Origin: Thalassobacillus devorans MSP14
GTDB lineage: Bacteria; Bacillota; Bacilli; Bacillales; Halobacillaceae
Assembly (NCBI RefSeq): GCF_000496835.1
Contig: NZ_KI543237.1
Location: 722,641-786,640, forward strand
DNA: 64,000 bases
Direction: 5' to 3'
Numbering within the stretch: position 1 is the first letter of the stretch; the number at the start of each line of letters is the position of its first letter. The position numbers and the translations under genes were made by a program. The notes below the pieces were generated by a model. It saw only the letters and a list, made by a program, of their open reading frames with translations, ran no database searches and was not told the DNA's origin. This document shows, piece by piece, positions 1 through 64,000 of the stretch.

Positions 1-446
1 GGGATCTCGCCTAGCCCCTTCTCCCGCGGGAGTCTCCCCGTTTCCCTTCCCATCCAGCCAGTTTTGTATTAAACGGACCCTTCACAAAGAGAAAGAATGT
101 AGCTGAAACCTTCATCCTGAGGCATTTTACAAAGGATGTAGAGGCATTAAAATCTTCAATCATAGGACAGTTTTCTTCGGCTGATTTCGAGAACTTCCCA
201 CGGCAAGGGGGCGTAGGGAAACGGTGAGACTCCTCGAAAATGCTACGCATTTCCTTCGTGCGTGGGTTAAGTCAAGATGAAAATTCAAAGTCCTGTGGGA
301 GCTGAGTGATAGATGAGGCCCCGCAAGGCGAAGCCTGAGGAGACTCAGCACACGCCCACGGAAAGCGAATCGTTTCCTGAAGCCCCTCAACTCCAACAAT
401 ATCTCGAAATCAAGTCTTCCATAATCCGGCCAAATAGTTGAATAAA
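1..446 (-). repeat. Large dispersed repeat, copy R1 (truncated by window edge)
   Basis: This is the first of six related noncoding repeats and it runs off the left edge. It lies in the opposite orientation to copy R2. Read on the minus strand it starts near 446 with a terminal stretch containing GGCCGGATTATGGAAGACTT, followed by the arm with the CTTTCCGTGGGCGTG core. The centre shared with R2 and R3 follows, then the second arm, which is cut by the window edge. It carries a 60-bp insertion at 235-294 that R5 also has. No credible ORF or transposase is present; the short ORFs here are low complexity and not conserved between copies. Confidence 0.85.
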
Positions 447-489
447 GGACTTTGAAAGTTAACAAAAACGTTCAACAGAACCTTTCCAC

Positions 490-531
490 AAAAAAGCCCT
501 GCTCTCCTCATAAATGAGGCCTGCAGGGCTC
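490..531 (-). terminator. Terminator after wecB
   Basis: AGCCCTGC at 495-502 pairs with GCAGGGCT at 523-530, with a second small stem inside (CCTCA/TGAGG). On the minus strand the hairpin is followed by a run of T. It lies just past the wecB stop and closes the upp-wecB transcript. Confidence 0.85.
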
Positions 532-541
532 TGGTTGTGTT

Positions 542-1687
542 TTATAACGTAAATGGATCCGGCTTATCTTCGCGTTGCTTGAAGAAATAGCGGATCGCTT
601 CGGCAATACGGCTGGATGCCTGTCCATCTCCATACGGGTTTGAAGCTTTAGCCATCGCTTCATGCGCCTGTTCATCGGACAACAATTCATTGGCAAGTTC
701 AAAGATGTGGGCTTCTTCTGTTCCGGCCAACTTAAGCGTTCCGGCCTCAATTCCTTCCGGACGTTCGGTTGTATCCCGGAGGACTAATACCGGTACGCCA
801 AGAGAAGGGGCTTCTTCCTGTACACCGCCTGAATCGGTCAAGATCAAGTGGGCGCGTGAGGCGAAATTATGAAAATCAATAACACCAAGCGGATCAATCA
901 GTTGAATGCGGTCATCGTTTCCTAAGATACGTCCCGCTGTTTCTTGTACTACAGGGTTTAAATGAACGGGATAGACCACCTGGACATCGTCATGGGTTTC
1001 GACTAATCGCTTAATAGCACGGAACATCTGCTCCATGTTATTTCCAAGATTTTCACGGCGGTGAGCTGTCATCAGTACAAGACGGCGGTCACCAAGATTG
1101 TCCAGCACCTCACTTGAATAATTATCATCAACGGTTGTTTTCAAAGCATCAATTGCTGTATTACCCGTTACAAAGATTTGCTCATTTGGTTTGTTTTCAG
1201 CGAGCAGATTATCCCGCGATTTATTAGTGGGAGCAAAATGAAGATCAGCCATGACACCAGTCAGCTGACGGTTCATTTCTTCCGGGAATGGCGAGTACTT
1301 ATTCCACGTCCTTAGCCCCGCCTCAACGTGGCCGACAGGAATCTGGTTATAATAAGCAGCCAAAGAAGCAGCAAATGTCGTGGTGGTATCACCATGAACC
1401 AGGATCATATCGGGCTTTGTCTCTTTTATCACTTCGTCCAGGCCTTCCATGGCCCGCGATGTAATCTGTGTCAACGTCTGGCGTTGTTTCATGATATCCA
1501 GATCATAATCTGGTGTGATATCAAATATCTCCAGCACCTGGTCAAGCATTTCCCGATGCTGTGCCGTAACCGTAACGATTGGATCAAATTGATCTGTGCG
1601 TTTCTTTAATTCCAGAACCAACGGAGCCATTTTGATTGCTTCCGGGCGGGTCCCGAAAATCGTCATTACTTTAATCGGATTGGTCAT
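542..1687 (-). CDS. wecB: UDP-N-acetylglucosamine 2-epimerase (non-hydrolysing)
   Basis: Cytoplasmic enzyme that interconverts UDP-GlcNAc and UDP-ManNAc, feeding teichoic acid linkage units or other surface polymers (MnaA in B. subtilis). The 381-residue protein is of normal family length. Visible motifs are GTRPEAIKMAPL near the N-terminus, HGDTTTTFAA, HVEAGLRT and TDSGGVQEE. The start at 1687 is chosen because AGAGGTG lies about 7 bases upstream; the longer frame to 1750 would overlap upp and has no ribosome site. It follows upp by about 25 bases, so the two are probably co-transcribed, and a strong terminator follows. Confidence 0.95.
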   Translation of the reverse strand: MTNPIKVMTIFGTRPEAIKMAPLVLELKKRTDQFDPIVTVTAQHREMLDQVLEIFDITPDYDLDIMKQRQTLTQITSRAMEGLDEVIKETKPDMILVHGDTTTTFAASLAAYYNQIPVGHVEAGLRTWNKYSPFPEEMNRQLTGVMADLHFAPTNKSRDNLLAENKPNEQIFVTGNTAIDALKTTVDDNYSSEVLDNLGDRRLVLMTAHRRENLGNNMEQMFRAIKRLVETHDDVQVVYPVHLNPVVQETAGRILGNDDRIQLIDPLGVIDFHNFASRAHLILTDSGGVQEEAPSLGVPVLVLRDTTERPEGIEAGTLKLAGTEEAHIFELANELLSDEQAHEAMAKASNPYGDGQASSRIAEAIRYFFKQREDKPDPFTL

Positions 1688-1712
1688 CGTTGACACCTCT
1701 GTTTCTTTATGG

Positions 1713-2345
1713 TTATTTCGTTCCGAATAAACGATCGCCTGCATCCCCAAGACCAGGAACGATATAGCCTTTCTCGTTTAACTTTTCATCTAATGCTGCA
1801 AGATAAATATCAACGTCCGGATGTGCTTCCTGTACAGCTTCTACCCCTTCCGGCGCTGCCACGATACACATCAAGCGGATTTGGCGGGCACCACGTTTTT
1901 TTAAGGAATCGATAGCCGCATTCGCTGACCCCCCGGTCGCAAGCATCGGGTCAAGTACGATCAATTCACGTTCTTCAATATCGCTAGGGAGCTTCACATA
2001 GTATTCAACAGGCTTTAATGTTTCCGGGTCACGGTATAAACCAACATGTCCTACCTTGGCAGCCGGGATCAATTGCAGCATCCCATCTACCATTCCAAGC
2101 CCTGCACGCAGGATAGGAACAAGACCGATTTTCTTACCACTCAACGCTTTTGCTTTCGCACCAGAAATAACTGGTGTATCTATTTCCACTTCTTCGAGCG
2201 GGAGGTCACGCGTAATTTCAAAGGCCATCAAAGCAGCTACTTCATCTACAAGCTCACGGAAATCCTTGGTACCTGTGCTTTCTTTCCGTATGTATGTCAA
2301 CTTATGCTGGATTAACGGGTGATCCAATACGTACACTTTTCCCAT
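1713..2345 (-). CDS. upp: Uracil phosphoribosyltransferase
   Basis: Pyrimidine salvage enzyme that makes UMP from uracil and PRPP in the cytoplasm. The 210-residue product is full length. The PRPP-binding loop [14 protein letters not shown] is clear, and the N-terminus ([19 protein letters not shown]) is typical of Gram-positive Upp. It lies downstream of glyA, separated from it by a terminator, and upstream of wecB. The neighbourhood ywlG-glyA-upp matches B. subtilis. A ribosome site (AGGAGT) precedes the ATG. Confidence 0.97.
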
Positions 2346-2480
2346 TGCCGATCCACTCCTTTTAAAATTTTAATTGACAAATGTCATGAATTTTAAATTT
2401 TGCATCCTTCAAATTGTACATAATTATAGCTGTAACTGCAAGGCAAATCCGAAAGCGTGGGCGAACGTTTCTGGACACAC

Positions 2481-2516
2481 AAAAGTCCCGCTGCCATAAA
2501 TGGAGCGGGACTTTTT
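2481..2516 (-). terminator. Terminator after glyA
   Basis: AAAAGTCCCGCT at 2481-2492 pairs with AGCGGGACTTTT at 2504-2515. It lies immediately downstream of the glyA stop on the minus strand and separates glyA from upp. Confidence 0.9.
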
Positions 2517-2518
2517 TA

Positions 2519-3754
2519 TTATTGATAAAGCGGGAATTGGCTGGTCAAACGAAGCACACGGTCTGCCGCTTCTTTCAACTTGGCTTCATCCTCATGATTC
2601 TTAAGCGTGAAAGCAATGATTTCTGCGATTTCGTCCATTTCTTTTTCACCGAAGCCACGGGAAGTGACAGCAGCTGTACCAATTCGTATACCGCTGGTTA
2701 CAAATGGGCTTTCAGGATCAAATGGAATGGTATTTTTATTGGTAGTTACCCCAATATCATCCAGTGCTTTTTCGGCCACTTTTCCTGTCAGATTAAGCGG
2801 GCGGACATCCATGAGCAGCAAGTGGTTATCCGTACCACCGGAAACGATGCGGACGCCATGCTTCTGCAGGGATTCGGCAAGACGCTTGGCATTCTTGACG
2901 ACCTGTTCGGAATAAGCCTTGAAATCTTCCTGCAATATTTCATAGAAGGAAACGGCTTTAGCAGCAATCACATGCATCAACGGACCACCCTGCATGCCAG
3001 GGAATACGGTTTTATCGATCTTCTTCGCGAATTCCTCCTCACAAAGAATCATGCCGCCGCGTGGGCCGCGTAATGTTTTATGCGTTGTAGTAGTTACAAA
3101 ATGGGCATGAGGAACAGGGTTTGGATGATGACCCGTGGCAACCAGGCCGGCAATGTGTGCCATATCTACAAGCAAATAGGCATCTACTGCATCTGCAATT
3201 TCACGGAACTTAGCGAAATCTATGGTACGTGAATAAGCGCTTGCGCCAGCTACAATCAATTTCGGCTTCAATTCTTTGGCGCGTTCCAGAACTGCATCAT
3301 AATCGATTTGTTCCGTTTCTTTATCCACACCATAATCTTCAAAATTGTACAGTTTACCGCTGAAGTTGACACCACTACCATGTGTCAAGTGTCCACCGTG
3401 GTTCAAGTTCATACCAAGCACGGTATCGCCAGGTTCAAGAACGGTAAAATAAACAGCCATATTGGCCTGGGCCCCGGAGTGCGGCTGTACGTTGGCATGG
3501 TCGGCACCGAAAATTTCCTTAGCGCGATCGCGTGCCAGGTTTTCGACAACATCTACATGTTCACAGCCGCCATAATACCGGCGTCCAGGATAGCCTTCCG
3601 CGTATTTATTCGTCAGCACAGACCCCATCGCTTCCATGACTGCTTCAGAAACGAAGTTCTCCGATGCGATCAGTTCGATTTTTTCCTGCTGGCGTTTCTT
3701 TTCCGCTTCGATTGATTCGAATACTTTCAGATCCCTTTGTTTGACTTGTTGCAT
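2519..3754 (-). CDS. glyA: Serine hydroxymethyltransferase
   Basis: PLP enzyme that converts serine and tetrahydrofolate to glycine and 5,10-methylene-THF, the main one-carbon source. The 411-residue protein is of normal length. The PLP lysine lies in [14 protein letters not shown] around residue 230, and the N-terminal [11 protein letters not shown] motif is intact. The start at 3754 has GAGAGGGG a few bases upstream. It follows ywlG by 36 bases and probably shares its transcript, as in B. subtilis. Confidence 0.97.
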
Positions 3755-3790
3755 GTTGAGTTCCCCTCTCTATTTCCATCAAATTTTGAT

Positions 3791-4360
3791 TTAATCACAA
3801 TCTGCTTCCACTTGAGGTTTCTTATAGACTGCCCGTTCGCCGCCAATCAGACGTGGTCTGGTACGTGCGGCTGTCAAATGGGCTTTACCAATGGATTTCT
3901 GTTTGAACCGAAGCGGCACAGCCACCCGTTTCAAATGCATGCCAATCATCGTATCGCCGATGTCGATCCCCGATTCGGCTTTGATTTCCTCCACTACGAC
4001 CGGATCCTCCATATGATTGAAGGCATAAGCAGCCATCGCGCCTCCAGCCTTCGGCACTGGTATTGCCGATACTTGCTCATAACCGCGTTTTTCCATTGTC
4101 TTCCGTTCCATAACAAGTGCACGATTCAAATGTTCACAACATTGAAATACAAGTTCTATTTTTTCATTCTCCCTCAAACTCTGCATTTCTTCAAACAACA
4201 CAGCAGCAATTTCTTCACTTCCGGACGTGCCGATTCGCTCGCCGGCAATTTCACTGGTAGAGCACCCGATAACGAATTGTTCGCCAGCTTTCAAATGACC
4301 GCTTACAGACAATTCATTTACCAGATTCCGGACATCTTTCCGGATGGATTCCATACTCAT
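3791..4360 (-). CDS. ywlG: YwlG family protein (DUF436/TIGR01440)
   Basis: Conserved cytoplasmic protein of unknown function, 189 residues. I recognise it from the QFVIGCSTSEIAGERIGT segment, the QCCEHLNRALV segment and the position between rpiB and glyA. GGAGGTG lies about 10 bases before the ATG at 4360. A hairpin terminator at 4393-4428 separates it from rpiB upstream, so it probably starts a ywlG-glyA unit. The function is not known. Confidence 0.92.
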   Translation of the reverse strand: MSMESIRKDVRNLVNELSVSGHLKAGEQFVIGCSTSEIAGERIGTSGSEEIAAVLFEEMQSLRENEKIELVFQCCEHLNRALVMERKTMEKRGYEQVSAIPVPKAGGAMAAYAFNHMEDPVVVEEIKAESGIDIGDTMIGMHLKRVAVPLRFKQKSIGKAHLTAARTRPRLIGGERAVYKKPQVEADCD

Positions 4361-4392
4361 GATGCCTGGACACCTCCGTGAGGATTTTACTT

Positions 4393-4428
4393 GTAAAAAA
4401 GGAGAAGCGTATCCCTAAGGCTTCTCCA
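4393..4428 (-). terminator. Terminator after rpiB
   Basis: GGAGAAGC at 4401-4408 pairs with GCTTCTCC at 4420-4427, followed on the minus strand by six T. It closes the ywl block ending in rpiB. Confidence 0.85.
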
Positions 4429-4448
4429 ACTCTCTATTTTCTATTCTA

Positions 4449-4889
4449 TTATTTATTTTCGTATTCGGCAATCTTTCCAACACGATTGGCGTGACGACCG
4501 CCTTCATAATCTGTAGATACCCATGTACGTACAATTTCCGCCGCAAGCCCGGGACCAATGACACGTTCTCCCATGCATAGCACATTGGAATCGTTATGTT
4601 CACGGGTCGCTTTGGCACTGAATAAGTCATGAACAAGCGCCGCACGTATACCTTTCACTTTGTTTGCAGAAATGGACATACCAATGCCTGTACCACAAAT
4701 AAGAATCCCTTTATCGAATTCTCCGCTTGCGACACGTTCAGCCGCCGGCAAAGCGTAATCCGGATAATCTACTGAACCTTCACAGTCGCAGCCAATATCT
4801 TCATAAGGAATTTCTAATTCATCCAATATCGCTGCTGCTTCTTTACGTAAGTTTGTTCCTCCGTGGTCGGAGGCAAGGATAATTTTCAT
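4449..4889 (-). CDS. rpiB: Ribose 5-phosphate isomerase B
   Basis: Interconverts ribose 5-phosphate and ribulose 5-phosphate in the pentose phosphate pathway (LacA/RpiB family, YwlF in B. subtilis). The 146-residue product is full length. It begins with ILASDHGGTNLRKE, and the phosphate-binding CGTGIGMSISANK segment carries the usual active-site cysteine. It lies between ywlE and ywlG and ends at a strong terminator. Confidence 0.95.
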   Translation of the reverse strand: MKIILASDHGGTNLRKEAAAILDELEIPYEDIGCDCEGSVDYPDYALPAAERVASGEFDKGILICGTGIGMSISANKVKGIRAALVHDLFSAKATREHNDSNVLCMGERVIGPGLAAEIVRTWVSTDYEGGRHANRVGKIAEYENK

Positions 4890-4967
4890 GCTGACACCAC
4901 TCCTTCTTCTACTATCATGATTGTAACGCGTCAGCCTCTTAAATGGAAGCGGTGAAATGTCAATTCA

Positions 4968-5594
4968 TCATCCTTCGGGATACTGGTCAGCATCTATCTT
5001 TTTCAATAGATAAGTAATGTTGTTATCTATTTCTTTCATCGTTTCCCTGTAAATAGCGATGTCTCCGCCGAATGGGTCACTGATATCAAAGCTCGGCAGT
5101 TCGTTTTCCAGCTTTTGAATTTCTTTTAAATCCTCTTTCAGTGCTTCATATAATTCCTGCTGCATCTTGTCATCCTCGTACTTGTTGCGATTGTCATTGA
5201 TGAACTGGATCCGTTTCTCTTCGATTTTCGTGTATGCCTGCTTCAAATTTTCCCAATCGGCCGCAGCCTGATCACCAGCTGCATATTCTTTCAGAGTGTA
5301 ATATTTATCCTGCCATTGATCATATTGCATAGCTAATGATTGTTTATGTTGTTCACTCATTGTCAAAACGAGATCTGCCCACTCCAGCAATTCTGGTGTG
5401 ACAGGCTGGGACTGATGATTGACTTCAACCCCTGCTTCTTCCAATACCTGGCGGGCACCACCGGAAATGGGAGCACCTTTTGACGCAAAAACGCCCGCTG
5501 ATTTGACGTTTACGTTTCCGTTATTCTTCTTCAGCAATGCTTCCGCCATTGGACTTCTGCATGTATTGCCGGTACAGACGAAAAGTATATTCAT
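4968..5594 (-). CDS. ywlE: Protein arginine phosphatase YwlE with a charged insertion
   Basis: Low-molecular-weight tyrosine phosphatase fold. In B. subtilis YwlE removes phosphate from arginine and opposes McsB. The P-loop CTGNTCRS starts at Cys7, with Thr11 (the residue linked to phosphoarginine specificity in YwlE) and Arg13. The general acid is in DPFGG at about Asp173. Family members are about 150 residues; this one is 208. The extra sequence is a charged, helix-rich block at about residues 105-169, between LKEYA and the DPFGG loop. The start at 5594 has AAGGAGGAG upstream; the longer frame to 5642 is less likely. Confidence 0.92.
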   Translation of the reverse strand: MNILFVCTGNTCRSPMAEALLKKNNGNVNVKSAGVFASKGAPISGGARQVLEEAGVEVNHQSQPVTPELLEWADLVLTMSEQHKQSLAMQYDQWQDKYYTLKEYAAGDQAAADWENLKQAYTKIEEKRIQFINDNRNKYEDDKMQQELYEALKEDLKEIQKLENELPSFDISDPFGGDIAIYRETMKEIDNNITYLLKKIDADQYPEG

Positions 5595-5660
5595 TCCGGA
5601 ACTCCTCCTTGCTACGCCGTTTCTATCTTCCCATTTTACCATAGGAGGAGGTAAGACTCA

Positions 5661-6209
5661 TCAGAATAGCATGTTGAGTCCGATGGCACAAAGGATACTC
5701 CCGCCTAATAATTCACTATATACCCCGAGCAGCCCTTTCGCTTTTCGGCCCAGTAAAAAACCTGTCCACGTCAAACTCATGCTCATGAATCCGAAAAGCA
5801 AGACAGCCATCAGAACTCCTACCCCTGACAACCCTAGGCTCAAACCAGCAGAAAAACTGTCGACGCTCACACTGAAGGCAAACAAAATAACTCCGATACC
5901 AATCGGAGACTGGGGCTTTTTATCCTCCCTAAAAGAAGAAAAGAACATGTGAGCGCCGATTCCGATCAACAGCATTCCACCAAGTAACATTGTCATATGA
6001 TTCAATGGCGCAGATACTAACTGGCCGATTATAATTCCGATAAAAGGCATTATCATATGAAAAATGCCTACCAATAGTCCTAAGAAAAATATTCGTTTCA
6101 GACGCATCCGCTGCATTCCCATACCTAATGACACCGAAAAAGCATCCAGACCCAGTGCAAACGCAAGAATAGATAAGGAAACGACTTCCCCAAGCCAAAC
6201 GGACTCCAT
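5661..6209 (-). CDS. mntP: Manganese efflux pump MntP
   Basis: Six-helix inner-membrane exporter that lowers cytosolic Mn2+. The 182-residue protein shows two related halves, each with an acidic membrane segment (ALGLDAFSVSLGMG near the start and SVSVDSFSAGLSLG in the middle), which are the paired Asp motifs of the family. The position between ywlC and ywlE matches ywlD of B. subtilis. Its Shine-Dalgarno sequence GGGGAGG lies in the 3' arm of a terminator-like hairpin (6210-6253), so its translation may depend on that structure. Confidence 0.92.
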   Translation of the reverse strand: MESVWLGEVVSLSILAFALGLDAFSVSLGMGMQRMRLKRIFFLGLLVGIFHMIMPFIGIIIGQLVSAPLNHMTMLLGGMLLIGIGAHMFFSSFREDKKPQSPIGIGVILFAFSVSVDSFSAGLSLGLSGVGVLMAVLLFGFMSMSLTWTGFLLGRKAKGLLGVYSELLGGSILCAIGLNMLF

Positions 6210-6253
6210 AGAAAAACCTCCCCGGACATGCTATCTCACTATATGCGGGGAGG
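6210..6253 (-). promoter_or_regulatory. Terminator-like hairpin holding the mntP ribosome site
   Basis: CCTCCCCG at 6217-6224 pairs with CGGGGAGG at 6246-6253. On the minus strand the 3' arm reads CGGGGAGG and is followed by TTTTTCT and then the mntP ATG. The same bases therefore act as hairpin arm and as Shine-Dalgarno sequence, 7 bases before the start. It may act as a partial ywlC terminator, as translational control of mntP, or both. Confidence 0.7.
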
Positions 6254-6271
6254 CGCATCGATATGCTTCGG

Positions 6272-7321
6272 TTAAAATTGATTAAGCTTCTTGACAGCGG
6301 CCTTTTGCAGACGATTCATGATAGCTTCTCCATACCCTTCGTCGGAAAAGGCTTCACCAAGGATGATGTCGACATCCGCTTTTTTAAATTCACGGAGCGC
6401 ACTATATAAATGGACGGCGACTTCTTTCAGGTCATTGCGTGACCCACAGGCAATCACATGCCTTTGTGGTAATTGTTCAGCCAGTTCATTGCTGGCGATG
6501 ATTCCGATCCGTTTTCCGTCCCTTTCCAGTTCCTGGAGTTGTTCGATAAAAAATTCATCACTGCCATCCACAAGCCATAACGGAGCTTCCGGTGCATAAT
6601 GGGTATATTTCATGCCTGGCGACTTCGGCTTCTCTTCTGGGGAGGCAAGCGCAGGGTCAACCATGGCCGCTCCGATCACATCTTCAATTTGCTGCCGTGT
6701 AATCCCGCCTGGCCGTAAAATCACCGGCATGGTACTGGTACAATCCACTACGGTCGATTCCAGCCCCACGCCTGTAGGACCGCCATCAATCAAACCGGCA
6801 ACCCGTCCATTTAAATCCTGATAGACGTGATCAGCTGTCGTCGGACTAGGCCTGCCGGAACGATTGGCACTCGGCGCAGCAAGCGGTAAGTCGCTCGTTT
6901 TCAATAACGCAAGAGCCACGGGGTGATTGGGGATCCGGACGGCGACTGTCGATAAGCCAGCCGTTACGTTTTCGGCACAAGCCCCGTTGCTTTCCAGAAC
7001 AATGGTTAATGGTCCAGGCATGAATGAGGCCATCATTTTCTTTGCAGTCTCCGGAATCTCCGTTACCAGTTTTCCCACCTGGGAAGCATCGGCCACGTGG
7101 ACAATCAGCGGATTATCCGATGGACGTCCCTTCGCTTCGAAAATACGATGGACTGCCTGCTCACTTGTTGCGTCTGCCCCCAGACCATATACTGTTTCTG
7201 TCGGAAACGCGACAACCTCCTGTTGCTGCAGGAGGTAAGCTGCTTGATTTATTTCATCCATATGCGCAGAAACGCGCATCGGATCGATATTCCATACATT
7301 CGTTTTCATAGACATAGCCAC
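6272..7321 (-). CDS. ywlC: L-threonylcarbamoyladenylate synthase (Sua5/YwlC)
   Basis: Makes threonylcarbamoyl-AMP for t6A37 tRNA modification. The 349-residue protein has the YrdC/Sua5 catalytic domain (about residues 25-210, with VVAFPTETVYGLGADAT and SANRSGRPSPT) and the C-terminal Sua5 domain, so it is the long form. The start is a GTG at 7321, with AAGGAG 6 bases upstream; the in-frame ATG at 7315 is the alternative. The upstream gap holds a DnaA-box cluster. Confidence 0.93.
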   Translation of the reverse strand: MAMSMKTNVWNIDPMRVSAHMDEINQAAYLLQQQEVVAFPTETVYGLGADATSEQAVHRIFEAKGRPSDNPLIVHVADASQVGKLVTEIPETAKKMMASFMPGPLTIVLESNGACAENVTAGLSTVAVRIPNHPVALALLKTSDLPLAAPSANRSGRPSPTTADHVYQDLNGRVAGLIDGGPTGVGLESTVVDCTSTMPVILRPGGITRQQIEDVIGAAMVDPALASPEEKPKSPGMKYTHYAPEAPLWLVDGSDEFFIEQLQELERDGKRIGIIASNELAEQLPQRHVIACGSRNDLKEVAVHLYSALREFKKADVDIILGEAFSDEGYGEAIMNRLQKAAVKKLNQF

Positions 7322-7462
7322 TTATGCTCCTTCACATATTCTCTTTTTTATTATGCGATGGGAGCGTGCAGGAAGCAAGTATTGGAGTCAAACACAAGTT
7401 ATTAACAGTTTACACACAAGCATTCCATTATAAAACCCTTATATTTTATGTTTTTCAATCAC

Positions 7463-7578
7463 TTTTACACAGTAATCCACAGTTATACACAGGAATTATC
7501 CACAACTGTGAATAATTCCTGTCAGTTCACCTGATAAACCCAGGCTTTTTCTGTGGATAACTGATCGTTTGTGGGTAA
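7463..7578. promoter_or_regulatory. DnaA-box cluster
   Basis: Seven DnaA-box-like 9-mers lie within 116 bp. Four fit TTATNCACA exactly: 7483-7491 and 7496-7504 on the plus strand, 7507-7515 and 7552-7560 on the minus strand. Three have one mismatch: 7463-7471, 7473-7481 and 7570-7578. The cluster spans the ywlB-ywlC gap and the 3' end of the ywlB-position gene. From memory, B. subtilis has stable DnaA-binding clusters outside oriC, one of them near ywlC. There is no dnaA or dnaN here, so this is not the origin. Confidence 0.8.
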
Positions 7579-7932
7579 CTTTTCTGATTCCATTTGTATA
7601 AAATCAAAATGCTCCAGTAATGTATCCAACTGTTCAGAATGACTATTGACGATTACAGTAGAAATAGTCGATTGGTGAATATCTTCTACAATCGTTTGAA
7701 AAATAACCAGCAGTAATTCTGGAGTAGCCTGGTTGAACAGTGTCAGTTGTTTCAATTGCACCACATTCTCCCCGACAGGCTGCAACAGGTAACTGCCCAG
7801 CAGCATTTGTCCTTCCTGGATCAAATAGCCATTTGCCAGCATTTCCTCCTGATTCCACGTGACATTTGCGGGGTAGTTATACTTATTTTTTAATAGTTTC
7901 CAATGGTTTTCTTCTAATTTAATGATTTCCAT
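7522..7932 (-). CDS. Uncharacterised protein at the ywlB position (possible GNAT relative)
   Basis: 136 residues, soluble, with no signal peptide. In B. subtilis this position holds ywlB, an N-acetyltransferase-like protein. The mixed strand-helix pattern and the end (LLEHFDFIQMESEKL) would fit a degenerate GNAT fold, but I cannot see a clear acetyl-CoA loop. The ATG at 7932 has AAGGAG 12 bases upstream, inside a perfect 13-bp hairpin. The 3' end of the gene carries two of the DnaA boxes, which may constrain its last codons. Confidence 0.75.
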   Translation of the reverse strand: MEIIKLEENHWKLLKNKYNYPANVTWNQEEMLANGYLIQEGQMLLGSYLLQPVGENVVQLKQLTLFNQATPELLLVIFQTIVEDIHQSTISTVIVNSHSEQLDTLLEHFDFIQMESEKLPTNDQLSTEKAWVYQVN

Positions 7933-7980
7933 AACAAAAACACACTCCTTTTCTACCACTAATCTATGAAAAGGAGTGTG
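7933..7980 (-). promoter_or_regulatory. Terminator-like hairpin holding the next ribosome site
   Basis: A perfect 13-bp stem (7941-7953 with 7968-7980) has a 14-base loop. On the minus strand its 3' arm contains AAGGAG and is followed by TTTTTGTT. It sits between spoIIR and the ywlB-position gene. The hairpin can end spoIIR transcripts and also masks the only good Shine-Dalgarno sequence of the next gene. Confidence 0.8.
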
Positions 7981-7989
7981 CCTGATATG

Positions 7990-8607
7990 CTAAGAAAATA
8001 GATTTTTTATGGAATTCCAGATTTTCACGAGGATAAAGTCTACTTCAACCTCCCTGGAAGCAGATTGTACCGTCGTATCCTGTTCGGATTCAGCAGCAGA
8101 AGCTGTCGTGGTGCCGTTTGCGAAATCCAGGAAACATAATGGCGGGAACAAGACGCACCACCAGTTGTCACCTTTTCCTGCTCCTAGAGTAATCAAAATC
8201 GCCTCGTAGGTGCCTGCAGGGTAAATATAGCTCCCGTATAATTTCGTAGGAAATTCCACCTGCTCATCATACTCTACTTGATATGATTGATTGACATTCG
8301 CGTTTTCCAATGTATCGGCGACGATCTTTTCCACCTCGCCAATCCTTCTTTCAATCAACTGACGCGCCGCCTCGATCGAGGTCAGTTTTTCTACCCAGGT
8401 TGTAATTTCGGCATTAACCTTGTCGCGTACTTCCCGTTTCAATTCCTGATCATCTTCCCCATTGCTGTTAGCGAGAATCCGTAAACGGATCGCCTCATCC
8501 GGGATGACCTGGTACCCTGGTCCTGTAGTAGTTGCTCCTGTTGTTGTTATCGGTGAAGCTGTTATAAAAATCGTAATAATAATAAGCGATATAAGTGCTT
8601 TTTTCAT
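7990..8607 (-). CDS. spoIIR: Stage II sporulation protein R
   Basis: Forespore signal protein that is exported and triggers SpoIIGA to process pro-sigma-E in the mother cell. The 205-residue protein has an N-terminal signal peptide (about residues 1-25). The conserved DEAIRLRILANSNGEDDQELKREVRD block follows in outline, with the later WWCVLFPPLCFLDF segment. It is expected to be transcribed by sigma-F, but I could not identify a convincing sigma-F promoter. A large repeat lies upstream where B. subtilis has ywkF. Confidence 0.95.
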   Translation of the reverse strand: MKKALISLIIITIFITASPITTTGATTTGPGYQVIPDEAIRLRILANSNGEDDQELKREVRDKVNAEITTWVEKLTSIEAARQLIERRIGEVEKIVADTLENANVNQSYQVEYDEQVEFPTKLYGSYIYPAGTYEAILITLGAGKGDNWWCVLFPPLCFLDFANGTTTASAAESEQDTTVQSASREVEVDFILVKIWNSIKNLFS

Positions 8608-8685
8608 TGTTCCTGCCCCCTTCTTGTTTTCAAGTATGGGCAGGAGATTTCACTTTTAAACTCTTAATCTATTATTTTTCTGAAG

Positions 8686-9182
8686 ATTCAATAATAGGGC
8701 CGAATTGTAGAAGACTTGATTTCGAGATATTGTTAGAGTTGAGGGGCTCCGGGAACGATTCGCTTTCCGTGGGCGTGTGCTGAGTCTCCTCAGGCTTCGC
8801 CTTCCGGGGCCTCATCTATCACTCTGCTCCCACAGGAGTCTCACCGTTCCCCTACGCCCCTAGCCATGGGAAGTTCTCGAAACCAGCCTACGAAAACTGC
8901 CCTATGGTTGAAGACTTTAGTGTCTTTACATCCTTTGTAAAATGCCTCAAGATGAAGGTTTCAGCTACATTTTTTCTCTTTTTGAAGGGTCCGTTTAGTA
9001 CAAAACTGGCTGGATGGGAAGGGAAACGGCGAGACTCCCGCGGGAGAAGGGGCTAGGCGAGATTCCACAGGGCTTTAGCCCGAGGAAGCTTGCCAGGTCC
9101 CCCGCAGGAAAGCGAGTTGTTTCCCAAGCCATCCCATTACTGTCATGGTAAAGGACCTAACTATCTTGAAACTGAGTCTTCC
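8686..9182 (+). repeat. Large dispersed repeat, copy R2
   Basis: Complete copy of about 497 bp between spoIIR and prmC. It begins ATTCAATAATAGGGCCGAAT and ends CTTGAAACTGAGTCTTCC. The ends form an imperfect inverted repeat (GAAGACTTGATTTCGAGATA against GAAGACTCAGTTTCAAGATA). The two inverted arms lie at about 8745-8855 and 9018-9128. The centre is shared with R1 and R3 (subfamily A). An 18-bp palindrome at 9181-9198 abuts the right end. The gap between spoIIR and prmC contains no gene. Confidence 0.88.
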
Positions 9183-9202
9183 ATTAAAGCTTTAATGGTA
9201 AA

Positions 9203-10090
9203 TCAGCGCTGAGATTTAATAGATGCTTTTGTATAGGCAAATACCATCCTTGGGTAGCCGTTGATATCCGAACGAACTTCCGCATGATAGCCGGGCAGTT
9301 CTGTTTCAATAATCGCCTTGACTGCTTCTCCTTGTCGATGACCAATTTCAAAAGCTATCAGCATGGGGCGGAGATGATAACTTTTTATCTGACGGATAAT
9401 CGTCTGGTAGGCTGCCAGCCCTTCGTCGTCAGCAAATAATGCAAGGTGCGGGTCAAACCGGACGACGGTATCAGAGAGTTCTTTCAGCTCGGCGAGTGAT
9501 ATATACGGCGGATTCGATACGATGATATCGATCGCTTCTCCGGCGACTGGTGCTAGAAAGTCTCCTTGATAAAACTTCACTTTGGCATCCAGTTGATGGG
9601 CGTTACGGGCGGTGGTTTCCAATGCTTGTGAGGAAATGTCCGTCGCATATACATCCAGGTGGTCCAATTCCAATGACAAGGTGCAAGCGATCGCCCCACT
9701 TCCTGTACCGAGATCGACAACCTTCAGGTATTCGGAGTTCAGCCCCTTCTTCTCGATGAACCGTAAAACTCCTTCCACCAGTTCTTCTGTTTCTGGTCTG
9801 GGTATAAGTACATCCCCATTTACCTTGAACCGACGACCATAAAATTCCGCTTCGCCAATCAGGTGCTGTACCGGGATGCCTGTCTCCGTATGTTTATAAA
9901 TATCTGCCACGAAGGCCGTTTTTTTTTCATGGGGAAAGGGGTCCCGTCCGTAAGCCATCAGCTGTGTGTAGCTCATGTTCAGGTGATGTTCAAGCAGCCA
10001 GTCCGCAACACCCGGTTCCCGTTGCTGTTCTTTTAAAAAAAGAGAAGCCCACTTTCGGGCTTCCTGAATCGTCGTAAACGATTGTTCCAT
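9203..10090 (-). CDS. prmC: Release factor glutamine methyltransferase
   Basis: Methylates the GGQ glutamine of RF1 and RF2 using SAM. 295 residues from the ATG at 10090, which sits directly at the prfA stop, so translation is probably coupled. The SAM-binding motif VVDLGTGSGAIA and the catalytic NPPY (IIVSNPPYIS) are intact, and the N-terminal helical domain is present. The longer frame to 10135 reads inside prfA and is rejected. Its end meets repeat R2, with no clear terminator between. Confidence 0.94.
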   Translation of the reverse strand: MEQSFTTIQEARKWASLFLKEQQREPGVADWLLEHHLNMSYTQLMAYGRDPFPHEKKTAFVADIYKHTETGIPVQHLIGEAEFYGRRFKVNGDVLIPRPETEELVEGVLRFIEKKGLNSEYLKVVDLGTGSGAIACTLSLELDHLDVYATDISSQALETTARNAHQLDAKVKFYQGDFLAPVAGEAIDIIVSNPPYISLAELKELSDTVVRFDPHLALFADDEGLAAYQTIIRQIKSYHLRPMLIAFEIGHRQGEAVKAIIETELPGYHAEVRSDINGYPRMVFAYTKASIKSQR

Positions 10091-10091
10091 G

Positions 10092-11162
10092 TTATTCACC
10101 AATCTGCTCCAATTTTTTTGTTTGTTCCTCAACAATCAATGCATCAATGATTTCCTCAAGCTTTCCTTCTAAAATCTGGTCAAGCTTCTGAATGGTCAAA
10201 CCGATGCGGTGGTCGGTGACACGACTTTGAGGAAAATTGTAAGTACGGATTCTTTCAGAGCGGTCTCCGGAACCGACAGCGGACTTACGGTTCTCATCAT
10301 ACTCTGCCTGCGCTTCCTGCTGAAATTTATCATAGATACGGGCACGAAGTACCTTCATCGCTTTTTCTTTATTCTTGATCTGGGATTTTTCATCCTGACA
10401 AGAGACGACGACACCTGTCGGTTCATGTGTCAGTCGAACGGCAGACATGGTTGTGTTAACGCTTTGCCCGCCTGGACCGCTGGAAGCAAATGTATCGACA
10501 CGAATATCCTTATCGTGGATGTCTACTTCTACCTCTTCCGCTTCTGGAAGGACGGCTACGGTTGCGGTTGATGTATGGATCCGGCCGCCTGATTCAGTTT
10601 CGGGAACACGCTGGACACGGTGCGCTCCGTTTTCATACTTCAACTTGGAGAATGCTCCCTGGCCATTGACCATAAAGATGACTTCTTTATAGCCGCCAAC
10701 ATCATTTTGATGAGATTCGATGACTTCTATTTTCCACCCTTGGGTTTCCGCATAACGGGTGTACATCCGGAACAAGTCACCGGCAAACAGGGCAGCTTCA
10801 TCACCGCCTGCTGCACCACGCACTTCCATAATGACGTTTTTGTCATCATTCGGATCCTTCGGCAGCATCAGGAATTTCAATCGTTCTTCCAGGTCTTCCT
10901 TCCCGGTGCTCAGTTCGTCGATCTCTTCTTTGACCATGTCATGCATCTCATCATCCAGGTTATCTTTCAGCATCACCTTAGCGTCGTCCAACTGTGTGCT
11001 GATATCTTTGTATTCCCGGTATGCCTGAACGGTTTCTTCCAGATCAGACTGCTCTTTCGAATATTCTCGTAATTTATTCGGATCACTGATGACCTCAGGA
11101 TCACTGAGGAGTTCATTCAATTTTTCATATCGATCTTCAAGGGATTGCAAACGTTCTAACAT
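10092..11162 (-). CDS. prfA: Peptide chain release factor 1
   Basis: Reads UAA and UAG stop codons and releases nascent chains. 356 residues. The GGQ loop ([20 protein letters not shown], about residue 230) and the codon-recognition PAT-type region are present. The start at 11162 ([12 protein letters not shown]) is preferred, because an upstream in-frame ATG at 11168 directly touches the ribosome site GAGGTGG. It forms an operon with prmC. Confidence 0.96.
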
Positions 11163-11239
11163 GTACATCCACCTCTTTCTCTATAACAGTCTAATTATAT
11201 TATAGAGACTTGGGAGTTACAAGATGACGCGTAAAAGTT

Positions 11240-11271
11240 AAAAAAGAAAGGCGGCTGTCCTCCAGCCGCCC
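11240..11271 (-). terminator. Terminator after the YhcN/YlaJ-type lipoprotein gene
   Basis: GGCGGCTG at 11250-11257 pairs with CAGCCGCC at 11263-11270. On the minus strand the stem is followed by TTTCTTTTTT. It separates the lipoprotein gene from prfA. Confidence 0.88.
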
Positions 11272-11287
11272 TGATAATCTCTTCCTG

Positions 11288-11683
11288 TCATCGAACCCTA
11301 ACTTTAATATCATAGCGGGGAACTGCCCGGTAAATGGCCTGCTCAATTTGCTGTTCCCAGTCCTGCCTGTCTCCATCAGACAAACTATTATCAGGGACAT
11401 TTGCAGTTACACGTACAAGCGGTCCTTCTAAGATGACACGCTCTACTTCCACTCCCGGAACACTTTCAGCAGCCGACTTGATTTTCTCACGATCCTGCTT
11501 CAACCCCCAGCTATCGCCGACATTATTGATCATACGCGGATTATCGATCTGATTGCCTCGTTCCTCCGTATTCTGGGTATCCATCAAGCCTTCGTCTGCT
11601 CCTTGATCCTTTCCCCCGGCACCTCCGCATGCTGCTAGGAAAATCGCTGCCCCCATTATTATCGCTGTCGCCTTGTATTTCAT
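11288..11683 (-). CDS. YhcN/YlaJ-type sporulation lipoprotein
   Basis: 131 residues. A lipoprotein signal peptide ends at the lipobox LAAC near residue 18, so the mature protein is anchored to the outer face of the membrane. The mature part has an acidic low-complexity linker and then a small alpha-beta domain (VERVILEGPLVRVTANV) like the YhcN/YlaJ family found in spore membranes. The start at 11683 has AAGGAG 8 bases upstream. It is monocistronic, with a terminator on its 3' side and a periodic repeat on its 5' side. The exact role is unknown. Confidence 0.82.
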   Translation of the reverse strand: MKYKATAIIMGAAIFLAACGGAGGKDQGADEGLMDTQNTEERGNQIDNPRMINNVGDSWGLKQDREKIKSAAESVPGVEVERVILEGPLVRVTANVPDNSLSDGDRQDWEQQIEQAIYRAVPRYDIKVRVR

Positions 11684-11775
11684 ATTTTCCACTCCTTACG
11701 CTTTTTTCTTAGGATGTCCCGGAGAGGAAAAAATATGAATGTCAGATACATGCATTTTATCTGTGAAATATAAGT

Positions 11776-11868
11776 TTTATTTGCGAAATTAACAATATAT
11801 TAGCGATTTTTCAGATATATTTGCGAGTTTATGACTTTATTTGCGAGTTTTTAATATATTTGTAACTA
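11776..11868. repeat. 20-bp-periodic TTTGCGA repeat
   Basis: Five degenerate copies of an AT-rich motif centred on ATTTGCGAGTTT start at about 11776, 11797, 11817, 11837 and 11855, roughly every 20 bp. The third and fourth copies are nearly identical; the first and second are diverged and the fifth has lost the GCGA core. They fill the gap between the lipoprotein gene start and the tdk terminator. The helical spacing would suit a multimeric DNA-binding protein, but no protein is known to me for this motif. Confidence 0.65.
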
Positions 11869-11879
11869 TTAAGATACAA

Positions 11880-11930
11880 ATAAAAGGAGCACCGAAAAAA
11901 TGTCAAAGCTTTTTCGGTGCTCCTTTTATT
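11880..11930 (-). terminator. Terminator after tdk
   Basis: A long stem (AAAGGAGCACCGAAAAA at about 11883-11899 with its complement at 11910-11926) overlaps the end of tdk. T-runs occur on both sides. Confidence 0.9.
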
Positions 11931-12544
11931 TAAGTTGATATTTGGGTTTTCAGCTGCGATTGCCTGGGCTTCTTAGGCACGTCATGATGATGACGGCAAC
12001 GCGGCTCGTATGATTCGGAAGCTCCGACAAGAATGATCGGATCATCATATGAGGCCGGCTTTCCATCAATCAGACGCTGGGTACGACTCGCTGGTGATCC
12101 ACAAACCGGACAGATAGCATTCAGCTTTGTCACCATCTCACTCAAGGCCATCAAATCCGGCATGCAGCCGAACGGAACGCCACGAAAGTCTGTATCCAGA
12201 CCGGCGACAATGACGCGAATTCCTTTATCGGCAAGTTCTTCCACAACATCCACGACTTCCTCATCGAAAAATTGAACTTCATCGATTCCAACAATATCGA
12301 TCGTATCATCGACGGCTGCTAAAATATCTTTTGAGTGCTCCACAGGACGGGCGAGCACAGAAGTTCCATTATGGGAAACAATCGCATCCTCTGAATATCG
12401 ATCATCAATTATCGGTTTAAACACCCGGACGGACAGATTACCATATGTAGCACGACGTACACGACGTATCAATTCTTCGGATTTCCCACTGAACATACTG
12501 CCACAAATCACTTCTACCCAACCGCTTTGCTTCATCACATACAC
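11930..12544 (-). CDS. tdk: Thymidine kinase
   Basis: Type II thymidine kinase for dTMP salvage. The P-loop [11 protein letters not shown] lies near residue 16, the Walker B-like GIDEVQFF near residue 88, and the Zn lid cysteines in CPVCGSP and EPRCRHHH. 204 residues from a GTG at 12544, with AAGGGAG 11 bases upstream. The ATG at 12535 and GTG at 12538 are alternative starts. It sits downstream of the rho-rpmE region, as in B. subtilis. The C-terminal [10 protein letters not shown] tail is basic and unremarkable. Confidence 0.93.
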
Positions 12545-12601
12545 TTTGTAAGTCGCTCCCTTCCCAAATCTCCATCTATAACAAACATCGTAAAAACAGA
12601 A

Positions 12602-12640
12602 GAAAGGGACTGCCGGCAGGACAGCGACAGTCCCCTTTTT
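12602..12640. terminator. Hairpin in the rpmE-tdk gap (1 of 3)
   Basis: AAAGGGACTG pairs with CAGTCCCCTTT with one bulge, and T-rich tracts lie on both sides. It could act in either direction. The minus-strand reading precedes tdk. Confidence 0.6.
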
Positions 12641-12677
12641 CGATTCCTGTTCGTATTAGAAAACTCAGTTAATCACC

Positions 12678-12712
12678 AGGAAGCCCTCATGACGGAAGGC
12701 TTCCCTTTTCAT
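12678..12712 (+). terminator. Hairpin in the rpmE-tdk gap (2 of 3)
   Basis: GGAAGCC at 12679-12685 pairs with GGCTTCC at 12698-12704, followed by TTTTC on the plus strand. No plus-strand gene precedes it, so its role is unclear. Confidence 0.45.
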
Positions 12713-12751
12713 ATCTTTTATTCCTTTAACATTAAAACTATCTTAAAGTGC

Positions 12752-12788
12752 AAAAAAACAGGCAAAGTTAGACAATTTGCCTGTTTTT
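12752..12788 (-). terminator. Terminator after rpmE2
   Basis: AAACAGGCAAA at 12756-12766 pairs with TTTGCCTGTTT at 12776-12786. On the minus strand it is followed by a run of T. It lies about 40 bases past the L31 stop. Confidence 0.85.
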
Positions 12789-12825
12789 CGCATAAATTCG
12801 CATATCCCAAATGGTATGACGAATA

Positions 12826-13071
12826 TTACTTAATGTTGTATTTTTTCTTAAAGCGATCGACACGGCCGCCTTCTTTATCAGCTTTTTGCTTACCTGTGTA
12901 GAACGGGTGAGAAGCTGAGCTGATCTCTACGCGGATCAATGGGTATGTGTTGCCATCTTCCCATTCGATTGTTTCGTCAGATCCCTGTGTGGAACCACTT
13001 AGAAACTTGTAATCAGAACTTGTGTCTAGAAATACGACTTTGCGGTATTCTGGATGAATGCCGTTTTTCAT
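12826..13071 (-). CDS. rpmE2: Ribosomal protein L31 type B
   Basis: 81-residue large-subunit protein. It lacks the CxxC zinc-binding cysteines of type A L31 and has the longer type B sequence ([20 protein letters not shown], then [10 protein letters not shown] at the end). In B. subtilis the rho-rpmE-tdk locus carries the zinc-containing type A protein, while type B (YtiA) is elsewhere under Zur. Here type B occupies the housekeeping site. It has its own sigma-A promoter at 13171-13199 and a GGAGTGG ribosome site. Confidence 0.94.
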
Positions 13072-13170
13072 GTTCTTCCACTCCTTTTTGCCCTGAATCC
13101 TTTGGAAACAGAGTTATTGTAAGAGCCGTATCAGGCAGAACCTGCCCTGTCTCGAAACTCACATAGAATG

Positions 13171-13199
13171 ATTATAACAGGGGCATTTTTGCATTGCAA
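13171..13199 (-). promoter_or_regulatory. Sigma-A promoter of rpmE2
   Basis: On the minus strand TTGCAA (13194-13199), a 17-base spacer and TATAAT (13171-13176) lie just past the rho stop. The leader to the ATG is about 90 bases and could hold an L31 autoregulatory fold; I did not verify one. Confidence 0.8.
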
Positions 13200-13208
13200 G
13201 AACTTGTT

Positions 13209-14510
13209 TTATTTTCCCTGGGGCTGTGTTCTTCTGCCGGTCGACTTGCCTTTCATTTCTTTATCCATGATATCGAAAAATTCTTCATTATTTTTCGAAG
13301 CTTTCAATCTGCGCATAAAGCGTTCCGCAAAATCCGGGGTGTCGGACAATGCCTTGCGGATCGCCCACATTTTTTCCAGATGTGTCTTAGGGAGCAGCAG
13401 CTCTTCTTTCCGTGTACCGGAACGAAGCACATCGATAGCCGGGAAAATACGGCGCTGTGCCAGGCTGCGGTCCAGGTGAAGCTCCATGTTCCCAGTGCCT
13501 TTGAATTCTTCATAGATGACATCGTCCATCCGTGAACCGGTATCGACAAGGGCTGTAGCCAAAATCGTAAAGCTTCCGCCTTCTTCGATGTTTCGAGCAG
13601 CACCGAAGAATCGCTTCGGACGGTGGAATGCCGCAGGGTCAATTCCCCCGGACAGGGTACGGCCGCTAGGCGGGATGACCAGGTTGTAAGCACGGGCAAG
13701 ACGTGTGATACTGTCCATCAATACGATAACGTCACGCTTTTGCTCCACCAGGCGCATGGCACGTTCCAGTACGAGCTCAGAAACTTTGATATGGTTTTCA
13801 GGTACTTCATCAAATGTCGAACTGACGACATCCACATCGGGAGCAACCGAACGTTCAATATCGGTGACCTCTTCCGGTCTTTCATCGACAAGCAAAATGA
13901 TTAATTTCGCTTCAGGATGGTTCAAAGAAACGCTGTGCGCGATTTCTTTAAGCAGCATCGTTTTGCCGGCTTTCGGGGGTGCCACAATCAAACCACGCTG
14001 GCCGAATCCCACCGGCGCCATCAGGTCCATGACTCTGGTGGAAATGTTCTTGCTCTTCGTTTCCAGCTTCATCATCCGGTCCGGGTAGAGAGGAGTCAGT
14101 GCCGGGAAGTGGACGCGCTCTTTCGCGGTTTCCGGATCTTCCCCGTTGACCGCATCGACATGAAGCAGTCCGTAATAACGTTCGTTTTCCTTTGGAGGAC
14201 GTACTTTCCCTGATACCTTATCCCCATTCCTCAAATCAAAACGACGGATTTGGGAAGCAGAAATGTAGATGTCTTCTGCACTGGGTGAATAATTAATTGG
14301 ACGTAAGAAACCGAATCCCTCAGAAGGAATGATTTCCAGGATCCCATCCATGAATAAATATCCGCCTTTTTCCGCCTGCGCTTTTAAAATAGCGAAAATC
14401 AGTTCCCTTTTTGTCAGTTTTGCATAATAAGATACTTTGAATTGTCGTGCTAAGGAATATAAATCTTTCAATGTTAACGTTTCTAAATGAGATATTGTCA
14501 ATTCAGCCAC
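13209..14510 (-). CDS. rho: Transcription termination factor Rho
   Basis: Hexameric RNA-dependent ATPase that ends transcription. 433 residues with the N-terminal Rho domain ([21 protein letters not shown]), the cold-shock-like RNA-binding domain (EGFGFLRP), Walker A APPKAGKT near residue 183 and [11 protein letters not shown]. The start is a GTG at 14510 with only a weak ribosome site (GGTG). It is preceded by an AT-rich gap of about 360 bases and followed by the rpmE2 promoter. Confidence 0.95.
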
Positions 14511-14837
14511 AAAATCACCACACTATTATATTTTTGTTACCTGGTTCTGTCTGCCGTCTTTAAGCCCTGCAACGCTATCTATCTGACAAAAAAAGTATAA
14601 ACAGGTGGGGACAGCAAGAAAATTTGCCAATGTATGCTGTTCTAATTCGCAAGAACGCTTTTTTGAAGTGATAGAAGAAATTCTCGAAGCTAATTTTGGG
14701 AAGCTTACAGAGGTTTTTCACTATTTAAGGGTTGTTTAAACTTTAACCATTTTAACTCTTTTCCATGAAACTATTCAATATAAATCTAAAAAAAATCAGA
14801 TCTATCTTTAAAGCACCTGTTTTCCGGCATAAATAAG
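14511..14837. other. AT-rich rho leader and intergenic region
   Basis: This gap between glpX and rho has no ORF. It contains short inverted repeats (for example GGTTGTTTAAACTTTAACC near 14730-14748). A possible -10 TATACT on the minus strand near 14595 lacks a good -35. It probably holds the rho promoter and leader. I see nothing else in it. Confidence 0.5.
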
Positions 14838-14868
14838 GGAAAAGGAAGCCGTTATGACGGCTCCCTTG
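14838..14868 (-). terminator. Terminator after glpX
   Basis: GGAAGCCGT pairs with ACGGCTCCC around a small loop at 14844-14864, followed on the minus strand by TTTTCCCTT. Confidence 0.8.
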
Positions 14869-14872
14869 CCTA

Positions 14873-15841
14873 TTAAGGTTTGATTACTAGATTCGGTTTC
14901 TTTTTCAAGCTGTGATCCCCGTCGATGAAACGGACAGTGCCTGATTTGGCACGCATGACAATTGTCTGAGTCGTAGCTTTGGTTCCTTTAAATTGTACAC
15001 CTGTCAAGAGCTCGCCATCCGTGACACCAGTGGCAGCGAATATCGCATCATCTCCGGAACAGAAGTCGTCCATATAAAGGACTTTGTTGATGTCTTCAAT
15101 TCCCATGCTTTTGCAACGTTCCAGCTCTTCATCATTGGCCGGAAGCAGCTTGCCCTGGATCTCCCCGCCCAGACATTTCAGCGCTGTAGCAGCAAGCACC
15201 CCTTCCGGAGCACCGCCTGAACCGAACAGAATATCCACACCGGTATGATCGAAGGCTGTATTGATAGCTGCAGCCACGTCCCCATCAGGAATCAGTTTGA
15301 TCCTTGCGCCAGCGGCACGGATTTCCTCAATGATTCCTTCGTGCCGCTTCCGATTAAGTACGATGGCTACTACATCTTCTACGTCTTTATTCTTCGCTTC
15401 CGCTACGGCTTTCAAATTGTCGGCGATCGAAGCATTGATATCCACTTTCCCAACTGCTTCCGGTCCGACAGCAATTTTATCCATGTACATATCCGGGGCA
15501 TGAAGCAGGGCACCATGATCAGCAATCGCAATGACAGCCAATGCGTTCCATGTCCCCTGGGCCACAATGTTCGTCCCTTCTAACGGATCGACTGCAACGT
15601 CGACACGAGGGCCGTAACCATTCCCGAGCTTCTCTCCAATGTAAAGCATCGGCGCTTCATCCATTTCCCCTTCACCGATTACGACGGTACCTTTCATCGG
15701 GATGGTATCAAAGACATCGCGCATGGCAGATGTTGCTGCATCATCCGCTTCCTCTTTCTTCCCTCTTCCCATCCAGCGTGCAGATTTAAGTGCCGCCGCT
15801 TCGGTGACACGTACCAATTCCATTGTCAAACTTCTTTCCAT
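14873..15841 (-). CDS. glpX: Fructose-1,6-bisphosphatase class II
   Basis: Gluconeogenic phosphatase of the GlpX family. 322 residues, starting with [20 protein letters not shown] as in other Bacilli. Metal and substrate motifs [25 protein letters not shown] and [12 protein letters not shown] are intact. It lies downstream of murA2 with a gap of about 57 bases, as in the B. subtilis fba-tal-murAB-glpX-rho order. Confidence 0.95.
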
Positions 15842-15898
15842 GGTTATTCCTCTCCATTCATATCTGAATTTTTCCCCATCTCCATGGAAACCAGATTG

Positions 15899-17185
15899 CT
15901 ATGAATTCTGAAATTGCTCCACTTCTTCTTCGGTCATTCTTTCATGCCAAATGGTAGCACCAAGATTGGTGAGCTTTTCTACGAGGTCCTCATATCCTCG
16001 TTCGATATGCTCAATTCCAGTCACTTCCGTAATTCCATTGGACATTAAACCAGCAATAACCAGGGCCGCTCCCGCACGGAGGTCGGTCGCTTTGACTTTC
16101 GCCCCTTGCAATGGAGATGGGCCTGCCACAATCGCTGCTCCACCTTCCACCTTAATATGGGCATTCATCCTGCGAAGTTCATCAATGTGCTTGAAGCGTG
16201 CCTGGTAAATCGTATCGGTAACAACCCCCGTCCCATATGCTTTGGTCAAAAGCGATGTGAACGGCTGCTGTAAATCCGTTGGGAAGCCTGGATAGACGAG
16301 TGTTTTGATGTCGACACTCTTCAACTTATCACTCGTCTTGATGAACAATTGCTCATCGCCTTCGTCCACCGTAACTCCCATTTCACGCAACTTGGCAAGC
16401 AGGGATTCCAAGTGCTGGGGAATTACGTTATCAATCAGGATTCCGTCCCCAAGGGCTGCTGCCAGAATCGTATAGGTTCCTGCTTCGATACGATCCGGAA
16501 TAATCGTATGATTACAGCCGCTAAGTTGATCCACACCTTCAATCCGGATCACATCCGTACCTGCACCTTTGATTTTCGCTCCCATACTGGTAAGCAGGGT
16601 AGCAACATCAATGATTTCCGGTTCCTTGGCAGCATTCTCAATAACCGTTTTTCCTTTAGCTCGAACCGCCGCCAGCATAATATTGATGGTCGCGCCGACA
16701 CTGACCACATCCAAATAGATGCGTGCGCCGCGCAGCTCTTCGGCACGCAGGTAAATGGCTCCCTGTTCGTTTGTTACCTGGGCACCTAACGCTTCAAAAC
16801 CTTTGATATGCTGATCGATCGGACGCGGACCAAGATGGCATCCTCCCGGAAGTCCGATGACCGCTTTTTTAAACCGGCCAAGCATGGCTCCCATGAAGTA
16901 ATAGGAAGCTCGCAGCTTCTTCACTTTGCCATTTGGAAGGGGCATGGAAATCATGTCCGATGGATCGATCTCTATGGTCTGCCCCTCTTTTTTCACCGTA
17001 CCGCCAATTTCCTCCAGCAAATCACTCAGGATCTGCAAGTCGGAAATTTTCGGCAGCCCTTCGATCGTGACTGGCGATTCAGCCAAAATAGCTGCTGGGA
17101 GCAAGGCAACCGCACTGTTCTTGGCCCCGCCGATCCGTACTGTACCTTCTAACCTTTTACCGCCTTCTACAAGTAATTTTTGCAT
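15899..17185 (-). CDS. murAB: UDP-N-acetylglucosamine 1-carboxyvinyltransferase (MurA2/MurZ)
   Basis: First committed step of peptidoglycan synthesis, transferring enolpyruvate from PEP to UDP-GlcNAc. 428 residues. The substrate motif [14 protein letters not shown] and the loop region around [13 protein letters not shown] hold the fosfomycin-target cysteine. The locus between tal and glpX identifies it as the second MurA paralogue. The start at 17185 has GAGGAG 6-7 bases upstream; the frame extended to 17296 is not supported. Confidence 0.95.
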
Positions 17186-17360
17186 GGCTAACTCCTCGCT
17201 TTTAATCCTGCAATCTACCAGCAAATGTCTGACTGAAGCAGACATTTGACCAGTGATTGTCCGATTGATTGACATTCCCGGCAGTGTCTTTTCCAAGAAA
17301 TCCAGTTCTCAGTCAACCTGTTCCTGCGCTGTTAGTTTGTACAATTTTACCAATTTCATG

Positions 17361-18002
17361 CTATTTTTGTTGATTCCAATCTGCAAGAAATTTTTCGATA
17401 CCCTGATCCGTCAATGGATGTTTTACTAATTGATTCAATACTTTAAAAGGAACCGTAGCGATATGTGCCCCATTCATGGCAGCTTCCGTTACATGGACAG
17501 GATGACGGACGGATGCCGCGATGATTTCTGTTTCGATCCCGTGTCTGTCGAAAATTTCGGCAATCTGAGCGATTAAATCCAGTCCGTTATGACCGATGTC
17601 ATCCAGACGGCCCAGGAAAGGGGAAACATAAGCTGCTCCTGCTCTTGCCGCAAGCAAAGCCTGATTGGCAGAGAAAATCAAGGTGACGTTGACTTTGATA
17701 TTAAGGTCGGCCAATGCTTTGACTGCCTTCAGTCCTTCCATCGTCATCGGCACCTTTACTGTTATATTCGGTGCAATCGCCGCAAGTTCCTTCCCTTCCC
17801 GAATCATTCCTTCTGCATCCTCGGAAACTACTTCTGCACTGACAGAACCGTCTACCTCTTCTGTGATCTCTTGCAAACGTTCATGGAACGACACGCCTTC
17901 TTTAGCCACCAGGCTCGGATTTGTCGTCACCCCGGCCAGTATACCTAAAGCGTTGGCTTCCTTGATATCGTCGATATTTGCAGTGTCAATAAAAAATTTC
18001 AT
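17361..18002 (-). CDS. tal: Transaldolase (small, FSA-like type)
   Basis: Class I aldolase-type enzyme of the nonoxidative pentose phosphate pathway (YwjH type). 213 residues starting [16 protein letters not shown]. The Schiff-base lysine is in the NITVKVPMT segment near residue 85. GGGGAGG lies about 9 bases before the ATG at 18002. It follows fba across a weak hairpin at 18049-18083 and precedes murA2. Confidence 0.94.
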
Positions 18003-18048
18003 GTAAATAATCCTCCCCATCGATGATTGCGTTTTCATAATATGTTGA

Positions 18049-18083
18049 AAAGGAAACCGTCCACTACAAACGGCTTCCTTTGT
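18049..18083 (-). terminator. Imperfect terminator between fba and tal
   Basis: AAAGGAAACCGT at 18049-18060 pairs with ACGGCTTCCTTT at 18070-18081 with one mismatch, followed by TTTTC on the minus strand. It probably gives partial termination, so tal is expressed below fba. Confidence 0.7.
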
Positions 18084-18095
18084 TCACCTGTTTAT

Positions 18096-18959
18096 TTACG
18101 CTTTGTTGGAAGAACCGAACTCACGCATTTTGCCAATCACAGTTTCTTTGATGGCATCGCGTCCTGGTCCAAGATACTTACGTGGATCATAAAGGTCCGG
18201 TTTTTCCGCCAATACTTCACGGACTTTCTTGCCTTGAGCGATTTGGTTTTCAGTATTGACATTGATTTTCGCTGTACCAAAAGAAATCGCTTTTTTAATG
18301 TCGTGTGTCGGAATGCCTGTACCCCCATGAAGGACAAGCGGTTTATCTACAAGACCCATAATTTCTTCCATGCGGTCGAAGCCAAGGTTCGGCTCTCCTT
18401 TATAAGGACCATGGACAGAACCTAATGCTGGCGCGAAAACATCCACGTCAGTCTCGTCCACCAGCTGCTTGCACTCAGATGGAATAGCATAAGCTGCTTC
18501 TGCATCATCAACAATCAAGTCATCTTCCTGTCCACCGACACGGCCAAGTTCTGCTTCAACAGAAACACCGTGAAGATGCGCAAGTTCTACAACTTTTTTA
18601 GTCACTGCGATATTTTCTTCCAACGGATCGTGGGAAGCGTCGATCATGACAGAAGTGAATCCTGCATGAATCGCTTTTGCACAGCTCTCAAAGCTGGAAC
18701 CATGGTCAAGGTGTATAGCAACCGGAACAGTAGTTCCATAAGAATCCATCAGTGCTTTTACCATGGAAACCACTACACTGAAACCACCCATATATTTAGC
18801 CGCACCTTCGGATACACCGAGGATGACTGGTGATTTTTCTTCTTCTGCTGCTTGAAGAATCGCTTGTGCGTATTCCAGGTTATTCAGGTTGAACTGCCCA
18901 ACACCGTAGCGTTGTTCCTTAGCAGTTTCGAGCATTTCCTTCATTGATACTAAAGGCAT
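18096..18959 (-). CDS. fbaA: Fructose-bisphosphate aldolase, class II
   Basis: Zinc-dependent glycolytic and gluconeogenic aldolase. 287 residues. The zinc and catalytic segments [21 protein letters not shown] and [10 protein letters not shown] are intact. The end ([11 protein letters not shown]) matches Bacillaceae FbaA. A good ribosome site (GGAGGAG) precedes the ATG at 18959. Confidence 0.96.
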
Positions 18960-19091
18960 GAAAGCTCCTCCTTCGAATGGGTATATTATTTACTAGCACA
19001 TTTGCAAAACGACTCACAGACATGCTATGTATGTGTAATCACAATTATAAGAATACCAATACCCAGACGAAGGTGCAACAACCCAAGAAGG

Positions 19092-19106
19092 ATAGAGCGC
19101 TTACAT
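19092..19106 (-). promoter_or_regulatory. Weak cre-like site upstream of fbaA
   Basis: The minus-strand 15-mer ATGTAAGCGCTCTAT fits the CcpA cre consensus WTGNAANCGNWNNCW except for one position. It lies about 135 bases upstream of the fbaA start. Not verified. Confidence 0.3.
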
Positions 19107-19143
19107 CAAAAAATTTCTCAAAAAGTCAATTTTTGTACACTCT

Positions 19144-19503
19144 TTATTGCATAATTTTGGTGATTAATTCCCGGATATCCATGATATTAAACGGTTTAGA
19201 AACCACTTTTTTCACAAAGTGGAAGTCCTTTTCTTCCCCGAGGCTATCCACAGATAAACCCGTCATAAGAATGGCTGGTTTGTCGTATCCTGTCTCATTC
19301 AAATGGTGCAGCAGCTCACCGCCATTCATGACCGGAAGATTATAGTCGATTACCAACAGGCTCGGGTCATTTGCTTCGATATAATCGAGTGCCTCACGCC
19401 CAGTTTCGGCACAAGCCACAGCATATCCTTCTCCTTTGACCACTTCTTCCAGTAAAAGCCTGATACCTGGCTGGTCGTCTACAATCAACACTTCTTTGGC
19501 CAT
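19144..19503 (-). CDS. spo0F: Sporulation phosphorelay response regulator Spo0F
   Basis: Single-domain receiver that passes phosphate from sporulation kinases to Spo0B. 119 residues with the acidic pair Asp9-Asp10, phosphoacceptor Asp53 (LLVIDYNLPV), Thr81 and Lys103 (VSKPFNI). There is no output domain. It lies between fbaA and ywjG as in B. subtilis, although the sequence is well diverged from the B. subtilis protein. A sigma-H type promoter lies 61-86 bases upstream. Confidence 0.9.
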   Translation of the reverse strand: MAKEVLIVDDQPGIRLLLEEVVKGEGYAVACAETGREALDYIEANDPSLLVIDYNLPVMNGGELLHHLNETGYDKPAILMTGLSVDSLGEEKDFHFVKKVVSKPFNIMDIRELITKIMQ

Positions 19504-19563
19504 GATCGCTCGCCTACCTTTCTGCAGTTAGATTACGCTCATATAATACCTCCTTCTTTGTTC

Positions 19564-19589
19564 ATTCGATATAAATTGACTTTTTTCCT
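19564..19589 (-). promoter_or_regulatory. Sigma-H type promoter of spo0F
   Basis: On the minus strand AGGAAAA (19583-19589), 12 bases and ATCGAAT (19564-19570) fit the Bacillus sigma-H consensus (AGGAWWW, then RnnGAAT). spo0F in B. subtilis is known to have a sigma-H promoter. Confidence 0.75.
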
Positions 19590-19674
19590 GCTAATGGCAG
19601 CTTTAATTTATTCTCAACATCAGCCATTTGTGCTAAGCTATGAAAATTGAATGGTAAATAAAGGTGGGATCAAC

Positions 19675-20190
19675 ATGATGAAGATGCTGACTACCCAATT
19701 GACAGGGAAGTTCCAGCAAATCGAGGAGAAAGAAACACTCGCGATTGAAGAGGCAGCCAGAGGTCTGGCTCAAGCAATCATAGGAGATGGAAACATTTAT
19801 GTGAAAGGCTTTGAAGAAATGCAGGCTGTTGAAGCGGAAATGCTGGATGGAAAAGAAACGTTACCAAAAAGCCAGCGTTATCAACCCGGTACCGAGCTGA
19901 CTTCCATCGACCGGGTAGTTCTCGCAGCAAGGTTCGCCGATCACAAGGAAGCGACAGCCATCATGCATGATGTCCAGGCGCAGGGCGCACAGGTAATCAG
20001 CTTATCTTCTGCAAAAAACAAGGAGGGTGAACTATACAAACAAGCTGATTTTCCAGTCGATACGAAAGTGACCGACTCTCTGCTGCCTTTTGATATGGAA
20101 CGGATCTGTTTTCCAAGTGCCATGACCGCACTTTACAGCTATTACGCAATTTACATTACCGTAAAAGAAATCCTCTCCGAATACGAATAA
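19675..20190 (+). CDS. ywjG: YwjG family protein (DUF2529)
   Basis: 171-residue cytoplasmic protein, conserved next to pyrG and spo0F in Bacilli. It resembles SIS-type sugar isomerase folds (GNIYVKGFEEMQAVEAEML, then VVLAARFADHKEATA), but no activity is established. The ATG at 19675 has AAGGTGGG about 6 bases upstream. It is convergent with pyrG and shares a bidirectional terminator. Confidence 0.88.
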   Translation: MMKMLTTQLTGKFQQIEEKETLAIEEAARGLAQAIIGDGNIYVKGFEEMQAVEAEMLDGKETLPKSQRYQPGTELTSIDRVVLAARFADHKEATAIMHDVQAQGAQVISLSSAKNKEGELYKQADFPVDTKVTDSLLPFDMERICFPSAMTALYSYYAIYITVKEILSEYE

Positions 20191-20226
20191 GTCCCGCTCC
20201 GCACCCCAGGGGTGTCCAGGAAATGG

Positions 20227-20268
20227 AAAAAGCGCGAAGCCTCAGGAAAAGGTTTCGCGCTTTTTTTC
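20227..20268. terminator. Bidirectional terminator between ywjG and pyrG
   Basis: The GCGCGAA/TTCGCGC stem lies between A- and T-runs at 20227-20268. It serves ywjG on the plus strand and pyrG on the minus strand. Confidence 0.9.
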
Positions 20269-21930
<1,662 letters not shown>

Positions 21931-21965
21931 TCATAAATGTTATGAATAGCTAATTTCTTCCCCTA

Positions 21966-22004
21966 AAAAATAAAAAGCGCTCCCCGGTAATGGGGAGCGC
22001 CTTT
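21966..22004 (-). promoter_or_regulatory. pyrG attenuator / rpoE terminator
   Basis: GCGCTCCCC at 21977-21985 pairs with GGGGAGCGC at 21992-22000 and is followed on the minus strand by TTTTTATTTTTT. It lies about 33 bases into the predicted pyrG transcript, and the pyrimidine-rich 5' arm could pair with a G-extended 5' end when CTP is low. It also ends rpoE transcripts. Confidence 0.85.
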
Positions 22005-22027
22005 AGGTTCGTTCTACGAAATTTTAA

Positions 22028-22069
22028 GAGCCCAAATAAGATTGTACTTATTTAAGGTTCGAAAGTCAA
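22028..22069 (-). promoter_or_regulatory. pyrG promoter with GGGCTC start
   Basis: On the minus strand TTGACT (22064-22069), a 17-base spacer and TACAAT (22041-22046) are followed 7 bases later by GGGCTC starting at 22033. GGGCTC is the reiterative-transcription start described for B. subtilis pyrG. The promoter directly follows the rpoE stop at 22077. Confidence 0.85.
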
Positions 22070-22076
22070 GCGGCAA

Positions 22077-22607
22077 TCAGAGGTCGTCATCTTCCTCGTC
22101 ATCATCATCGCCGATGAAGCTGATATCATCTTCGATGACCTCTTCCTCTTCTTCATCAAGGTCATCGTTATCATAATCACCTTCGAAACCATCATCGCTC
22201 TCATCAAGATCCAAATCTTCATCATCCAAATCAAGTTCTTCCTCAAGATCTTCATCGAACAATGCTTCATCTGCAGTTTCTTTTTTCACTTTACGCTTCG
22301 GCTTTTTCTTTTTACGTTTCTTCGGCAGGTTGGAAATTTCTTCTTCCATCTGTTCTACCGGATACCAGCGCTTCAATCCCCATTTATTCGTGCCAATCGT
22401 CATGAATCCGCCGTCAATGTTCATATCCGTATAGAACTGGGCGATATAATTTTCCTTTTGTTTCTCCGTATAGCCTTTCATATCAGCAATCTCGTGGAAC
22501 AAGTCATTGAAGTCGACTGCCTCTCTTTTTTCTTCCAGCATAACCGCTGCAAGATCAATCATGGACATTTCTTCAATTTGATCTTTACTATACTCTTTCA
22601 AGCTCAA
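22077..22607 (-). CDS. rpoE: RNA polymerase delta subunit
   Basis: Gram-positive RNA polymerase subunit that increases recycling and promoter selectivity. 176 residues: a folded N-terminal HARE-HTH domain (about 1-85), a basic stretch (KKRKKKKPKRKVKK) and a highly acidic disordered tail of Asp and Glu runs to the end. The position upstream of pyrG is conserved. The repetitive acidic codons explain the low-complexity DNA here. Confidence 0.96.
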   Translation of the reverse strand: MSLKEYSKDQIEEMSMIDLAAVMLEEKREAVDFNDLFHEIADMKGYTEKQKENYIAQFYTDMNIDGGFMTIGTNKWGLKRWYPVEQMEEEISNLPKKRKKKKPKRKVKKETADEALFDEDLEEELDLDDEDLDLDESDDGFEGDYDNDDLDEEEEEVIEDDISFIGDDDDEEDDDL

Positions 22608-22678
22608 GGTCCAGCACTCCTTTAATGATAATTAAGGTATATATGTCTACTTTCATCAAGTCATACGATTCTCATATT

Positions 22679-22706
22679 TAACCATACCTAATATTATATG
22701 GTTAGC
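22679..22706. repeat. Small inverted repeat in the rpoE upstream region
   Basis: TAACCATA and TATGGTTA form an 8-bp inverted repeat around a 10-base AT-rich loop. It lies between rpoE and a divergent small gene. It may be an operator; nothing identifies a regulator. Confidence 0.35.
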
Positions 22707-22844
22707 CTATATAAAAATCAATGATTCGGAAATTTTCTATCCCAACTGGCTGCCAATCATGACCTTTGATTTGGTCTTCCGGCATTTTTATCGTAAAATA
22801 AGTCTATCCGAAGTTCAGTTACAATAAACAAAGGAGAGAGATTC

Positions 22845-23156
22845 ATGCGGGTAGCAAAATGGCTCCTTATCATCTTTTTCGCCTTGGTCGGCGGGTATTA
22901 TTTATACACGAATTACGGGATGATCCACTCAGAAGAATTGACCAGCGTCCAAATTGAAAAGAAAGACCACAAGGATGACGCTTACTATATTTATGTCGAC
23001 GGAGATAAATATAAAGTGAAAAATAAAAACATCTGGATGCTTTTGGACAAAGAAAAGAACTATGATCTTACTTATGAATGGTATGGGCAGACTACTCCTA
23101 CCATCAAGCAAATCAACCAGACCGGCGACCACGATACCGTTGGTGGTGGACACTAA
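22845..23156 (+). CDS. Small membrane-anchored or exported protein, unknown function
   Basis: 103 residues. One N-terminal hydrophobic segment (about residues 5-22, LLIIFFALVGGYYLY) acts as signal or anchor. It is followed by a charged extracellular domain with a beta-rich look (YYIYVDGDKYKVKNKNIW, then YDLTYEWYG). I do not recognise the family. GGAGAGAG precedes the ATG. It is divergent from rpoE and convergent with icmF. Confidence 0.7.
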   Translation: MRVAKWLLIIFFALVGGYYLYTNYGMIHSEELTSVQIEKKDHKDDAYYIYVDGDKYKVKNKNIWMLLDKEKNYDLTYEWYGQTTPTIKQINQTGDHDTVGGGH

Positions 23157-23162
23157 CAAAAC

Positions 23163-23326
23163 ACCTCAATTCAAAATGAGGCTACTGAAAAAGTCCTTTT
23201 TAATCTAATGGAGCTGTCAAAGTTTGTTGTTGATTCTCACGAATCGCTTATCGGTGGAGCTTGCCGCGGGCACGCCCTCAGCTAACTTGGTCAAGAAGAT
23301 CACTTGGCCAAGTGGATTTTCGGCTA
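23163..23326. repeat. Possible decayed insertion-element remnant
   Basis: This GC-richer gap contains GCTACTGAAAAAGTCC and GCTGTCAAAGTTTGTTGTTG, phrases typical of Bacillaceae insertion-element ends. It also contains a near-perfect CTTGGTCAAG/CTTGGCCAAG inverted repeat at about 23286-23311. It has no ORF. It is not a copy of the large repeat family, though one part (GGTGGAGCTTGCCGCGGGC) resembles its arms. Confidence 0.4.
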
Positions 23327-23364
23327 TAAAAAGAACTCCCAGGGAGCACTGGGAGTTCTTTTCT
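23327..23364 (-). terminator. Terminator after icmF
   Basis: AAGAACTCCCA at 23331-23341 pairs with TGGGAGTTCTT at 23350-23360 and is followed by TTTTT on the minus strand. It closes the long fadF-icmF operon. Confidence 0.92.
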
Positions 23365-23371
23365 TAAACCT

Positions 23372-26300
23372 TTACATGTTCCGGCGATATTGTCCGCCTA
23401 CTTCGTAGAGGGCATTGGTGATTTGTCCAAGGCTCGCCACTTTAACCGTTTCCATCAGTTCAGCAAAAATATTACCTTCACTTGCTGCTACCTCTTTTAA
23501 GCGCTGCAGGGCTGCTTCTGTTTCATCCCCATTCACACTCTGGAATTCACGCAGCGTCTGGATCTGATGTTCTTTTTCTTCCTTCGTAGCGCGCGCAATT
23601 TCCATGGAGTTGATTTCATCCTCTGAAGGCGGTGTAGGATTCACGTAGGTATTAACTCCGACAATCGGCAGGTCTCCGCTATGCTTTTTACTTTCATAAT
23701 AAAGCGATTCTTCCTGGATTTTGCCACGCTGGTATTGGCGTTCCATCGCGCCCAGTACACCGCCGCGGTCGTTGATACGTTCGAATTCCTGGAGGACTGC
23801 TTCTTCCACCATATCGGTCAACTGTTCGATGATATAGGCCCCTTGCAGGGAGTTTTCATTTTTCGTCAGACCGAATTCCTTACTGATGATCATCTGGATC
23901 GCCATCGCCCGGCGTACGGATTCCTCTGTTGGTGTGGTGATCGCTTCATCATAAGAATTGGTGTGAAGCGAATTACAGTTGTCCTGAATGGCAATCAAAG
24001 CCTGCAGTGTAGTACGGATATCATTAAAGTTAATTTCCTGCGCGTGTAAGGAACGTCCGGAAGTCTGAATATGATACTTCAGCTTCTGACTCCGCTCATT
24101 CGCACCGTACTTCTCTTTCATAATGATTGCCCAGATTCTTCGGGCAACGCGGCCCATCACCGTGTATTCGGGATCTAAACCATTCGAGAAGAAAAATGAC
24201 AGGTTCGGTGCAAACTTATTGATATCCATGCCACGGCTTAAGTAATACTCGACATAAGTAAATCCGTTCGCCAATGTGAACGCAAGCTGCGTAATCGGAT
24301 TTGCTCCCGCTTCGGCAATATGATAGCCGGATATCGAGACAGAATAGTAGTTGCGGACTTCATGATCAATGAAGTACTGCTGAATATCCCCCATCATACG
24401 CAAGGCGAATTCCGTTGAGAAAATACATGTGTTTTGGCCCTGGTCTTCTTTCAAAATGTCCGCCTGAACCGTTCCACGTACGACATGCAGGGTTTCCGCT
24501 TTGATTTGCTCCGTTTCTTCTCTGTTTGGTTTACGTCCCTGTTCTTTCTCAAATTTCTCGAGCTGCTGATCGATCGCTGTGTTCATGAACATAGCCAAAA
24601 TGATCGGCGCCGGTCCATTGATCGTCATGGAAACAGATGTCAGTGGATCTATCAGGTCAAAGCCGTCATACAGCTTTTTCATATCCTCTAACGTACAAAT
24701 GCTGACACCGCTTTCCCCGACTTTCCCGTAGATGTCCGGGCGTTCATCCGGGTCTTCGCCATATAAAGTAACAGAGTCAAAGGCAGTGCTTAAACGCTTG
24801 GCATCATCGTCTTTCGACAGATAGTGAAAACGGCGGTTGGTCCTTTCTGGTGTTCCTTCTCCGGCAAACTGTCGTTTCGGGTCTTCCCCCTTACGCTTGA
24901 ACGGGAATACTCCTGCAGTAAATGGAAACGCACCTGGTACGTTTTCTTTCAACAGCCAGACAAGACGGTCACCCCAGTCGGTGTAGGATGGCAAAGCCAC
25001 TTTCGGTATTTTTAACCCGGCGAGACTTTCTGTCGTCAGATCCATCGTGATTTCTTTATCCCGCACTTTGAAAGTGTAGGTATCCCCACTGTACCGTTCG
25101 TGAAGCGCATCCCAATCCTCCAGTTTTTCTTTCGCTTTCGGATCGATATCCTGCTCATATTGCCTGATCAGCGCTTCGATTTTTTCTTTAGCTTCTTCAT
25201 CTTCCAATGCTTCCGCTGTCCCTTTCAATTGGTACAGTTTGCGTGCTTTCTCTGCCTGCTGTTCCGCATTGTCATGGTAGTTGCGTACCAGCATGGCAAT
25301 GTCACGCAAGTATTGTTTCCGTTCGTTCGGAATAATGACATTCTGTTTTTCTACATTTGCTGTTCTTTCAAAAGAAGTTTCCTCTCCCCAGTCATAGCCT
25401 TCGTTCAACTTATCAATGATGGCCGCGAACAGGGTATTTGTTCCCGGGTCATTGAACTGGCTTGCGATGGTGCCGAAAACCGGGAAAGTGCCTGGATCTT
25501 CGTGGAACAGCATATGGCTGCGCTCATATTGCTTACGCACTTGCTGGTATGCATCCTCGGATCCTTTCTGTTCAAATTTATTGATGACGATGAAGTCAGC
25601 GAAATCAATCATGTCGATCTTTTCAAGCTGGGATGGTGCTCCAAATTCTGCTGTCATGACATACATGGATAAGTCGGAAACTTCCGTCACAGCCGCGTTT
25701 CCCTGCCCGATACCGCTTGTTTCCACAATGATAAAGTCCACTCCAGCCGCTTTGACGACCTGAATCGCTTCTTCAATCGCTTTCGACAATTCTGATTTGG
25801 AATCTCTTGTTGCCAGCGAGCGCATATAGACACGTGGATTAAAAATCGCGTTCATACGGATTCTGTCTCCTAATAATGCCCCTCCGGTCTTTTTCTTTGT
25901 CGGGTCAATCGAAAGAATGGCCACTTTCTTGTCCGGAATTTCATTTAAAAAGCGGCGGATCAATTCATCGGTCAATGAACTTTTCCCTGCTCCCCCGGTA
26001 CCTGTAATTCCCAATACCGGGATATTTTTCATGTCACTTTGTTTCACAGCTGCTTCAAATTGAGCAGCAGCTTCACGATCCTCTTCCGGTGTGTTCTCTA
26101 CATAAGTAATGAACCGGGCGATCGCCTGATGATCTCCCTTTTCCAGCTCCTTCACGGTTTCTTCCGGAACGAGCGGCGGCAAAAAGTCACATTCTTCCAT
26201 CATCTGGTTGATCATACCCTGGAGGCCATGCTCACGTCCATCCTCCGGGGAAAATACCCGTGCAACGCCATAATCATGGAGCTCTTTGATTTCACGCGGC

Positions 26301-26617
26301 AGGATGACACCTCCGCCGCCTCCGTAAACACGGATATGGCCAGCCCCTTTTTCGTTCAGCAAATCAATCATATATTTGAAATATTCGACGTGTCCGCCTT
26401 GATAAGAAGAAACTGCTATTCCCTGGGCATCCTCCTGAATGGCCGCATTGACAACATCTTCAACAGAGCGGTTGTGACCAAGGTGAATGACTTCTGCGCC
26501 GGTGGATTGCAGTATCCGGCGCATGATATTGATCGAAGCATCATGACCATCGAATAAGCTCGAAGCTGTCACAAATCGGACCGGGTGCTTCGGCTGGTAA
26601 ACTGTAGGTTGTTCCAT
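23372..26617 (-). CDS. icmF: Fused isobutyryl-CoA mutase IcmF (B12 enzyme with built-in G-protein chaperone)
   Basis: Adenosylcobalamin enzyme that interconverts isobutyryl-CoA and n-butyryl-CoA. 1081 residues in the known IcmF order. The N-terminal B12-binding domain has DGHDASIN (cobalt-ligand His25). The MeaI-type GTPase has GTGGAGKS at 206-213. The mutase barrel starts at about residue 540. Phe597 (TNRRFHYLS) and Gln728 ([10 protein letters not shown]) match the isobutyryl-CoA-type pair and differ from the Tyr/Arg pair of methylmalonyl-CoA mutase. It is the last gene of the operon. Pivalyl-CoA or isovaleryl-CoA mutase activity is a possible alternative. Confidence 0.95.
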
Positions 26618-26635
26618 CGTTCCATCCTCCTTCAG

Positions 26636-27274
26636 TTATGAAGTATGTTGATCCTGTAAATTATTTATATTAAGACCTTCTAATAAAAGGTGAACCTGAC
26701 GCTTTGTGTAACTTTCCAATGTGAATTCTTTTTGCAGCATCCAGCGCCGGAATCCCCACATTTGCCCCTGGATGAATATGTTATTTGCAATCAGAGAAAT
26801 ATCCTGATCTGCCATTGGGGTGGAAATACTGTTCCGAATCACCCGGGTCAACATCTCCAGCATATCTTTCTCTTTTTGCAATACATATTCCTGAGAGTCA
26901 CGGGGCAGGGACTTGACTTCCTGATACATGACAACGACCTCATCCTGCATATCATCCATCAGTTGAAAATAGGAAGTGACCGCATGAATGAGGCTGTCGA
27001 TCGTTTTCTTTTCGGTATCGATCACCTGCTCCATTCTGTCCTTCACCCGCTCATAAATGGAATCACAGACAAGAAACAGCACATCCTCCTTGGTACGGAT
27101 ATATTCATAGAGAGTGCCGATGCTGAAGCCTGAGGCCTTGGCAATTTCCCTCGTCGTCGTTTTATGGAACCCTTTTTCGATAAAAAGAGAAACGGCACCC
27201 TTGATCATCTGGTTGCGTCTCTTCTCTACGAGACTCTGATCTTTGATCGATGAGGGTACCTGTTGATCAGCCAT
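26636..27274 (-). CDS. TetR-family regulator of the acyl-CoA operon
   Basis: 212 residues. The N-terminal helix-turn-helix (TTREIAKASGFSIGTLYEYI, about residues 40-60) is clear, and the C-terminal half is helical, as in acyl-CoA-responsive TetR proteins such as FadR (YsiA) and related regulators. AAGGAGGG precedes the ATG at 27274. It overlaps the meaB stop by 8 bases and precedes icmF by 18 bases. It probably controls this operon; the ligand is presumably an acyl-CoA (inference). Confidence 0.88.
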   Translation of the reverse strand: MADQQVPSSIKDQSLVEKRRNQMIKGAVSLFIEKGFHKTTTREIAKASGFSIGTLYEYIRTKEDVLFLVCDSIYERVKDRMEQVIDTEKKTIDSLIHAVTSYFQLMDDMQDEVVVMYQEVKSLPRDSQEYVLQKEKDMLEMLTRVIRNSISTPMADQDISLIANNIFIQGQMWGFRRWMLQKEFTLESYTKRQVHLLLEGLNINNLQDQHTS

Positions 27275-28217
27275 GGCTATTCCCTCCTTTCACTTTCCAT
27301 TCCTGGAACCATTCCTTAGCCAATTGGTAAGGGTCGGAACCAGTGTCCTGAAAAGCCTGCTGTTTTTGATGGTCATTTTCTATCGTCTGCTCGACGTCCC
27401 GCCAGATTTCTTCCCGGATCAAATCATAGACTTCCAGTTTCAACTGTTGCTGTCGCTGCTCTTCCCCTTTTTCTGTTTCATATAAGTAGTTATGATGACG
27501 ACTGATTTCCTGCCATAATTGATCGACCCCTTCATTTCGGGTGGAAATCGTCTGGACAATCGGAGGTACCCAGCCTTTCGGATTGGCGATCATCATGTAT
27601 TCTTCCAGTGTCGTTTTCAGCCGCTGTACACCTGGTAAATCCGCTTTATTGATTATGAAAAGGTCAGCGATTTCCATAATTCCTGCCTTGAATATCTGTA
27701 AGACATCACCACTGTTCGGAGTAAGCACAAGACCCGTCGTATCGGCAACTTTCATAATATCCAGCTCGGACTGCCCGACTCCGACCGTTTCTACGAGAAT
27801 CACATCAAAACCGTAAGCATCACAGACACGGATTGTATCCTTCGTCGCCCGCGCAAGGCCGCCAAGACTTCCCCGCGTCGCCATACTGCGGATAAAAATA
27901 CCAGGATCGGTAAAATGCTGGTTCATGCGGACACGGTCCCCTAGCAGGGCCCCGCCGCTGAACGGACTGGTCGGGTCTACCGCGATGACCGCTACCGTCA
28001 GGTCCTGTTCACGCAGATGGGAAAGCAGCCGATTGACGAGTGAGCTCTTTCCGGCTCCGGGCGAACCGGTTATACCGATATAGTGAGCGTTCTTTTTCAA
28101 TGAGAAAATGTCACTCAGCATATCCAGTTTTTCCGGCGCGTCGTTCTCTACAAGTGTGATGGCTCTCGCAAGAGCCCGCATATCCTGTTGTTGGATCCGT
28201 TCAGCTAATGGGTGCAT
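27267..28217 (-). CDS. meaB: MeaB-type GTPase (mutase chaperone)
   Basis: G3E-type GTPase that loads and protects adenosylcobalamin mutases (older label ArgK/LAO transport ATPase). 316 residues. Walker A GITGSPGAGKSSL lies near residue 50, with [15 protein letters not shown] (switch region) and NKADLPG (base recognition). IcmF already contains its own G domain, so a separate MeaB suggests either a second mutase elsewhere or a redundant chaperone. Confidence 0.93.
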   Translation of the reverse strand: MHPLAERIQQQDMRALARAITLVENDAPEKLDMLSDIFSLKKNAHYIGITGSPGAGKSSLVNRLLSHLREQDLTVAVIAVDPTSPFSGGALLGDRVRMNQHFTDPGIFIRSMATRGSLGGLARATKDTIRVCDAYGFDVILVETVGVGQSELDIMKVADTTGLVLTPNSGDVLQIFKAGIMEIADLFIINKADLPGVQRLKTTLEEYMMIANPKGWVPPIVQTISTRNEGVDQLWQEISRHHNYLYETEKGEEQRQQQLKLEVYDLIREEIWRDVEQTIENDHQKQQAFQDTGSDPYQLAKEWFQEWKVKGGNSHG

Positions 28218-28233
28218 AATAGCTTCCTTTCTC

Positions 28234-29376
28234 CTATTCTTTCGTCAGCATACGTCCGATGACAAGACGCTGGATTTCGTTGGTACCTTCATAGATTTGA
28301 GTGATTTTGGCATCCCGCATGTAGCGCTCGACTGGATAGTCTTTCGTATATCCATATCCGCCGTAAACCTGGACAGCCTCGACAGTGTGGCGCATCGCTG
28401 CATCGCCTGCGTATAACTTTGCCATGGCAGACGCTTTGGCGTATGGCTTACCTTCTGACTCAAGATAAGCTGCCTGGTAGGTCAATAGACGAGCCGCTTC
28501 TACATCAGTCGCCATGTCAGCAAGCTTGAAAGAGACTCCCTGGTTCTGCGCAATCGGCTTGCCGAACTGTTCCCGCTCTTTCGCATAGGCTACGGAAGCA
28601 TCAAGTGCGCCCTGGGCAATCCCGACAGCCTGTGCTGCGATACCATTACGACCGCCGTCCAATGTCATCATCGCAATCTTGAATCCTTTCCCCTCTTCTC
28701 CCAGCAGGTTTTCTTTCGGAACCTTGCAATCTTCGAAAATCAATTCTGTGGTAGGAGAAGAACGAATGCCCAGTTTCTTTTCTTTTTTACCGAATGTGAA
28801 TCCTGGTGTGCCCTTTTCTACAATGAAGGCACTGATACCACGACTGCCTGCATCCGGGTCCGTTTTGGCAAATACAATATAGATGTCCGCGACGCCACCG
28901 TTGGTGATCCAGACTTTGCTGCCATTCAGTACATAATGATCGCCGTCAAGTTTCGCCTGAGTACGCATGGAAGCTACGTCACTTCCTGCACCCGGCTCGG
29001 AAAGAGCATATGCTCCAAGCTTTTCCCCGGAAGCAAGCTGAGCAAGGAAGGTCTTCTTCTGTTCTTCATTACCGAATTTATAAATCGGCCAGCTGGCGAG
29101 GGATATGTGTGCGGATAAGGTCACACCAGTGGAAGCGCAGACACGTGAGAGTTCCTCTACTGCAATGACATAGCTGACAAAGTCTGATCCGATACCGTTG
29201 TACTCCTCCGGCCATGGGATACCGGTCAATCCGAGTTCCGCCATCTTATCAAAAATCTCCCGGTCAAAACGTTCCTCTTCATCCCGTTCAGCCGCCGTCG
29301 GCTCTACTTCATTCTTTGCAAAATCACGCACCATTTTACGTAGCATTTCTTGTTCTTCGGTCAATTGAAAGTTCAT
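28234..29376 (-). CDS. Acyl-CoA dehydrogenase (copy 1)
   Basis: FAD enzyme that makes trans-2-enoyl-CoA and passes electrons to ETF. 380 residues. Visible are [14 protein letters not shown], the [18 protein letters not shown] segment, and the catalytic Glu in [15 protein letters not shown] near residue 364. It is closely similar in organisation to the next copy at 29398-30543, a tandem pair. Short- or branched-chain substrates are likely given icmF and hbd in the operon; this is inference. Confidence 0.93.
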
Positions 29377-29397
29377 GTCGGTATCCTCCCTGAAATA

Positions 29398-30543
29398 TTA
29401 GTCCTTCAACAAATGTTTGCTGATTACGATATGCTGAATTTCATTCGTGCCTTCATAGATTTCACAGACCTTGGCATCACGGAAAAATCGCTCAACTGGA
29501 TAATCTTCCGTGTAGCCATAGCCGCCGTACACCTGAACAGCTTCAATCGCGTTTTTCACCGCTGTTTTTGATGCATACATTTTCGCCATCGAAACTTCTT
29601 TGTTACAAGGAGCACCCGCTTCCTTCAAAGAAGCTGCATGATAGGTCAATAGTTTTGCTGCCTCTACTTCTGTTGCCATATCGGCAAGCTTAAAAGCAAG
29701 CCCCTGCTGCTTTGCAATCGGTTTGCCGAATTGCTCCCGTTCTTTCGCGTAAGCAACCGCATGCTCCATCGCAGCTTCGGCAATCCCTAACGACTGGGCT
29801 GCAATTCCGATTCTTCCGGAGTTGAGATTGGACATCGCGATCCTGAACCCTTCCCCTTCGTTCCCGAGCATCTGCTCTGAGGAAACTTCACAGTTGTCGA
29901 ACGTCAATTGGACCGTGCTGGATCCATGAAGCCCCATTTTCTTTTCTTTCTTACCGATAATAAGGCCTGGCGTATCTTTTTCGACGATGAAAGTGCTGAC
30001 CCCCTGGTAGCCAGTTTCGTCCATGTTGGTACGGGCAAAAACGATATAAGTGTCCGCTTCTCCCCCATTCGTGATGAACACTTTCGAACCGTTCAGGATA
30101 TAGCTGTTACCCTGCTTGACAGCCCGTGTTTTCAAACTTCCTGCATCCGACCCGGCACTTGGTTCTGTAAGGGCAAAGGCTCCAAGATACTCACCGGAGG
30201 CTAGTTTCGGAATATATTTCTGTTTCTGTTCCTCGGTTCCGAAATTCAAAATCGGCAGTGTGCCGACTGATGTGTGCACCGACAGGATGACTCCTAGTGT
30301 CGCACTTACTTTCGATAATTCATGGATAGCAATTATATAGGATGTATAATCCATTTCAGAACCGCCGTATTTTTCGGGAATTGGAATCCCCATCAATCCC
30401 AATTCTCCCATTTTGGTGACGATCTCCCGCGGAAAGCGGTCTTCTTTCTCCATTCTCTCTATTGCTGGAGCTACTTCTTTCTGAGCGAAATCGCGCACCA
30501 TTTTCCGCATCATTTCCTGTTCATCTGTAAACTGAAGATTCAT
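29398..30543 (-). CDS. acdA: Acyl-CoA dehydrogenase (copy 2, AcdA-like)
   Basis: 381 residues with FALTEPSAGSDAGSL, KVFITNGGEADTYIVFART and catalytic Glu in [15 protein letters not shown]. In B. subtilis acdA follows fadF (ywjF) and precedes rpoE, and one of the two copies here is the counterpart; which of the two is not certain. The gap to the next gene is 21 bases, with a ribosome site before each start. Part of the fadF-icmF operon. Confidence 0.92.
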   Translation of the reverse strand: MNLQFTDEQEMMRKMVRDFAQKEVAPAIERMEKEDRFPREIVTKMGELGLMGIPIPEKYGGSEMDYTSYIIAIHELSKVSATLGVILSVHTSVGTLPILNFGTEEQKQKYIPKLASGEYLGAFALTEPSAGSDAGSLKTRAVKQGNSYILNGSKVFITNGGEADTYIVFARTNMDETGYQGVSTFIVEKDTPGLIIGKKEKKMGLHGSSTVQLTFDNCEVSSEQMLGNEGEGFRIAMSNLNSGRIGIAAQSLGIAEAAMEHAVAYAKEREQFGKPIAKQQGLAFKLADMATEVEAAKLLTYHAASLKEAGAPCNKEVSMAKMYASKTAVKNAIEAVQVYGGYGYTEDYPVERFFRDAKVCEIYEGTNEIQHIVISKHLLKD

Positions 30544-30564
30544 TGTTGTTCTCTCCCCTGAGAA

Positions 30565-31419
30565 TCAATTTTCATACGAATAGAAGCCGCGTCCCGACTT
30601 TTTGCCAAGCCAGCCGGCTTTGACATACTTACGAAGTAATGGACATGGACGGTATTTGCTGTCGCCGAAGCCATCGTACAGCACTTCCATGATATACAGG
30701 CATGTATCGAGCCCGATAAAGTCAGCCAGAGTCAATGGTCCCATCGGATGGTTCATGCCAAGTTTCATGACCGTATCGACGTCTTGCGGAGTAGCAACTC
30801 CTTCATACACAGTGTAGATTGCTTCATTGATCATCGGCATGAGGACACGATTTGATACGAATCCCGGGAAATCGTTGACTTCTACTGGTGATTTGCAGAT
30901 TTTTTCAGTCATGTCTTTGATAGATTGATAGGTTTCATCGCTTGTTTGTAAACCACGAATGATTTCAACCAGTTTCATCACAGGAACCGGGTTCATGAAA
31001 TGCATTCCGATTACCTGAGATGGACGATTCGTCACGGCAGCAATTTCAGTAATTGGGAGCGATGACGTATTGGATGCAAGAATGGCATGCTTTGGGGCAA
31101 TCTCATCAAGCTTTTTGAACAGCTTCGTTTTGATGTCCATATTTTCTACTATAGCTTCAATGATCAGGTCGCACCTTGAAGCCTCATTGAGATCGGTTGT
31201 ATAAGACAGATTTTCGATTGTCTTTTGCTGTTCTTCTTCTGAAAGACGATTTTTTTCCACCGAACGGGCCAGCCGTTTTTCAATGCCTGCCTTCCCTTTT
31301 TCCAATGCTTCTTCCGCAATGTCATTCAACTTTACCGAAAAACCGTACTGGGCGCATACCTGCGCAATCCCCGCACCCATCTGCCCGGCTCCCACTACCA
31401 TCACTTGTTTAATTGACAT
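30565..31419 (-). CDS. hbd: 3-hydroxybutyryl-CoA dehydrogenase
   Basis: NAD-dependent oxidation of short-chain 3-hydroxyacyl-CoA, the third beta-oxidation step. 284 residues. The Rossmann motif GAGQMGAGIAQV starts at about residue 10. The catalytic His is in IGMHFMNPVPVMKLVEII, and the C-terminal helical domain (GLDTCLYIMEVLYDGFGD) is complete. It lies between the thiolase and the acyl-CoA dehydrogenases, matching mmgB-type enzymes. Confidence 0.95.
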   Translation of the reverse strand: MSIKQVMVVGAGQMGAGIAQVCAQYGFSVKLNDIAEEALEKGKAGIEKRLARSVEKNRLSEEEQQKTIENLSYTTDLNEASRCDLIIEAIVENMDIKTKLFKKLDEIAPKHAILASNTSSLPITEIAAVTNRPSQVIGMHFMNPVPVMKLVEIIRGLQTSDETYQSIKDMTEKICKSPVEVNDFPGFVSNRVLMPMINEAIYTVYEGVATPQDVDTVMKLGMNHPMGPLTLADFIGLDTCLYIMEVLYDGFGDSKYRPCPLLRKYVKAGWLGKKSGRGFYSYEN

Positions 31420-31456
31420 AGAAAAACTCCTCCCACTATTACGTGTTCAACATCGT

Positions 31457-32644
31457 TTATTGCTTAGGTACTTCAATCAGAACTGCATCTCCCTGACCGC
31501 CGCCACTGCAGATAGCCGCGATACCAAGACCGCCGCCCCGGCGCTTCAATTCATATACAAGTGTCAGAATAATACGTGCTCCGCTTGCACCGATCGGATG
31601 ACCCAAAGCTACGGCACCGCCGTTAACGTTGACTTTTTCTTCGTCCAGACCGGCGATTTTACCGCTTGCCAGTGATACAGCAGCAAATGCTTCGTTCACT
31701 TCGAACAGGTCGATTTCATCCAATGACTTTCCTGCCTTTTTCAACAGGGAATTGATGACAATTCCTGGCGTTTTTGGAAAGTCTTTTGCTTCGACAGCCA
31801 CTTCATCGTGGGCAAGTATGGTGGCAAGTGTCTCTGCTCCCATTTCTTTCGCTTTATCATCAGACATTAATAGCATTGCGCAGGCACCATCATTCACCCC
31901 AGGCGCGTTTCCTGCTGTAATCGTTCCGTTTGATCCGAATACCGGACGCAGCCTGGCAAGCGATTCTTTCGAAGTATCTTTCCGTGGTGCTTCATCATTT
32001 TCCACGACGACTGGATCACCTTTTCGTTGTGGTACATCCACAGGAATTATTTCTTCTGCCAGCTTCCCGTCTTCCATCGCTTTGATTGCCCGCTGGTGAC
32101 TGCGATAAGCCCAACCATCCTGCGCTTCGCGGCTTAATTCATATTCATCAGCGACATTGTTTCCATAGTTGCCCATGTGAACACCGTCAAATGAACAAGT
32201 AAGACCATCATGAACCATTAAATCCTTAACCGCGGCATCGCCCATGCGCAAGCCCCAGCGTGCTTTTGGCATGAAGTATGGCGCATTGCTCATACTTTCC
32301 ATACCACCTGCAACAATGACGTCTTCGTCTCCAAGACGGATGAACTGGTCAGCCATCGTGACACTACGCATACCGGAAGCACATACTTTATTGATCGTCT
32401 CTGTTTTCACTTCCCATGGAATTCCTGCTTCCCGTGCTGCCTGACGTGAAGGAATCTGTCCCTGGCCACCTTGTAAAACAGTCCCCATAATGACTTCATT
32501 GATGTCTTCCCCTTGAACATTGGCACGGTCTAACGCAGCCTTGATTGCTTTCCCGCCAAGCTGGGATGCAGTCAATGTGCTAAGCGCCCCTCCGAATTTA
32601 GCAAATGGCGTTCTTGCTCCTGAAACAATCACCGTTTTTCTCAT
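31457..32644 (-). CDS. Acetyl-CoA C-acetyltransferase (thiolase)
   Basis: Condenses or cleaves acetoacetyl-CoA. 395 residues. The active-site cysteine is in [10 protein letters not shown] (about residue 88), the His in [11 protein letters not shown], and the second Cys in [11 protein letters not shown]. The start at 32644 has AGGGAGG upstream; the frame extended to 32680 runs through a cre site and is not supported. It is the first gene after an untranslated gap holding cre and a palindrome. Name by function (mmgA/atoB-like). Confidence 0.94.
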
Positions 32645-32665
32645 AATAAAATTCCTCCCTTTATG

Positions 32666-32680
32666 TGATAACGCTTTCAA
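32666..32680 (-). promoter_or_regulatory. CcpA cre site before the thiolase gene
   Basis: The minus-strand 15-mer TTGAAAGCGTTATCA fits the cre consensus WTGNAANCGNWNNCW at every fixed position. It lies 22 bases upstream of the thiolase ATG, a good position for roadblock-type catabolite repression of the operon. Confidence 0.75.
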
Positions 32681-32761
32681 AAACTATGGTATAAAAAGAG
32701 AGATGAAACAGGCAGTAACTCCTGCTATAGCCTCTCTTGCAAAAACGATTCCCCAGTGCGA

Positions 32762-32777
32762 TTGAACGCTCGCTCAA
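32762..32777. promoter_or_regulatory. Palindromic candidate operator in the fadF-thiolase gap
   Basis: TTGAACGCTCGCTCAA is a near-palindrome of form TTGAnCGnnCGnTCAA. It differs from the FadR-type box upstream of fadF. It may be the operator of the TetR protein encoded in the same operon; this is inference. Confidence 0.45.
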
Positions 32778-32791
32778 TATAGCCTCATAAG

Positions 32792-32825
32792 GAAAGTGTA
32801 CAAAACTTTCTGTACACTTTCCACA
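32792..32825. terminator. Hairpin after fadF
   Basis: GGAAAGTGTACA pairs perfectly with TGTACACTTTCC around a loop of 8. The T-run on the minus strand is poor, so it may be a weak terminator, an RNA-processing site or an operator between fadF and the thiolase. Confidence 0.5.
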
Positions 32826-32838
32826 AAAATTCAAAATA

Positions 32839-34971
32839 TTATGCTGATTTTTCCTGTTTTTCTTCAAAAATCGATTTAGCCAGGATTTCTGCAATATCCA
32901 TGGTCCCCACAGATTCCTCCACTTCTTTCGCCTTCGTACCGTCGGAAAGCATCGTCAGACAATACGGACAGCCGCTGGAAATCATGGTCGGACTGGTTTC
33001 CAATGCCTGCTCGGTCCGGGCAACGTTGACTCGGTTACCCGCTTTTTCTTCCATCCACATCATACCTCCGCCTGCTCCACAGCACATACCATTTTCACGG
33101 TTACGCTTCATTTCAACCAATTTCACGCCTGGAATCATTTCCAGTACTTCACGCGGCGGCTGGTACACTTCGTTGTAACGGCCCAAGTAACAGCTATCGT
33201 GGTAGGTGATTGTCTCATTGACCTCATTAACCGGCTTCAGCCTGCCATCTTTCAGCCATTCAGCCAGCATCTCGGTATGGTGGTAGACCTCTGCTTCAAA
33301 ACCGAAATCCGGGTATTCATTTTTGAACGTATTATAGGCATGCGGATCAATCGTGATGATCTTCTTGACGTCATTCTTCTCGAATTCTTTGATGTTCTTC
33401 TCGACAAGCTCCTGGTATAGGAATTCATTTCCCATCCGACGGGCGGTGTCCCCGGAGTTACGTTCTTTGTTGCCGAGCGTAGCGAATTTGATCCCTGCTT
33501 CATTCATCAGCTTGGCAAAAGCAAGTGCGATTTTCTGACTGCGGTTATCGTATGCCCCCATGGAGCTGACCCAGAACAGATACTCAAACTCTTCGCCTTC
33601 TTTCTTCAATTCCTTTACTGTCGGAATGCGGACATCCGGCTCCTGATCACGCCAGTCTTCCCGCTCTTTCTTCGACAGGCCCCAAGGGTTGCCCTGGCGT
33701 TCGATGTTCGTCATCGCACGCTGTGCATCCGGGTCCATTTTCCCTTCGGTCAACACAAGGTAACGGCGAAGGTCGATGATTTTATCCACGTGTTCGTTCA
33801 TAACCGGGCACTGGTCTTCGCAGTTTCGACAAGTCGTACAGGCCCATAGTTCTTCTTCTGTGATGACATCGCCAATCAAGTTATGATTCTGCGCTGCTTC
33901 CACAGAAGCAGCTGCTTCGTCGCTGCCCTGTGCCTGGGCCATTTTCGCAAGCTGGTTTCCCTCTGTGTTGGAAAAAGCATAGGCCGGCACCCATGGGGAT
34001 TTACCGGTGACAGCAGCACCTTTTTCCGTCAATTGATCACGCAGCTTGATGATCAGGTCCATCGGTGACAGCATCTTTCCTGTACCTGTTGCAGGACAGA
34101 CATTAGTACAACGGCCACATTCAACACAGGCGTAAAAGTCGATCATCTGCAGCTGACTGAAGTCTTCAATTTTTCCGACACCAAAGGAAACGTCCTCTTC
34201 AGCAGTCTCTTCATCGACGTCAAAGTCGATCTTGGAAAGCTTCCCGGGTGCGGAACGGCGGGTCAGGAACACATTGACCGGTGCCGCAAGTAAATGGGCG
34301 TGCTTGGACTGCGGTACATAGACAAGGAAACTTAATAGTACTAACAGATGGATCCACCACATGATGAAAAACACAGTAGCGGCAGCGGTCGGGCTCAACC
34401 ACCCGAAAGCGTTTGCAATCAGGGTCGCAACAGGTTCTGTCCAGGCACCTTCATGACCGTGCCAGATTAATCCCATTCCATTACCGATCAATACACTTAA
34501 CATCAATGCTCCAATAAATATCAGGACAAGCCCTGCTTTAAAGCCCCGCTTCAAGCGAACGAGCTTCTCCACGTAACGTCGATGGAATGCCCATACGACA
34601 GCGACCAGAATCATTAAAGTGACCAGTTCCTGGAAGAACGTAAATCCTGGATAAAAAGGCCCGAGCGGCAGATGGCTATCTGGTGCCAGCCCTTTCCAAA
34701 TAAAATCGATAGCACCGAATTGTACCAGGATGAAACCATAAAACATCATTACGTGAATGATTCCTGATTTTTTATCCTTTAATAATTTCTTCTGACCAAA
34801 AACGTAAATCCAGATATTCTTCAATCTTTCTTTGATTTCCCCATCAAACTCGAATTTTTTTCCAAGCTTGATATAAGCGATTCTCGTCATGACGACACGC
34901 ACGAACAAATATAAACCGTAAATAGTAACGCCTAAAAATAATATCCAATTCAATAATAACAGCGTGCTCAT
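32839..34971 (-). CDS. fadF: FadF: membrane Fe-S oxidoreductase for beta-oxidation
   Basis: 710 residues, counterpart of B. subtilis YwjF/FadF. The N-terminal third has about six membrane helices like a nitrate-reductase gamma-type domain. Next come two 4Fe-4S motifs (CVECGRCTNVCP and CTTCRNCEDQCP), then two CCG domains (HDSCYLG, GMCCGAGGG) as in heterodisulfide reductase. It probably passes electrons from ETF to menaquinone. In B. subtilis the fadF-acdA-rpoE operon is under FadR, and a FadR-like box lies upstream here too. Confidence 0.93.
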   Translation of the reverse strand: MSTLLLLNWILFLGVTIYGLYLFVRVVMTRIAYIKLGKKFEFDGEIKERLKNIWIYVFGQKKLLKDKKSGIIHVMMFYGFILVQFGAIDFIWKGLAPDSHLPLGPFYPGFTFFQELVTLMILVAVVWAFHRRYVEKLVRLKRGFKAGLVLIFIGALMLSVLIGNGMGLIWHGHEGAWTEPVATLIANAFGWLSPTAAATVFFIMWWIHLLVLLSFLVYVPQSKHAHLLAAPVNVFLTRRSAPGKLSKIDFDVDEETAEEDVSFGVGKIEDFSQLQMIDFYACVECGRCTNVCPATGTGKMLSPMDLIIKLRDQLTEKGAAVTGKSPWVPAYAFSNTEGNQLAKMAQAQGSDEAAASVEAAQNHNLIGDVITEEELWACTTCRNCEDQCPVMNEHVDKIIDLRRYLVLTEGKMDPDAQRAMTNIERQGNPWGLSKKEREDWRDQEPDVRIPTVKELKKEGEEFEYLFWVSSMGAYDNRSQKIALAFAKLMNEAGIKFATLGNKERNSGDTARRMGNEFLYQELVEKNIKEFEKNDVKKIITIDPHAYNTFKNEYPDFGFEAEVYHHTEMLAEWLKDGRLKPVNEVNETITYHDSCYLGRYNEVYQPPREVLEMIPGVKLVEMKRNRENGMCCGAGGGMMWMEEKAGNRVNVARTEQALETSPTMISSGCPYCLTMLSDGTKAKEVEESVGTMDIAEILAKSIFEEKQEKSA

Positions 34972-35064
34972 CCGTCTACCCCCTCGTTAGTATCAATCTC
35001 TCTCACTCTGCTGTCTCTCGAATTTTTGGAAACGAGCCGTGAAAATTCAGAATCTTATAGCTTA

Positions 35065-35094
35065 ACTATAAAATATGAATGAACATTCAGTCAA
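35065..35094 (-). promoter_or_regulatory. fadF promoter overlapped by a FadR-type box
   Basis: On the minus strand TTGACT (35089-35094), an 18-base spacer and TATAGT (35065-35070) form a sigma-A promoter. The 18-mer TGAATGAACATTCAGTCA at 35076-35093 matches the B. subtilis FadR consensus TGAATGAMTANTCATTCA with two mismatches and covers the -35 and spacer. Confidence 0.75.
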
Positions 35095-35176
35095 CATATT
35101 TTCTTTGCTTTTATGTACAAATTTTGGATGTTTTAGGGGAAACTATGGAGGATGGTGTCTGCAGAGGAGGAAAAAA

Positions 35177-36367
35177 ATGACTGTTCTACTATGGGTTTCA
35201 GCCGTCCTTATTATCTTTGTTTTGTTGATTTTAGTAGATTTCGTATCGGGAAAACAGAACCATAAAAAGAACCTGAGGAAGTTGACTTTTACAGAAACTA
35301 CCGGAAGTTATCGCGTGTTCCAAAGTGGAAATCGTCTGTTTGAGGCATTATTTACCGATATTAAAAATGCCGAAACACACATCGATGTTCTGTTTTTTAT
35401 TATCAAACAGGATGAAACGAGTCAGCGTTTCTATAATCTGCTGCAGCAAAAAGCTCAGGAAGGTGTAGTTGTACGCCTGATGGTCGATCGTCTTGGAGGA
35501 TTCCGGATTAACAAACCGCTGCGACAGCAATTAGAAAATTCAGGTATACAGTTTCAATTCGCCGCAAAACCCCAATTTCCTTTTTTTATTTATAAATTGA
35601 ACCGTCGAAACCACCGGAAGATTGTTGTAATTGATGGAAAAATTGGATATGTTGGCGGTTACAACGTCGCAGATGAGTATGCAGGGAAAGATGCCGAAAT
35701 GGGAGATTGGCGCGATTATCATCTGCGGATGACAGGTGAAGTCGTGGCACAGCTGCATGCTGTATTTTTAGATGATTGGTTCTTGAATACGAAGGAGAAA
35801 CTGTTCCCTGCAGAAACCCATGAAAAGGGGCAGCATGTGTTGAAGGTTCTCCCGACCGAATACGGGGAATTAGAGGAAGTGTTAGTAAAAAAATTCTCTG
35901 CGGCGAAGCAGGAAATTTTACTTGGCAGCCCTTATTTCATTCCTCCGAGACGCATGATGGACGCCTTGAAGCAGGCAATCCAGAGAGGCGTCACTGTTAA
36001 ACTGCTCTGTCCGTTGAAATCCGACCACCCGTTCGTGAAAGAAGGGGGGATCCCTTTTTACGAGGAGCTTTACCGTGCAGGTGGAGAAGTCCGCTTTTAC
36101 GATGCTGGTTTCTATCATGCAAAAATTTTTATCATCGACCAGGATTTCTGCGACCTCGGGACCTCCAACCTTGATTTAAGGAGTCTTTACCTTAATAAAG
36201 AGATCAATATATTTTTTTATGAAAAAGAGTTCATCGATGATATGAGGAAGCGTTACTTACAGGATTTCGCTGAAGGTATCCCCTTTAATGACAATTGGCT
36301 TGCTTCACGCTCCCTGGGTACGAAAATCAATATAAAAATCGCGCGGCTGATCCGCCCGATCTTATAA
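35177..36367 (+). CDS. ywjE: Phospholipase D-type cardiolipin synthase (YwjE-like)
   Basis: Membrane enzyme of the cardiolipin synthase/PLD family. 396 residues. One N-terminal membrane helix is followed by two HKD motifs (HRKIVVIDGKIGYVGG and HAKIFIIDQDFCDLGTSN). The ATG at 35177 follows AGAGGAGG. The longer frame to 35075 starts in the fadF promoter and is rejected. The gene is divergent from fadF, as ywjE is from ywjF in B. subtilis. Confidence 0.9.
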   Translation: MTVLLWVSAVLIIFVLLILVDFVSGKQNHKKNLRKLTFTETTGSYRVFQSGNRLFEALFTDIKNAETHIDVLFFIIKQDETSQRFYNLLQQKAQEGVVVRLMVDRLGGFRINKPLRQQLENSGIQFQFAAKPQFPFFIYKLNRRNHRKIVVIDGKIGYVGGYNVADEYAGKDAEMGDWRDYHLRMTGEVVAQLHAVFLDDWFLNTKEKLFPAETHEKGQHVLKVLPTEYGELEEVLVKKFSAAKQEILLGSPYFIPPRRMMDALKQAIQRGVTVKLLCPLKSDHPFVKEGGIPFYEELYRAGGEVRFYDAGFYHAKIFIIDQDFCDLGTSNLDLRSLYLNKEINIFFYEKEFIDDMRKRYLQDFAEGIPFNDNWLASRSLGTKINIKIARLIRPIL

Positions 36368-36369
36368 TA

Positions 36370-36549
36370 TCACCTTATGAAGCTGGAAAGTACCGGTCCA
36401 ATCCAGGCAAAGACTTTGAAACCAAGATAGATGCCAATGATTCCAGCCACTCCGGCAAACGCTGGCGGCGCAGGAATCGGAAGCTTGAACCAGGCAAATA
36501 GAAAGCCTACGATAAAGCCTGTCAATAACGCAAAAACGACTTCTTTCAT
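36370..36549 (-). CDS. XapX domain protein
   Basis: 59-residue hydrophobic protein with two membrane helices around a Pro-rich turn (FKLPIPAPPAFAGVAGIIGIYLG), the XapX signature. Function unknown. AAGGAG lies about 8 bases before the ATG at 36549. It ends 2 bases past the converging ywjE stop. Confidence 0.85.
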   Translation of the reverse strand: MKEVVFALLTGFIVGFLFAWFKLPIPAPPAFAGVAGIIGIYLGFKVFAWIGPVLSSFIR

Positions 36550-36608
36550 AACGAATCTCCTTTCGGTACAGACAATCATGTTTAGTATAACGCCTATCCT
36601 AGAAATTA

Positions 36609-36648
36609 AAAAAAGATTTTCTCCAGCTTTAAGAGAAAATCTTTTTTA
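36609..36648 (-). terminator. Terminator after argS
   Basis: AAAAGATTTTCTC at 36611-36623 pairs with GAGAAAATCTTTT at 36633-36645. T-runs lie on both sides, so it can act in both directions. Confidence 0.88.
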
Positions 36649-36684
36649 CTGTTACATTTTTTTAGTGAAAAGGCATGGTGAAGC

Positions 36685-38355
36685 TTACATCCGTTCCGGC
36701 GCGGAAACTCCAATTAGCTTCAACGCATTAGAAAGCGTAGTACGGACGGCTTTCATCAATCCGACACGTGCTTTTGTACGTTCCGGTTTTTCCTGATCCA
36801 ATACTTTTTCAGCATTATAAAAGCTGTGAAGGTTGGAAGACAGATCAAAAGCGTATTGCGTCACACGGTGTGGTGTACGTTTTTCTGCTGCATCTGTAAC
36901 AACTTGCGGGAATTCTCCCAGACGTTTAAGCAGGTCTTCTTCTTTTTCAGAATCAAGCAGCCTCGCATCAAAATCCTGATCGAACTTGACACCCTTTTCT
37001 TCTGCCTGACGCAACATCGAGCATATTCTGGCATGCGCATACTGCACATAATAAACGGGGTTCTCATTAGACTCCGAACGAGCAAGGTCCATATCAAAGT
37101 CCAGGTGTGAGTCGGCAGAACGCATCGAGAAGAAGTAACGCATTGCGTCAATGCCTACTTCATCCATCAATTCGCGTAGTGTAACTGCTTTTCCAGTCCG
37201 TTTACTCATCTTCACTTTCTCGCCATCCTGGAATAAGTTGACCATCTGAATGATCTCTACTTCCAACGTATCTTTTGCATAGCCAAGCGCCTGGATAGCC
37301 GCTTGCATACGCGGAATATAACCATGGTGATCAGCACCCCAGATGTTGATCAGCGTGTTAAAGCCGCGATCCATTTTGTTTTTATGATAAGCGATATCCG
37401 GCGTCAGGTATGTGTAGCTTCCATCCTGTTTAATCAAAACACGGTCTTTGTCATCACCGAATTCGGTCGTCCTGAACCAGGTCGCACCGTCCTGCTCATA
37501 GGTGAACCCCTTGTCTTCAAGTACTTTCAGCGCGTTATCGATTTTCCCATCCTGATACAAAGATGTTTCTGAGAACCATTCGTCAAAAGGTACACGGAAA
37601 TCTTCCAGATCGACTTTGATTTTATCCAGTTCAAATTTCAATCCATATTCACGGAAATAGGCGAGGCGTTCCTGCTCCGGTTTATCCGCCCACTCTGAAC
37701 CATGGTCTTCCGCTAACTTTTTACCCAGTTCGACGATATCCTTTCCGTGATAACCATCTTCCGGCATCTCCCAGTCTTTACCGAGCGCCTGCATATAGCG
37801 GGCTTCTACGGAATTAGCCAGGTTGTTGATCTGATTTCCGGCATCATTGATATAATACTCACGGGAAACGTCATATCCAGCTTTCGCCAGAATATTGGAA
37901 AGAGAATCACCGACTGCAGCACCACGGGCATGACCAAGGTGAAGGGTTCCTGTCGGGTTAGCTGAAACGAACTCAACCTGAATTTTTTGACCTTTTCCTG
38001 TTTCGCTTTCGCCATACGTTTCCCCAGCTTCCAGAATCGTCGCCACCAGGTCCGTCAAATACTGGTTATCCATATAGAAATTGATGAATCCTGGTCCGGC
38101 AATCTCAATTTTATCGATGGATGCTTTCGTATTATCAAAATTAGCGACGATATCCTCCGCAATCATACGCGGGGCTTTTTTGGCAATCCTCGCCAGCTGC
38201 ATCGCCATATTTGTCGCATAATCCCCGTGCGCTTTATCTTTCGGTTGTTCCAGTACGACTTCGGGCATTTCTTCTTCGGTTGCCAAACCCGATTTTAACA
38301 CAGCCTGCTGGATTTCCTGTTTCAGTTTCGCTTCCGTCTGCTCCACAATATTCAT
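36685..38355 (-). CDS. argS: Arginyl-tRNA synthetase
   Basis: Class I synthetase that charges tRNA-Arg. 556 residues. The N-terminal Arg-specific domain is followed by [16 protein letters not shown] (HIGH motif, about residue 130), KMSKRTGKA (KMSKS motif) and the C-terminal DALR anticodon domain ending [11 protein letters not shown]. The start overlaps the ywiB stop by 4 bases, so translation is coupled. No T-box leader is visible. Confidence 0.97.
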
Positions 38356-38795
38356 TGCGTTGTTTCCTCCTTATGATAAGTCAAGGTTAATCGATGACGC
38401 TGAGTGATTTCCTGATTAAGAGTCAGCTGATAACTGATGAATAGCCGCCCTTTTGCTCCCTGGGATAAGGATTGGTGTTCAATCTGATCCGTAAACGTGT
38501 TCATATGAAAAACTCCATACGTATGATGGTAATTGTTTTCTGTCGTTTGCTTTTTTCGGAAAATCTGGTGCATCCTGACTGCTCCAGAGCGTTTGATGCT
38601 GACTTTCCCTGGCTGGATGGTAATCATCGTATCGATCGGATCGCCTTCATCGGGGTGCTCGGTGAACTTGAGGACTTGGGTCTCTCCCCGTTCGAAAAAC
38701 CCTCCCTGTTCTTCCATGACAACTTCTTCTTTCCGACCGCTGTCCCTGATCTCCGTCACAAGGCGAATCGATACCGGTGTCTGTGCAGCACTCAT
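38352..38795 (-). CDS. ywiB: YwiB family protein (DUF1934)
   Basis: 147 residues, predicted beta-barrel calycin-like fold. Recognised from [19 protein letters not shown], the [13 protein letters not shown] segment and the position directly upstream of argS, as in B. subtilis. Function unknown. Repeat R3 ends (reading on the minus strand) just upstream, within about 80 bases of its start. Confidence 0.9.
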
Positions 38796-38873
38796 ACTAT
38801 CTCTCCTTACGTTCCTCTTAACCTATCCATTATAAAAACTAAGCAGAAAAAGCGCAAGCCCTCCAGATATAAC

Positions 38874-39326
38874 ATTGAATTACAGGGCCGAAAAGTCGAA
38901 GACTTGATTTCGAGATATTAATGGAGTTTAGGGGCTTCGGGACACGATTCGCTTTCCGTGGGCGTGTGCTGAGTCTCCTCAGGCTTCGCCTTGCGGGGCC
39001 TCATCTATCACTCAGCTCCCACAGGAGTCTCACCGTTTCCCTACGCCCCTTGTCATAGAAAGACTTTGAAATCACCTTTATGGAATATCGGCAATGATAA
39101 TAAGAAACAAGACTTTGGCCCCACTATATCTTTTATAATGGCGTCTAAATGAAGATTTCAGCTACATTCTTTCTTCTTTTGAAGGGGCCGTTCAGTATAA
39201 AAATAGCTGAATGGGAAGGGAAACGGTGAGGCTCCCGTGGGAGAAGGGGATAGGCGAGTCGTTTTCCCAGTCCCCCCAATTCCATCATGGTAACGGACCC
39301 AACTTTCTTGAAACTGAGCCTTCAGT
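38874..39326 (+). repeat. Large dispersed repeat, copy R3
   Basis: About 453 bp between speB and ywiB, same orientation and subfamily as R2. The left terminal stretch contains GGGCCGAAAAGTCGAAGACTTG, and the right end reads CTTGAAACTGAGCCTTCAG. The left arm is complete and nearly identical to that of R2. The right arm lacks about 55 bp, consistent with deletion between two GCGAG direct repeats that are both present in R2. The gap contains no gene. Confidence 0.87.
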
Positions 39327-39341
39327 AAAGGGAGGTTATGT

Positions 39342-39378
39342 AAAAAAGCTGCCGCATACGATGATGCAACAGCTTTCA
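39342..39378 (-). terminator. Terminator after speB
   Basis: AAAGCTGCCGCAT at 39346-39358 pairs with ATGCAACAGCTTT at 39364-39376 with mismatches, followed on the minus strand by TTTTTT. Confidence 0.85.
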
Positions 39379-39381
39379 CTC

Positions 39382-40254
39382 TTATTTCACCCAGCCGAGG
39401 AGCATTTCGCGGACGAATTTACTGGCTGCGATGGCAGTTTGTTCAGTTGGATCATAAGCGGGTGCTACTTCTACAAGATCGCCACCGATCAGCTGTATAT
39501 CAGCATTTGCAATCAAATGAATCGCTTCTAACAATTCTTTTGACGAAATGCCGCCCGCTTCTGCTGTGCCCGTGCCCGGCGCAAATGCAGGGTCGAGCAC
39601 ATCGATATCGATCGTCACATAGACTGGACGACCCTTCAGACGTGGCAGCATTTCCTTCAACGGTTCAGCCACATCATATTTTGCCATGTACATTCCACTT
39701 TCTCTGGCATACTGGAATTCTTCACGCATGCCTGAGCGGATACCAAATGAATATACGTTTTCCGGTCCGATCAGCTCACAGGTTTTTCTAATCGGTGTGG
39801 AGTGAGATAATGGCTCACCTTCATATTCTTCACGTAAGTCAGCATGAGCATCAATATGGATGACTGCAAGATCCGGATACTTCCGATACATTGCCTTAAG
39901 TACCGGCCAGGTGACAAGATGCTCACCGCCCAGACCTAACGGAAACTTCCCTTTTTCTAACAGCTTCCCAATATACTCTTCAATCATATCGATGCTCCGC
40001 TGGGGATTTCCGAACGGTAACGGGATATCTCCGGCGTCGAAGTAATTGACTTCTTCCATATGTTTATCCAAATACGGACTGTATTCCTCCAGACCGATCG
40101 ATGCCTCCCGGATGCGATTGGGACCAAAGCGGGAACCAGGGCGGAAGCTGACCGTCCAATCCATCGGCATCCCGTAAATAACCGCATCAGCTGCTTCCCC
40201 GTCCTCCCTGCTCATAATAAACACTTTTCCGGAATAAGCTTCGTCAAAGCGCAT
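39382..40254 (-). CDS. speB: Agmatinase
   Basis: Hydrolyses agmatine to putrescine and urea with two Mn ions. 290 residues. The ureohydrolase metal-ligand motifs are complete: GGEHLVTWPVL, HIDAHADLR and TIDIDVLDPAFAPGTGTAEAGG. It lies 11 bases downstream of speE, giving a putrescine-spermidine operon as in B. subtilis (ywhG-ywhF). Confidence 0.96.
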   Translation of the reverse strand: MRFDEAYSGKVFIMSREDGEAADAVIYGMPMDWTVSFRPGSRFGPNRIREASIGLEEYSPYLDKHMEEVNYFDAGDIPLPFGNPQRSIDMIEEYIGKLLEKGKFPLGLGGEHLVTWPVLKAMYRKYPDLAVIHIDAHADLREEYEGEPLSHSTPIRKTCELIGPENVYSFGIRSGMREEFQYARESGMYMAKYDVAEPLKEMLPRLKGRPVYVTIDIDVLDPAFAPGTGTAEAGGISSKELLEAIHLIANADIQLIGGDLVEVAPAYDPTEQTAIAASKFVREMLLGWVK

Positions 40255-40265
40255 GTTATCCCTCC

Positions 40266-41093
40266 TTACTCTGTCAAATCTTTTACAAATTTCGGCAGCG
40301 CAAATGCTGCTTTATGCAGCTCTTTTGTATAATATTTCGTTTCCATGTCATGGAATCGCTCTTCTTGAACTTCCAGCGGATCATACTGTTTGCTCCCGAT
40401 GGTGAAGGTCCAAAGTCCGCTTGGGTAAGTAGGAATATTGGCGGTGTAGACACGGGTAATCGGAAAGGTTTCTTTTACATCGCTGTATACCTGGCGAATT
40501 AAATCTGCTTTAAACCAGGGGTTGTCCGTCTGGGCAACAAAAATCCCATCGTTTTTCAACGCCTTGGCTATACCTTCATAAAATCCTTTGCTGAACAAAT
40601 TGACCGCCGGCCCTACTGGCTCGGTGGAATCCACCATAATGACATCGTAATCATTTTCACTCTCAGCGATATGCATGAACCCATCCGCTACTTTCACTTC
40701 CACGCGAGGATCTTCCAGCTTGCCGGCGATGTCAGGCAAATAATGCTTCGAATACTCAATCACTTTACCATCGATTTCTACCAGGGTCGCTTTTTCTACT
40801 TCAGGGTGCTTCAATACTTCACGAATGACCCCGCCGTCCCCTCCGCCGACTACCAGCACATTGTTTGGATTAGGATGGGTAAATAACGGCACGTGTGCCA
40901 CCATTTCATGGTAGACGAATTCATCTTTTTGAGTCGTCATGACCATATCATCCAGAACGAGCATGTTCCCCCACTCTTCCGTTTCCAGCATGTCCAGCTG
41001 TTGAAAATCTGTTTTCTCTGTATGAAGCGAACGTTTAATCTTCGCTGTTATACCGAAATTCTCGGTCTGCTTTTCTGTAAACCATGTACTCAT
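40266..41093 (-). CDS. speE: Spermidine synthase
   Basis: Transfers an aminopropyl group from decarboxylated SAM to putrescine. 275 residues. The nucleotide-binding [16 protein letters not shown], the acidic [14 protein letters not shown] (catalytic Asp) and QTDNPWF are intact. First gene of the speE-speB pair. It is divergent from the PBP gene, with about 195 bases of AT-rich DNA between. Confidence 0.96.
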
Positions 41094-41289
41094 CTATCAT
41101 AACTCCCTTCGTTAATAACACAGGTATCCTTCTATTTATCCCTGTAAACAATCAAATTATAGAGAATTCCAGAAAAAAAGCAACACTTTTTTCCTTGTGC
41201 CCTGAATCGCGCCAATGTTTAATTTCCCCCCCATTATCCCATAATGTTAAAAAACATTCGAAAAAGTCGGAGAACGGGGAGCGCTTAAC

Positions 41290-43338
41290 ATGAAAAAATG
41301 GTTCCAGCACCGTAACAAATGGATACGTTCACTTCTTTTGCTCGGTACAGGCACAATCGCTGTCGGGTTGGCAGTCATGATAATGGTGCTTCTCTATGCA
41401 TTGATCAGCGGCCCGCCGTCGTTGACTACAGAGCAAAACACCATCTACTACAGCCGGGATGGCAGTGTAATTGAAGAAGACTTCGGCACTAAACGACGCT
41501 ATTGGGTAGATTTGGAAGACATTTCGCCTTATGTCGTCCAGGCAACGCTTACCTCAGAAGATCGTCATTTTTATGACCATTCCGGGTTTGATATCAAGCG
41601 GATCGGGGCAGCTGTCTTGAAAAATATCCGCAACCTTTCCAAAGTGGAAGGCGCAAGCACGATTACCCAACAGTATGCCCGTAACCTTTACTTATCCCAT
41701 GAAAAAACATGGGTACGAAAAGCGAAAGAAGCAGTCTATGCACTAAGGCTCGAAATGTTTTATAAGAAAGATGAAATATTAGCCGGGTATTTGAACACGA
41801 TTTATTATGGTCATGGCGCTTATGGCATCGAAGCGGCCAGCCGATATTATTTTGACAAACATGCAGATGAGCTCACACTTGCTGAAGCAGCGATGCTTGC
41901 AGGCGTCCCGAAAGGACCAAGCTATTATTCTCCTTACAATAACGAAGAGAACGCCAATAATCGTCAGGCACGCATTTTGGCCAGTATGGAAGCGGCCGGG
42001 CATATCGATGCGGAGGAAAGTGAACTTGCCTCCCGCGAAGTGCTGGATTATCAGGAACCATCAGAAGTTGAGGCCCCGGATATTGCTCCTTACTTCCAGG
42101 ATGTTGTGGCGATAGAAGCAATGAACCGGCTTGATATCGACCGGGAACAGCTAACAGTTGGAGGCTACCATATTTATACGACACTTGATATTCCTACCCA
42201 GGAAACATTAGAAAAATCTATGGAACGTCATATTGAAGAAAAGTCAAAAATTCAAGCAGCAGGTATTATATTAGAACCTGATTCCGGCGCAATCAGGGGA
42301 CTTGTGGGCGGCCGTGATTATGAAGCAAGTCCATTCAACCGGGCGACTCAGGCAAAACGGATGGTAGGCTCCACTATCAAACCTTTTTTATATTATGAAG
42401 CCCTTGATAGTGGTTTTACGCCGACGACACAATTGGTAAGTAAACCGACTAAATTCCAGCTGGGAAATGGCGAAACCTACGCCCCAAGCAATTTCGACGG
42501 CTATTATGCCAACGAGCCGATTACAATGGCCCAGGCCCTCGCGGTGTCCGATAATATTTATGCGGTCAAAACGAACGTCTACCTGGGGCCGGAACGTTTA
42601 AAAAATACCTTGAAGCAATTTGGAATTTCAGGGGATATTCCAGCTGTACCTTCCCTGGCCTTAGGCACAGCTTCCCTTTCGCTATATGATATGACTAAAG
42701 CGTACAGTAAGCTGGCTCGTCCAGAAGAGGATAACACTCCTCATGCCATCACTAAAATCACTGATAGTCACGGCAACATCCTTTATGAATATGAGCCGCC
42801 AAATGTAAAAAATAAGATTGATCCTGTACGGGCATTCATCACCGCTCATATGATGACAGGAATGTTCGATTCATCACTAAATGGATATATGCGTGTGACC
42901 GGATCAAGTATTGCTGATCAACTTAGCCGCCCTTACTCTGGAAAATCCGGATCAACAAATACAGACAGCTGGATGATAGGATTCAGTCCTGAGCTTGTAG
43001 CTGGTGTTTGGACTGGTTATGATCAGCAAAAAGAAATCACCAGAATGAGCGAATTTCAATACGCCAAAAACATATGGGCCGATGTGATGGAAAAAGCTCA
43101 TGAAGATAAGAAATTCAGGACTATGAAGGCACCCGAGGGTGTAATAGGCGTTTATGTCGACCCCGCAACAGGACTGCGGGCAACTCCCTATTGTGATACA
43201 CAACGATTGATGTACTTTCAACAAGGGAAAGAACCTGAAGAATTTTGCACAGAACATACCTATGAAAAGGATCAGTATCATTTAGATGAAGAAAAAAACA
43301 AAGGTGGATGGAAAGAATTACTGGACTGGTTATTTTAA
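41290..43338 (+). CDS. pbpG: Class A penicillin-binding protein (PbpG/YwhE type)
   Basis: Bifunctional peptidoglycan synthase, 682 residues. One N-terminal membrane helix (about 14-40) is followed by a GT51 glycosyltransferase (TSEDRHFYDHSGFD, GASTITQQYARNLYL). The transpeptidase has SxxK in GSTIKPF, SDN in AVSDNIYA and KSGS in SGKSGSTNTD. The last motif is KSG rather than KTG. In B. subtilis the gene at this place acts in spore peptidoglycan. GGGGAG precedes the ATG. Confidence 0.93.
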   Translation: MKKWFQHRNKWIRSLLLLGTGTIAVGLAVMIMVLLYALISGPPSLTTEQNTIYYSRDGSVIEEDFGTKRRYWVDLEDISPYVVQATLTSEDRHFYDHSGFDIKRIGAAVLKNIRNLSKVEGASTITQQYARNLYLSHEKTWVRKAKEAVYALRLEMFYKKDEILAGYLNTIYYGHGAYGIEAASRYYFDKHADELTLAEAAMLAGVPKGPSYYSPYNNEENANNRQARILASMEAAGHIDAEESELASREVLDYQEPSEVEAPDIAPYFQDVVAIEAMNRLDIDREQLTVGGYHIYTTLDIPTQETLEKSMERHIEEKSKIQAAGIILEPDSGAIRGLVGGRDYEASPFNRATQAKRMVGSTIKPFLYYEALDSGFTPTTQLVSKPTKFQLGNGETYAPSNFDGYYANEPITMAQALAVSDNIYAVKTNVYLGPERLKNTLKQFGISGDIPAVPSLALGTASLSLYDMTKAYSKLARPEEDNTPHAITKITDSHGNILYEYEPPNVKNKIDPVRAFITAHMMTGMFDSSLNGYMRVTGSSIADQLSRPYSGKSGSTNTDSWMIGFSPELVAGVWTGYDQQKEITRMSEFQYAKNIWADVMEKAHEDKKFRTMKAPEGVIGVYVDPATGLRATPYCDTQRLMYFQQGKEPEEFCTEHTYEKDQYHLDEEKNKGGWKELLDWLF

Positions 43339-43347
43339 CTTCCAAAA

Positions 43348-43382
43348 GAAAAAGGTCGAGGAAAATCCCCGACCTTTTTCTT
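43348..43382 (+). terminator. Terminator after pbpG
   Basis: AAAGGTCG at 43351-43358 pairs with CGACCTTT at 43370-43377, followed by TTTCTTTG. Confidence 0.88.
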
Positions 43383-43491
43383 TGTCCTAGTAAAACATGT
43401 ATAACCCATGTGATAAACATTTTACAAATTTCACAAAAAAACCTCAAGATTTTCACACATCATTCACAATTTAGACACATTTGTATGATGT

Positions 43492-44028
43492 TTAAACCTT
43501 CAGCGCTTGCTTTAATTCATCAGAGGAATTCTCCCACATTTCCTCACTATGTTCGCGCAAAAATTTAGTAAGAATCTCTTTTGATTTATCATCCATGTGC
43601 TCGACGACAAATTTTCCTTTCAATGATTTGTCCATGTGGTTGACGTGCTCAGGAAGCAGTTTATATCCCCGGCGGATTTCCCGGTCTACGCGGATTTCAC
43701 TGCTGGCTACACCATAATATAGAGGACCTTTCTCTGTACGTTCAATGGTTACCCAAGTGATCCAATACAACAAACCGTTTGGTACCTCTGACTTGTCGGT
43801 AAGAAACTTGATCCGCTTTTCGACAGCACTGCGGGCATGCATTGCCCCCATATCAACATAAGCCTCTTCTTCATTAGGATCGACAATGACAGGTGACATA
43901 TTCTCCAATGTAATCGCTCCGACACCATAACCACCGTGTCCATCAGTAGAGTCGTCTTTTAATATCGTAAATTGGTTTTTCTTTTTGTCTTGATCTTTGT
44001 TTTTCTTGAACTGGTCAAATTCTTTCAT
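43492..44028 (-). CDS. ywhD: YwhD family protein
   Basis: 178 residues, conserved in Bacilli next to the ywhE PBP gene; function unknown. It starts with a basic low-complexity segment (KKNKDQDKKKNQF). A well-conserved domain follows (NMSPVIVDPNEEEAYVDMGA, then GLLYWITWVTIER). There is no signal peptide. Convergent with pbpG. Confidence 0.9.
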   Translation of the reverse strand: MKEFDQFKKNKDQDKKKNQFTILKDDSTDGHGGYGVGAITLENMSPVIVDPNEEEAYVDMGAMHARSAVEKRIKFLTDKSEVPNGLLYWITWVTIERTEKGPLYYGVASSEIRVDREIRRGYKLLPEHVNHMDKSLKGKFVVEHMDDKSKEILTKFLREHSEEMWENSSDELKQALKV

Positions 44029-44171
44029 GGTAAGCAGCCTCCTATTTCCGATCGGTTTGTTTTTTCATTTTAACATACTGCTTCGTTCTGTTCAGTTTGT
44101 AAAACTTGCAGAAAAAGCAGGAATTTCGACAAATTATAAAGAAATAGTTTTGCAGTCTGTCGATTGGGACT

Positions 44172-44698
44172 TTCTAAAACCCGTACCGTAAAGTCGAAGA
44201 CTTGATTTCAAGAAAATTTGGGTCAGTCGCCGAGTCATGAGTAAGGGCGGCTTGGGAAACGATTCGCTTTCCTGTGGGGGAGCTGGCAAGCCTCCTCAGA
44301 CTTCGTCTTCCGGGGTCTCGCCTAGATCCTTCTCCCACGGGAGTCTCACCGTTTCCCCGCCACCCTATCCGTTTTTTGATGAATGAACCCTGCCTTGTAA
44401 GAAGATACCTTCCACATTTACTGAATGATAAGGCTCAATGATCCAGGAAGCAAGCGCTCTTTGGAGCTGTTACTATGTTTGAATGATTCTGCCTATCGAT
44501 GTTTCCGTTTCTGTTATAAACGTAAGGAGGTCCGGGAAATTGCGAGACTCCTATGGGATTAAAGTACATGGTGAGATCCCGCAGGGCTTTAGCCCGAGGA
44601 AGCTCACCGTACTCCCATGGAAAGCGAGTGATTTCACGGACCTGCAGAGATTCTCATCCGTTACGGAAACAGTTTCTCTCGAAACTGAGTCTTAACTT
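44172..44698 (+). repeat. Large dispersed repeat, copy R4 (abuts a broken ywhB)
   Basis: About 527 bp, subfamily B with R5 and R6. The left end contains GTCGAAGACTTGATTTCAAG and the right end CTCGAAACTGAGTCTTAACTT. Left arm at about 44250-44360, right arm at about 44525-44645. The right end runs directly into codon 1 of the remaining ywhB reading frame, with an in-frame stop just before it. The gap from ywhD to here contains no other gene. Confidence 0.87.
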
Positions 44699-44700
44699 AA

Positions 44701-44862
44701 ATGCTGGAAGGTCGTACGGATGAACAGAAACAAGCATTCGCCAAAGTAGTGACTGATGCAGTCACTAGAACTACTGGTGCCAGGAAAGAAGCAGTAACTA
44801 TCGTTATTGAAGAAATGGCCAAATCTCATTATGCTGTCGGCGGTAAAAGAGTGAGCGATTAA
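44701..44862 (+). pseudogene. ywhB: 4-oxalocrotonate tautomerase (YwhB), 5'-truncated
   Basis: A 53-codon frame reads MLEGRTDEQKQAFAKVVTDA at the start, then IEEMAKSHYAVGGKRVSD. It aligns with the 4-OT family from about residue 8 to the normal end. The first seven or so residues, including the catalytic Pro1 and the first beta strand, are missing. They are replaced by the end of repeat R4, with TAA just before the ATG. No ribosome site is visible. The family is about 61 residues. The protein, if made, should be inactive. Confidence 0.85.
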
Positions 44863-44869
44863 AACACAG

Positions 44870-44905
44870 ATAAGCCCGGGCGAAAGACACCCGGGCTTTT
44901 ATTTA
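44870..44905. terminator. Bidirectional terminator between ywhB remnant and the DDAH-like gene
   Basis: AAGCCCGGG at 44872-44880 pairs with CCCGGGCTT at 44890-44898, with A- and T-rich flanks. Confidence 0.88.
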
Positions 44906-45748
44906 TTATGAAGTGGAGCGCCGCAATGGCAGGGTACAGCAGCGGAATGATCCGCCAGACTTAATAATTTCCGAGAAATCAACTTCTACGACTTCAAATC
45001 CTTTCTCCCGTATCTTCTCATTCACTTTTTTATTGTGAGGCAGGCTGATGACCTTACCTGGAGCAATGGATAGGACATTTACTCCCATGGTGAACTGTTC
45101 ATCCTCATCTACCTCAATCAGCGTGTACTGTCGGCTCAGCATTTCATATTCTTTTTTTCTAAGCGCACCTGAAAATACTAAAGCATACTCCGTGGAGAGA
45201 ATATTGAATACACAATCAAGATGTAAATATTCTTCTTTTATTGGCACCGCAGTCACATGATGGTCAGGAAGCAATTCCTGAAGATTTGCAACACCGTTTT
45301 CATTGGTCCGGTCGCTCAGACCGACCCATACCTGGTCTCCATCTACGATGACATCTCCGCCTTCAATGGTACCATTGGAGATTTTTTCCCAATTGGCACC
45401 TTCCTGTTGCAATATCGTTTGCAACAATTTTTCTTCTCCTTCACGTACTTCATTACCCATATTGGAAACAATCACTTTTTCTCCGATGCAAAATCCAATG
45501 TCCCTGGTAAACACTTGTTCATTAAAGGACTCCTCAGGTTCTAATTCAATTACTTCAATATTATGGTTCCTCATTAACTTCACAAAATCATGATGCTGCT
45601 TACAAGCCTCGTTGATATCTATATTTACATCGATGTATTTCTTTTGGGTTTCGTTGATGGCTTCTTCAATCCGCATATAAGCGGGCGAGCATACAACCAC
45701 CTTTTCTAATGTATCGAATTCCGATTCACACCCAATACCTTCATTCAT
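44906..45748 (-). CDS. Dimethylarginine dimethylaminohydrolase/amidinotransferase-like enzyme
   Basis: 280 residues with the pentein (guanidino-modifying) fold. Visible are the acidic FTRDIGFCIGEKVIVSNMG segment, GTIEGGDVIVDG, catalytic His in EYLHLDCVFNIL, and the nucleophile in GGSFRCCTLPLRR near the end. Substrate is probably dimethylarginine, arginine or a related guanidine compound; the sequence does not decide. The ATG at 45748 follows AGAGGA. A TTG at 45778 behind AGAGGTG is a possible longer start. Confidence 0.85.
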   Translation of the reverse strand: MNEGIGCESEFDTLEKVVVCSPAYMRIEEAINETQKKYIDVNIDINEACKQHHDFVKLMRNHNIEVIELEPEESFNEQVFTRDIGFCIGEKVIVSNMGNEVREGEEKLLQTILQQEGANWEKISNGTIEGGDVIVDGDQVWVGLSDRTNENGVANLQELLPDHHVTAVPIKEEYLHLDCVFNILSTEYALVFSGALRKKEYEMLSRQYTLIEVDEDEQFTMGVNVLSIAPGKVISLPHNKKVNEKIREKGFEVVEVDFSEIIKSGGSFRCCTLPLRRSTS

Positions 45749-45904
45749 TTTTTCCTCTTCTTTCAATACCAAGGCCAAAGCTACCACCTCTATAAGATTT
45801 ATTCTTTATACTAATAATTCCCTTTATCATGAGAAGCAAACCTGTTCAATATCTGCTGCTATTTATTTTGTCCTATACCGTACGAATCATTATCTATATA
45901 TACG

Positions 45905-45930
45905 GTTTAAATTTGAGAAAGGTTGGTAAT
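45905..45930 (+). promoter_or_regulatory. Sigma-B-like promoter of the small stress gene cluster
   Basis: GTTTAA (45905-45910), 14 bases and GGTAAT (45925-45930) fit the general-stress sigma-B pattern (GTTTAA, 12-14, GGGTAT). A second weaker match lies before the next gene at 46212-46238. Confidence 0.6.
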
Positions 45931-45979
45931 TGAAAATATGTCAGCAAAGAACAATATTATAGAAAAGGAGGTTATCTGT

Positions 45980-46171
45980 TTGGCAAAAGACAATAAAAAG
46001 ATGGGTTATGACGAAGCAGGCCCGAGGAAAGATCGAAAGCCCGAGAAAAAATATGATCCGCAAAGGCTTTCTAATATAGCTGATGATCAAGAAGAAGATC
46101 CAGTGAGTCATAAATATAAGCAAGATAACTATAAAGACGTAAAAAGAAATGATGATCCATCTAACACCTGA
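45980..46171 (+). CDS. Small hydrophilic stress-type protein without KGG repeats
   Basis: 63 residues from a TTG start, with AAGGAGG 9 bases upstream. Highly charged and disordered-looking. Its N-terminus (AKDNKKMGYDEAGPRKD) is a relative of the start of the next two proteins (NNNRKMSYEEAGKKGG), but the KGG units are lost. It is the first of three tandem genes behind a sigma-B-like promoter. Function unknown; a protective or desiccation role is inference. Confidence 0.75.
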   Translation: MAKDNKKMGYDEAGPRKDRKPEKKYDPQRLSNIADDQEEDPVSHKYKQDNYKDVKRNDDPSNT

Positions 46172-46211
46172 TTACAATCAAATTACAAAATTGGAAATTT
46201 TAAGTAAAACG

Positions 46212-46238
46212 GTTTTAGTCAAGTGATATCGTGGTAAC
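46212..46238 (+). promoter_or_regulatory. Possible second sigma-B-like promoter
   Basis: GTTTTA (46212-46217), 15 bases and GGTAAC (46233-46238), about 35 bases before the first KGG gene. Weaker than the one at 45905. Confidence 0.35.
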
Positions 46239-46272
46239 TTAAACAACAACTACTCAAAAGGAGGTTTTTCAA

Positions 46273-46488
46273 TTGGCTAACAACAATAAGAACAACAACC
46301 GTAAAATGAGTTATGAAGAAGCAGGTAAAAAGGGTGGCGAGAAAGTAAGTAACAAGTACAGTCAGGAACATTTTGAGGAAATCGGTAAAAAAGGCGGAGA
46401 AAAAGTAAGCGATAAGTACAGCAAACAGCACTTCGAAGAGATTGGCAAAAAAGGTGGAAGAAATTCCAACTCTAACAACAATTCTTAA
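46273..46488 (+). CDS. GsiB-like general stress protein, three KGG repeats
   Basis: 71 residues, TTG start, AAAGGAGG 8 bases upstream. It has three units of about 20 residues of the type EEIGKKGGEKVSNKYSQEHF, the KGG (LEA group 1-like) repeat seen in B. subtilis GsiB. It lacks hydrophobic segments and cysteines. Expected to be a soluble hydrophilin. It is a shorter paralogue of the next gene; the two share their ribosome site and first 13 codons almost base for base. Confidence 0.9.
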   Translation: MANNNKNNNRKMSYEEAGKKGGEKVSNKYSQEHFEEIGKKGGEKVSDKYSKQHFEEIGKKGGRNSNSNNNS

Positions 46489-46573
46489 GAGTGAATAGTC
46501 TCTATAGAATTTTTGAAGGTTAGTACTCCCCATTATTGAGAACATCACTATATTATCTAAGGAGGTTTTTCAA

Positions 46574-46963
46574 TTGGCTAACAACAATAAGAACAACAAT
46601 CGTAAAATGAGTTATGAACAGGCTGGACAAAAGGGCGGCGAGAAGACCAGTAACAAGTACAGCCAGGATCACTTTGAGGAAATCGGCCAAAAAGGCGGAG
46701 AAAAAGTAAGCGATAAGTATAGTCAGGAACACTTCGAAGAGATTGGCCAAAAAGGCGGAGAAAAGACCAGCAATAAGTACAGCCAGGATCACTTTGAGGA
46801 AATTGGTAAAAAAGGTGGCGAAACCACCAGCCAAAATAAAGATAAAGATTTTTATCAGGAAATCGGTAAAAAAGGCGGAGAAAAAACAAGCGAGAAGCAT
46901 GGAGAGGAATTCTACGAAGACATCGGTAAAAAAGGCGGTAGAAATTCCAGCTCCAATCGGTAA
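46574..46963 (+). CDS. GsiB-like general stress protein, six KGG repeats
   Basis: 129 residues, TTG start after AAGGAGG. Six tandem KGG units of about 20 residues (for example FEEIGQKGGEKTSNKYSQDH), so the coding DNA is a 60-bp tandem repeat that may expand or contract. Same family as the preceding gene. A terminator follows. Probably induced by general stress. Confidence 0.92.
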   Translation: MANNNKNNNRKMSYEQAGQKGGEKTSNKYSQDHFEEIGQKGGEKVSDKYSQEHFEEIGQKGGEKTSNKYSQDHFEEIGKKGGETTSQNKDKDFYQEIGKKGGEKTSEKHGEEFYEDIGKKGGRNSSSNR

Positions 46964-46985
46964 ATAACTTCTCACCTGATCATAC

Positions 46986-47022
46986 AAGAGGGCTGTCCTG
47001 TAGCGAGGGCAGTCCTTTTTTG
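46986..47022 (+). terminator. Terminator after the KGG genes
   Basis: AGGGCTGTCC pairs with GGGCAGTCCT (two wobble pairs) and is followed by TTTTTT. Confidence 0.8.
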
Positions 47023-47191
47023 CATAGGAAGAATCCTATGTTTGTCCATTATAACAAACGTTATCTTTATTTCAAATTAGAAAAACTTGGCTTATCGCCA
47101 AGTCCTTATGGTGAAAGTCTTAGTTTTTTCTTATACTTTAACCCTTTAACAAAGTTAAACTTTCCTAAAGTACAAAAAACCGCGCCCCTAT

Positions 47192-47695
47192 CTAATGAAG
47201 GGTACGACGCATTTCTTCGATAAAGCCCCAGGCTTCGTTTATCTCATCCACCGTATAATTCTGTTTACTTTTTACTGTCCGTACTTTCTCTTCTACCTCT
47301 TCACGGGATAAGTGTTCAAAGTACAGCATGGTTGAAACGAGTTCCAGAAAACGGGAGCTTTTTTCTTTCATTTTTGTAATCCGCTCCCCCATTGCAGGCA
47401 ACTCGACCTGGTAGTGCTTCAAAAACTCATTTCCAGCATCTGTGAGTTGATAGCGGTACTGGTAATAGTTCTTTTTTTCTTCTTTTGTTTCATTAATAAA
47501 CCCGAGGTTGCATAGTTCCTCGATTCTTAGCGTCAGTTCCTCAGAATACGGTCCATAAAAATGAAACTGGTAGCGTTCTTCAAAAGGAACCTCGCATTTT
47601 TTTAAGATATAAATTATTTTCTGCAGCTTCTTTCTCCCTACGATTTCATCTGAGCTGGCAAAAAAATGCATAAGCTTTGCATGGTTTTCTAACAT
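47192..47695 (-). CDS. ywgA: YwgA family protein
   Basis: 167 residues. A winged-helix-like protein of unknown role, conserved downstream of ywfO. Recognised from LENHAKLMHFFASSDEIVGR and the YQFHFYGPYSEELTLRIEEL segment. The start at 47695 is chosen because AGGGG lies about 9 bases upstream; the ATG at 47704 is too close to it. It follows ywfO by about 12 bases, so they share a transcript. Confidence 0.88.
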   Translation of the reverse strand: MLENHAKLMHFFASSDEIVGRKKLQKIIYILKKCEVPFEERYQFHFYGPYSEELTLRIEELCNLGFINETKEEKKNYYQYRYQLTDAGNEFLKHYQVELPAMGERITKMKEKSSRFLELVSTMLYFEHLSREEVEEKVRTVKSKQNYTVDEINEAWGFIEEMRRTLH

Positions 47696-47707
47696 ACGGC
47701 TCATCCC

Positions 47708-49003
47708 CTATCCGTACAAAATTTCTAGGATCCGCTTCTTAGTCTTACTACGGTTGGACATTTCTTCGAGACGGTCAAGCGGAAAATACAGTTTATGATC
47801 GGTCCTTTTTTTCCCTGAAATCGATTCGACAATGTCAGACTGACGTGAAAGTTCTTTCAATTCCTGATTCGGCATCAATAAGTGGATCGGGAGACGCTCC
47901 TCTTCCTCTCCAGGCCGGTAAAAGTCATACGGCAAGTCAGAACTGGAATCGACAACCAGGTAATAATCCGGGTTCAATCCAGCTTTATTGAATAAACGAT
48001 ATAATTCCATCCACTCATTCATCTGCAGATTCGGATTGAATTCAATGTATTTGAACAGACGACGATTGACGAACCGTTCGCATAGATCACTTAAAATCGG
48101 GTCTTCTTCATTCATCCATATTTGGAAGTAATACATTGCTACTGCTTCATCCAATGCTAAGTATTCTTTCAAGTTAGGTTTTTCTTTGAAAAATGATAAA
48201 AAGTGTGTCGGCTTCAACGCGAACTTATAACCAGTTTCATGGAGTTCCTTGGCACGGTGGAGAATCTTAGAAAGAATCACTTCCGCACTCCGGGTAACCG
48301 GGTGAAAATAAACCTGCCAGTACATCTGATAGCGGCTCATGATATAATCCTCAACAGCATGCATCCCGCTTTCCTTAATGACAACCTGGTCTTCCATCGG
48401 ACGCATGACACGCAAAATACGTTCCATATCAAAATGACCATAGCTTACCCCTGTAAAATAAGCATCCCGCTGCAAATAATCCATACGATCGGCATCAATC
48501 TGGCTGGAAATCAAACTGACAACTAATTTGTTCGGGTATGTTTTATTGATGACATCGGCGACTTTTTCAGGGAAACCATTTTCCACTTTGGAAAGAATCG
48601 CATTGATCGTCGTATCCCCTAATAAAATCTCCTGGGTGAAGTCTTCATGGTCGAGCTTGAAAACTTTTTCGAAGGAGTGAGAAAACGGACCATGCCCAAG
48701 GTCGTGCAATAAAGCGGCACATAGGCACAGCAACCGTTCATTCGGATCCCAATTCGGCCGGTCTTCGAAATTGTGAAGGATACGGCGGACGATTTCATAT
48801 ACACCAAGCGAATGGTTGAATCGGCTGTGTTCCGCTCCGTGGAAGGTCAAATAAGAAGTGCCGAGCTGTTTAACCCGGCGCAGACGTTGAAATTCCGGTG
48901 CTCCGACTAAATCCCATATCACTCGATCCCTAATATGTACATACCTGTGTACGGGGTCTTTAAAAACCTTTTCTTCATTTAATTTTTCATCTTTATAAGC
49001 CAC
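47708..49003 (-). CDS. ywfO: HD-domain dNTP/NTP triphosphohydrolase YwfO
   Basis: 431 residues. The HD metal site is seen in HSRFNHSLGVYEI, LLHDLGHGPFSHSFE and QIDADRMDYLQRDAYFTG. The domain is followed by a long helical C-terminal part. The start is a GTG at 49003, with GGAAGGA about 8 bases upstream. It hydrolyses nucleoside triphosphates in the related characterised proteins; the exact substrate here is not shown. Co-transcribed with ywgA. Confidence 0.92.
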   Translation of the reverse strand: MAYKDEKLNEEKVFKDPVHRYVHIRDRVIWDLVGAPEFQRLRRVKQLGTSYLTFHGAEHSRFNHSLGVYEIVRRILHNFEDRPNWDPNERLLCLCAALLHDLGHGPFSHSFEKVFKLDHEDFTQEILLGDTTINAILSKVENGFPEKVADVINKTYPNKLVVSLISSQIDADRMDYLQRDAYFTGVSYGHFDMERILRVMRPMEDQVVIKESGMHAVEDYIMSRYQMYWQVYFHPVTRSAEVILSKILHRAKELHETGYKFALKPTHFLSFFKEKPNLKEYLALDEAVAMYYFQIWMNEEDPILSDLCERFVNRRLFKYIEFNPNLQMNEWMELYRLFNKAGLNPDYYLVVDSSSDLPYDFYRPGEEEERLPIHLLMPNQELKELSRQSDIVESISGKKRTDHKLYFPLDRLEEMSNRSKTKKRILEILYG

Positions 49004-49027
49004 GGTTAATCCTTCCAATCGGCATTT

Positions 49028-49219
49028 TTATCTATTATAGCTGTTAATCTTATTTAAAAAAACACCTTGACAATCAAGGTGTCTATAACTTGCTTTAAAA
49101 TATATCGACCGGGCTGCTTCTGAACTCGCTTTCGCCCTTTGCTTAATTTTTCTTCGATTTTTCAGTTGATCTTCTTCGGGTGCAGAAACAGGACGATTGT
49201 TTACATACGCGAAACTCAT
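49028..49219 (-). CDS. Doubtful small ORF ahead of ywfO
   Basis: 63 residues, basic and helix-rich in the middle (PEEDQLKNRRKIKQRAKA). It has only a weak GGGGTG ribosome site. The strong terminator at 49055-49083 lies inside its last 18 codons, so transcripts would end before the stop. A second 27-codon frame starts at the neighbouring ATG. It may be noncoding. I do not recognise a family. Confidence 0.3.
   Translation of the reverse strand: MSFAYVNNRPVSAPEEDQLKNRRKIKQRAKASSEAARSIYFKASYRHLDCQGVFLNKINSYNR
49055..49083 (-). terminator. Strong terminator ahead of ywfO
   Basis: ACACCTTGA at 49062-49070 pairs perfectly with TCAAGGTGT at 49074-49082 and is followed by seven T on the minus strand. 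It belongs to a short transcript from about 49253, not to a known gene. Confidence 0.88.
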
Positions 49220-49259
49220 TTGCCATTACACACCCCACTTCTCATCGAACCAATACAAT

Positions 49260-49288
49260 ATTTTACCTAGTTTTATGGATACATGCAA
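49260..49288 (-). promoter_or_regulatory. Sigma-A-like promoter of a short transcript
   Basis: On the minus strand TTGCAT (49283-49288), 17 bases and TAAAAT (49260-49265). It would give an RNA of about 200 bases ending at the terminator at 49055. Confidence 0.5.
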
Positions 49289-49346
49289 GCGGCTTGTTCT
49301 GTTATACTATGGGAGGTTATATGTGAACGGAAGGAGTATTTTCGCT

Positions 49347-50186
49347 ATGCCTGACTTACATCCTTTACTTAAAACAACACCATACAGGTTCATCGATCAA
49401 AGCACACTGGGGCCGGAGTTCTCAGCCCTTCAGTCTTTTGCGATGGATGATGCATTATCTATGTCTGTCGGTCAAGGCTCTTCTCCCACTACCGCACGGT
49501 TATGGGTTCATCATAATACCGTGGTACTCGGTATCCCTGATGCAAGACTTCCCTATATCACAGAGGGCGTCAACTACTTGAAATCACAGGGTTACCAGGT
49601 AGTAATAAGGAATTCTGGCGGACTCGGCGTCGTTCTTGATGATGGTGTATTGAATGTATCGTTGATTTTCTCTGATTCAAAAACAGTCAATATCCATGAA
49701 GGATATGATGCCATGGTGCAATTCGTCCGCTACCTGTTCAGAGATTATACGAACCGGATTAAAGCTTTTGAAATTACCCAGTCTTATTGCCCTGGCACCT
49801 ATGATTTAAGTATCGATGGAAAAAAGTTTGCCGGCATTTCCCAACGCAGGGTAAAAAATGGTTCCGCTGTCCAGGTTTATTTGGATATTACAGGAAGCGG
49901 TTCAGAGCGCGGGCGGCTCATGCGCGACTTTTATACAATCGCCAAACGAGAAGAGATTACGAGGTTCGACTACCCGGATATCGATCCGGATGTCATGGCT
50001 TCTTTGAATGAATTACTGAATGTGGAATTGTCTGTCACTCAGGTACGTAATATGATTTTAACTACTTTACATGATTGGAGCGGTAACATCTCTATGCAAC
50101 AGCTGGATGGCCAGGAGATCGAATGGTTTCATAAACGTTTCGAGCAGATGATCGACAGGAATAAAAAAGCGCTGGCATCCTTGTGA
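49347..50186 (+). CDS. lipL: Octanoyl-[GcvH]:protein N-octanoyltransferase LipL
   Basis: Amidotransferase that moves octanoyl from GcvH to E2 subunits in Bacillus lipoate assembly. 279 residues. The catalytic Cys148 is in TQSYCPGTYDLSI and the conserved Lys in DGKKFAGISQRR. The N-terminal glycine-rich RNSGGLGVVLDDGVLNVSL segment fits the lipoyl ligase fold. The start at 49347 has GGAAGGAG 11 bases upstream; the frame extended to 49197 is rejected. Confidence 0.92.
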   Translation: MPDLHPLLKTTPYRFIDQSTLGPEFSALQSFAMDDALSMSVGQGSSPTTARLWVHHNTVVLGIPDARLPYITEGVNYLKSQGYQVVIRNSGGLGVVLDDGVLNVSLIFSDSKTVNIHEGYDAMVQFVRYLFRDYTNRIKAFEITQSYCPGTYDLSIDGKKFAGISQRRVKNGSAVQVYLDITGSGSERGRLMRDFYTIAKREEITRFDYPDIDPDVMASLNELLNVELSVTQVRNMILTTLHDWSGNISMQQLDGQEIEWFHKRFEQMIDRNKKALASL

Positions 50187-50304
50187 AATGGAGGCCGGCG
50201 CGTTTTCTATTACTATAATGTACGAAATCGAAAATTCAGATGTTTACAAATGCTGCCTGTGGTTCATGTTAAAATAGAAGAAATCATACGGGAGGTGTGG
50301 CGGT

Positions 50305-50541
50305 ATGTTCACTGTTTTCATCATCATAGCTATTATTTTAAGTATCATCGCCTTGATTGCTACGATTTATGTAGGAAAAGATATCAATAAAACAATTGCA
50401 GAAAGAGAAAATGACACACCGGAAGATGAGCTTGCCAGGTCACAGGAATACGAAAAGGCACCTAATCTTCGGGCTCTGTCCATCATCTATATTATAACTT
50501 TTGTTATTACTATTGCCTTAGTAGTGATTTTCATATTATAA
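50305..50541 (+). CDS. Small membrane protein with two helices, unknown function
   Basis: 78 residues. A hydrophobic segment at about 3-23 (VFIIIAIILSIIALIATIYV) is followed by a charged loop rich in Glu and Asp (RENDTPEDELARSQEYEK) and a second helix at about 58-78. GGAGGTG precedes the ATG. It is monocistronic between lipL and a terminator. No family recognised. Confidence 0.78.
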   Translation: MFTVFIIIAIILSIIALIATIYVGKDINKTIAERENDTPEDELARSQEYEKAPNLRALSIIYIITFVITIALVVIFIL

Positions 50542-50580
50542 AAAATCCGGGCACCCTTATAAAGGGGCCCGGACTTTCTT
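50542..50580. terminator. Bidirectional terminator between the small membrane gene and pta
   Basis: TCCGGGC at about 50546-50552 pairs with GCCCGGA at 50567-50573, with A- and T-runs outside. The 110 bases between it and the pta stop hold further hairpins (GCGCAAGCGC and ATGACGT/ACGTCAT) without T-runs. Confidence 0.82.
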
Positions 50581-50694
50581 TTTGCAAGAAATTTAATGAT
50601 CATGGATAACATTGGCTACATTCAGCTCCGACGCATATGACGTGCCGTTTTTAGCCGAACGTCATTACCAGCAAGGCGCTTGCGCTTTTGTTCC

Positions 50695-51666
50695 TTATAG
50701 GGATTGAGCCGCTGTTATCAGGGCTAATTTATAAACGTCATCTGCATTACACCCGCGGGATAGATCGTTCACTGGCTGGTTCAGTCCTTGCAGCACAGGA
50801 CCAACAGCATCAAAACCGCCAAGGCGCTGTGCGATTTTATAACCGATGTTCCCAGCTTCAAGACTTGGGAAAATGAATGTGTTGGCTTCCCCTTTCAATG
50901 GGGAATCAGGTGCTTTTTTCTCTGCTACAGACGGTACGAAAGCTGCATCGAATTGGAATTCGCCGTCGATAAGCAAATCGGGGTTCTTTTCTTTAGCAAT
51001 TTTAACTGCTTCAGACACTTTTTCTGTTTCTGGAGATTTCGCGGAACCTTTGGTAGAAAAGCTCAACATTGCGACTTTAGGCTCCACATCAAATAGCCTG
51101 GCGGTTTCTGAGCTTGCCAAAGCGATCTCTGCTAAGTCTTCACTGTCTGGCGACATGTTAATAGCACAGTCCGCAAACACATACTTCTCTTCCTCACGAA
51201 CCATGATGAAGACTCCAGAAGTCTTTTTGATTCCTGGCTTTGTTTTAATAATTTGCAAAGCTGGCCGTACGGTATCTGCTGTGGAATGTACAGCACCGCT
51301 GACAAGTCCATCCGCTTTCCCCATATACACAAGCATGGTTCCGAAATAGTTACCATCTTTCAATATTTCCTTGGCATCCGCTTCTGTCGCTTTTCCTTTC
51401 CGACGTTCTACAAAGCTTTGTACCATCGCTTCCATTTCTTCATAATTTTCCGGGTCGAGAATTTCAGCAGCTGAAATATCCAGTCCAAATTCGCCCGCTT
51501 TCTGTTTTACTTCATTTTCATTCCCCACTAATACAGGAATGACTAATCCCTTTGTTCCCAAACGACTGGCTGCAGTCAGGATTCTTTCATCTAAAGCTTC
51601 CGGCAATATGATACGCTTACCTTTACCTTGAATTTTATCTGTTAATGTCTCAAAAAGATCGCTCAT
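50695..51666 (-). CDS. pta: Phosphate acetyltransferase
   Basis: Converts acetyl-CoA and phosphate to acetyl phosphate for overflow acetate production. 323 residues, the short bacterial form without the N-terminal regulatory domain. ILPEALDERILTAA at the start, GNYFGTMLVYMGKADGLVSG and the end FPSLEAGNIGYKIAQRLGG are typical. A degenerate cre-like site lies about 70-80 bases upstream of the start. Confidence 0.96.
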   Translation of the reverse strand: MSDLFETLTDKIQGKGKRIILPEALDERILTAASRLGTKGLVIPVLVGNENEVKQKAGEFGLDISAAEILDPENYEEMEAMVQSFVERRKGKATEADAKEILKDGNYFGTMLVYMGKADGLVSGAVHSTADTVRPALQIIKTKPGIKKTSGVFIMVREEEKYVFADCAINMSPDSEDLAEIALASSETARLFDVEPKVAMLSFSTKGSAKSPETEKVSEAVKIAKEKNPDLLIDGEFQFDAAFVPSVAEKKAPDSPLKGEANTFIFPSLEAGNIGYKIAQRLGGFDAVGPVLQGLNQPVNDLSRGCNADDVYKLALITAAQSL

Positions 51667-51732
51667 ATTTTTCCCTCCAATTCTTGTCCTGTTATATATG
51701 ATAAGCCAATATGTGTATGAATGAAAGTAATA

Positions 51733-51746
51733 TGTAAGTGTAAACA
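51733..51746 (+). promoter_or_regulatory. Degenerate cre-like site between pta and hemQ
   Basis: TGTAAGTGTAAACA resembles TGTAAGCGTTAACA but has lost the central CG. pta is CcpA-activated in B. subtilis, so the position is sensible. Weak evidence. Confidence 0.3.
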
Positions 51747-51882
51747 GTTTCTTCTATAAAATGTGTCAATATAGTGAATTCATACCCCTTATTTGCGTCC
51801 GACATGAAGGCCTGTATTGATTATGTTATATTAAGGAAGGAGAATATACTTACTATGTTTTTTATAAAGGAGCGTATGATCT

Positions 51883-52626
51883 ATGCCAGAACCAGCGATA
51901 ACTTTAGATGGATGGTATTGCCTACATGATTTCCGGTCCATGGACTGGACTGCCTGGAAAATGATATCAAGTGATGAACGTGAAAGTGCTATCCACGAGT
52001 TCCATCAACTAATCAATAAGTGGGAAAAGACAGAGAGCAATAAAACAGGAAGTCACGCTATCTATTCCATTGTCGGCCAAAAAGCGGATTTCATGATGAT
52101 GATTCTACGTCCGACCATGGAAGAACTGAATGAAATTGAAAATGAATTCAATAAAACCAAATTGGCAGAATTCACTATCCCTGCTTACTCTTATGTTTCT
52201 GTAGTGGAACTCTCCAATTACATGGCACAAGGTAAAGACCCGGAAACTGACCCGGAAATACAGGCCCGTTTGAAGCCTATCCTGCCAAAATGGAAATATG
52301 CCTGCTTCTATCCAATGGACAAGCGCCGTCAGGGTAATGACAACTGGTACATGCTCGAAAAAGAAGATCGCGGTAAAATGATGTATTCCCACGGCATGAT
52401 CGGACGCAAATATGCAGGAAAAGTACGACAGATCATCACAGGCTCCGTAGGCTTTGATGACTGGGAGTGGGGAGTCACTTTGTTCGCCCATGATGTCCTG
52501 CAGTTTAAAAAGTTAGTATACGAAATGCGTTTTGACGAAGTAAGCGCCCGCTTCGGGGAATTCGGTTCATTCTATGTCGGGCACCTGCTCGAAAAAGAAT
52601 CACTTCCTAAATTCTTATCCATCTGA
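51883..52626 (+). CDS. hemQ: Coproheme decarboxylase HemQ/ChdC
   Basis: Last step of the coproporphyrin-dependent heme pathway of Gram-positives, turning coproheme into heme b with peroxide (chlorite dismutase fold). 247 residues. The proximal heme ligand is His170 in [16 protein letters not shown], and the catalytic Tyr143 is in [22 protein letters not shown] lies about 11 bases upstream of the ATG. In B. subtilis ywfI sits next to pta in the same way. Confidence 0.95.
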
Positions 52627-52643
52627 ATACACTATACCGGAAC

Positions 52644-52677
52644 AGTGCTGCCACCCATACGGGGCAGCACTTTTTAT
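52644..52677 (+). terminator. Terminator after hemQ
   Basis: AGTGCTGCC at 52644-52652 pairs with GGCAGCACT at 52663-52671 and is followed by TTTTATTTTT. Confidence 0.9.
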
Positions 52678-52682
52678 TTTTC

Positions 52683-52704
52683 ATAATGTAAGAACCCGTA
52701 CATA
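52683..52704 (+). promoter_or_regulatory. Sigma-E-like promoter of cwlJ-gerQ
   Basis: ATA at 52683-52685 and CATA at 52701-52704, 15 bases apart, resemble the sigma-E pattern (ATA, 16-18, CATA), though the spacing is short. Both genes are mother-cell genes in B. subtilis. Confidence 0.35.
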
Positions 52705-52752
52705 TACATTTACAGAGAAGTTCATCTTGTGGAATTGAAGCGGGGTGAAAAA

Positions 52753-53175
52753 ATGGCGGTAATCCCTTCCACAGAAAAAGGTGTGAAGTTGTTAGCACGA
52801 CTGATGCGCGCTGAGGCAGAAGGGGACGGAAAGCTGGGAATGCTGATGGTGGGTAATACGGGAGTGAACCGTGTACGTGGAGATTGCATCGACTTTAAAT
52901 CAATCAATTCCATCCAAGACATGGTTTTTCAGAGTCCCGGGGGATTCGAAGCTACGCAAAAAGGATACTTTTACCAGCGGGCCCGGGACAAAGACATTCG
53001 TCTAGCCAGAAGGACAATCAAAGGAGAACGGTTTCACCCGGCAACCAATTCCCTATGGTTCTTCATGCCTGAAGGAAACTGCCCTGACCAATGGTTCGGT
53101 CAATGGAATTCAGGACGGTTCAAATCGCACTGCTTCTACTCTCCGTTACAAAGTGAGTGCCCACGAGTTTATTAA
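52753..53175 (+). CDS. cwlJ: Spore cortex-lytic enzyme CwlJ
   Basis: Coat-located cortex hydrolase active in germination, triggered by Ca-dipicolinate. 140 residues with the SleB/CwlJ hydrolase domain (EAEGDGKLGMLMVGNTGVNR, then GATNS-type region PATNSLWFF). The catalytic Glu is in AEAEGDG near residue 23. There is no signal peptide, as usual for CwlJ. The start at 52753 follows GGGGTG. It is followed at once by gerQ, which CwlJ needs for its coat placement. Confidence 0.93.
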   Translation: MAVIPSTEKGVKLLARLMRAEAEGDGKLGMLMVGNTGVNRVRGDCIDFKSINSIQDMVFQSPGGFEATQKGYFYQRARDKDIRLARRTIKGERFHPATNSLWFFMPEGNCPDQWFGQWNSGRFKSHCFYSPLQSECPRVY

Positions 53176-53196
53176 GGCTAAAAAGGAGTGATTGTA

Positions 53197-53757
53197 TTGT
53201 CACAAAATAATAAGGAAAAGCAAGCTTCCGCTCAGTCTCAGCAGAACCAGCCATATTATCCATCCTATTACCCAGCTTATGCAGCACAGACTCCCTCAGG
53301 GTATTATCCATCTGCCCGCCAAACTTATCCTCCACAGGGGGCAGGGACGATGGGGTCGTATCAACAATCGATGGGAATGCCCGGAATGATGCAAGGTGGA
53401 ATGCCCGGGATGATGCAAGGCGGGATGTCCGGAACTCCTCAAGGGAGTCCCCAGGGACAGGGAGGAATGCTCCCTACCGAAGAATCTTATATAGAGAACA
53501 TTTTACGCTTGAATCGAGGAAAAGAAGCAACCGTTTATATGACTTTTGAAAATAACGCAAAATGGAACGCCAAGATCTTCAAAGGGATTATTGAAGCAGC
53601 AGGCAGAGACCATATCATTTTGAGTGACCCTCAATCTGGAAAACGTTACTTATTACTAATGATTTATCTTGATTACATTACATTTGATGAAGAAATCGAA
53701 TACAGCTATCCATACGGCAGCACGGGAGGCCAATTTGCAAACTACTCGCCAAGGTAA
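53197..53757 (+). CDS. gerQ: Spore coat protein GerQ
   Basis: Coat protein needed for CwlJ localisation and cross-linked by transglutaminase (YwdL in B. subtilis). 186 residues from a TTG at 53197, 8 bases after AAGGAG. The N-terminal half is Gln-, Tyr-, Pro- and Gly-rich with a Met-rich repeat (GMPGMMQGG twice, then GMSGT). The conserved C-terminal domain begins near LPTEESYIENILRLNRGK. Operon with cwlJ. Confidence 0.94.
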   Translation: MSQNNKEKQASAQSQQNQPYYPSYYPAYAAQTPSGYYPSARQTYPPQGAGTMGSYQQSMGMPGMMQGGMPGMMQGGMSGTPQGSPQGQGGMLPTEESYIENILRLNRGKEATVYMTFENNAKWNAKIFKGIIEAAGRDHIILSDPQSGKRYLLLMIYLDYITFDEEIEYSYPYGSTGGQFANYSPR

Positions 53758-53802
53758 CCTTTTGGAATTATCGTCTTATTTCAACCCGATTTTCAAACAG
53801 AG

Positions 53803-53838
53803 AAAAAGCCACGCCGCTATTTGCGCGTGGCTTTACTT
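53803..53838 (+). terminator. Terminator after gerQ
   Basis: AAAGCCACGC at 53805-53814 pairs with GCGTGGCTTT at 53825-53834. The T-run is short. Confidence 0.7.
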
Positions 53839-53860
53839 CATCCAAGGTGGTGACATACCA

Positions 53861-54109
53861 GTGAAACACCCATACGAGAAACTGCAGCGCCTTCAAGTGC
53901 TGTGCATGGTGCTGTCAATCGTTCTAGCTATTGTAGCACTCGCCCAGCAGGCTTTCTCCTGGACGGTATTAGTCATGTTTTATATGCTTGCTTTGAGCTT
54001 CATGTTCGAAGGGATGGTAGAACTGCAAAAACGGAATACTTTCCATTTCGTCTCCCAGGTCATTCGCGCCCTTTTGATTGCCATTTTTTCTACATTACTA
54101 TTCTTTTAA
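53861..54109 (+). CDS. Small membrane protein, unknown function
   Basis: 82 residues from a GTG at 53861, with AAGGTGG about 10 bases upstream. It begins KHPYEKLQRLQVLCMVLS and has two or three hydrophobic segments (15-30, 34-52, 63-82). The last ends in FSTLLFF. Its stop directly abuts the stop of the converging ywdK gene, with no terminator between. I do not recognise the family. Confidence 0.72.
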   Translation: MKHPYEKLQRLQVLCMVLSIVLAIVALAQQAFSWTVLVMFYMLALSFMFEGMVELQKRNTFHFVSQVIRALLIAIFSTLLFF

Positions 54110-54478
54110 TTAAATGATTTTCGTTACCGCTATCCCTAACAACACCCAGCCGATCAAAAACGCCAGACCTCCGAACGGAGTAATCATAGCCAGCGCTTTG
54201 ATTCCGGTTGGGGCGTAAATATACAAGCTGCCGGAAAACAACAGGATACCGATGAAGAAAAGCCAGCCTGATCCTGATAACAGATTGGATTGAGTTTTCA
54301 TCATCAATAGTCCGACTGCAAGCAAGGCTCCTGTATGGAACATTTGATAGGTCACTGCTTTTTCCCATGTTTTCAACGCTTTTTCTGAAATTCTGCCTTC
54401 CAGTCCATGGGCACCGAAAGCCCCAAGTGCTACTGCAATAAAACCGTTGATAACAGCCAATAATAAAAATAATTTCAT
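54110..54478 (-). CDS. ywdK: DUF423 membrane protein YwdK
   Basis: 122 residues with four membrane helices. The start MKLFLLLAVINGFIAVALGAF followed by GAHGLEGRISEKALKTWEKA is the DUF423 signature. Function unknown. It follows ywdI by 12 bases, so they are co-transcribed. Confidence 0.9.
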   Translation of the reverse strand: MKLFLLLAVINGFIAVALGAFGAHGLEGRISEKALKTWEKAVTYQMFHTGALLAVGLLMMKTQSNLLSGSGWLFFIGILLFSGSLYIYAPTGIKALAMITPFGGLAFLIGWVLLGIAVTKII

Positions 54479-54490
54479 CGTTCTCTCCCC

Positions 54491-54811
54491 TTAAAAATCA
54501 AATATAGAATCACCATTTGCTTCTTCGTGGTCGGTTGTCTGCTTTTTCTGCTTGTCTGTCTGCTGTCTGGATGACGGAAGATCTCCCATCATTTTTCTAA
54601 TTTCTGCAGTCGTTGGTTCATCTACCTCCGTTGGATCAGGGTAGGCAGAACTGCCAGACGAATGAGCAGCATGCTCTTCTAACATCAAATCACATAGTAG
54701 ACGGACAGCCCGAACATGCTCGCGAACCAATGAGGTCTCACCATTTTTTTGCATCGCTTCTTGTATTTCAGTCATCATTTTCTTCAATACTGCTTCATTT
54801 GAAATCGCCAT
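54491..54811 (-). CDS. ywdI: YwdI family protein (DUF5327)
   Basis: 106 residues, cytoplasmic, with an N-terminal helical part (ISNEAVLKKMMTEIQEAMQK, then VRAVRLLCDLMLEE). The C-terminal tail is disordered and Gln-, Lys- and Glu-rich, ending GDSIFDF. Conserved between gerQ and ywdK relatives in Bacilli. Function unknown. AAGGAG precedes the ATG. Confidence 0.85.
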   Translation of the reverse strand: MAISNEAVLKKMMTEIQEAMQKNGETSLVREHVRAVRLLCDLMLEEHAAHSSGSSAYPDPTEVDEPTTAEIRKMMGDLPSSRQQTDKQKKQTTDHEEANGDSIFDF

Positions 54812-54888
54812 TATTATGACTCCTTTTTGTATACGAAAATATCACACTATGTAGTTTAACACGTCCATACCGCCTAGACTAGAAAAGA

Positions 54889-54924
54889 AAACAAGACCGC
54901 TCCCTAGTGGGAACGGTCTTCATT
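54889..54924 (-). terminator. Terminator after the NSS-GNAT operon
   Basis: AAGACCG at 54893-54899 pairs with CGGTCTT at 54914-54920, with an inner TCCC/GGGA pair. A T-rich tract follows on the minus strand. Confidence 0.8.
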
Positions 54925-54977
54925 TGTAAAATAATGTATTTCTTCCCGCTTATTTTTGTATCCAGTGGGGCCAAATA

Positions 54978-55454
54978 TTATTTTCCTCCACCATGGTCAT
55001 AGCTTTCATAATAGAGGAAAGCGAGTCTTATCCCTTCTTCTGTCACAAGCTCCTGCTGCTGATTGAAACCGTACTTCTGATAAAATCGCATCGCCGGTTC
55101 ATTTTTCGCTCCAGTCGTCACATAGCACCTGCTGGTCGGATTCAAAAACAGCACTCTATCCAGAAGTTCCTTGCCGAAGCCCTGACGCATCCACCTTGGG
55201 TGTACCGCCATACGTGTTATCCAGAAGTCACCTGCTTCGAGTTGATAGGCAATCAGACCAACTAATCTTTTTTCTTTATATATACCTAAAAAGGTTTCGT
55301 CAGCCATACGGATATCCTGGTAGGTTTCTGTCAGCGGCGGAAGCTTGCGGCTATGCACGTATCTCGCTTCCTGGTGATAGGAAAGCTGCTGCAATGCTTC
55401 GATTTCTTTTGCAACCTCTTCCCTCGTATGCTCTAATTCAAAAATGATAGACAT
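54978..55454 (-). CDS. GNAT-family acetyltransferase
   Basis: 158 residues. The acetyl-CoA site is seen in ITRMAVHPRWMRQGFGKELL (RxxGxG/A type loop), and the typical C-terminal MRFYQKYGFNQQQEL is present. Substrate unknown. Its start is 4 bases past the stop of the NSS transporter gene upstream, so they are translationally close. Together they end at the hairpin at 54889. Confidence 0.88.
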   Translation of the reverse strand: MSIIFELEHTREEVAKEIEALQQLSYHQEARYVHSRKLPPLTETYQDIRMADETFLGIYKEKRLVGLIAYQLEAGDFWITRMAVHPRWMRQGFGKELLDRVLFLNPTSRCYVTTGAKNEPAMRFYQKYGFNQQQELVTEEGIRLAFLYYESYDHGGGK

Positions 55455-55458
55455 GTAA

Positions 55459-56802
55459 TTACATCCCGAGAATTCCTACGGCATTCAAGAAAATCAAAAT
55501 GATCACTACCGGGGCAATATACTTGATGATGCTGTACCAGACGTTACCGATCGGATTACCAGTCAAATCCGTAGCGTCCAATGCAGTGGCCTTATTAAAA
55601 TACCACCCGACGAACATAGCCATAGCAAGACCTCCGAGTGGAAGCAAAATATTGGAGGCGATGAAATCCATCGATCCTTGGATATTCCGGTCTCCGATTG
55701 GCGTGAAGCCGGACCATATACCGAAACCTAAGGATACGATCAACCCAAGCCCGAACATGATAGCGCCCGTCAGGATACTCGCCATTTTTCGACTCCAATG
55801 GAAAACCCGCATAAAGTAAGCAACCGGTACTTCCAAAATGGATACCGATGAAGATAAAGACGCCAAAGTTAACGCAAAGAAGAACACCAGGCCGACGATT
55901 CCGCCCACTGGCATCTGTTCAAAGATGCCAGGCAACGTGATGAACACCAACGGCGGGCCGGATCCAGGGCTGATACCAAAAGCGAAAGCCGCCGGGAAAA
56001 TCACTATTCCGGAGATGACCGCAAAAAAGGTGTCCATCAAACCAATACCAAGGGTCGCGCTTGGCAGTTTGTTCTCCTTCGATAAGTAACTCCCATACGT
56101 AAGCATAGCTCCCATACCGAGGCTTAATGAAAAGAATGCCTGCCCCATGGCAGCTAAATATACGGACGGATTACCCAGCGCTGACCAATCCGGCTGGAAA
56201 AGGAATTTCACGCCTTCCATTGCCCCTTCCAGTGAGAGACTGTATATTGCCAATCCAATCAAAATGATAGCCAGTGTCGGCATGAAAATTTTGTTCGCCG
56301 CTTCGATTCCTTTTTTGACTCCGATATAAACAATCGAAATCGTCAGTACCATGAATAGTGTATGCCAGAAAAGCGGCTGCCAGGCATGGGAAATAAAGCC
56401 GCCGAATGCGGCTTCATAACCGCCTTCAGGCTGGCTGAAGAAATCACCGGTAATATATTTCCATAAATAATACATCGACCAACCGGCTACTACGCTGTAA
56501 AAGCTTAAAATCAAGAATGATGCCATTACTCCAAAGAATCCAGAAAGGAACCATGGCGTACCAGGGGATAACTTCGCAAAAGATCCGATGACATCACTTT
56601 GCGCTTTTCTTCCGATACTCACCTCTGTTAATAACAAAGGTACACCGATGACGAGTACGAAAAATAAATATAAAATCAAAAAGGCGCCTCCGCCACTTTC
56701 ACCCGCAACATAAGAAAAACGCCAAATGTTACCGAGTCCAACAGCAGACCCCATCGCCGCCAGCATAAAGCCTAGCTTGGAGGCCCATTTTTCCCTAGCC
56801 AA
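55459..56802 (-). CDS. Sodium-dependent transporter, NSS (SNF) family
   Basis: 447 residues, 11-12 membrane helices, LeuT fold. The first helix holds the substrate and sodium site (GSAVGLGNIWRFSYVAGESG), followed by PLLLTEVSIGRKA. Relatives YocR and YhdH are annotated as transporters of unknown substrate; amino acids are likely. In a halophile, uptake of a compatible solute or amino acid is plausible but not shown. Operon with the GNAT gene. Confidence 0.92.
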   Translation of the reverse strand: MAREKWASKLGFMLAAMGSAVGLGNIWRFSYVAGESGGGAFLILYLFFVLVIGVPLLLTEVSIGRKAQSDVIGSFAKLSPGTPWFLSGFFGVMASFLILSFYSVVAGWSMYYLWKYITGDFFSQPEGGYEAAFGGFISHAWQPLFWHTLFMVLTISIVYIGVKKGIEAANKIFMPTLAIILIGLAIYSLSLEGAMEGVKFLFQPDWSALGNPSVYLAAMGQAFFSLSLGMGAMLTYGSYLSKENKLPSATLGIGLMDTFFAVISGIVIFPAAFAFGISPGSGPPLVFITLPGIFEQMPVGGIVGLVFFFALTLASLSSSVSILEVPVAYFMRVFHWSRKMASILTGAIMFGLGLIVSLGFGIWSGFTPIGDRNIQGSMDFIASNILLPLGGLAMAMFVGWYFNKATALDATDLTGNPIGNVWYSIIKYIAPVVIILIFLNAVGILGM

Positions 56803-56912
56803 TAGTCTTCAACTCCCTCACTCTATTGTTTGTAAATATGCCATAGCATATCACATATTCATGGATACGACGACCTATATTCTGAAATTTCATTTTATTT
56901 ACAGTGTGATAT

Positions 56913-57125
56913 TTATGCTTTAACGCTAAACCCTTTGTTCTGATTCACGTGCTTAGAAGCGGGCGTATCGGGCTTATATTGTAAACATTCCGTTCCAGTC
57001 GTTTTTTTCACCAGTATGGATGGCATTTCTCTTGTTTTGAATCCATAGGCCCTACACCCTCTCGGAAACTGGGGATTCCAGGTCGTGAAAAAGGACTCAC
57101 ACCGGAAACAATTGACTCTTTCCAT
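56913..57125 (-). CDS. Small cysteine-rich protein (CxxC), conserved in Bacillaceae
   Basis: 70 residues from the ATG at 57125, which lies 8 bases after GGAGG; the longer frame to 57344 is antisense to ywaF. ERVNCFRCESFFTTWNPQFP carries a CxxC pair, with further Cys at GCRAYGF and ECLQYKP, a possible small zinc site. Relatives are sometimes labelled uracil-DNA glycosylase, which looks wrong for this size. Function unknown. Confidence 0.72.
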   Translation of the reverse strand: MERVNCFRCESFFTTWNPQFPRGCRAYGFKTREMPSILVKKTTGTECLQYKPDTPASKHVNQNKGFSVKA

Positions 57126-57197
57126 CATATCTCCCTCCGATATAGCTATGATAGAATAATAGCACAGAATAAATAAAGGAAAATAGGATGATGGTGT

Positions 57198-57929
57198 ATG
57201 AAACAATGGTTCGGTAGTGGTACTGATCAACCGTTCGACATGTTCGGCGTAAGTCATGTCATCATGCTGGCCATCTATTTGGCAGGCCTGGCATTGATAC
57301 TCCTTGGGTATAAAAAGCTGAAAAAAGATCAGACAATCTATCAATGGATACGATGGTTTTTATTCGCTTTGCTGATTATTTCCGAAATCACTTACCAAAC
57401 CTGGGCAGTAGTTAACGGCGTATGGAGCAGTAAAGATTACCTGCCGTTACATCTGTGCGGTATTGCATCTTTAGTGGCTGCCACTGCGCTTTGGAAACCA
57501 AATCATACGTTGATTAAAATCACCTATTTCATCGCCGTTATTCCTGCATTGATGGCTTTAATGACACCAGACCTCCCCCATGACTACCAGCACTACCGTT
57601 ACTGGAAATTCTTCATCCATCATATAGGGATCTCCTGGTCCGGGGTACTCCTGGCACTCGTTCATCCCGTAATCATCACCTGGAAAACTACCATGAAGGC
57701 TTATGGACTCCTGGTAATTTACGCCATTCTGATCGGCTTTGTCAATCAAGTGATCGGTTCGAATTATTTATATTTATCCAGGACGCCTGGCAAGGGAACT
57801 CCCCTTGATTTATTAGGTGATGGTTTCTGGTATTATATCAATCTTGGAATTCTCGCTTTTGCTTCTTTTTGGCTGCTTTATTTTATCTATCAACTTTTCA
57901 CAAGATGCAAACCTTCCTCCTCTCTATAA
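57198..57929 (+). CDS. ywaF: YwaF family membrane protein (TIGR02206)
   Basis: 243 residues, about seven membrane helices. Recognised from QWFGSGTDQPFDMFGVSHVI and the DYLPLHLCGIASLVAA segment. Function unknown. It is divergent from the small Cys-rich gene with 72 bases between. Repeat R5 begins 35 bases after its stop. Confidence 0.9.
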   Translation: MKQWFGSGTDQPFDMFGVSHVIMLAIYLAGLALILLGYKKLKKDQTIYQWIRWFLFALLIISEITYQTWAVVNGVWSSKDYLPLHLCGIASLVAATALWKPNHTLIKITYFIAVIPALMALMTPDLPHDYQHYRYWKFFIHHIGISWSGVLLALVHPVIITWKTTMKAYGLLVIYAILIGFVNQVIGSNYLYLSRTPGKGTPLDLLGDGFWYYINLGILAFASFWLLYFIYQLFTRCKPSSSL

Positions 57930-57963
57930 CGAATCCAGGAAATATCTACTTGACTGAAAGTGC

Positions 57964-58646
57964 TTATTCAACAATATAGCCGACTCGTGAAAGACTCAGT
58001 TTCAAGGTTCTTTACCATAAAAGCGTTAGGGGTGGCTTGGAAACTACTCGCTTTCCAGCTTCATCGCCTAGACACTCGCGACATAAGCAGTCCATCAACG
58101 GGAAGAAAGAACACTTCCCTTTTGCTGTTCTGCTTATGCGTGTCGTGTCTCCCAAGGCGATTACACAATTATTTCTTTCCTGCGGGGGACCTGGCGAGCT
58201 TCCTCGGGCTATCGCCCTGTGGGATCTCGCCTAACTCCTTCTCCCGCGGGAGTCTCGCAGTTTCCCACCCACCCCATCCGAAGGATGGGAGAAACGAACC
58301 CCTGCCATAAATTAAAATGTCTTCCACAAATCATATAGAACTATCATGCAGGTAATAAGCACGTTTCATGAATAACTCTCCCTATGGTTGAAAGAGGCTT
58401 AGATGCTTCCGTACTTCTCAAAAACGCAAGGAGGGCCGGGAAATTGCGAGACTCCTCGAAAATGCTACGCATTTTCTTCGTGCGGTGTTTATTCAAGAAG
58501 CTTATTCAAAGTCCTATGGGAGGATAGGACATGGTGAGATCCCGCAAGGCGAAGCCTGAGGAAGCTCACCACATGCCCACGGAAAGCGATCCGTTTTCCC
58601 AGCCGCCATAATCGCTACCTGAAATCTTGAAACTGAGTCTTCAGGA
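57964..58646 (+). repeat. Large dispersed repeat, copy R5 with two nested insertions
   Basis: The longest copy, about 683 bp, subfamily B. Its terminal inverted repeats are the best preserved: AAGACTCAGTTTCAAG occurs exactly at both ends in opposite orientation. The left arm (58045-58265) is split by a 124-bp hairpin insertion at 58057-58180. The right arm carries a 59-bp insertion at 58457-58515 that R1 also has. It fills the ywaF-ctaE gap and contains no gene. Confidence 0.88.
58057..58180. mobile_element. Nested hairpin insertion (MITE-like) inside R5
   Basis: Absent from R6 at the same place. It is flanked by CTTTCC on both sides (58051-58056 and 58175-58180), as expected for a 6-bp target duplication. 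Its ends fold back: TCGCCTAGACAC and CATAAGCAG on the left pair with the matching parts near 58130-58160. An inner GGGAAG/CTTCCC stem lies at 58100-58119. Too short to encode a protein. Confidence 0.65.
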
Positions 58647-58702
58647 AATAATTGTAGATTTAATAATGAGATTTAACAGAGACGATGGGTAAAATGAGAG
58701 AT

Positions 58703-58737
58703 AAAAAGCCCAAAGCTGCAGTAGAGCTTCGGGCTTG
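58703..58737 (-). terminator. Terminator after ctaE
   Basis: AAGCCC(G)AAGCT-type arms at 58705-58716 and 58725-58736 pair, with TTTTTATC on the minus strand. It ends the oxidase operon. Confidence 0.85.
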
Positions 58738-58743
58738 TTGCTG

Positions 58744-59319
58744 TCAGAACAAGTATGGCGTGTAGACGATAATAACGATCAGCACCCAAATGATATCGAC
58801 AAAGTGCCAATAGTAATTAAAAATCCTATGTTTTTCAGCAAAAAGGTTGAAGGGAAGCAGTTTGCGTTGAATAAGAAGAACTATCATCCAGCCAAGTCCA
58901 AAGAGTACGTGGGAAGCGTGGAGACCCACCAGTACAAAATAGGAGGCTAGAAAGTTGTTTTTCGCGACTGTATGTCCTTCAGATATAAACTTATAGAATT
59001 CGTCCACTTCAAAATACATGAACGTCGCTCCAAAGGTAAATGTAATCAACAGTCCTGTCAGTATCATCCTGGCGTTCTTTCGATCCAGCCCTTTCTCCGC
59101 TATCATCAATGTCCCACTGCTGGATAGAAGAAAAACCGATGCCAGGACGACAGTGTGGAGTTTGAAAAGTTCACCAGGATAAAGCCCCATTTGGGGAGGT
59201 GTATAAATAATATAAGTCGCAAACAGCGTTGAAAACATGATCGCTTCCACAAATAAATAAATGAAAAACCCCATACGTTTATCGCCATATAAATCTTTGG
59301 ACATTGTTTTACTGCTCAT
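58744..59319 (-). CDS. ctaE: Cytochrome oxidase subunit III
   Basis: 191 residues, five membrane helices, without the two N-terminal helices of long subunit III. The FFIYLFVEAIMFSTLFATYI segment and LVGLHASHVLFGLGWM carry the conserved Glu and His. The start at 59319 follows GGAGG and overlaps the ctaD stop; the extension to 59379 is rejected. No subunit IV gene follows; the operon ends at a terminator. Confidence 0.9.
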   Translation of the reverse strand: MSSKTMSKDLYGDKRMGFFIYLFVEAIMFSTLFATYIIYTPPQMGLYPGELFKLHTVVLASVFLLSSSGTLMIAEKGLDRKNARMILTGLLITFTFGATFMYFEVDEFYKFISEGHTVAKNNFLASYFVLVGLHASHVLFGLGWMIVLLIQRKLLPFNLFAEKHRIFNYYWHFVDIIWVLIVIIVYTPYLF

Positions 59320-61237
59320 TGTCCATTTCCTCCCTTTCATAAGCGGGCTTCCGTTCATCATTGAATGCCCGAATGACAAAAGAAGCTAATGCTGCAGCTC
59401 CGCCAAGTATTTGCATCCATATCCATCCATAGATGAACCCGAAACTCATTATGGTCAGCGCCACAGAAAGAAACATCGGCTGCACGGTTTTGACAGAGAC
59501 CGGAGATGCACGATGATTCTCTGTATGAGGCAGTTCTTTCTTTTCTAGTTTCGCCCACCATAAAGGGTCACGCCGGGATATTACCGGCATTTTTTCAAAC
59601 GGATGCTCAGGAGATGGAGACGGAACGGACCACTCCAGTGTCCTACCATCCCACGGGTCAGCACCTGCGTTCTCTTCTTTCTTACGGTGTGTTTTATACA
59701 CGTTCCAAAGAACGATCAGCATACTTGCCCCCATCATGAATGCCCCGATGGAACTGATAAAGTTGTATACGAACACGCCGTCTTCCCAGGTATAATCATA
59801 GACACGGCGAGGCATTCCGTTTAACCCCGCAAGATGCTGCGGGAAGAATGTCAGGTGGAAACCGATCAAGAACAACCAGAAGTGCCATTTACCCAGCTTA
59901 TCATCCAGCATTTTTCCAGTGATCTTGGGATACCAGTAATAGATGCCAGCGAAAGATCCCAGTACGGTTGAACCTATGATGACATAATGGAAATGGGCGA
60001 CCACAAAATAGGTATCGTGGTACTGCATATCTGCTGCGGCAGATGCAAGCATGACACCAGTCACCCCTCCCATGACGAAGGTCGGGATAAAACCGAGCGC
60101 AAAAAGCATCGGAGTTTGAATCCTGATGACACCCTTCCTCATCGTGAATAACCAGTTAAACACTTTGATGCCAGTGGGGATGGCGATCATCATTGTCGTT
60201 ATCGCGAAGAATGTGTTGGCAAACGGTCCTAGACCTACAGTGAACATATGATGGGCCCATACCATCAAGCCTAACAATCCAATTAAAGCTAATGCGGCAA
60301 CCATGGAGGTATATCCAAATACATTTTTTCGAGAAAAAGCAGAAATGATATCAGAAAATATCCCGAACGCAGGAAGCGCAAGAATATAAACTTCCGGATG
60401 ACCGAAGATCCAGAATAAATGCTGCCAATAGACAGGGTGACCTAACTCTCCCATAAAAAACTGGGAACCGAATTGACGATCGAATTGAAGAAGTAATAAT
60501 GCAATCGCCAATACTGGAAATGCAACGAGAATCAAGAAGGATGTAATCAAGCTAGCCCATGGAAACAGCGGCATCCTCGTCAACTTTAGACCAGGTGCCC
60601 GGAGCCGCAGTATCGTAACAAGCATATTGATGGCAGCAAAAATCGTCCCTAACCCGGAAACCTGGAGACCGAGTATGTAGTAATTATTATTCGGTCCAGC
60701 CGTAAACGTTGAAGTGGACAATGGCGCATAAGCTGTCCACCCTGCATTTGGAGCAGCATTGAAAAAGAAAGCTGCAAAAAAAATCATTCCACCGGTAACA
60801 AACAGATAAACGGAAACTAAGTTCAAATATGGAAAAGCTAAATCATTCGCCCCTATCTGCAAGGGTACCGCCACATTCATTAAACCAATCAACAGAGGTG
60901 TGGCAACGAAAAATATCATCATCGTTCCATGAGTTGTAAATATTTCATTATATTTATCGCCTTGAAAGACCCAAAACTGGTTTTCAGGAGTGATCAGCTG
61001 AAGCCGGATGAACAAGGCATCTACACCGGCTCTGAAAAAGAATAAGATGGAAAAAATGATATAGACTGTACCGATCTTTCTATGATGAGTGCTCGTAGCA
61101 TAGTCCCAAATGACCGGCCAGGCCCTTTTTTTAGTTAGCCAATATAATACAAGCGGCCCTGTGATAATCATCAGCACCCATGCAGCTATGACGTCCGTGG
61201 GTAATAAGATCAGTTTACCAAATAGGTTGATTTCCAT
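59309..61237 (-). CDS. ctaD: Cytochrome oxidase subunit I (aa3-type)
   Basis: Heme-copper oxygen reductase core, 642 residues. Heme a ligand in TTHGTMMIFF, CuB ligand and cross-linked Tyr in FGHPEVYILALP (also carrying the D-channel Glu, so A1 type), CuB pair in VWAHHMFTVGLG, and heme ligands in FVVAHFHYVIIG. The long C-terminal part has two extra hydrophobic segments. It could be a second, alternative oxidase rather than the main ctaCDEF set; that is inference from the missing neighbours. Confidence 0.94.
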   Translation of the reverse strand: MEINLFGKLILLPTDVIAAWVLMIITGPLVLYWLTKKRAWPVIWDYATSTHHRKIGTVYIIFSILFFFRAGVDALFIRLQLITPENQFWVFQGDKYNEIFTTHGTMMIFFVATPLLIGLMNVAVPLQIGANDLAFPYLNLVSVYLFVTGGMIFFAAFFFNAAPNAGWTAYAPLSTSTFTAGPNNNYYILGLQVSGLGTIFAAINMLVTILRLRAPGLKLTRMPLFPWASLITSFLILVAFPVLAIALLLLQFDRQFGSQFFMGELGHPVYWQHLFWIFGHPEVYILALPAFGIFSDIISAFSRKNVFGYTSMVAALALIGLLGLMVWAHHMFTVGLGPFANTFFAITTMMIAIPTGIKVFNWLFTMRKGVIRIQTPMLFALGFIPTFVMGGVTGVMLASAAADMQYHDTYFVVAHFHYVIIGSTVLGSFAGIYYWYPKITGKMLDDKLGKWHFWLFLIGFHLTFFPQHLAGLNGMPRRVYDYTWEDGVFVYNFISSIGAFMMGASMLIVLWNVYKTHRKKEENAGADPWDGRTLEWSVPSPSPEHPFEKMPVISRRDPLWWAKLEKKELPHTENHRASPVSVKTVQPMFLSVALTIMSFGFIYGWIWMQILGGAAALASFVIRAFNDERKPAYEREEMDNEQ

Positions 61238-61265
61238 GGTTTCACCCTTTTCTCTGTTAGTGTCA

Positions 61266-61949
61266 TTATTTCTTTGACAGCCAAGTCTGAAATTCAGCTT
61301 GTTTGATTACTTTTGTTTCGAACCTCATATCAGCATGAAGCGTTCCACAATATTCCGCACATTTCCCCTGATAGGTGCCTGTTTCTTCCGGGGTAACCTT
61401 CAGTCTTGTTTCTTCACCAGGTAATACATCAATTTTTCCTGCTAGTTTTGGCACCCAAAAAGAATGGATCACATCTTTTGAGGTTAAGTGGAAAATAACT
61501 TCCCGATCTTTCGGTAAAACTAATGTTTTGTGGGTTTTTTCACCGTTCTCATACTCAAAAGTCCACCTGAATTGCTCTCCCGTAACATTGACATGGAGGG
61601 CGTTATCATCTGAACTTGCTCCAATATAGGAGACATCATACGTAATCATCACAGTAGGGACCGCCAGTCCAATCAGGAGGATAATAGGAAATACAGTCCA
61701 GATGATTTCCAGTGTCCTGTTCCCTTCTTCATGTTTTGGAATATCATGACGATTTTTTTCTGTTTCCCTGTATTTCACTGTAAAAGTAATAAAAAGAAGC
61801 GCTACCACTAATACGACGAACATCATGATGCCAAAACTTAAGTAAATTAAAAAGGCCTGATCAGAAGCTGTCTGGCTTTTCGGATCAAGCACACGCAGAT
61901 TGCACCCAGAAAGGATGAGCAAAATCGGTATCATTGCAAGTTTTTTCAT
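61266..61949 (-). CDS. ctaC: Cytochrome oxidase subunit II (CuA, lipoprotein)
   Basis: 227 residues from the ATG at 61949. Lipoprotein signal with lipobox LSGC, two membrane helices, then the extracellular CuA domain with HSFWVP, KCAEYCGTLHADM (two Cys, His, Met). The cytochrome c domain of caa3-type subunit II is absent, so electrons must come from a separate cytochrome c or directly from quinol; CuA favours the former. First gene of ctaC-ctaD-ctaE. The ribosome site is weak. Confidence 0.92.
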   Translation of the reverse strand: MKKLAMIPILLILSGCNLRVLDPKSQTASDQAFLIYLSFGIMMFVVLVVALLFITFTVKYRETEKNRHDIPKHEEGNRTLEIIWTVFPIILLIGLAVPTVMITYDVSYIGASSDDNALHVNVTGEQFRWTFEYENGEKTHKTLVLPKDREVIFHLTSKDVIHSFWVPKLAGKIDVLPGEETRLKVTPEETGTYQGKCAEYCGTLHADMRFETKVIKQAEFQTWLSKK

Positions 61950-62065
61950 AGCTCCACGCAACCTTTACCAATAAAATTTTAAAAACGTTATTAACCCTTT
62001 AACCTCTCCATAAAGTTATTAAACCTTTGGATTTCTGAAACGTTATTGGATATTTTCACAAGAAT
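61950..62065. other. Upstream region of the oxidase operon
   Basis: AT-rich stretch between the ctaC start and repeat R6. It must hold the operon promoter, but I see no confident sigma-A site or operator. Confidence 0.4.
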
Positions 62066-62572
62066 CTTATTCAACAAAATGGCCGGATTATGTAAGACTT
62101 GGTTTCAAGATAAGGGTTCTTTATCATAAAAGCGTCAGGGGTGGTTTGGAAACTACTCGCTTTCCTGCGGGGGACCTGGCGAGCTTCCTCGGGCTATCGC
62201 CCTGTGGGATCTCGCCTATCTCCTTCTCCCGCGGGAGTCTCGCAGTTTCCCTACCACCCCATCCGAAGGATGGGAGAAACGAACCCCTGCCATACATGAA
62301 GATGTCTTCCAAATTCACCGCCAAACAAGGCCTCTTTGTACCTATTAGTATGGTTGGATGACTCTGCCTGCCAATGTTTTCGTTTCTCTTATAGACGTAA
62401 GGAGGGCCGGGAAATTGCGAGACTCCAATGGGAGGATAGGACATGGTGAGATCCCGCAAGGCGGAGCCTGAGGAAGCTCACCGTCCGCCCATGGAAAGCG
62501 AGTGATTTCCCGGACCTCCAAACGCTTATCGCCATAACGGAAACAGTTTCTCTCGAAACTGAGTCTTCAGGA
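62066..62572 (+). repeat. Large dispersed repeat, copy R6
   Basis: About 507 bp, subfamily B, the cleanest copy. Left terminal stretch CTTATTCAACAAAATGGCCG, then AAGACTTGGTTTCAAGATA; right end CTCGAAACTGAGTCTTCAG. Left arm 62147-62260 and right arm 62401-62519 are inverted copies, similar at roughly three of four positions by eye, around a centre of about 140 bases. Same orientation as R5, so the two bracket the oxidase operon as direct repeats. Confidence 0.88.
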
Positions 62573-62773
62573 ATAGGGAGCTTATCTGTAAATTCAAATC
62601 GGAGGTTCAAAAGAGCCAAAACTTTTATCTTATTTCGAAATATGGGGAATTACGGATGTAATTCCAATAATATATTTTCAGAAGATAGCTTGTCATGATT
62701 ATTTAAATTTACTTAATTACAGTGACAATATATAATGATAGTAATTTATTGTTAAAAGGGACTGAATTGTTTT
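62573..62773. other. AT-rich upstream region of the RsbR-like gene
   Basis: Very AT-rich, with TATATAATG near 62740 on the plus strand as a possible -10 region. No other feature seen. Confidence 0.4.
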
Positions 62774-63628
62774 ATGGTGCAAAAAGAACACGTGGTATTC
62801 TTCCAAAAGAAAATATCTGAAAACGTTGACGAATTGACTGAAAGAATATTCACTTTATCTGAACATAGGTACCCGCAAGAACTAGCAAAGTTAACCGAAG
62901 AAGACTTAAAAGATAATAAAAGAGTCGTCCATGAACTATTTGAAACAATTGCTAAAACAATGCTATATGTAGAGAAATCTAATGAAATAGCCGCTCAATG
63001 GGGAGAGGAAGTCGGAAAAACAGCTGTCCGCCAGGGTGGTTCTTTAAGTGATGCGTTGGAGAGAATCGGAATATACAAAGAAGTGCTTTGGACATTTATC
63101 GAGGAAACAGCAAGGGAAACCGATTATAACTTCACCCACATCATTGAAGTGGTGACACGTACGGATGATATCTTCAACCATATCGTGCATGGGTTCAGTC
63201 TTAGTTTCGCTCGGGAAGAAGAGCGGATTCTTAGAGATTATGAAGAAAAATACCTTAAGCTTTCTACTCCAATTGTCCCAATCAAAGACTCCGCCGCTAT
63301 CCTGCCAATCATCGGAGAGATTGATCAGAAGCGGGCAGATGTCCTGATGGATGAGACATTGAAAGAAGTGAGCAATTGGAATATCGACTGGCTGATCATC
63401 GATTTATCCGGTGTATATGATGTGAACAACTCTTTTATGAGCCATTTGTATCGTCTGCTTGATTCCCTGACTCTATTAGGGATTACACCGCTCCTTACCG
63501 GTATGAGACCTGACCTCAGCATGCAGGCAACCAAACTTGGGTTATTTCAAACGAGCAAAAACCGCATTACCACCTGCTCTTCGTTGAAACAAGCGATTGA
63601 ATTGTTAGACAAGAAAAACATCTCATAA
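62774..63628 (+). CDS. RsbR-like stressosome protein (STAS domain)
   Basis: 284 residues. The N-terminal part (1-155) is a helical sensor domain unlike the globin fold of RsbRA, closer to RsbRD-type. The C-terminal STAS domain begins near STPIVPIKDSAAILP. IIDLSGVYDVNNSFMSH aligns with the phosphorylated site of RsbR and RsbS; Ser220 is the likely acceptor, with Asn in place of the usual preceding Asp. LLTGMRPDLS matches the second conserved segment. A role in sigma-B control is inference. Confidence 0.88.
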   Translation: MVQKEHVVFFQKKISENVDELTERIFTLSEHRYPQELAKLTEEDLKDNKRVVHELFETIAKTMLYVEKSNEIAAQWGEEVGKTAVRQGGSLSDALERIGIYKEVLWTFIEETARETDYNFTHIIEVVTRTDDIFNHIVHGFSLSFAREEERILRDYEEKYLKLSTPIVPIKDSAAILPIIGEIDQKRADVLMDETLKEVSNWNIDWLIIDLSGVYDVNNSFMSHLYRLLDSLTLLGITPLLTGMRPDLSMQATKLGLFQTSKNRITTCSSLKQAIELLDKKNIS

Positions 63629-63672
63629 CCAACAAAGCCAGCTTCCCACGCAGGAGAAGCTGGCTTTGTTCC
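63629..63672. terminator. Bidirectional terminator
   Basis: AACAAAGCCAGCTTC at 63631-63645 pairs perfectly with its complement at 63656-63670. It serves both converging genes. Confidence 0.92.
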
Positions 63673-63673
63673 G

Positions 63674-63979
63674 TTATTCACTTTTGTCCCCATGAAGCTT
63701 TTCTAATCGTTGTACCCTTGCTTCTAATCTTTCGTATTCGTCTTTCGTTACAAAGCCCATCTCTTTGGCACGCTGTTGCATTTTCGCTTTGCCTTGCTCA
63801 CTCCACTCAGCATCTTTCTGCATTCCTTTAGCCATAAATTCATCAAACATTTCACGTGCCTGCGAGGGACTGACATCTCCCCGCTGGACTAGGTCATCTA
63901 ACAGCTTTTCTGCTTTTTCTTTCCCGCTCAAAGCTGCTCCAAGTCCTAGATAAAACCCTTTTTTCAACAGGTCACTCAT
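63674..63979 (-). CDS. Phasin-like / polyhydroxyalkanoate granule-type small protein
   Basis: 101 residues, helical, with a short hydrophobic N-terminus (LLKKGFYLGLGAALSGKEKAEK) and a coiled-coil-like end (YERLEARVQRLEKLH). It resembles small PHA granule-associated or phasin-family proteins that are widespread in Bacilli regardless of polyester synthesis. No pha genes are in the window, so the role is open. GGAGGGG precedes the ATG. Confidence 0.8.
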   Translation of the reverse strand: MSDLLKKGFYLGLGAALSGKEKAEKLLDDLVQRGDVSPSQAREMFDEFMAKGMQKDAEWSEQGKAKMQQRAKEMGFVTKDEYERLEARVQRLEKLHGDKSE

Positions 63980-64000
63980 TATTGACCCCTCCTATTCAAA

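Follow-up and report, generated by a model that had tools for sequence, protein, structure and literature searches.

What does selection maintain in a bacterial repeat whose two arms mirror each other? The stretch of the Thalassobacillus devorans MSP14 genome analysed here (64,000 nt, hereafter the window) holds copies R1 to R6 of such a repeat. A preliminary description of R6, at the right-hand side of the window, held that its inverted arms fold into one long imperfect stem, and that conserved pairing across copies would point to selection on RNA or DNA structure. Here, we show that each arm of R6 is a unit of ~112 nt that folds on its own and whose own stems covary, and that what selection appears to keep is the folding of each hairpin, not the long duplex between the hairpins.

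R6 as an inserted element, and its copies in the genome

R6 had been placed at 62147-62519. The mirrored repeat is real, but this span covers only the inner part of an element that occupies 62029-62617. Its boundaries come from a search with window 61400-63500 as query against four genomes of the same genus (G001 to G004). In G001, the two flank matches abut with an 8-bp overlap (C18:114782-114789) and precisely omit window 62029-62617; when the window flanks are joined, they align to the G001 sequence, where AAACCTTT occurs once. Because the joined flanks reproduce the G001 sequence, R6 is a 589-bp insertion with an 8-bp target-site duplication, of which the left copy is AAACCTTT (62021-62028) and the right copy, 7/8 identical to it, is AAAACTTT (62618-62625). 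The R6 flanks are only ~153 nt apart in G003 and G004, which leaves no room for the element, and G002 matches the left flank only.

The element starts with a diverged terminal inverted repeat of B-type with the consensus GGCTCTGTTAAACGTTGTTGTTGATTTTTCAT (62029-62060, plus strand) and finishes with one of A-type, GGCTCTTTTGAACCTCCGATTTGAATTTACAG on the minus strand (62586-62617). Terminal inverted repeats are a feature of the family; R6's own ends have diverged. Between them lie two structured units, which are the two arms of the preliminary description. The left unit (62143-62255) has its sense strand on minus and scores 91.0 bits with our covariance model R1 (E 1.8e-24); the right unit (62405-62515) has its sense strand on plus and scores 104.8 bits (E 1.5e-28), these E-values being rough by the tool's own statement. 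Both units face outward, their 5' ends separated by a central spacer of 149 nt (62256-62404), and on the plus strand the left arm reaches only 18.8 bits. Several details reported earlier are borne out by the sequence: the words ACTCGCTTTCC, GAGCTTCCTC, GGGATCTC and GGAGTCTCGCA of the left arm are found again, in unchanged order, when the right arm is reverse-complemented, the palindrome CTCCCGCGGGAG is present in the left arm, a loop of ~140 nt separates the arms, and the mirroring over ~100 bp corresponds to a mutual match of 77% over ~103 nt.

R6 has a cytochrome oxidase subunit II gene on one side and a STAS-domain gene on the other, and these two genes are divergently transcribed. The sole open reading frame of at least 80 aa within it (62124-62459, minus strand, 111 aa) has no Pfam match, and there is no transposase gene inside the element. 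With the target-site duplication and the empty site in a relative, we are highly confident of the anatomy and mobility of R6 as a composite miniature transposable element (MITE).

The other copies in the window were delimited with the same model. R2 (8746-9129) is composed of units at 8746-8856 (minus) and 9017-9129 (plus), and R4 (44250-44641) of units at 44250-44361 (minus) and 44530-44641 (plus, 115.9 bits), so that the mirrored design previously reported for these two copies is correct. R5 (58159-58589) is mirrored as well, with units at 58159-58270 (minus) and 58508-58589 (plus, partial). Copy R1 (1-380), at the window edge, retains units at 1-50 (minus, cut off) and 272-380 (plus), and R3 is a single full unit (38935-39045, minus). 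The left unit of R5 contains an extra hairpin insertion of ~115 nt (58060-58174), with a 9-bp stretch of the unit imperfectly repeated on either side, and its right unit an extra insertion of ~56 nt (58456-58511). Similar insertions within units can be seen by eye in other copies of the same genome, in a Halobacillus faecis locus (L216) and in a locus of another genome (L131, G052).

The whole T. devorans MSP14 genome contains at least 150 units: all 150 scored candidates match the model, and as these are the scored part of 676 first-look candidates, the copy number is a lower bound. They are arranged as 56 neighbouring pairs, 99-447 nt apart and divergent without exception, plus 38 singles. 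A-type or B-type end sequence (tip plus subterminal part), scoring above every reversed-flank control, is recognised on both sides of 52 of the 56 two-unit copies, and copies with both ends always combine one A and one B (29 AB, 23 BA). The alignment comes within 5 nt of the element tip in 62 of 112 flanks. With a strict, tip-requiring setting, both tips are found in 5 of the 56 copies, one in 23 and none in 28, with no hits in reversed flanks. Among the 18 copies with both tips at a looser setting, only 7 have target duplications that agree at 7 or 8 of 8 positions, even if a one-base offset is tolerated. The ends of many own-genome copies are decayed. One A-type end (L061, near C1:995882) is adjoined by a group II intron reverse transcriptase/maturase (RVT_1, GIIM; 127-1269 of that locus), which suggests that an intron was inserted into or beside a copy.

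Folding within each arm and between the arms

Thermodynamics alone would favour the long duplex. The region 62110-62545 folds at -220.1 kcal/mol, whereas its shuffles average -144.3 and none of 100 is as low (z -11.85). Across 55 of the 56 own-genome elements (one longer than 520 nt was left out), free folding gives a mean of -176.3 kcal/mol against -140.0 with local pairs only, that is, ~36 kcal/mol in favour of the long duplex on average. As free folding prefers it, the long duplex may indeed form in a full transcript, and the consistently inverted arrangement of the own-genome pairs (56 of 56, no tandem pair) would suit a functional ~100-bp double-stranded RNA stem or DNA cruciform. This duplex is however not what is conserved. 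In the 56 own-genome elements, the similarity of a left arm to its own right arm (66.0%, 0.660) is lower than to the right arms of other elements (72.7%, 0.727). Where close siblings exist (41 elements), the own-minus-sibling difference averages -0.0005 (17 positive, 23 negative, 1 zero). Conserved pairing between the arms, as had been proposed, is therefore not observed, and the same figures rule out that conversion within an element keeps its arms alike.

A direct comparison of the two sets of pairs leads to the same outcome. Cells in which both local pairs are kept while at least one long-range pair is lost number 587, against 47 for the opposite case; in a MAFFT alignment that was not fitted to any structure the numbers are 463 and 57. 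In that structure-free alignment, local pairing amounts to 0.888 and 0.912 (89-91%) and long-range pairing to 0.775 (77.5%). Covariation between the arms had been named beforehand as the check on the long stem, and it came out negative: there is no arm-to-arm coevolution, and the local pairs covary instead. In addition, many copies in other genomes have a single unit nearby, and in the stretches read only one unit was seen in 17 of the 18 unit-bearing IS1182 loci discussed below. Together, these observations make the long duplex as the selected structure scarcely credible, notwithstanding the very stable fold of R6. Head-to-head copies of a hairpin can evidently give the appearance of a long duplex without selection maintaining one.

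For the local structure we turned to units outside the genome of origin. A core-pattern search found at least 115 stretches in named genomes, and the 80 among the matches listed served as loci; their genera we take to be Bacillaceae in the wide sense. From 84 core matches, 74 units with a recognisable tail and 49 non-redundant units were obtained, 44 of which entered alignment A1 (L176, L196, L208, L237 and L239 were left out). The core pattern fixes GAGACTCC, GGGA and GG-GAGA-CCCGCA, and the tail filter demands a near match to CGGAAAGCGA, so that the constancy of these columns in A1 is in part a selection artefact. RNAalifold on the 49 non-redundant units yielded only a partial consensus (-14.2 kcal/mol), and for this reason the unit structure was drawn from one sequence (L232) and then tested. 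A1 was aligned with MAFFT without reference to structure and, like the structure-free alignment of the arms, was not fitted to the model, whereas alignments A2 and A3 were; shuffled and slid versions served as controls.

In A1, 85.4% of cells are paired, compared to 69.6% after shuffling and 38-43% after sliding. Doubly changed cells number 314 against 111 ± 8 (shuffled) and 49-89 (slid), and the covariation score reaches 0.382, with 0.137 and 0.065-0.097 in the respective controls. Pairs in which both partners vary number 28 of 43, barely more than in the shuffles (25.2; 12 of 500 as high), and the outer stem is the weakest part (71.5% paired). The 112 paired units of the own genome, in an alignment fitted to the covariance model, behave similarly: both partners vary in 26 of 42 pairs (22.0 in shuffles, none of 500 reaching this number), there are 638 doubly changed cells against 225 ± 22 in shuffles, and the covariation score of 0.379 compares with 0.164 after shuffling and at most 0.065 after sliding. 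These shuffles ignore the relatedness of the units, a point in favour of an inert repeat, in which the complementarity would merely reflect shared descent of two copies and recent amplification without function. The elements are mobile repeats, and homology of the two units does explain the complementarity between the arms. Nevertheless, within the units the doubly changed cells and covariation scores lie far above both kinds of control, in other genera as well as in the own genome, and we consider an inert repeat very improbable. The earlier expectation of selection on RNA or DNA structure thus appears to hold for the stems within each arm and fails for pairing between the arms.

A further argument against inertness is an excess of G-U over A-C on the sense strand. 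In 76 non-redundant units aligned with the model, G-U outnumbers A-C by 64 to 19 in the inner helices and by 76 to 37 in the outer stem, and G-U-rich rows outnumber A-C-rich rows by 52 to 7. Without model fitting, 73 non-redundant units give 61 to 27 in the inner helices and 36 to 8 in rows (p 2.5e-5), and the units of the own genome give 269 to 94. The sense fold is also more stable than the antisense fold in 88 of 114 units. Because G-U exceeds A-C two- to threefold on the sense strand, selection probably works on one single strand, which is likely RNA. The excess in itself could reflect RNA, single-stranded DNA or strand-biased mutation, while a cruciform or gene conversion would favour neither strand. 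Overall, we have good confidence that selection acts on the single-stranded sense strand of each unit.

Could such a strand serve to insulate the element? A read-through transcript would then leave the element via a sense hairpin that blocks, stabilises or processes the RNA, making insertions less harmful. A divergent pair does offer one sense unit as exit hairpin in either direction, and copies are found in tandem, convergent and divergent gene contexts. However, by sequence inspection no U-tract is present 3' of the R6 units, and solitary units show no orientation bias relative to neighbouring genes (16 sense, 10 antisense, p 0.33; 36 units with usable neighbouring ORFs, out of 114). We regard insulation as unlikely.

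IS1595-type ends and the distribution of the unit

The mobility of the small elements can be traced through their ends. In a scan of 61 genomes, the own genome and relatives, the end consensus GGCTCTGTTAAA-N7-GTTGATTT (at most 1 mismatch) occurs in 30 genomes and in 16 of 30 genera, with no match to the reversed pattern. Exact 8-bp duplications border 6 of the 9 elements read (149-640 bp) that are bounded by these ends at either side, and the finding of such duplications together with IS1595-type ends led us to drop REP/BIME palindromes as a candidate. A search for IS1595-family transposases (PF12762) gave matches in 28 of 150 genomes, the curated cut-off being exceeded in 23 of the 28. Among 30 IS1595 transposase loci examined, some of which are weak matches, the gene is enclosed by the same ends in inward orientation at 8 (at most 4 substitutions; none in reversed sequence), with an exact 8-bp duplication in 7 of these 8, and three transposases from these loci belong to the IS1595 family in NCBIfam (212-214 bits). 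The small elements thus share their ends and AT-rich 8-bp duplications with autonomous IS1595 elements of relatives, as IS1595-family MITEs do.

They differ from such MITEs in their core, as the hairpin unit is absent from the autonomous IS1595 loci: none of the 30 has a credible unit, one locus giving two hits of E 0.008. Derivation of the core from the autonomous element is hence not seen, for the unit as the part of the core that was looked for. With no credible unit at these loci, the route of the unit into IS1595-type elements is a guess. The search for an IS1595 transposase in the own genome gave no match, which rules out an autonomous IS1595 element there and means that the mobiliser is not seen today. 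A locus considered as a possible autonomous element, L119, contains a 149-bp MITE and a 331-aa ORF, not a transposase; by its translation, the ORF appears to begin like a P-loop protein.

The unit itself also occurs beyond these elements. Of 299 genomes of the class, counting the own genome, 78 have a match to the covariance model, as do 25 of 119 genera, also in families outside the own order; with 12 candidates scored per genome, copy numbers in this survey are lower bounds. IS1595-type ends on both sides (at most 4 substitutions) accompany only 10 of 84 named units (46 end hits in those loci against 7 in reversed sequence), and units elsewhere have different flanks. Neighbouring pairs outside the own genome are divergent in 33 of 36 cases, 3 being tandem and none convergent. 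At Peribacillus frigoritolerans locus L196 (4655-5133), three same-strand units follow each other in tandem with a 185-nt period, breaking the divergent rule.

One of the other flanks is the end TTTGTCTACAGTCTGA. All 23 exact sites of this end, in three genomes, have a unit nearby, and a fourth genome has no sites; in G164, pairs with TTTGTCTACAGTCTGA-type ends are divergent in 5 of 5 cases. By eye, 11 of the 23 sites have a terminator-like stem-loop on both flanks. At L430, L435, L436, L438, L439, L441, L442, L444, L445, L447 and L451 the whole stem-loop stands on both flanks, as if duplicated on insertion, and at L456 and L464, in tsr24-bearing genomes, a like stem-loop was seen by eye on both flanks of tsr24-type copies. 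The listed ORFs near the units of L440 and L432 include, by eye, none that is transposase-like.

IS1182 transposases, tsr24 and the probable origin of the unit

Where does the unit come from, if not from autonomous IS1595 elements? PF13751 matches occur in 9 of 12 genomes searched, and we examined 19 IS1182-type loci among the 24 listed PF13751 matches whose open frame spans 410 aa or more. A unit is located upstream of the intact transposase frame, on the opposite strand, in 18 of these 19 loci (9 in G311, 1 in G184 and 8 in G181); the stretch fetched for the remaining one, L480, has no unit. As they are near-identical copies from three genomes, the 18 loci represent two or three lineages and not independent cases. 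The gap between unit and start codon, readable in 17 loci, measures 46 nt in G311 and G184 and 95-96 nt in G181, whereas at L502 the open frame extends past the usual start and the gap was not read. Two of the unit-adjoining transposases are IS1182-family members (NCBIfam NF033551, 452 and 490 bits). In the IS1182 elements read, the unit is at one end, adjoining the element end and with its 3' side towards it. The one locus with more than a single unit, L477 (G184), has extra divergent units at 888-1000 (minus) and 1087-1199 (plus), past the far end of the transposase gene.

The unit is also linked to a catalogued small RNA, tsr24 (RF02577), but is wider in distribution and otherwise placed than in the open-access papers searched. 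It has the same GAGACUCC / GGAAAGCGA loop and nested stems, and local tsr24 matches place the unit at model positions 123-210. Units of other genomes score 39.2, 34.9, 34.9 and 27.6 bits with the Rfam model, all below threshold, while the covariance model for the unit hits all 14 tsr24 loci tested. Above its gathering score (50 bits), tsr24 is found in 4 of 9 genomes searched, all of one family (f56), where matches with E of 0.001 or lower number 74, 50, 13 and 6; matches in one genome reach 112.5 bits, and the best match of the own genome 37.2 bits, under the gathering score, so that the own-genome units do not qualify as tsr24 members by this measure. In contrast to the high-copy family described here, the Rfam entry consists of one S. 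aureus small RNA; tsr1 to tsr39 are reported as sRNAs of S. aureus USA300 (PMC7392542). In the window, Rfam at gathering scores finds no tsr24 and only an L31-Firmicutes ribosomal protein leader, elsewhere in the window (13081-13113, minus, 37.3 bits), and at E up to 5 the region 57900-62700 has no tsr24 and one snoRNA hit (E 1.4); these searches rule out a known RNA family as the identity of the window's units. Four full-length sub-threshold tsr24 matches of the own genome (C3:230907-231184, C1:1504649-1504929, C1:946212-946461 and C1:1258718-1258979) are absent from the 150 listed hits of the unit model and possibly represent a further element type.

The arrangement at the IS1182 loci resembles that of insertion-sequence antisense RNAs. 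RNA-OUT of IS10 is an antisense RNA that limits transposase translation. As in that system and in Asr9/Ssr9, the antisense RNAs of the insertion sequence ISPpu9 (PMC8450116), an RNA-like strand lies opposite the transposase, and in three G181 copies read the tsr24 match spans the unit, the transposase ribosome-binding site and the ATG. A position opposite the 5' end of a transposase gene, as expected of a candidate antisense RNA, is thus found in IS1182 elements and not for the window's copy. The unit, as a putative antisense RNA, differs from these RNAs in being a conserved hairpin that persists in transposase-less elements. An origin of the unit beside an IS1182 transposase seems probable to us; that antisense control of the transposase is its function is a more tentative proposal, for which we would give somewhat less than even credence.

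A different role for the same hairpin would be that of a DNA device, a single-strand hairpin at the element end that is recognised or processed by an IS1182-type transposase. It would fit the location of the unit in the IS1182-type elements read, where it adjoins the element end, and the strand asymmetry is equally compatible with single-stranded DNA. IS1272, an IS1182-family member, is reported to act on stem-loops (PMC5678879), and elements ended by TTTGTCTACAGTCTGA likewise land at terminator-like stem-loops; IS1272 is, however, reported to replace its target stem-loop, whereas the TTTGTCTACAGTCTGA elements have a stem-loop on both flanks at the 11 sites mentioned above. On the other hand, only one end of the autonomous elements read has a unit, and some small elements have just a single unit, so the hairpin is not required at both ends; its structure is still constrained in elements with IS1595-type ends, such as those of the window, which set them apart from the IS1182 family; and the homologue is catalogued as an RNA. 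We therefore hold a DNA device to be rather unlikely, if a little less so than insulation.

On balance, we favour, with some reserve, R6 as a composite MITE whose two hairpins are a structured antisense RNA from IS1182-type elements, amplified within IS1595-type elements. In this scheme, the unit would be the structured body of a putative outward-transcribed RNA, antisense to the transposase leader, which might limit transposase translation and hence transposition in the manner of RNA-OUT. Small elements would have taken the unit from IS1182-type elements and would then have been amplified by an IS1595-type transposase. The two-unit form may have arisen from two IS1182-type ends joined back to back; since each such end has the 3' side of the unit towards the element end, the joined pair would face outward. 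The constraint that persists in transposase-less IS1595-type elements could stem from action in trans, from a DNA hairpin at the element end or from read-through insulation. A broader version is conceivable, although we think it doubtful: one structured RNA module, born by IS1182 transposases, captured by unrelated elements across Bacilli (IS1595-type MITEs among others) and spreading as a mobile regulatory RNA with up to >100 copies per genome, perhaps acting in trans on transposition or on adjoining genes, with tsr24 as one copy.

A small RNA catalogued in S. aureus, the IS1182 transposases and MITEs belonging to a different insertion-sequence family are connected by one covarying hairpin, and a repeat that seemed inert becomes a case that can be tested. 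If the antisense role is true, IS1182 elements would gain a control RNA, and MITEs would prove able to spread regulatory RNA between transposon families. In the open-access papers searched, we found neither the sequence strings of the unit nor the name tsr24, and nothing on covariation in Bacillaceae MITEs; the main text of a MITE review does not mention Bacillus, IS1595, IS1182 or Firmicutes (PMC10969869). Bcr1, Bhal-1, Efa-1 and Sta-1 may be comparable, as they are described as multi-copy stem-loop families in bacteria of the same class (PMC2267715). Finally, the window contains another repeat cluster, at 46219-46987, where direct repeats of ~223 nt with spacings of 301, 60 and 120 lie in ORFs without Pfam match.
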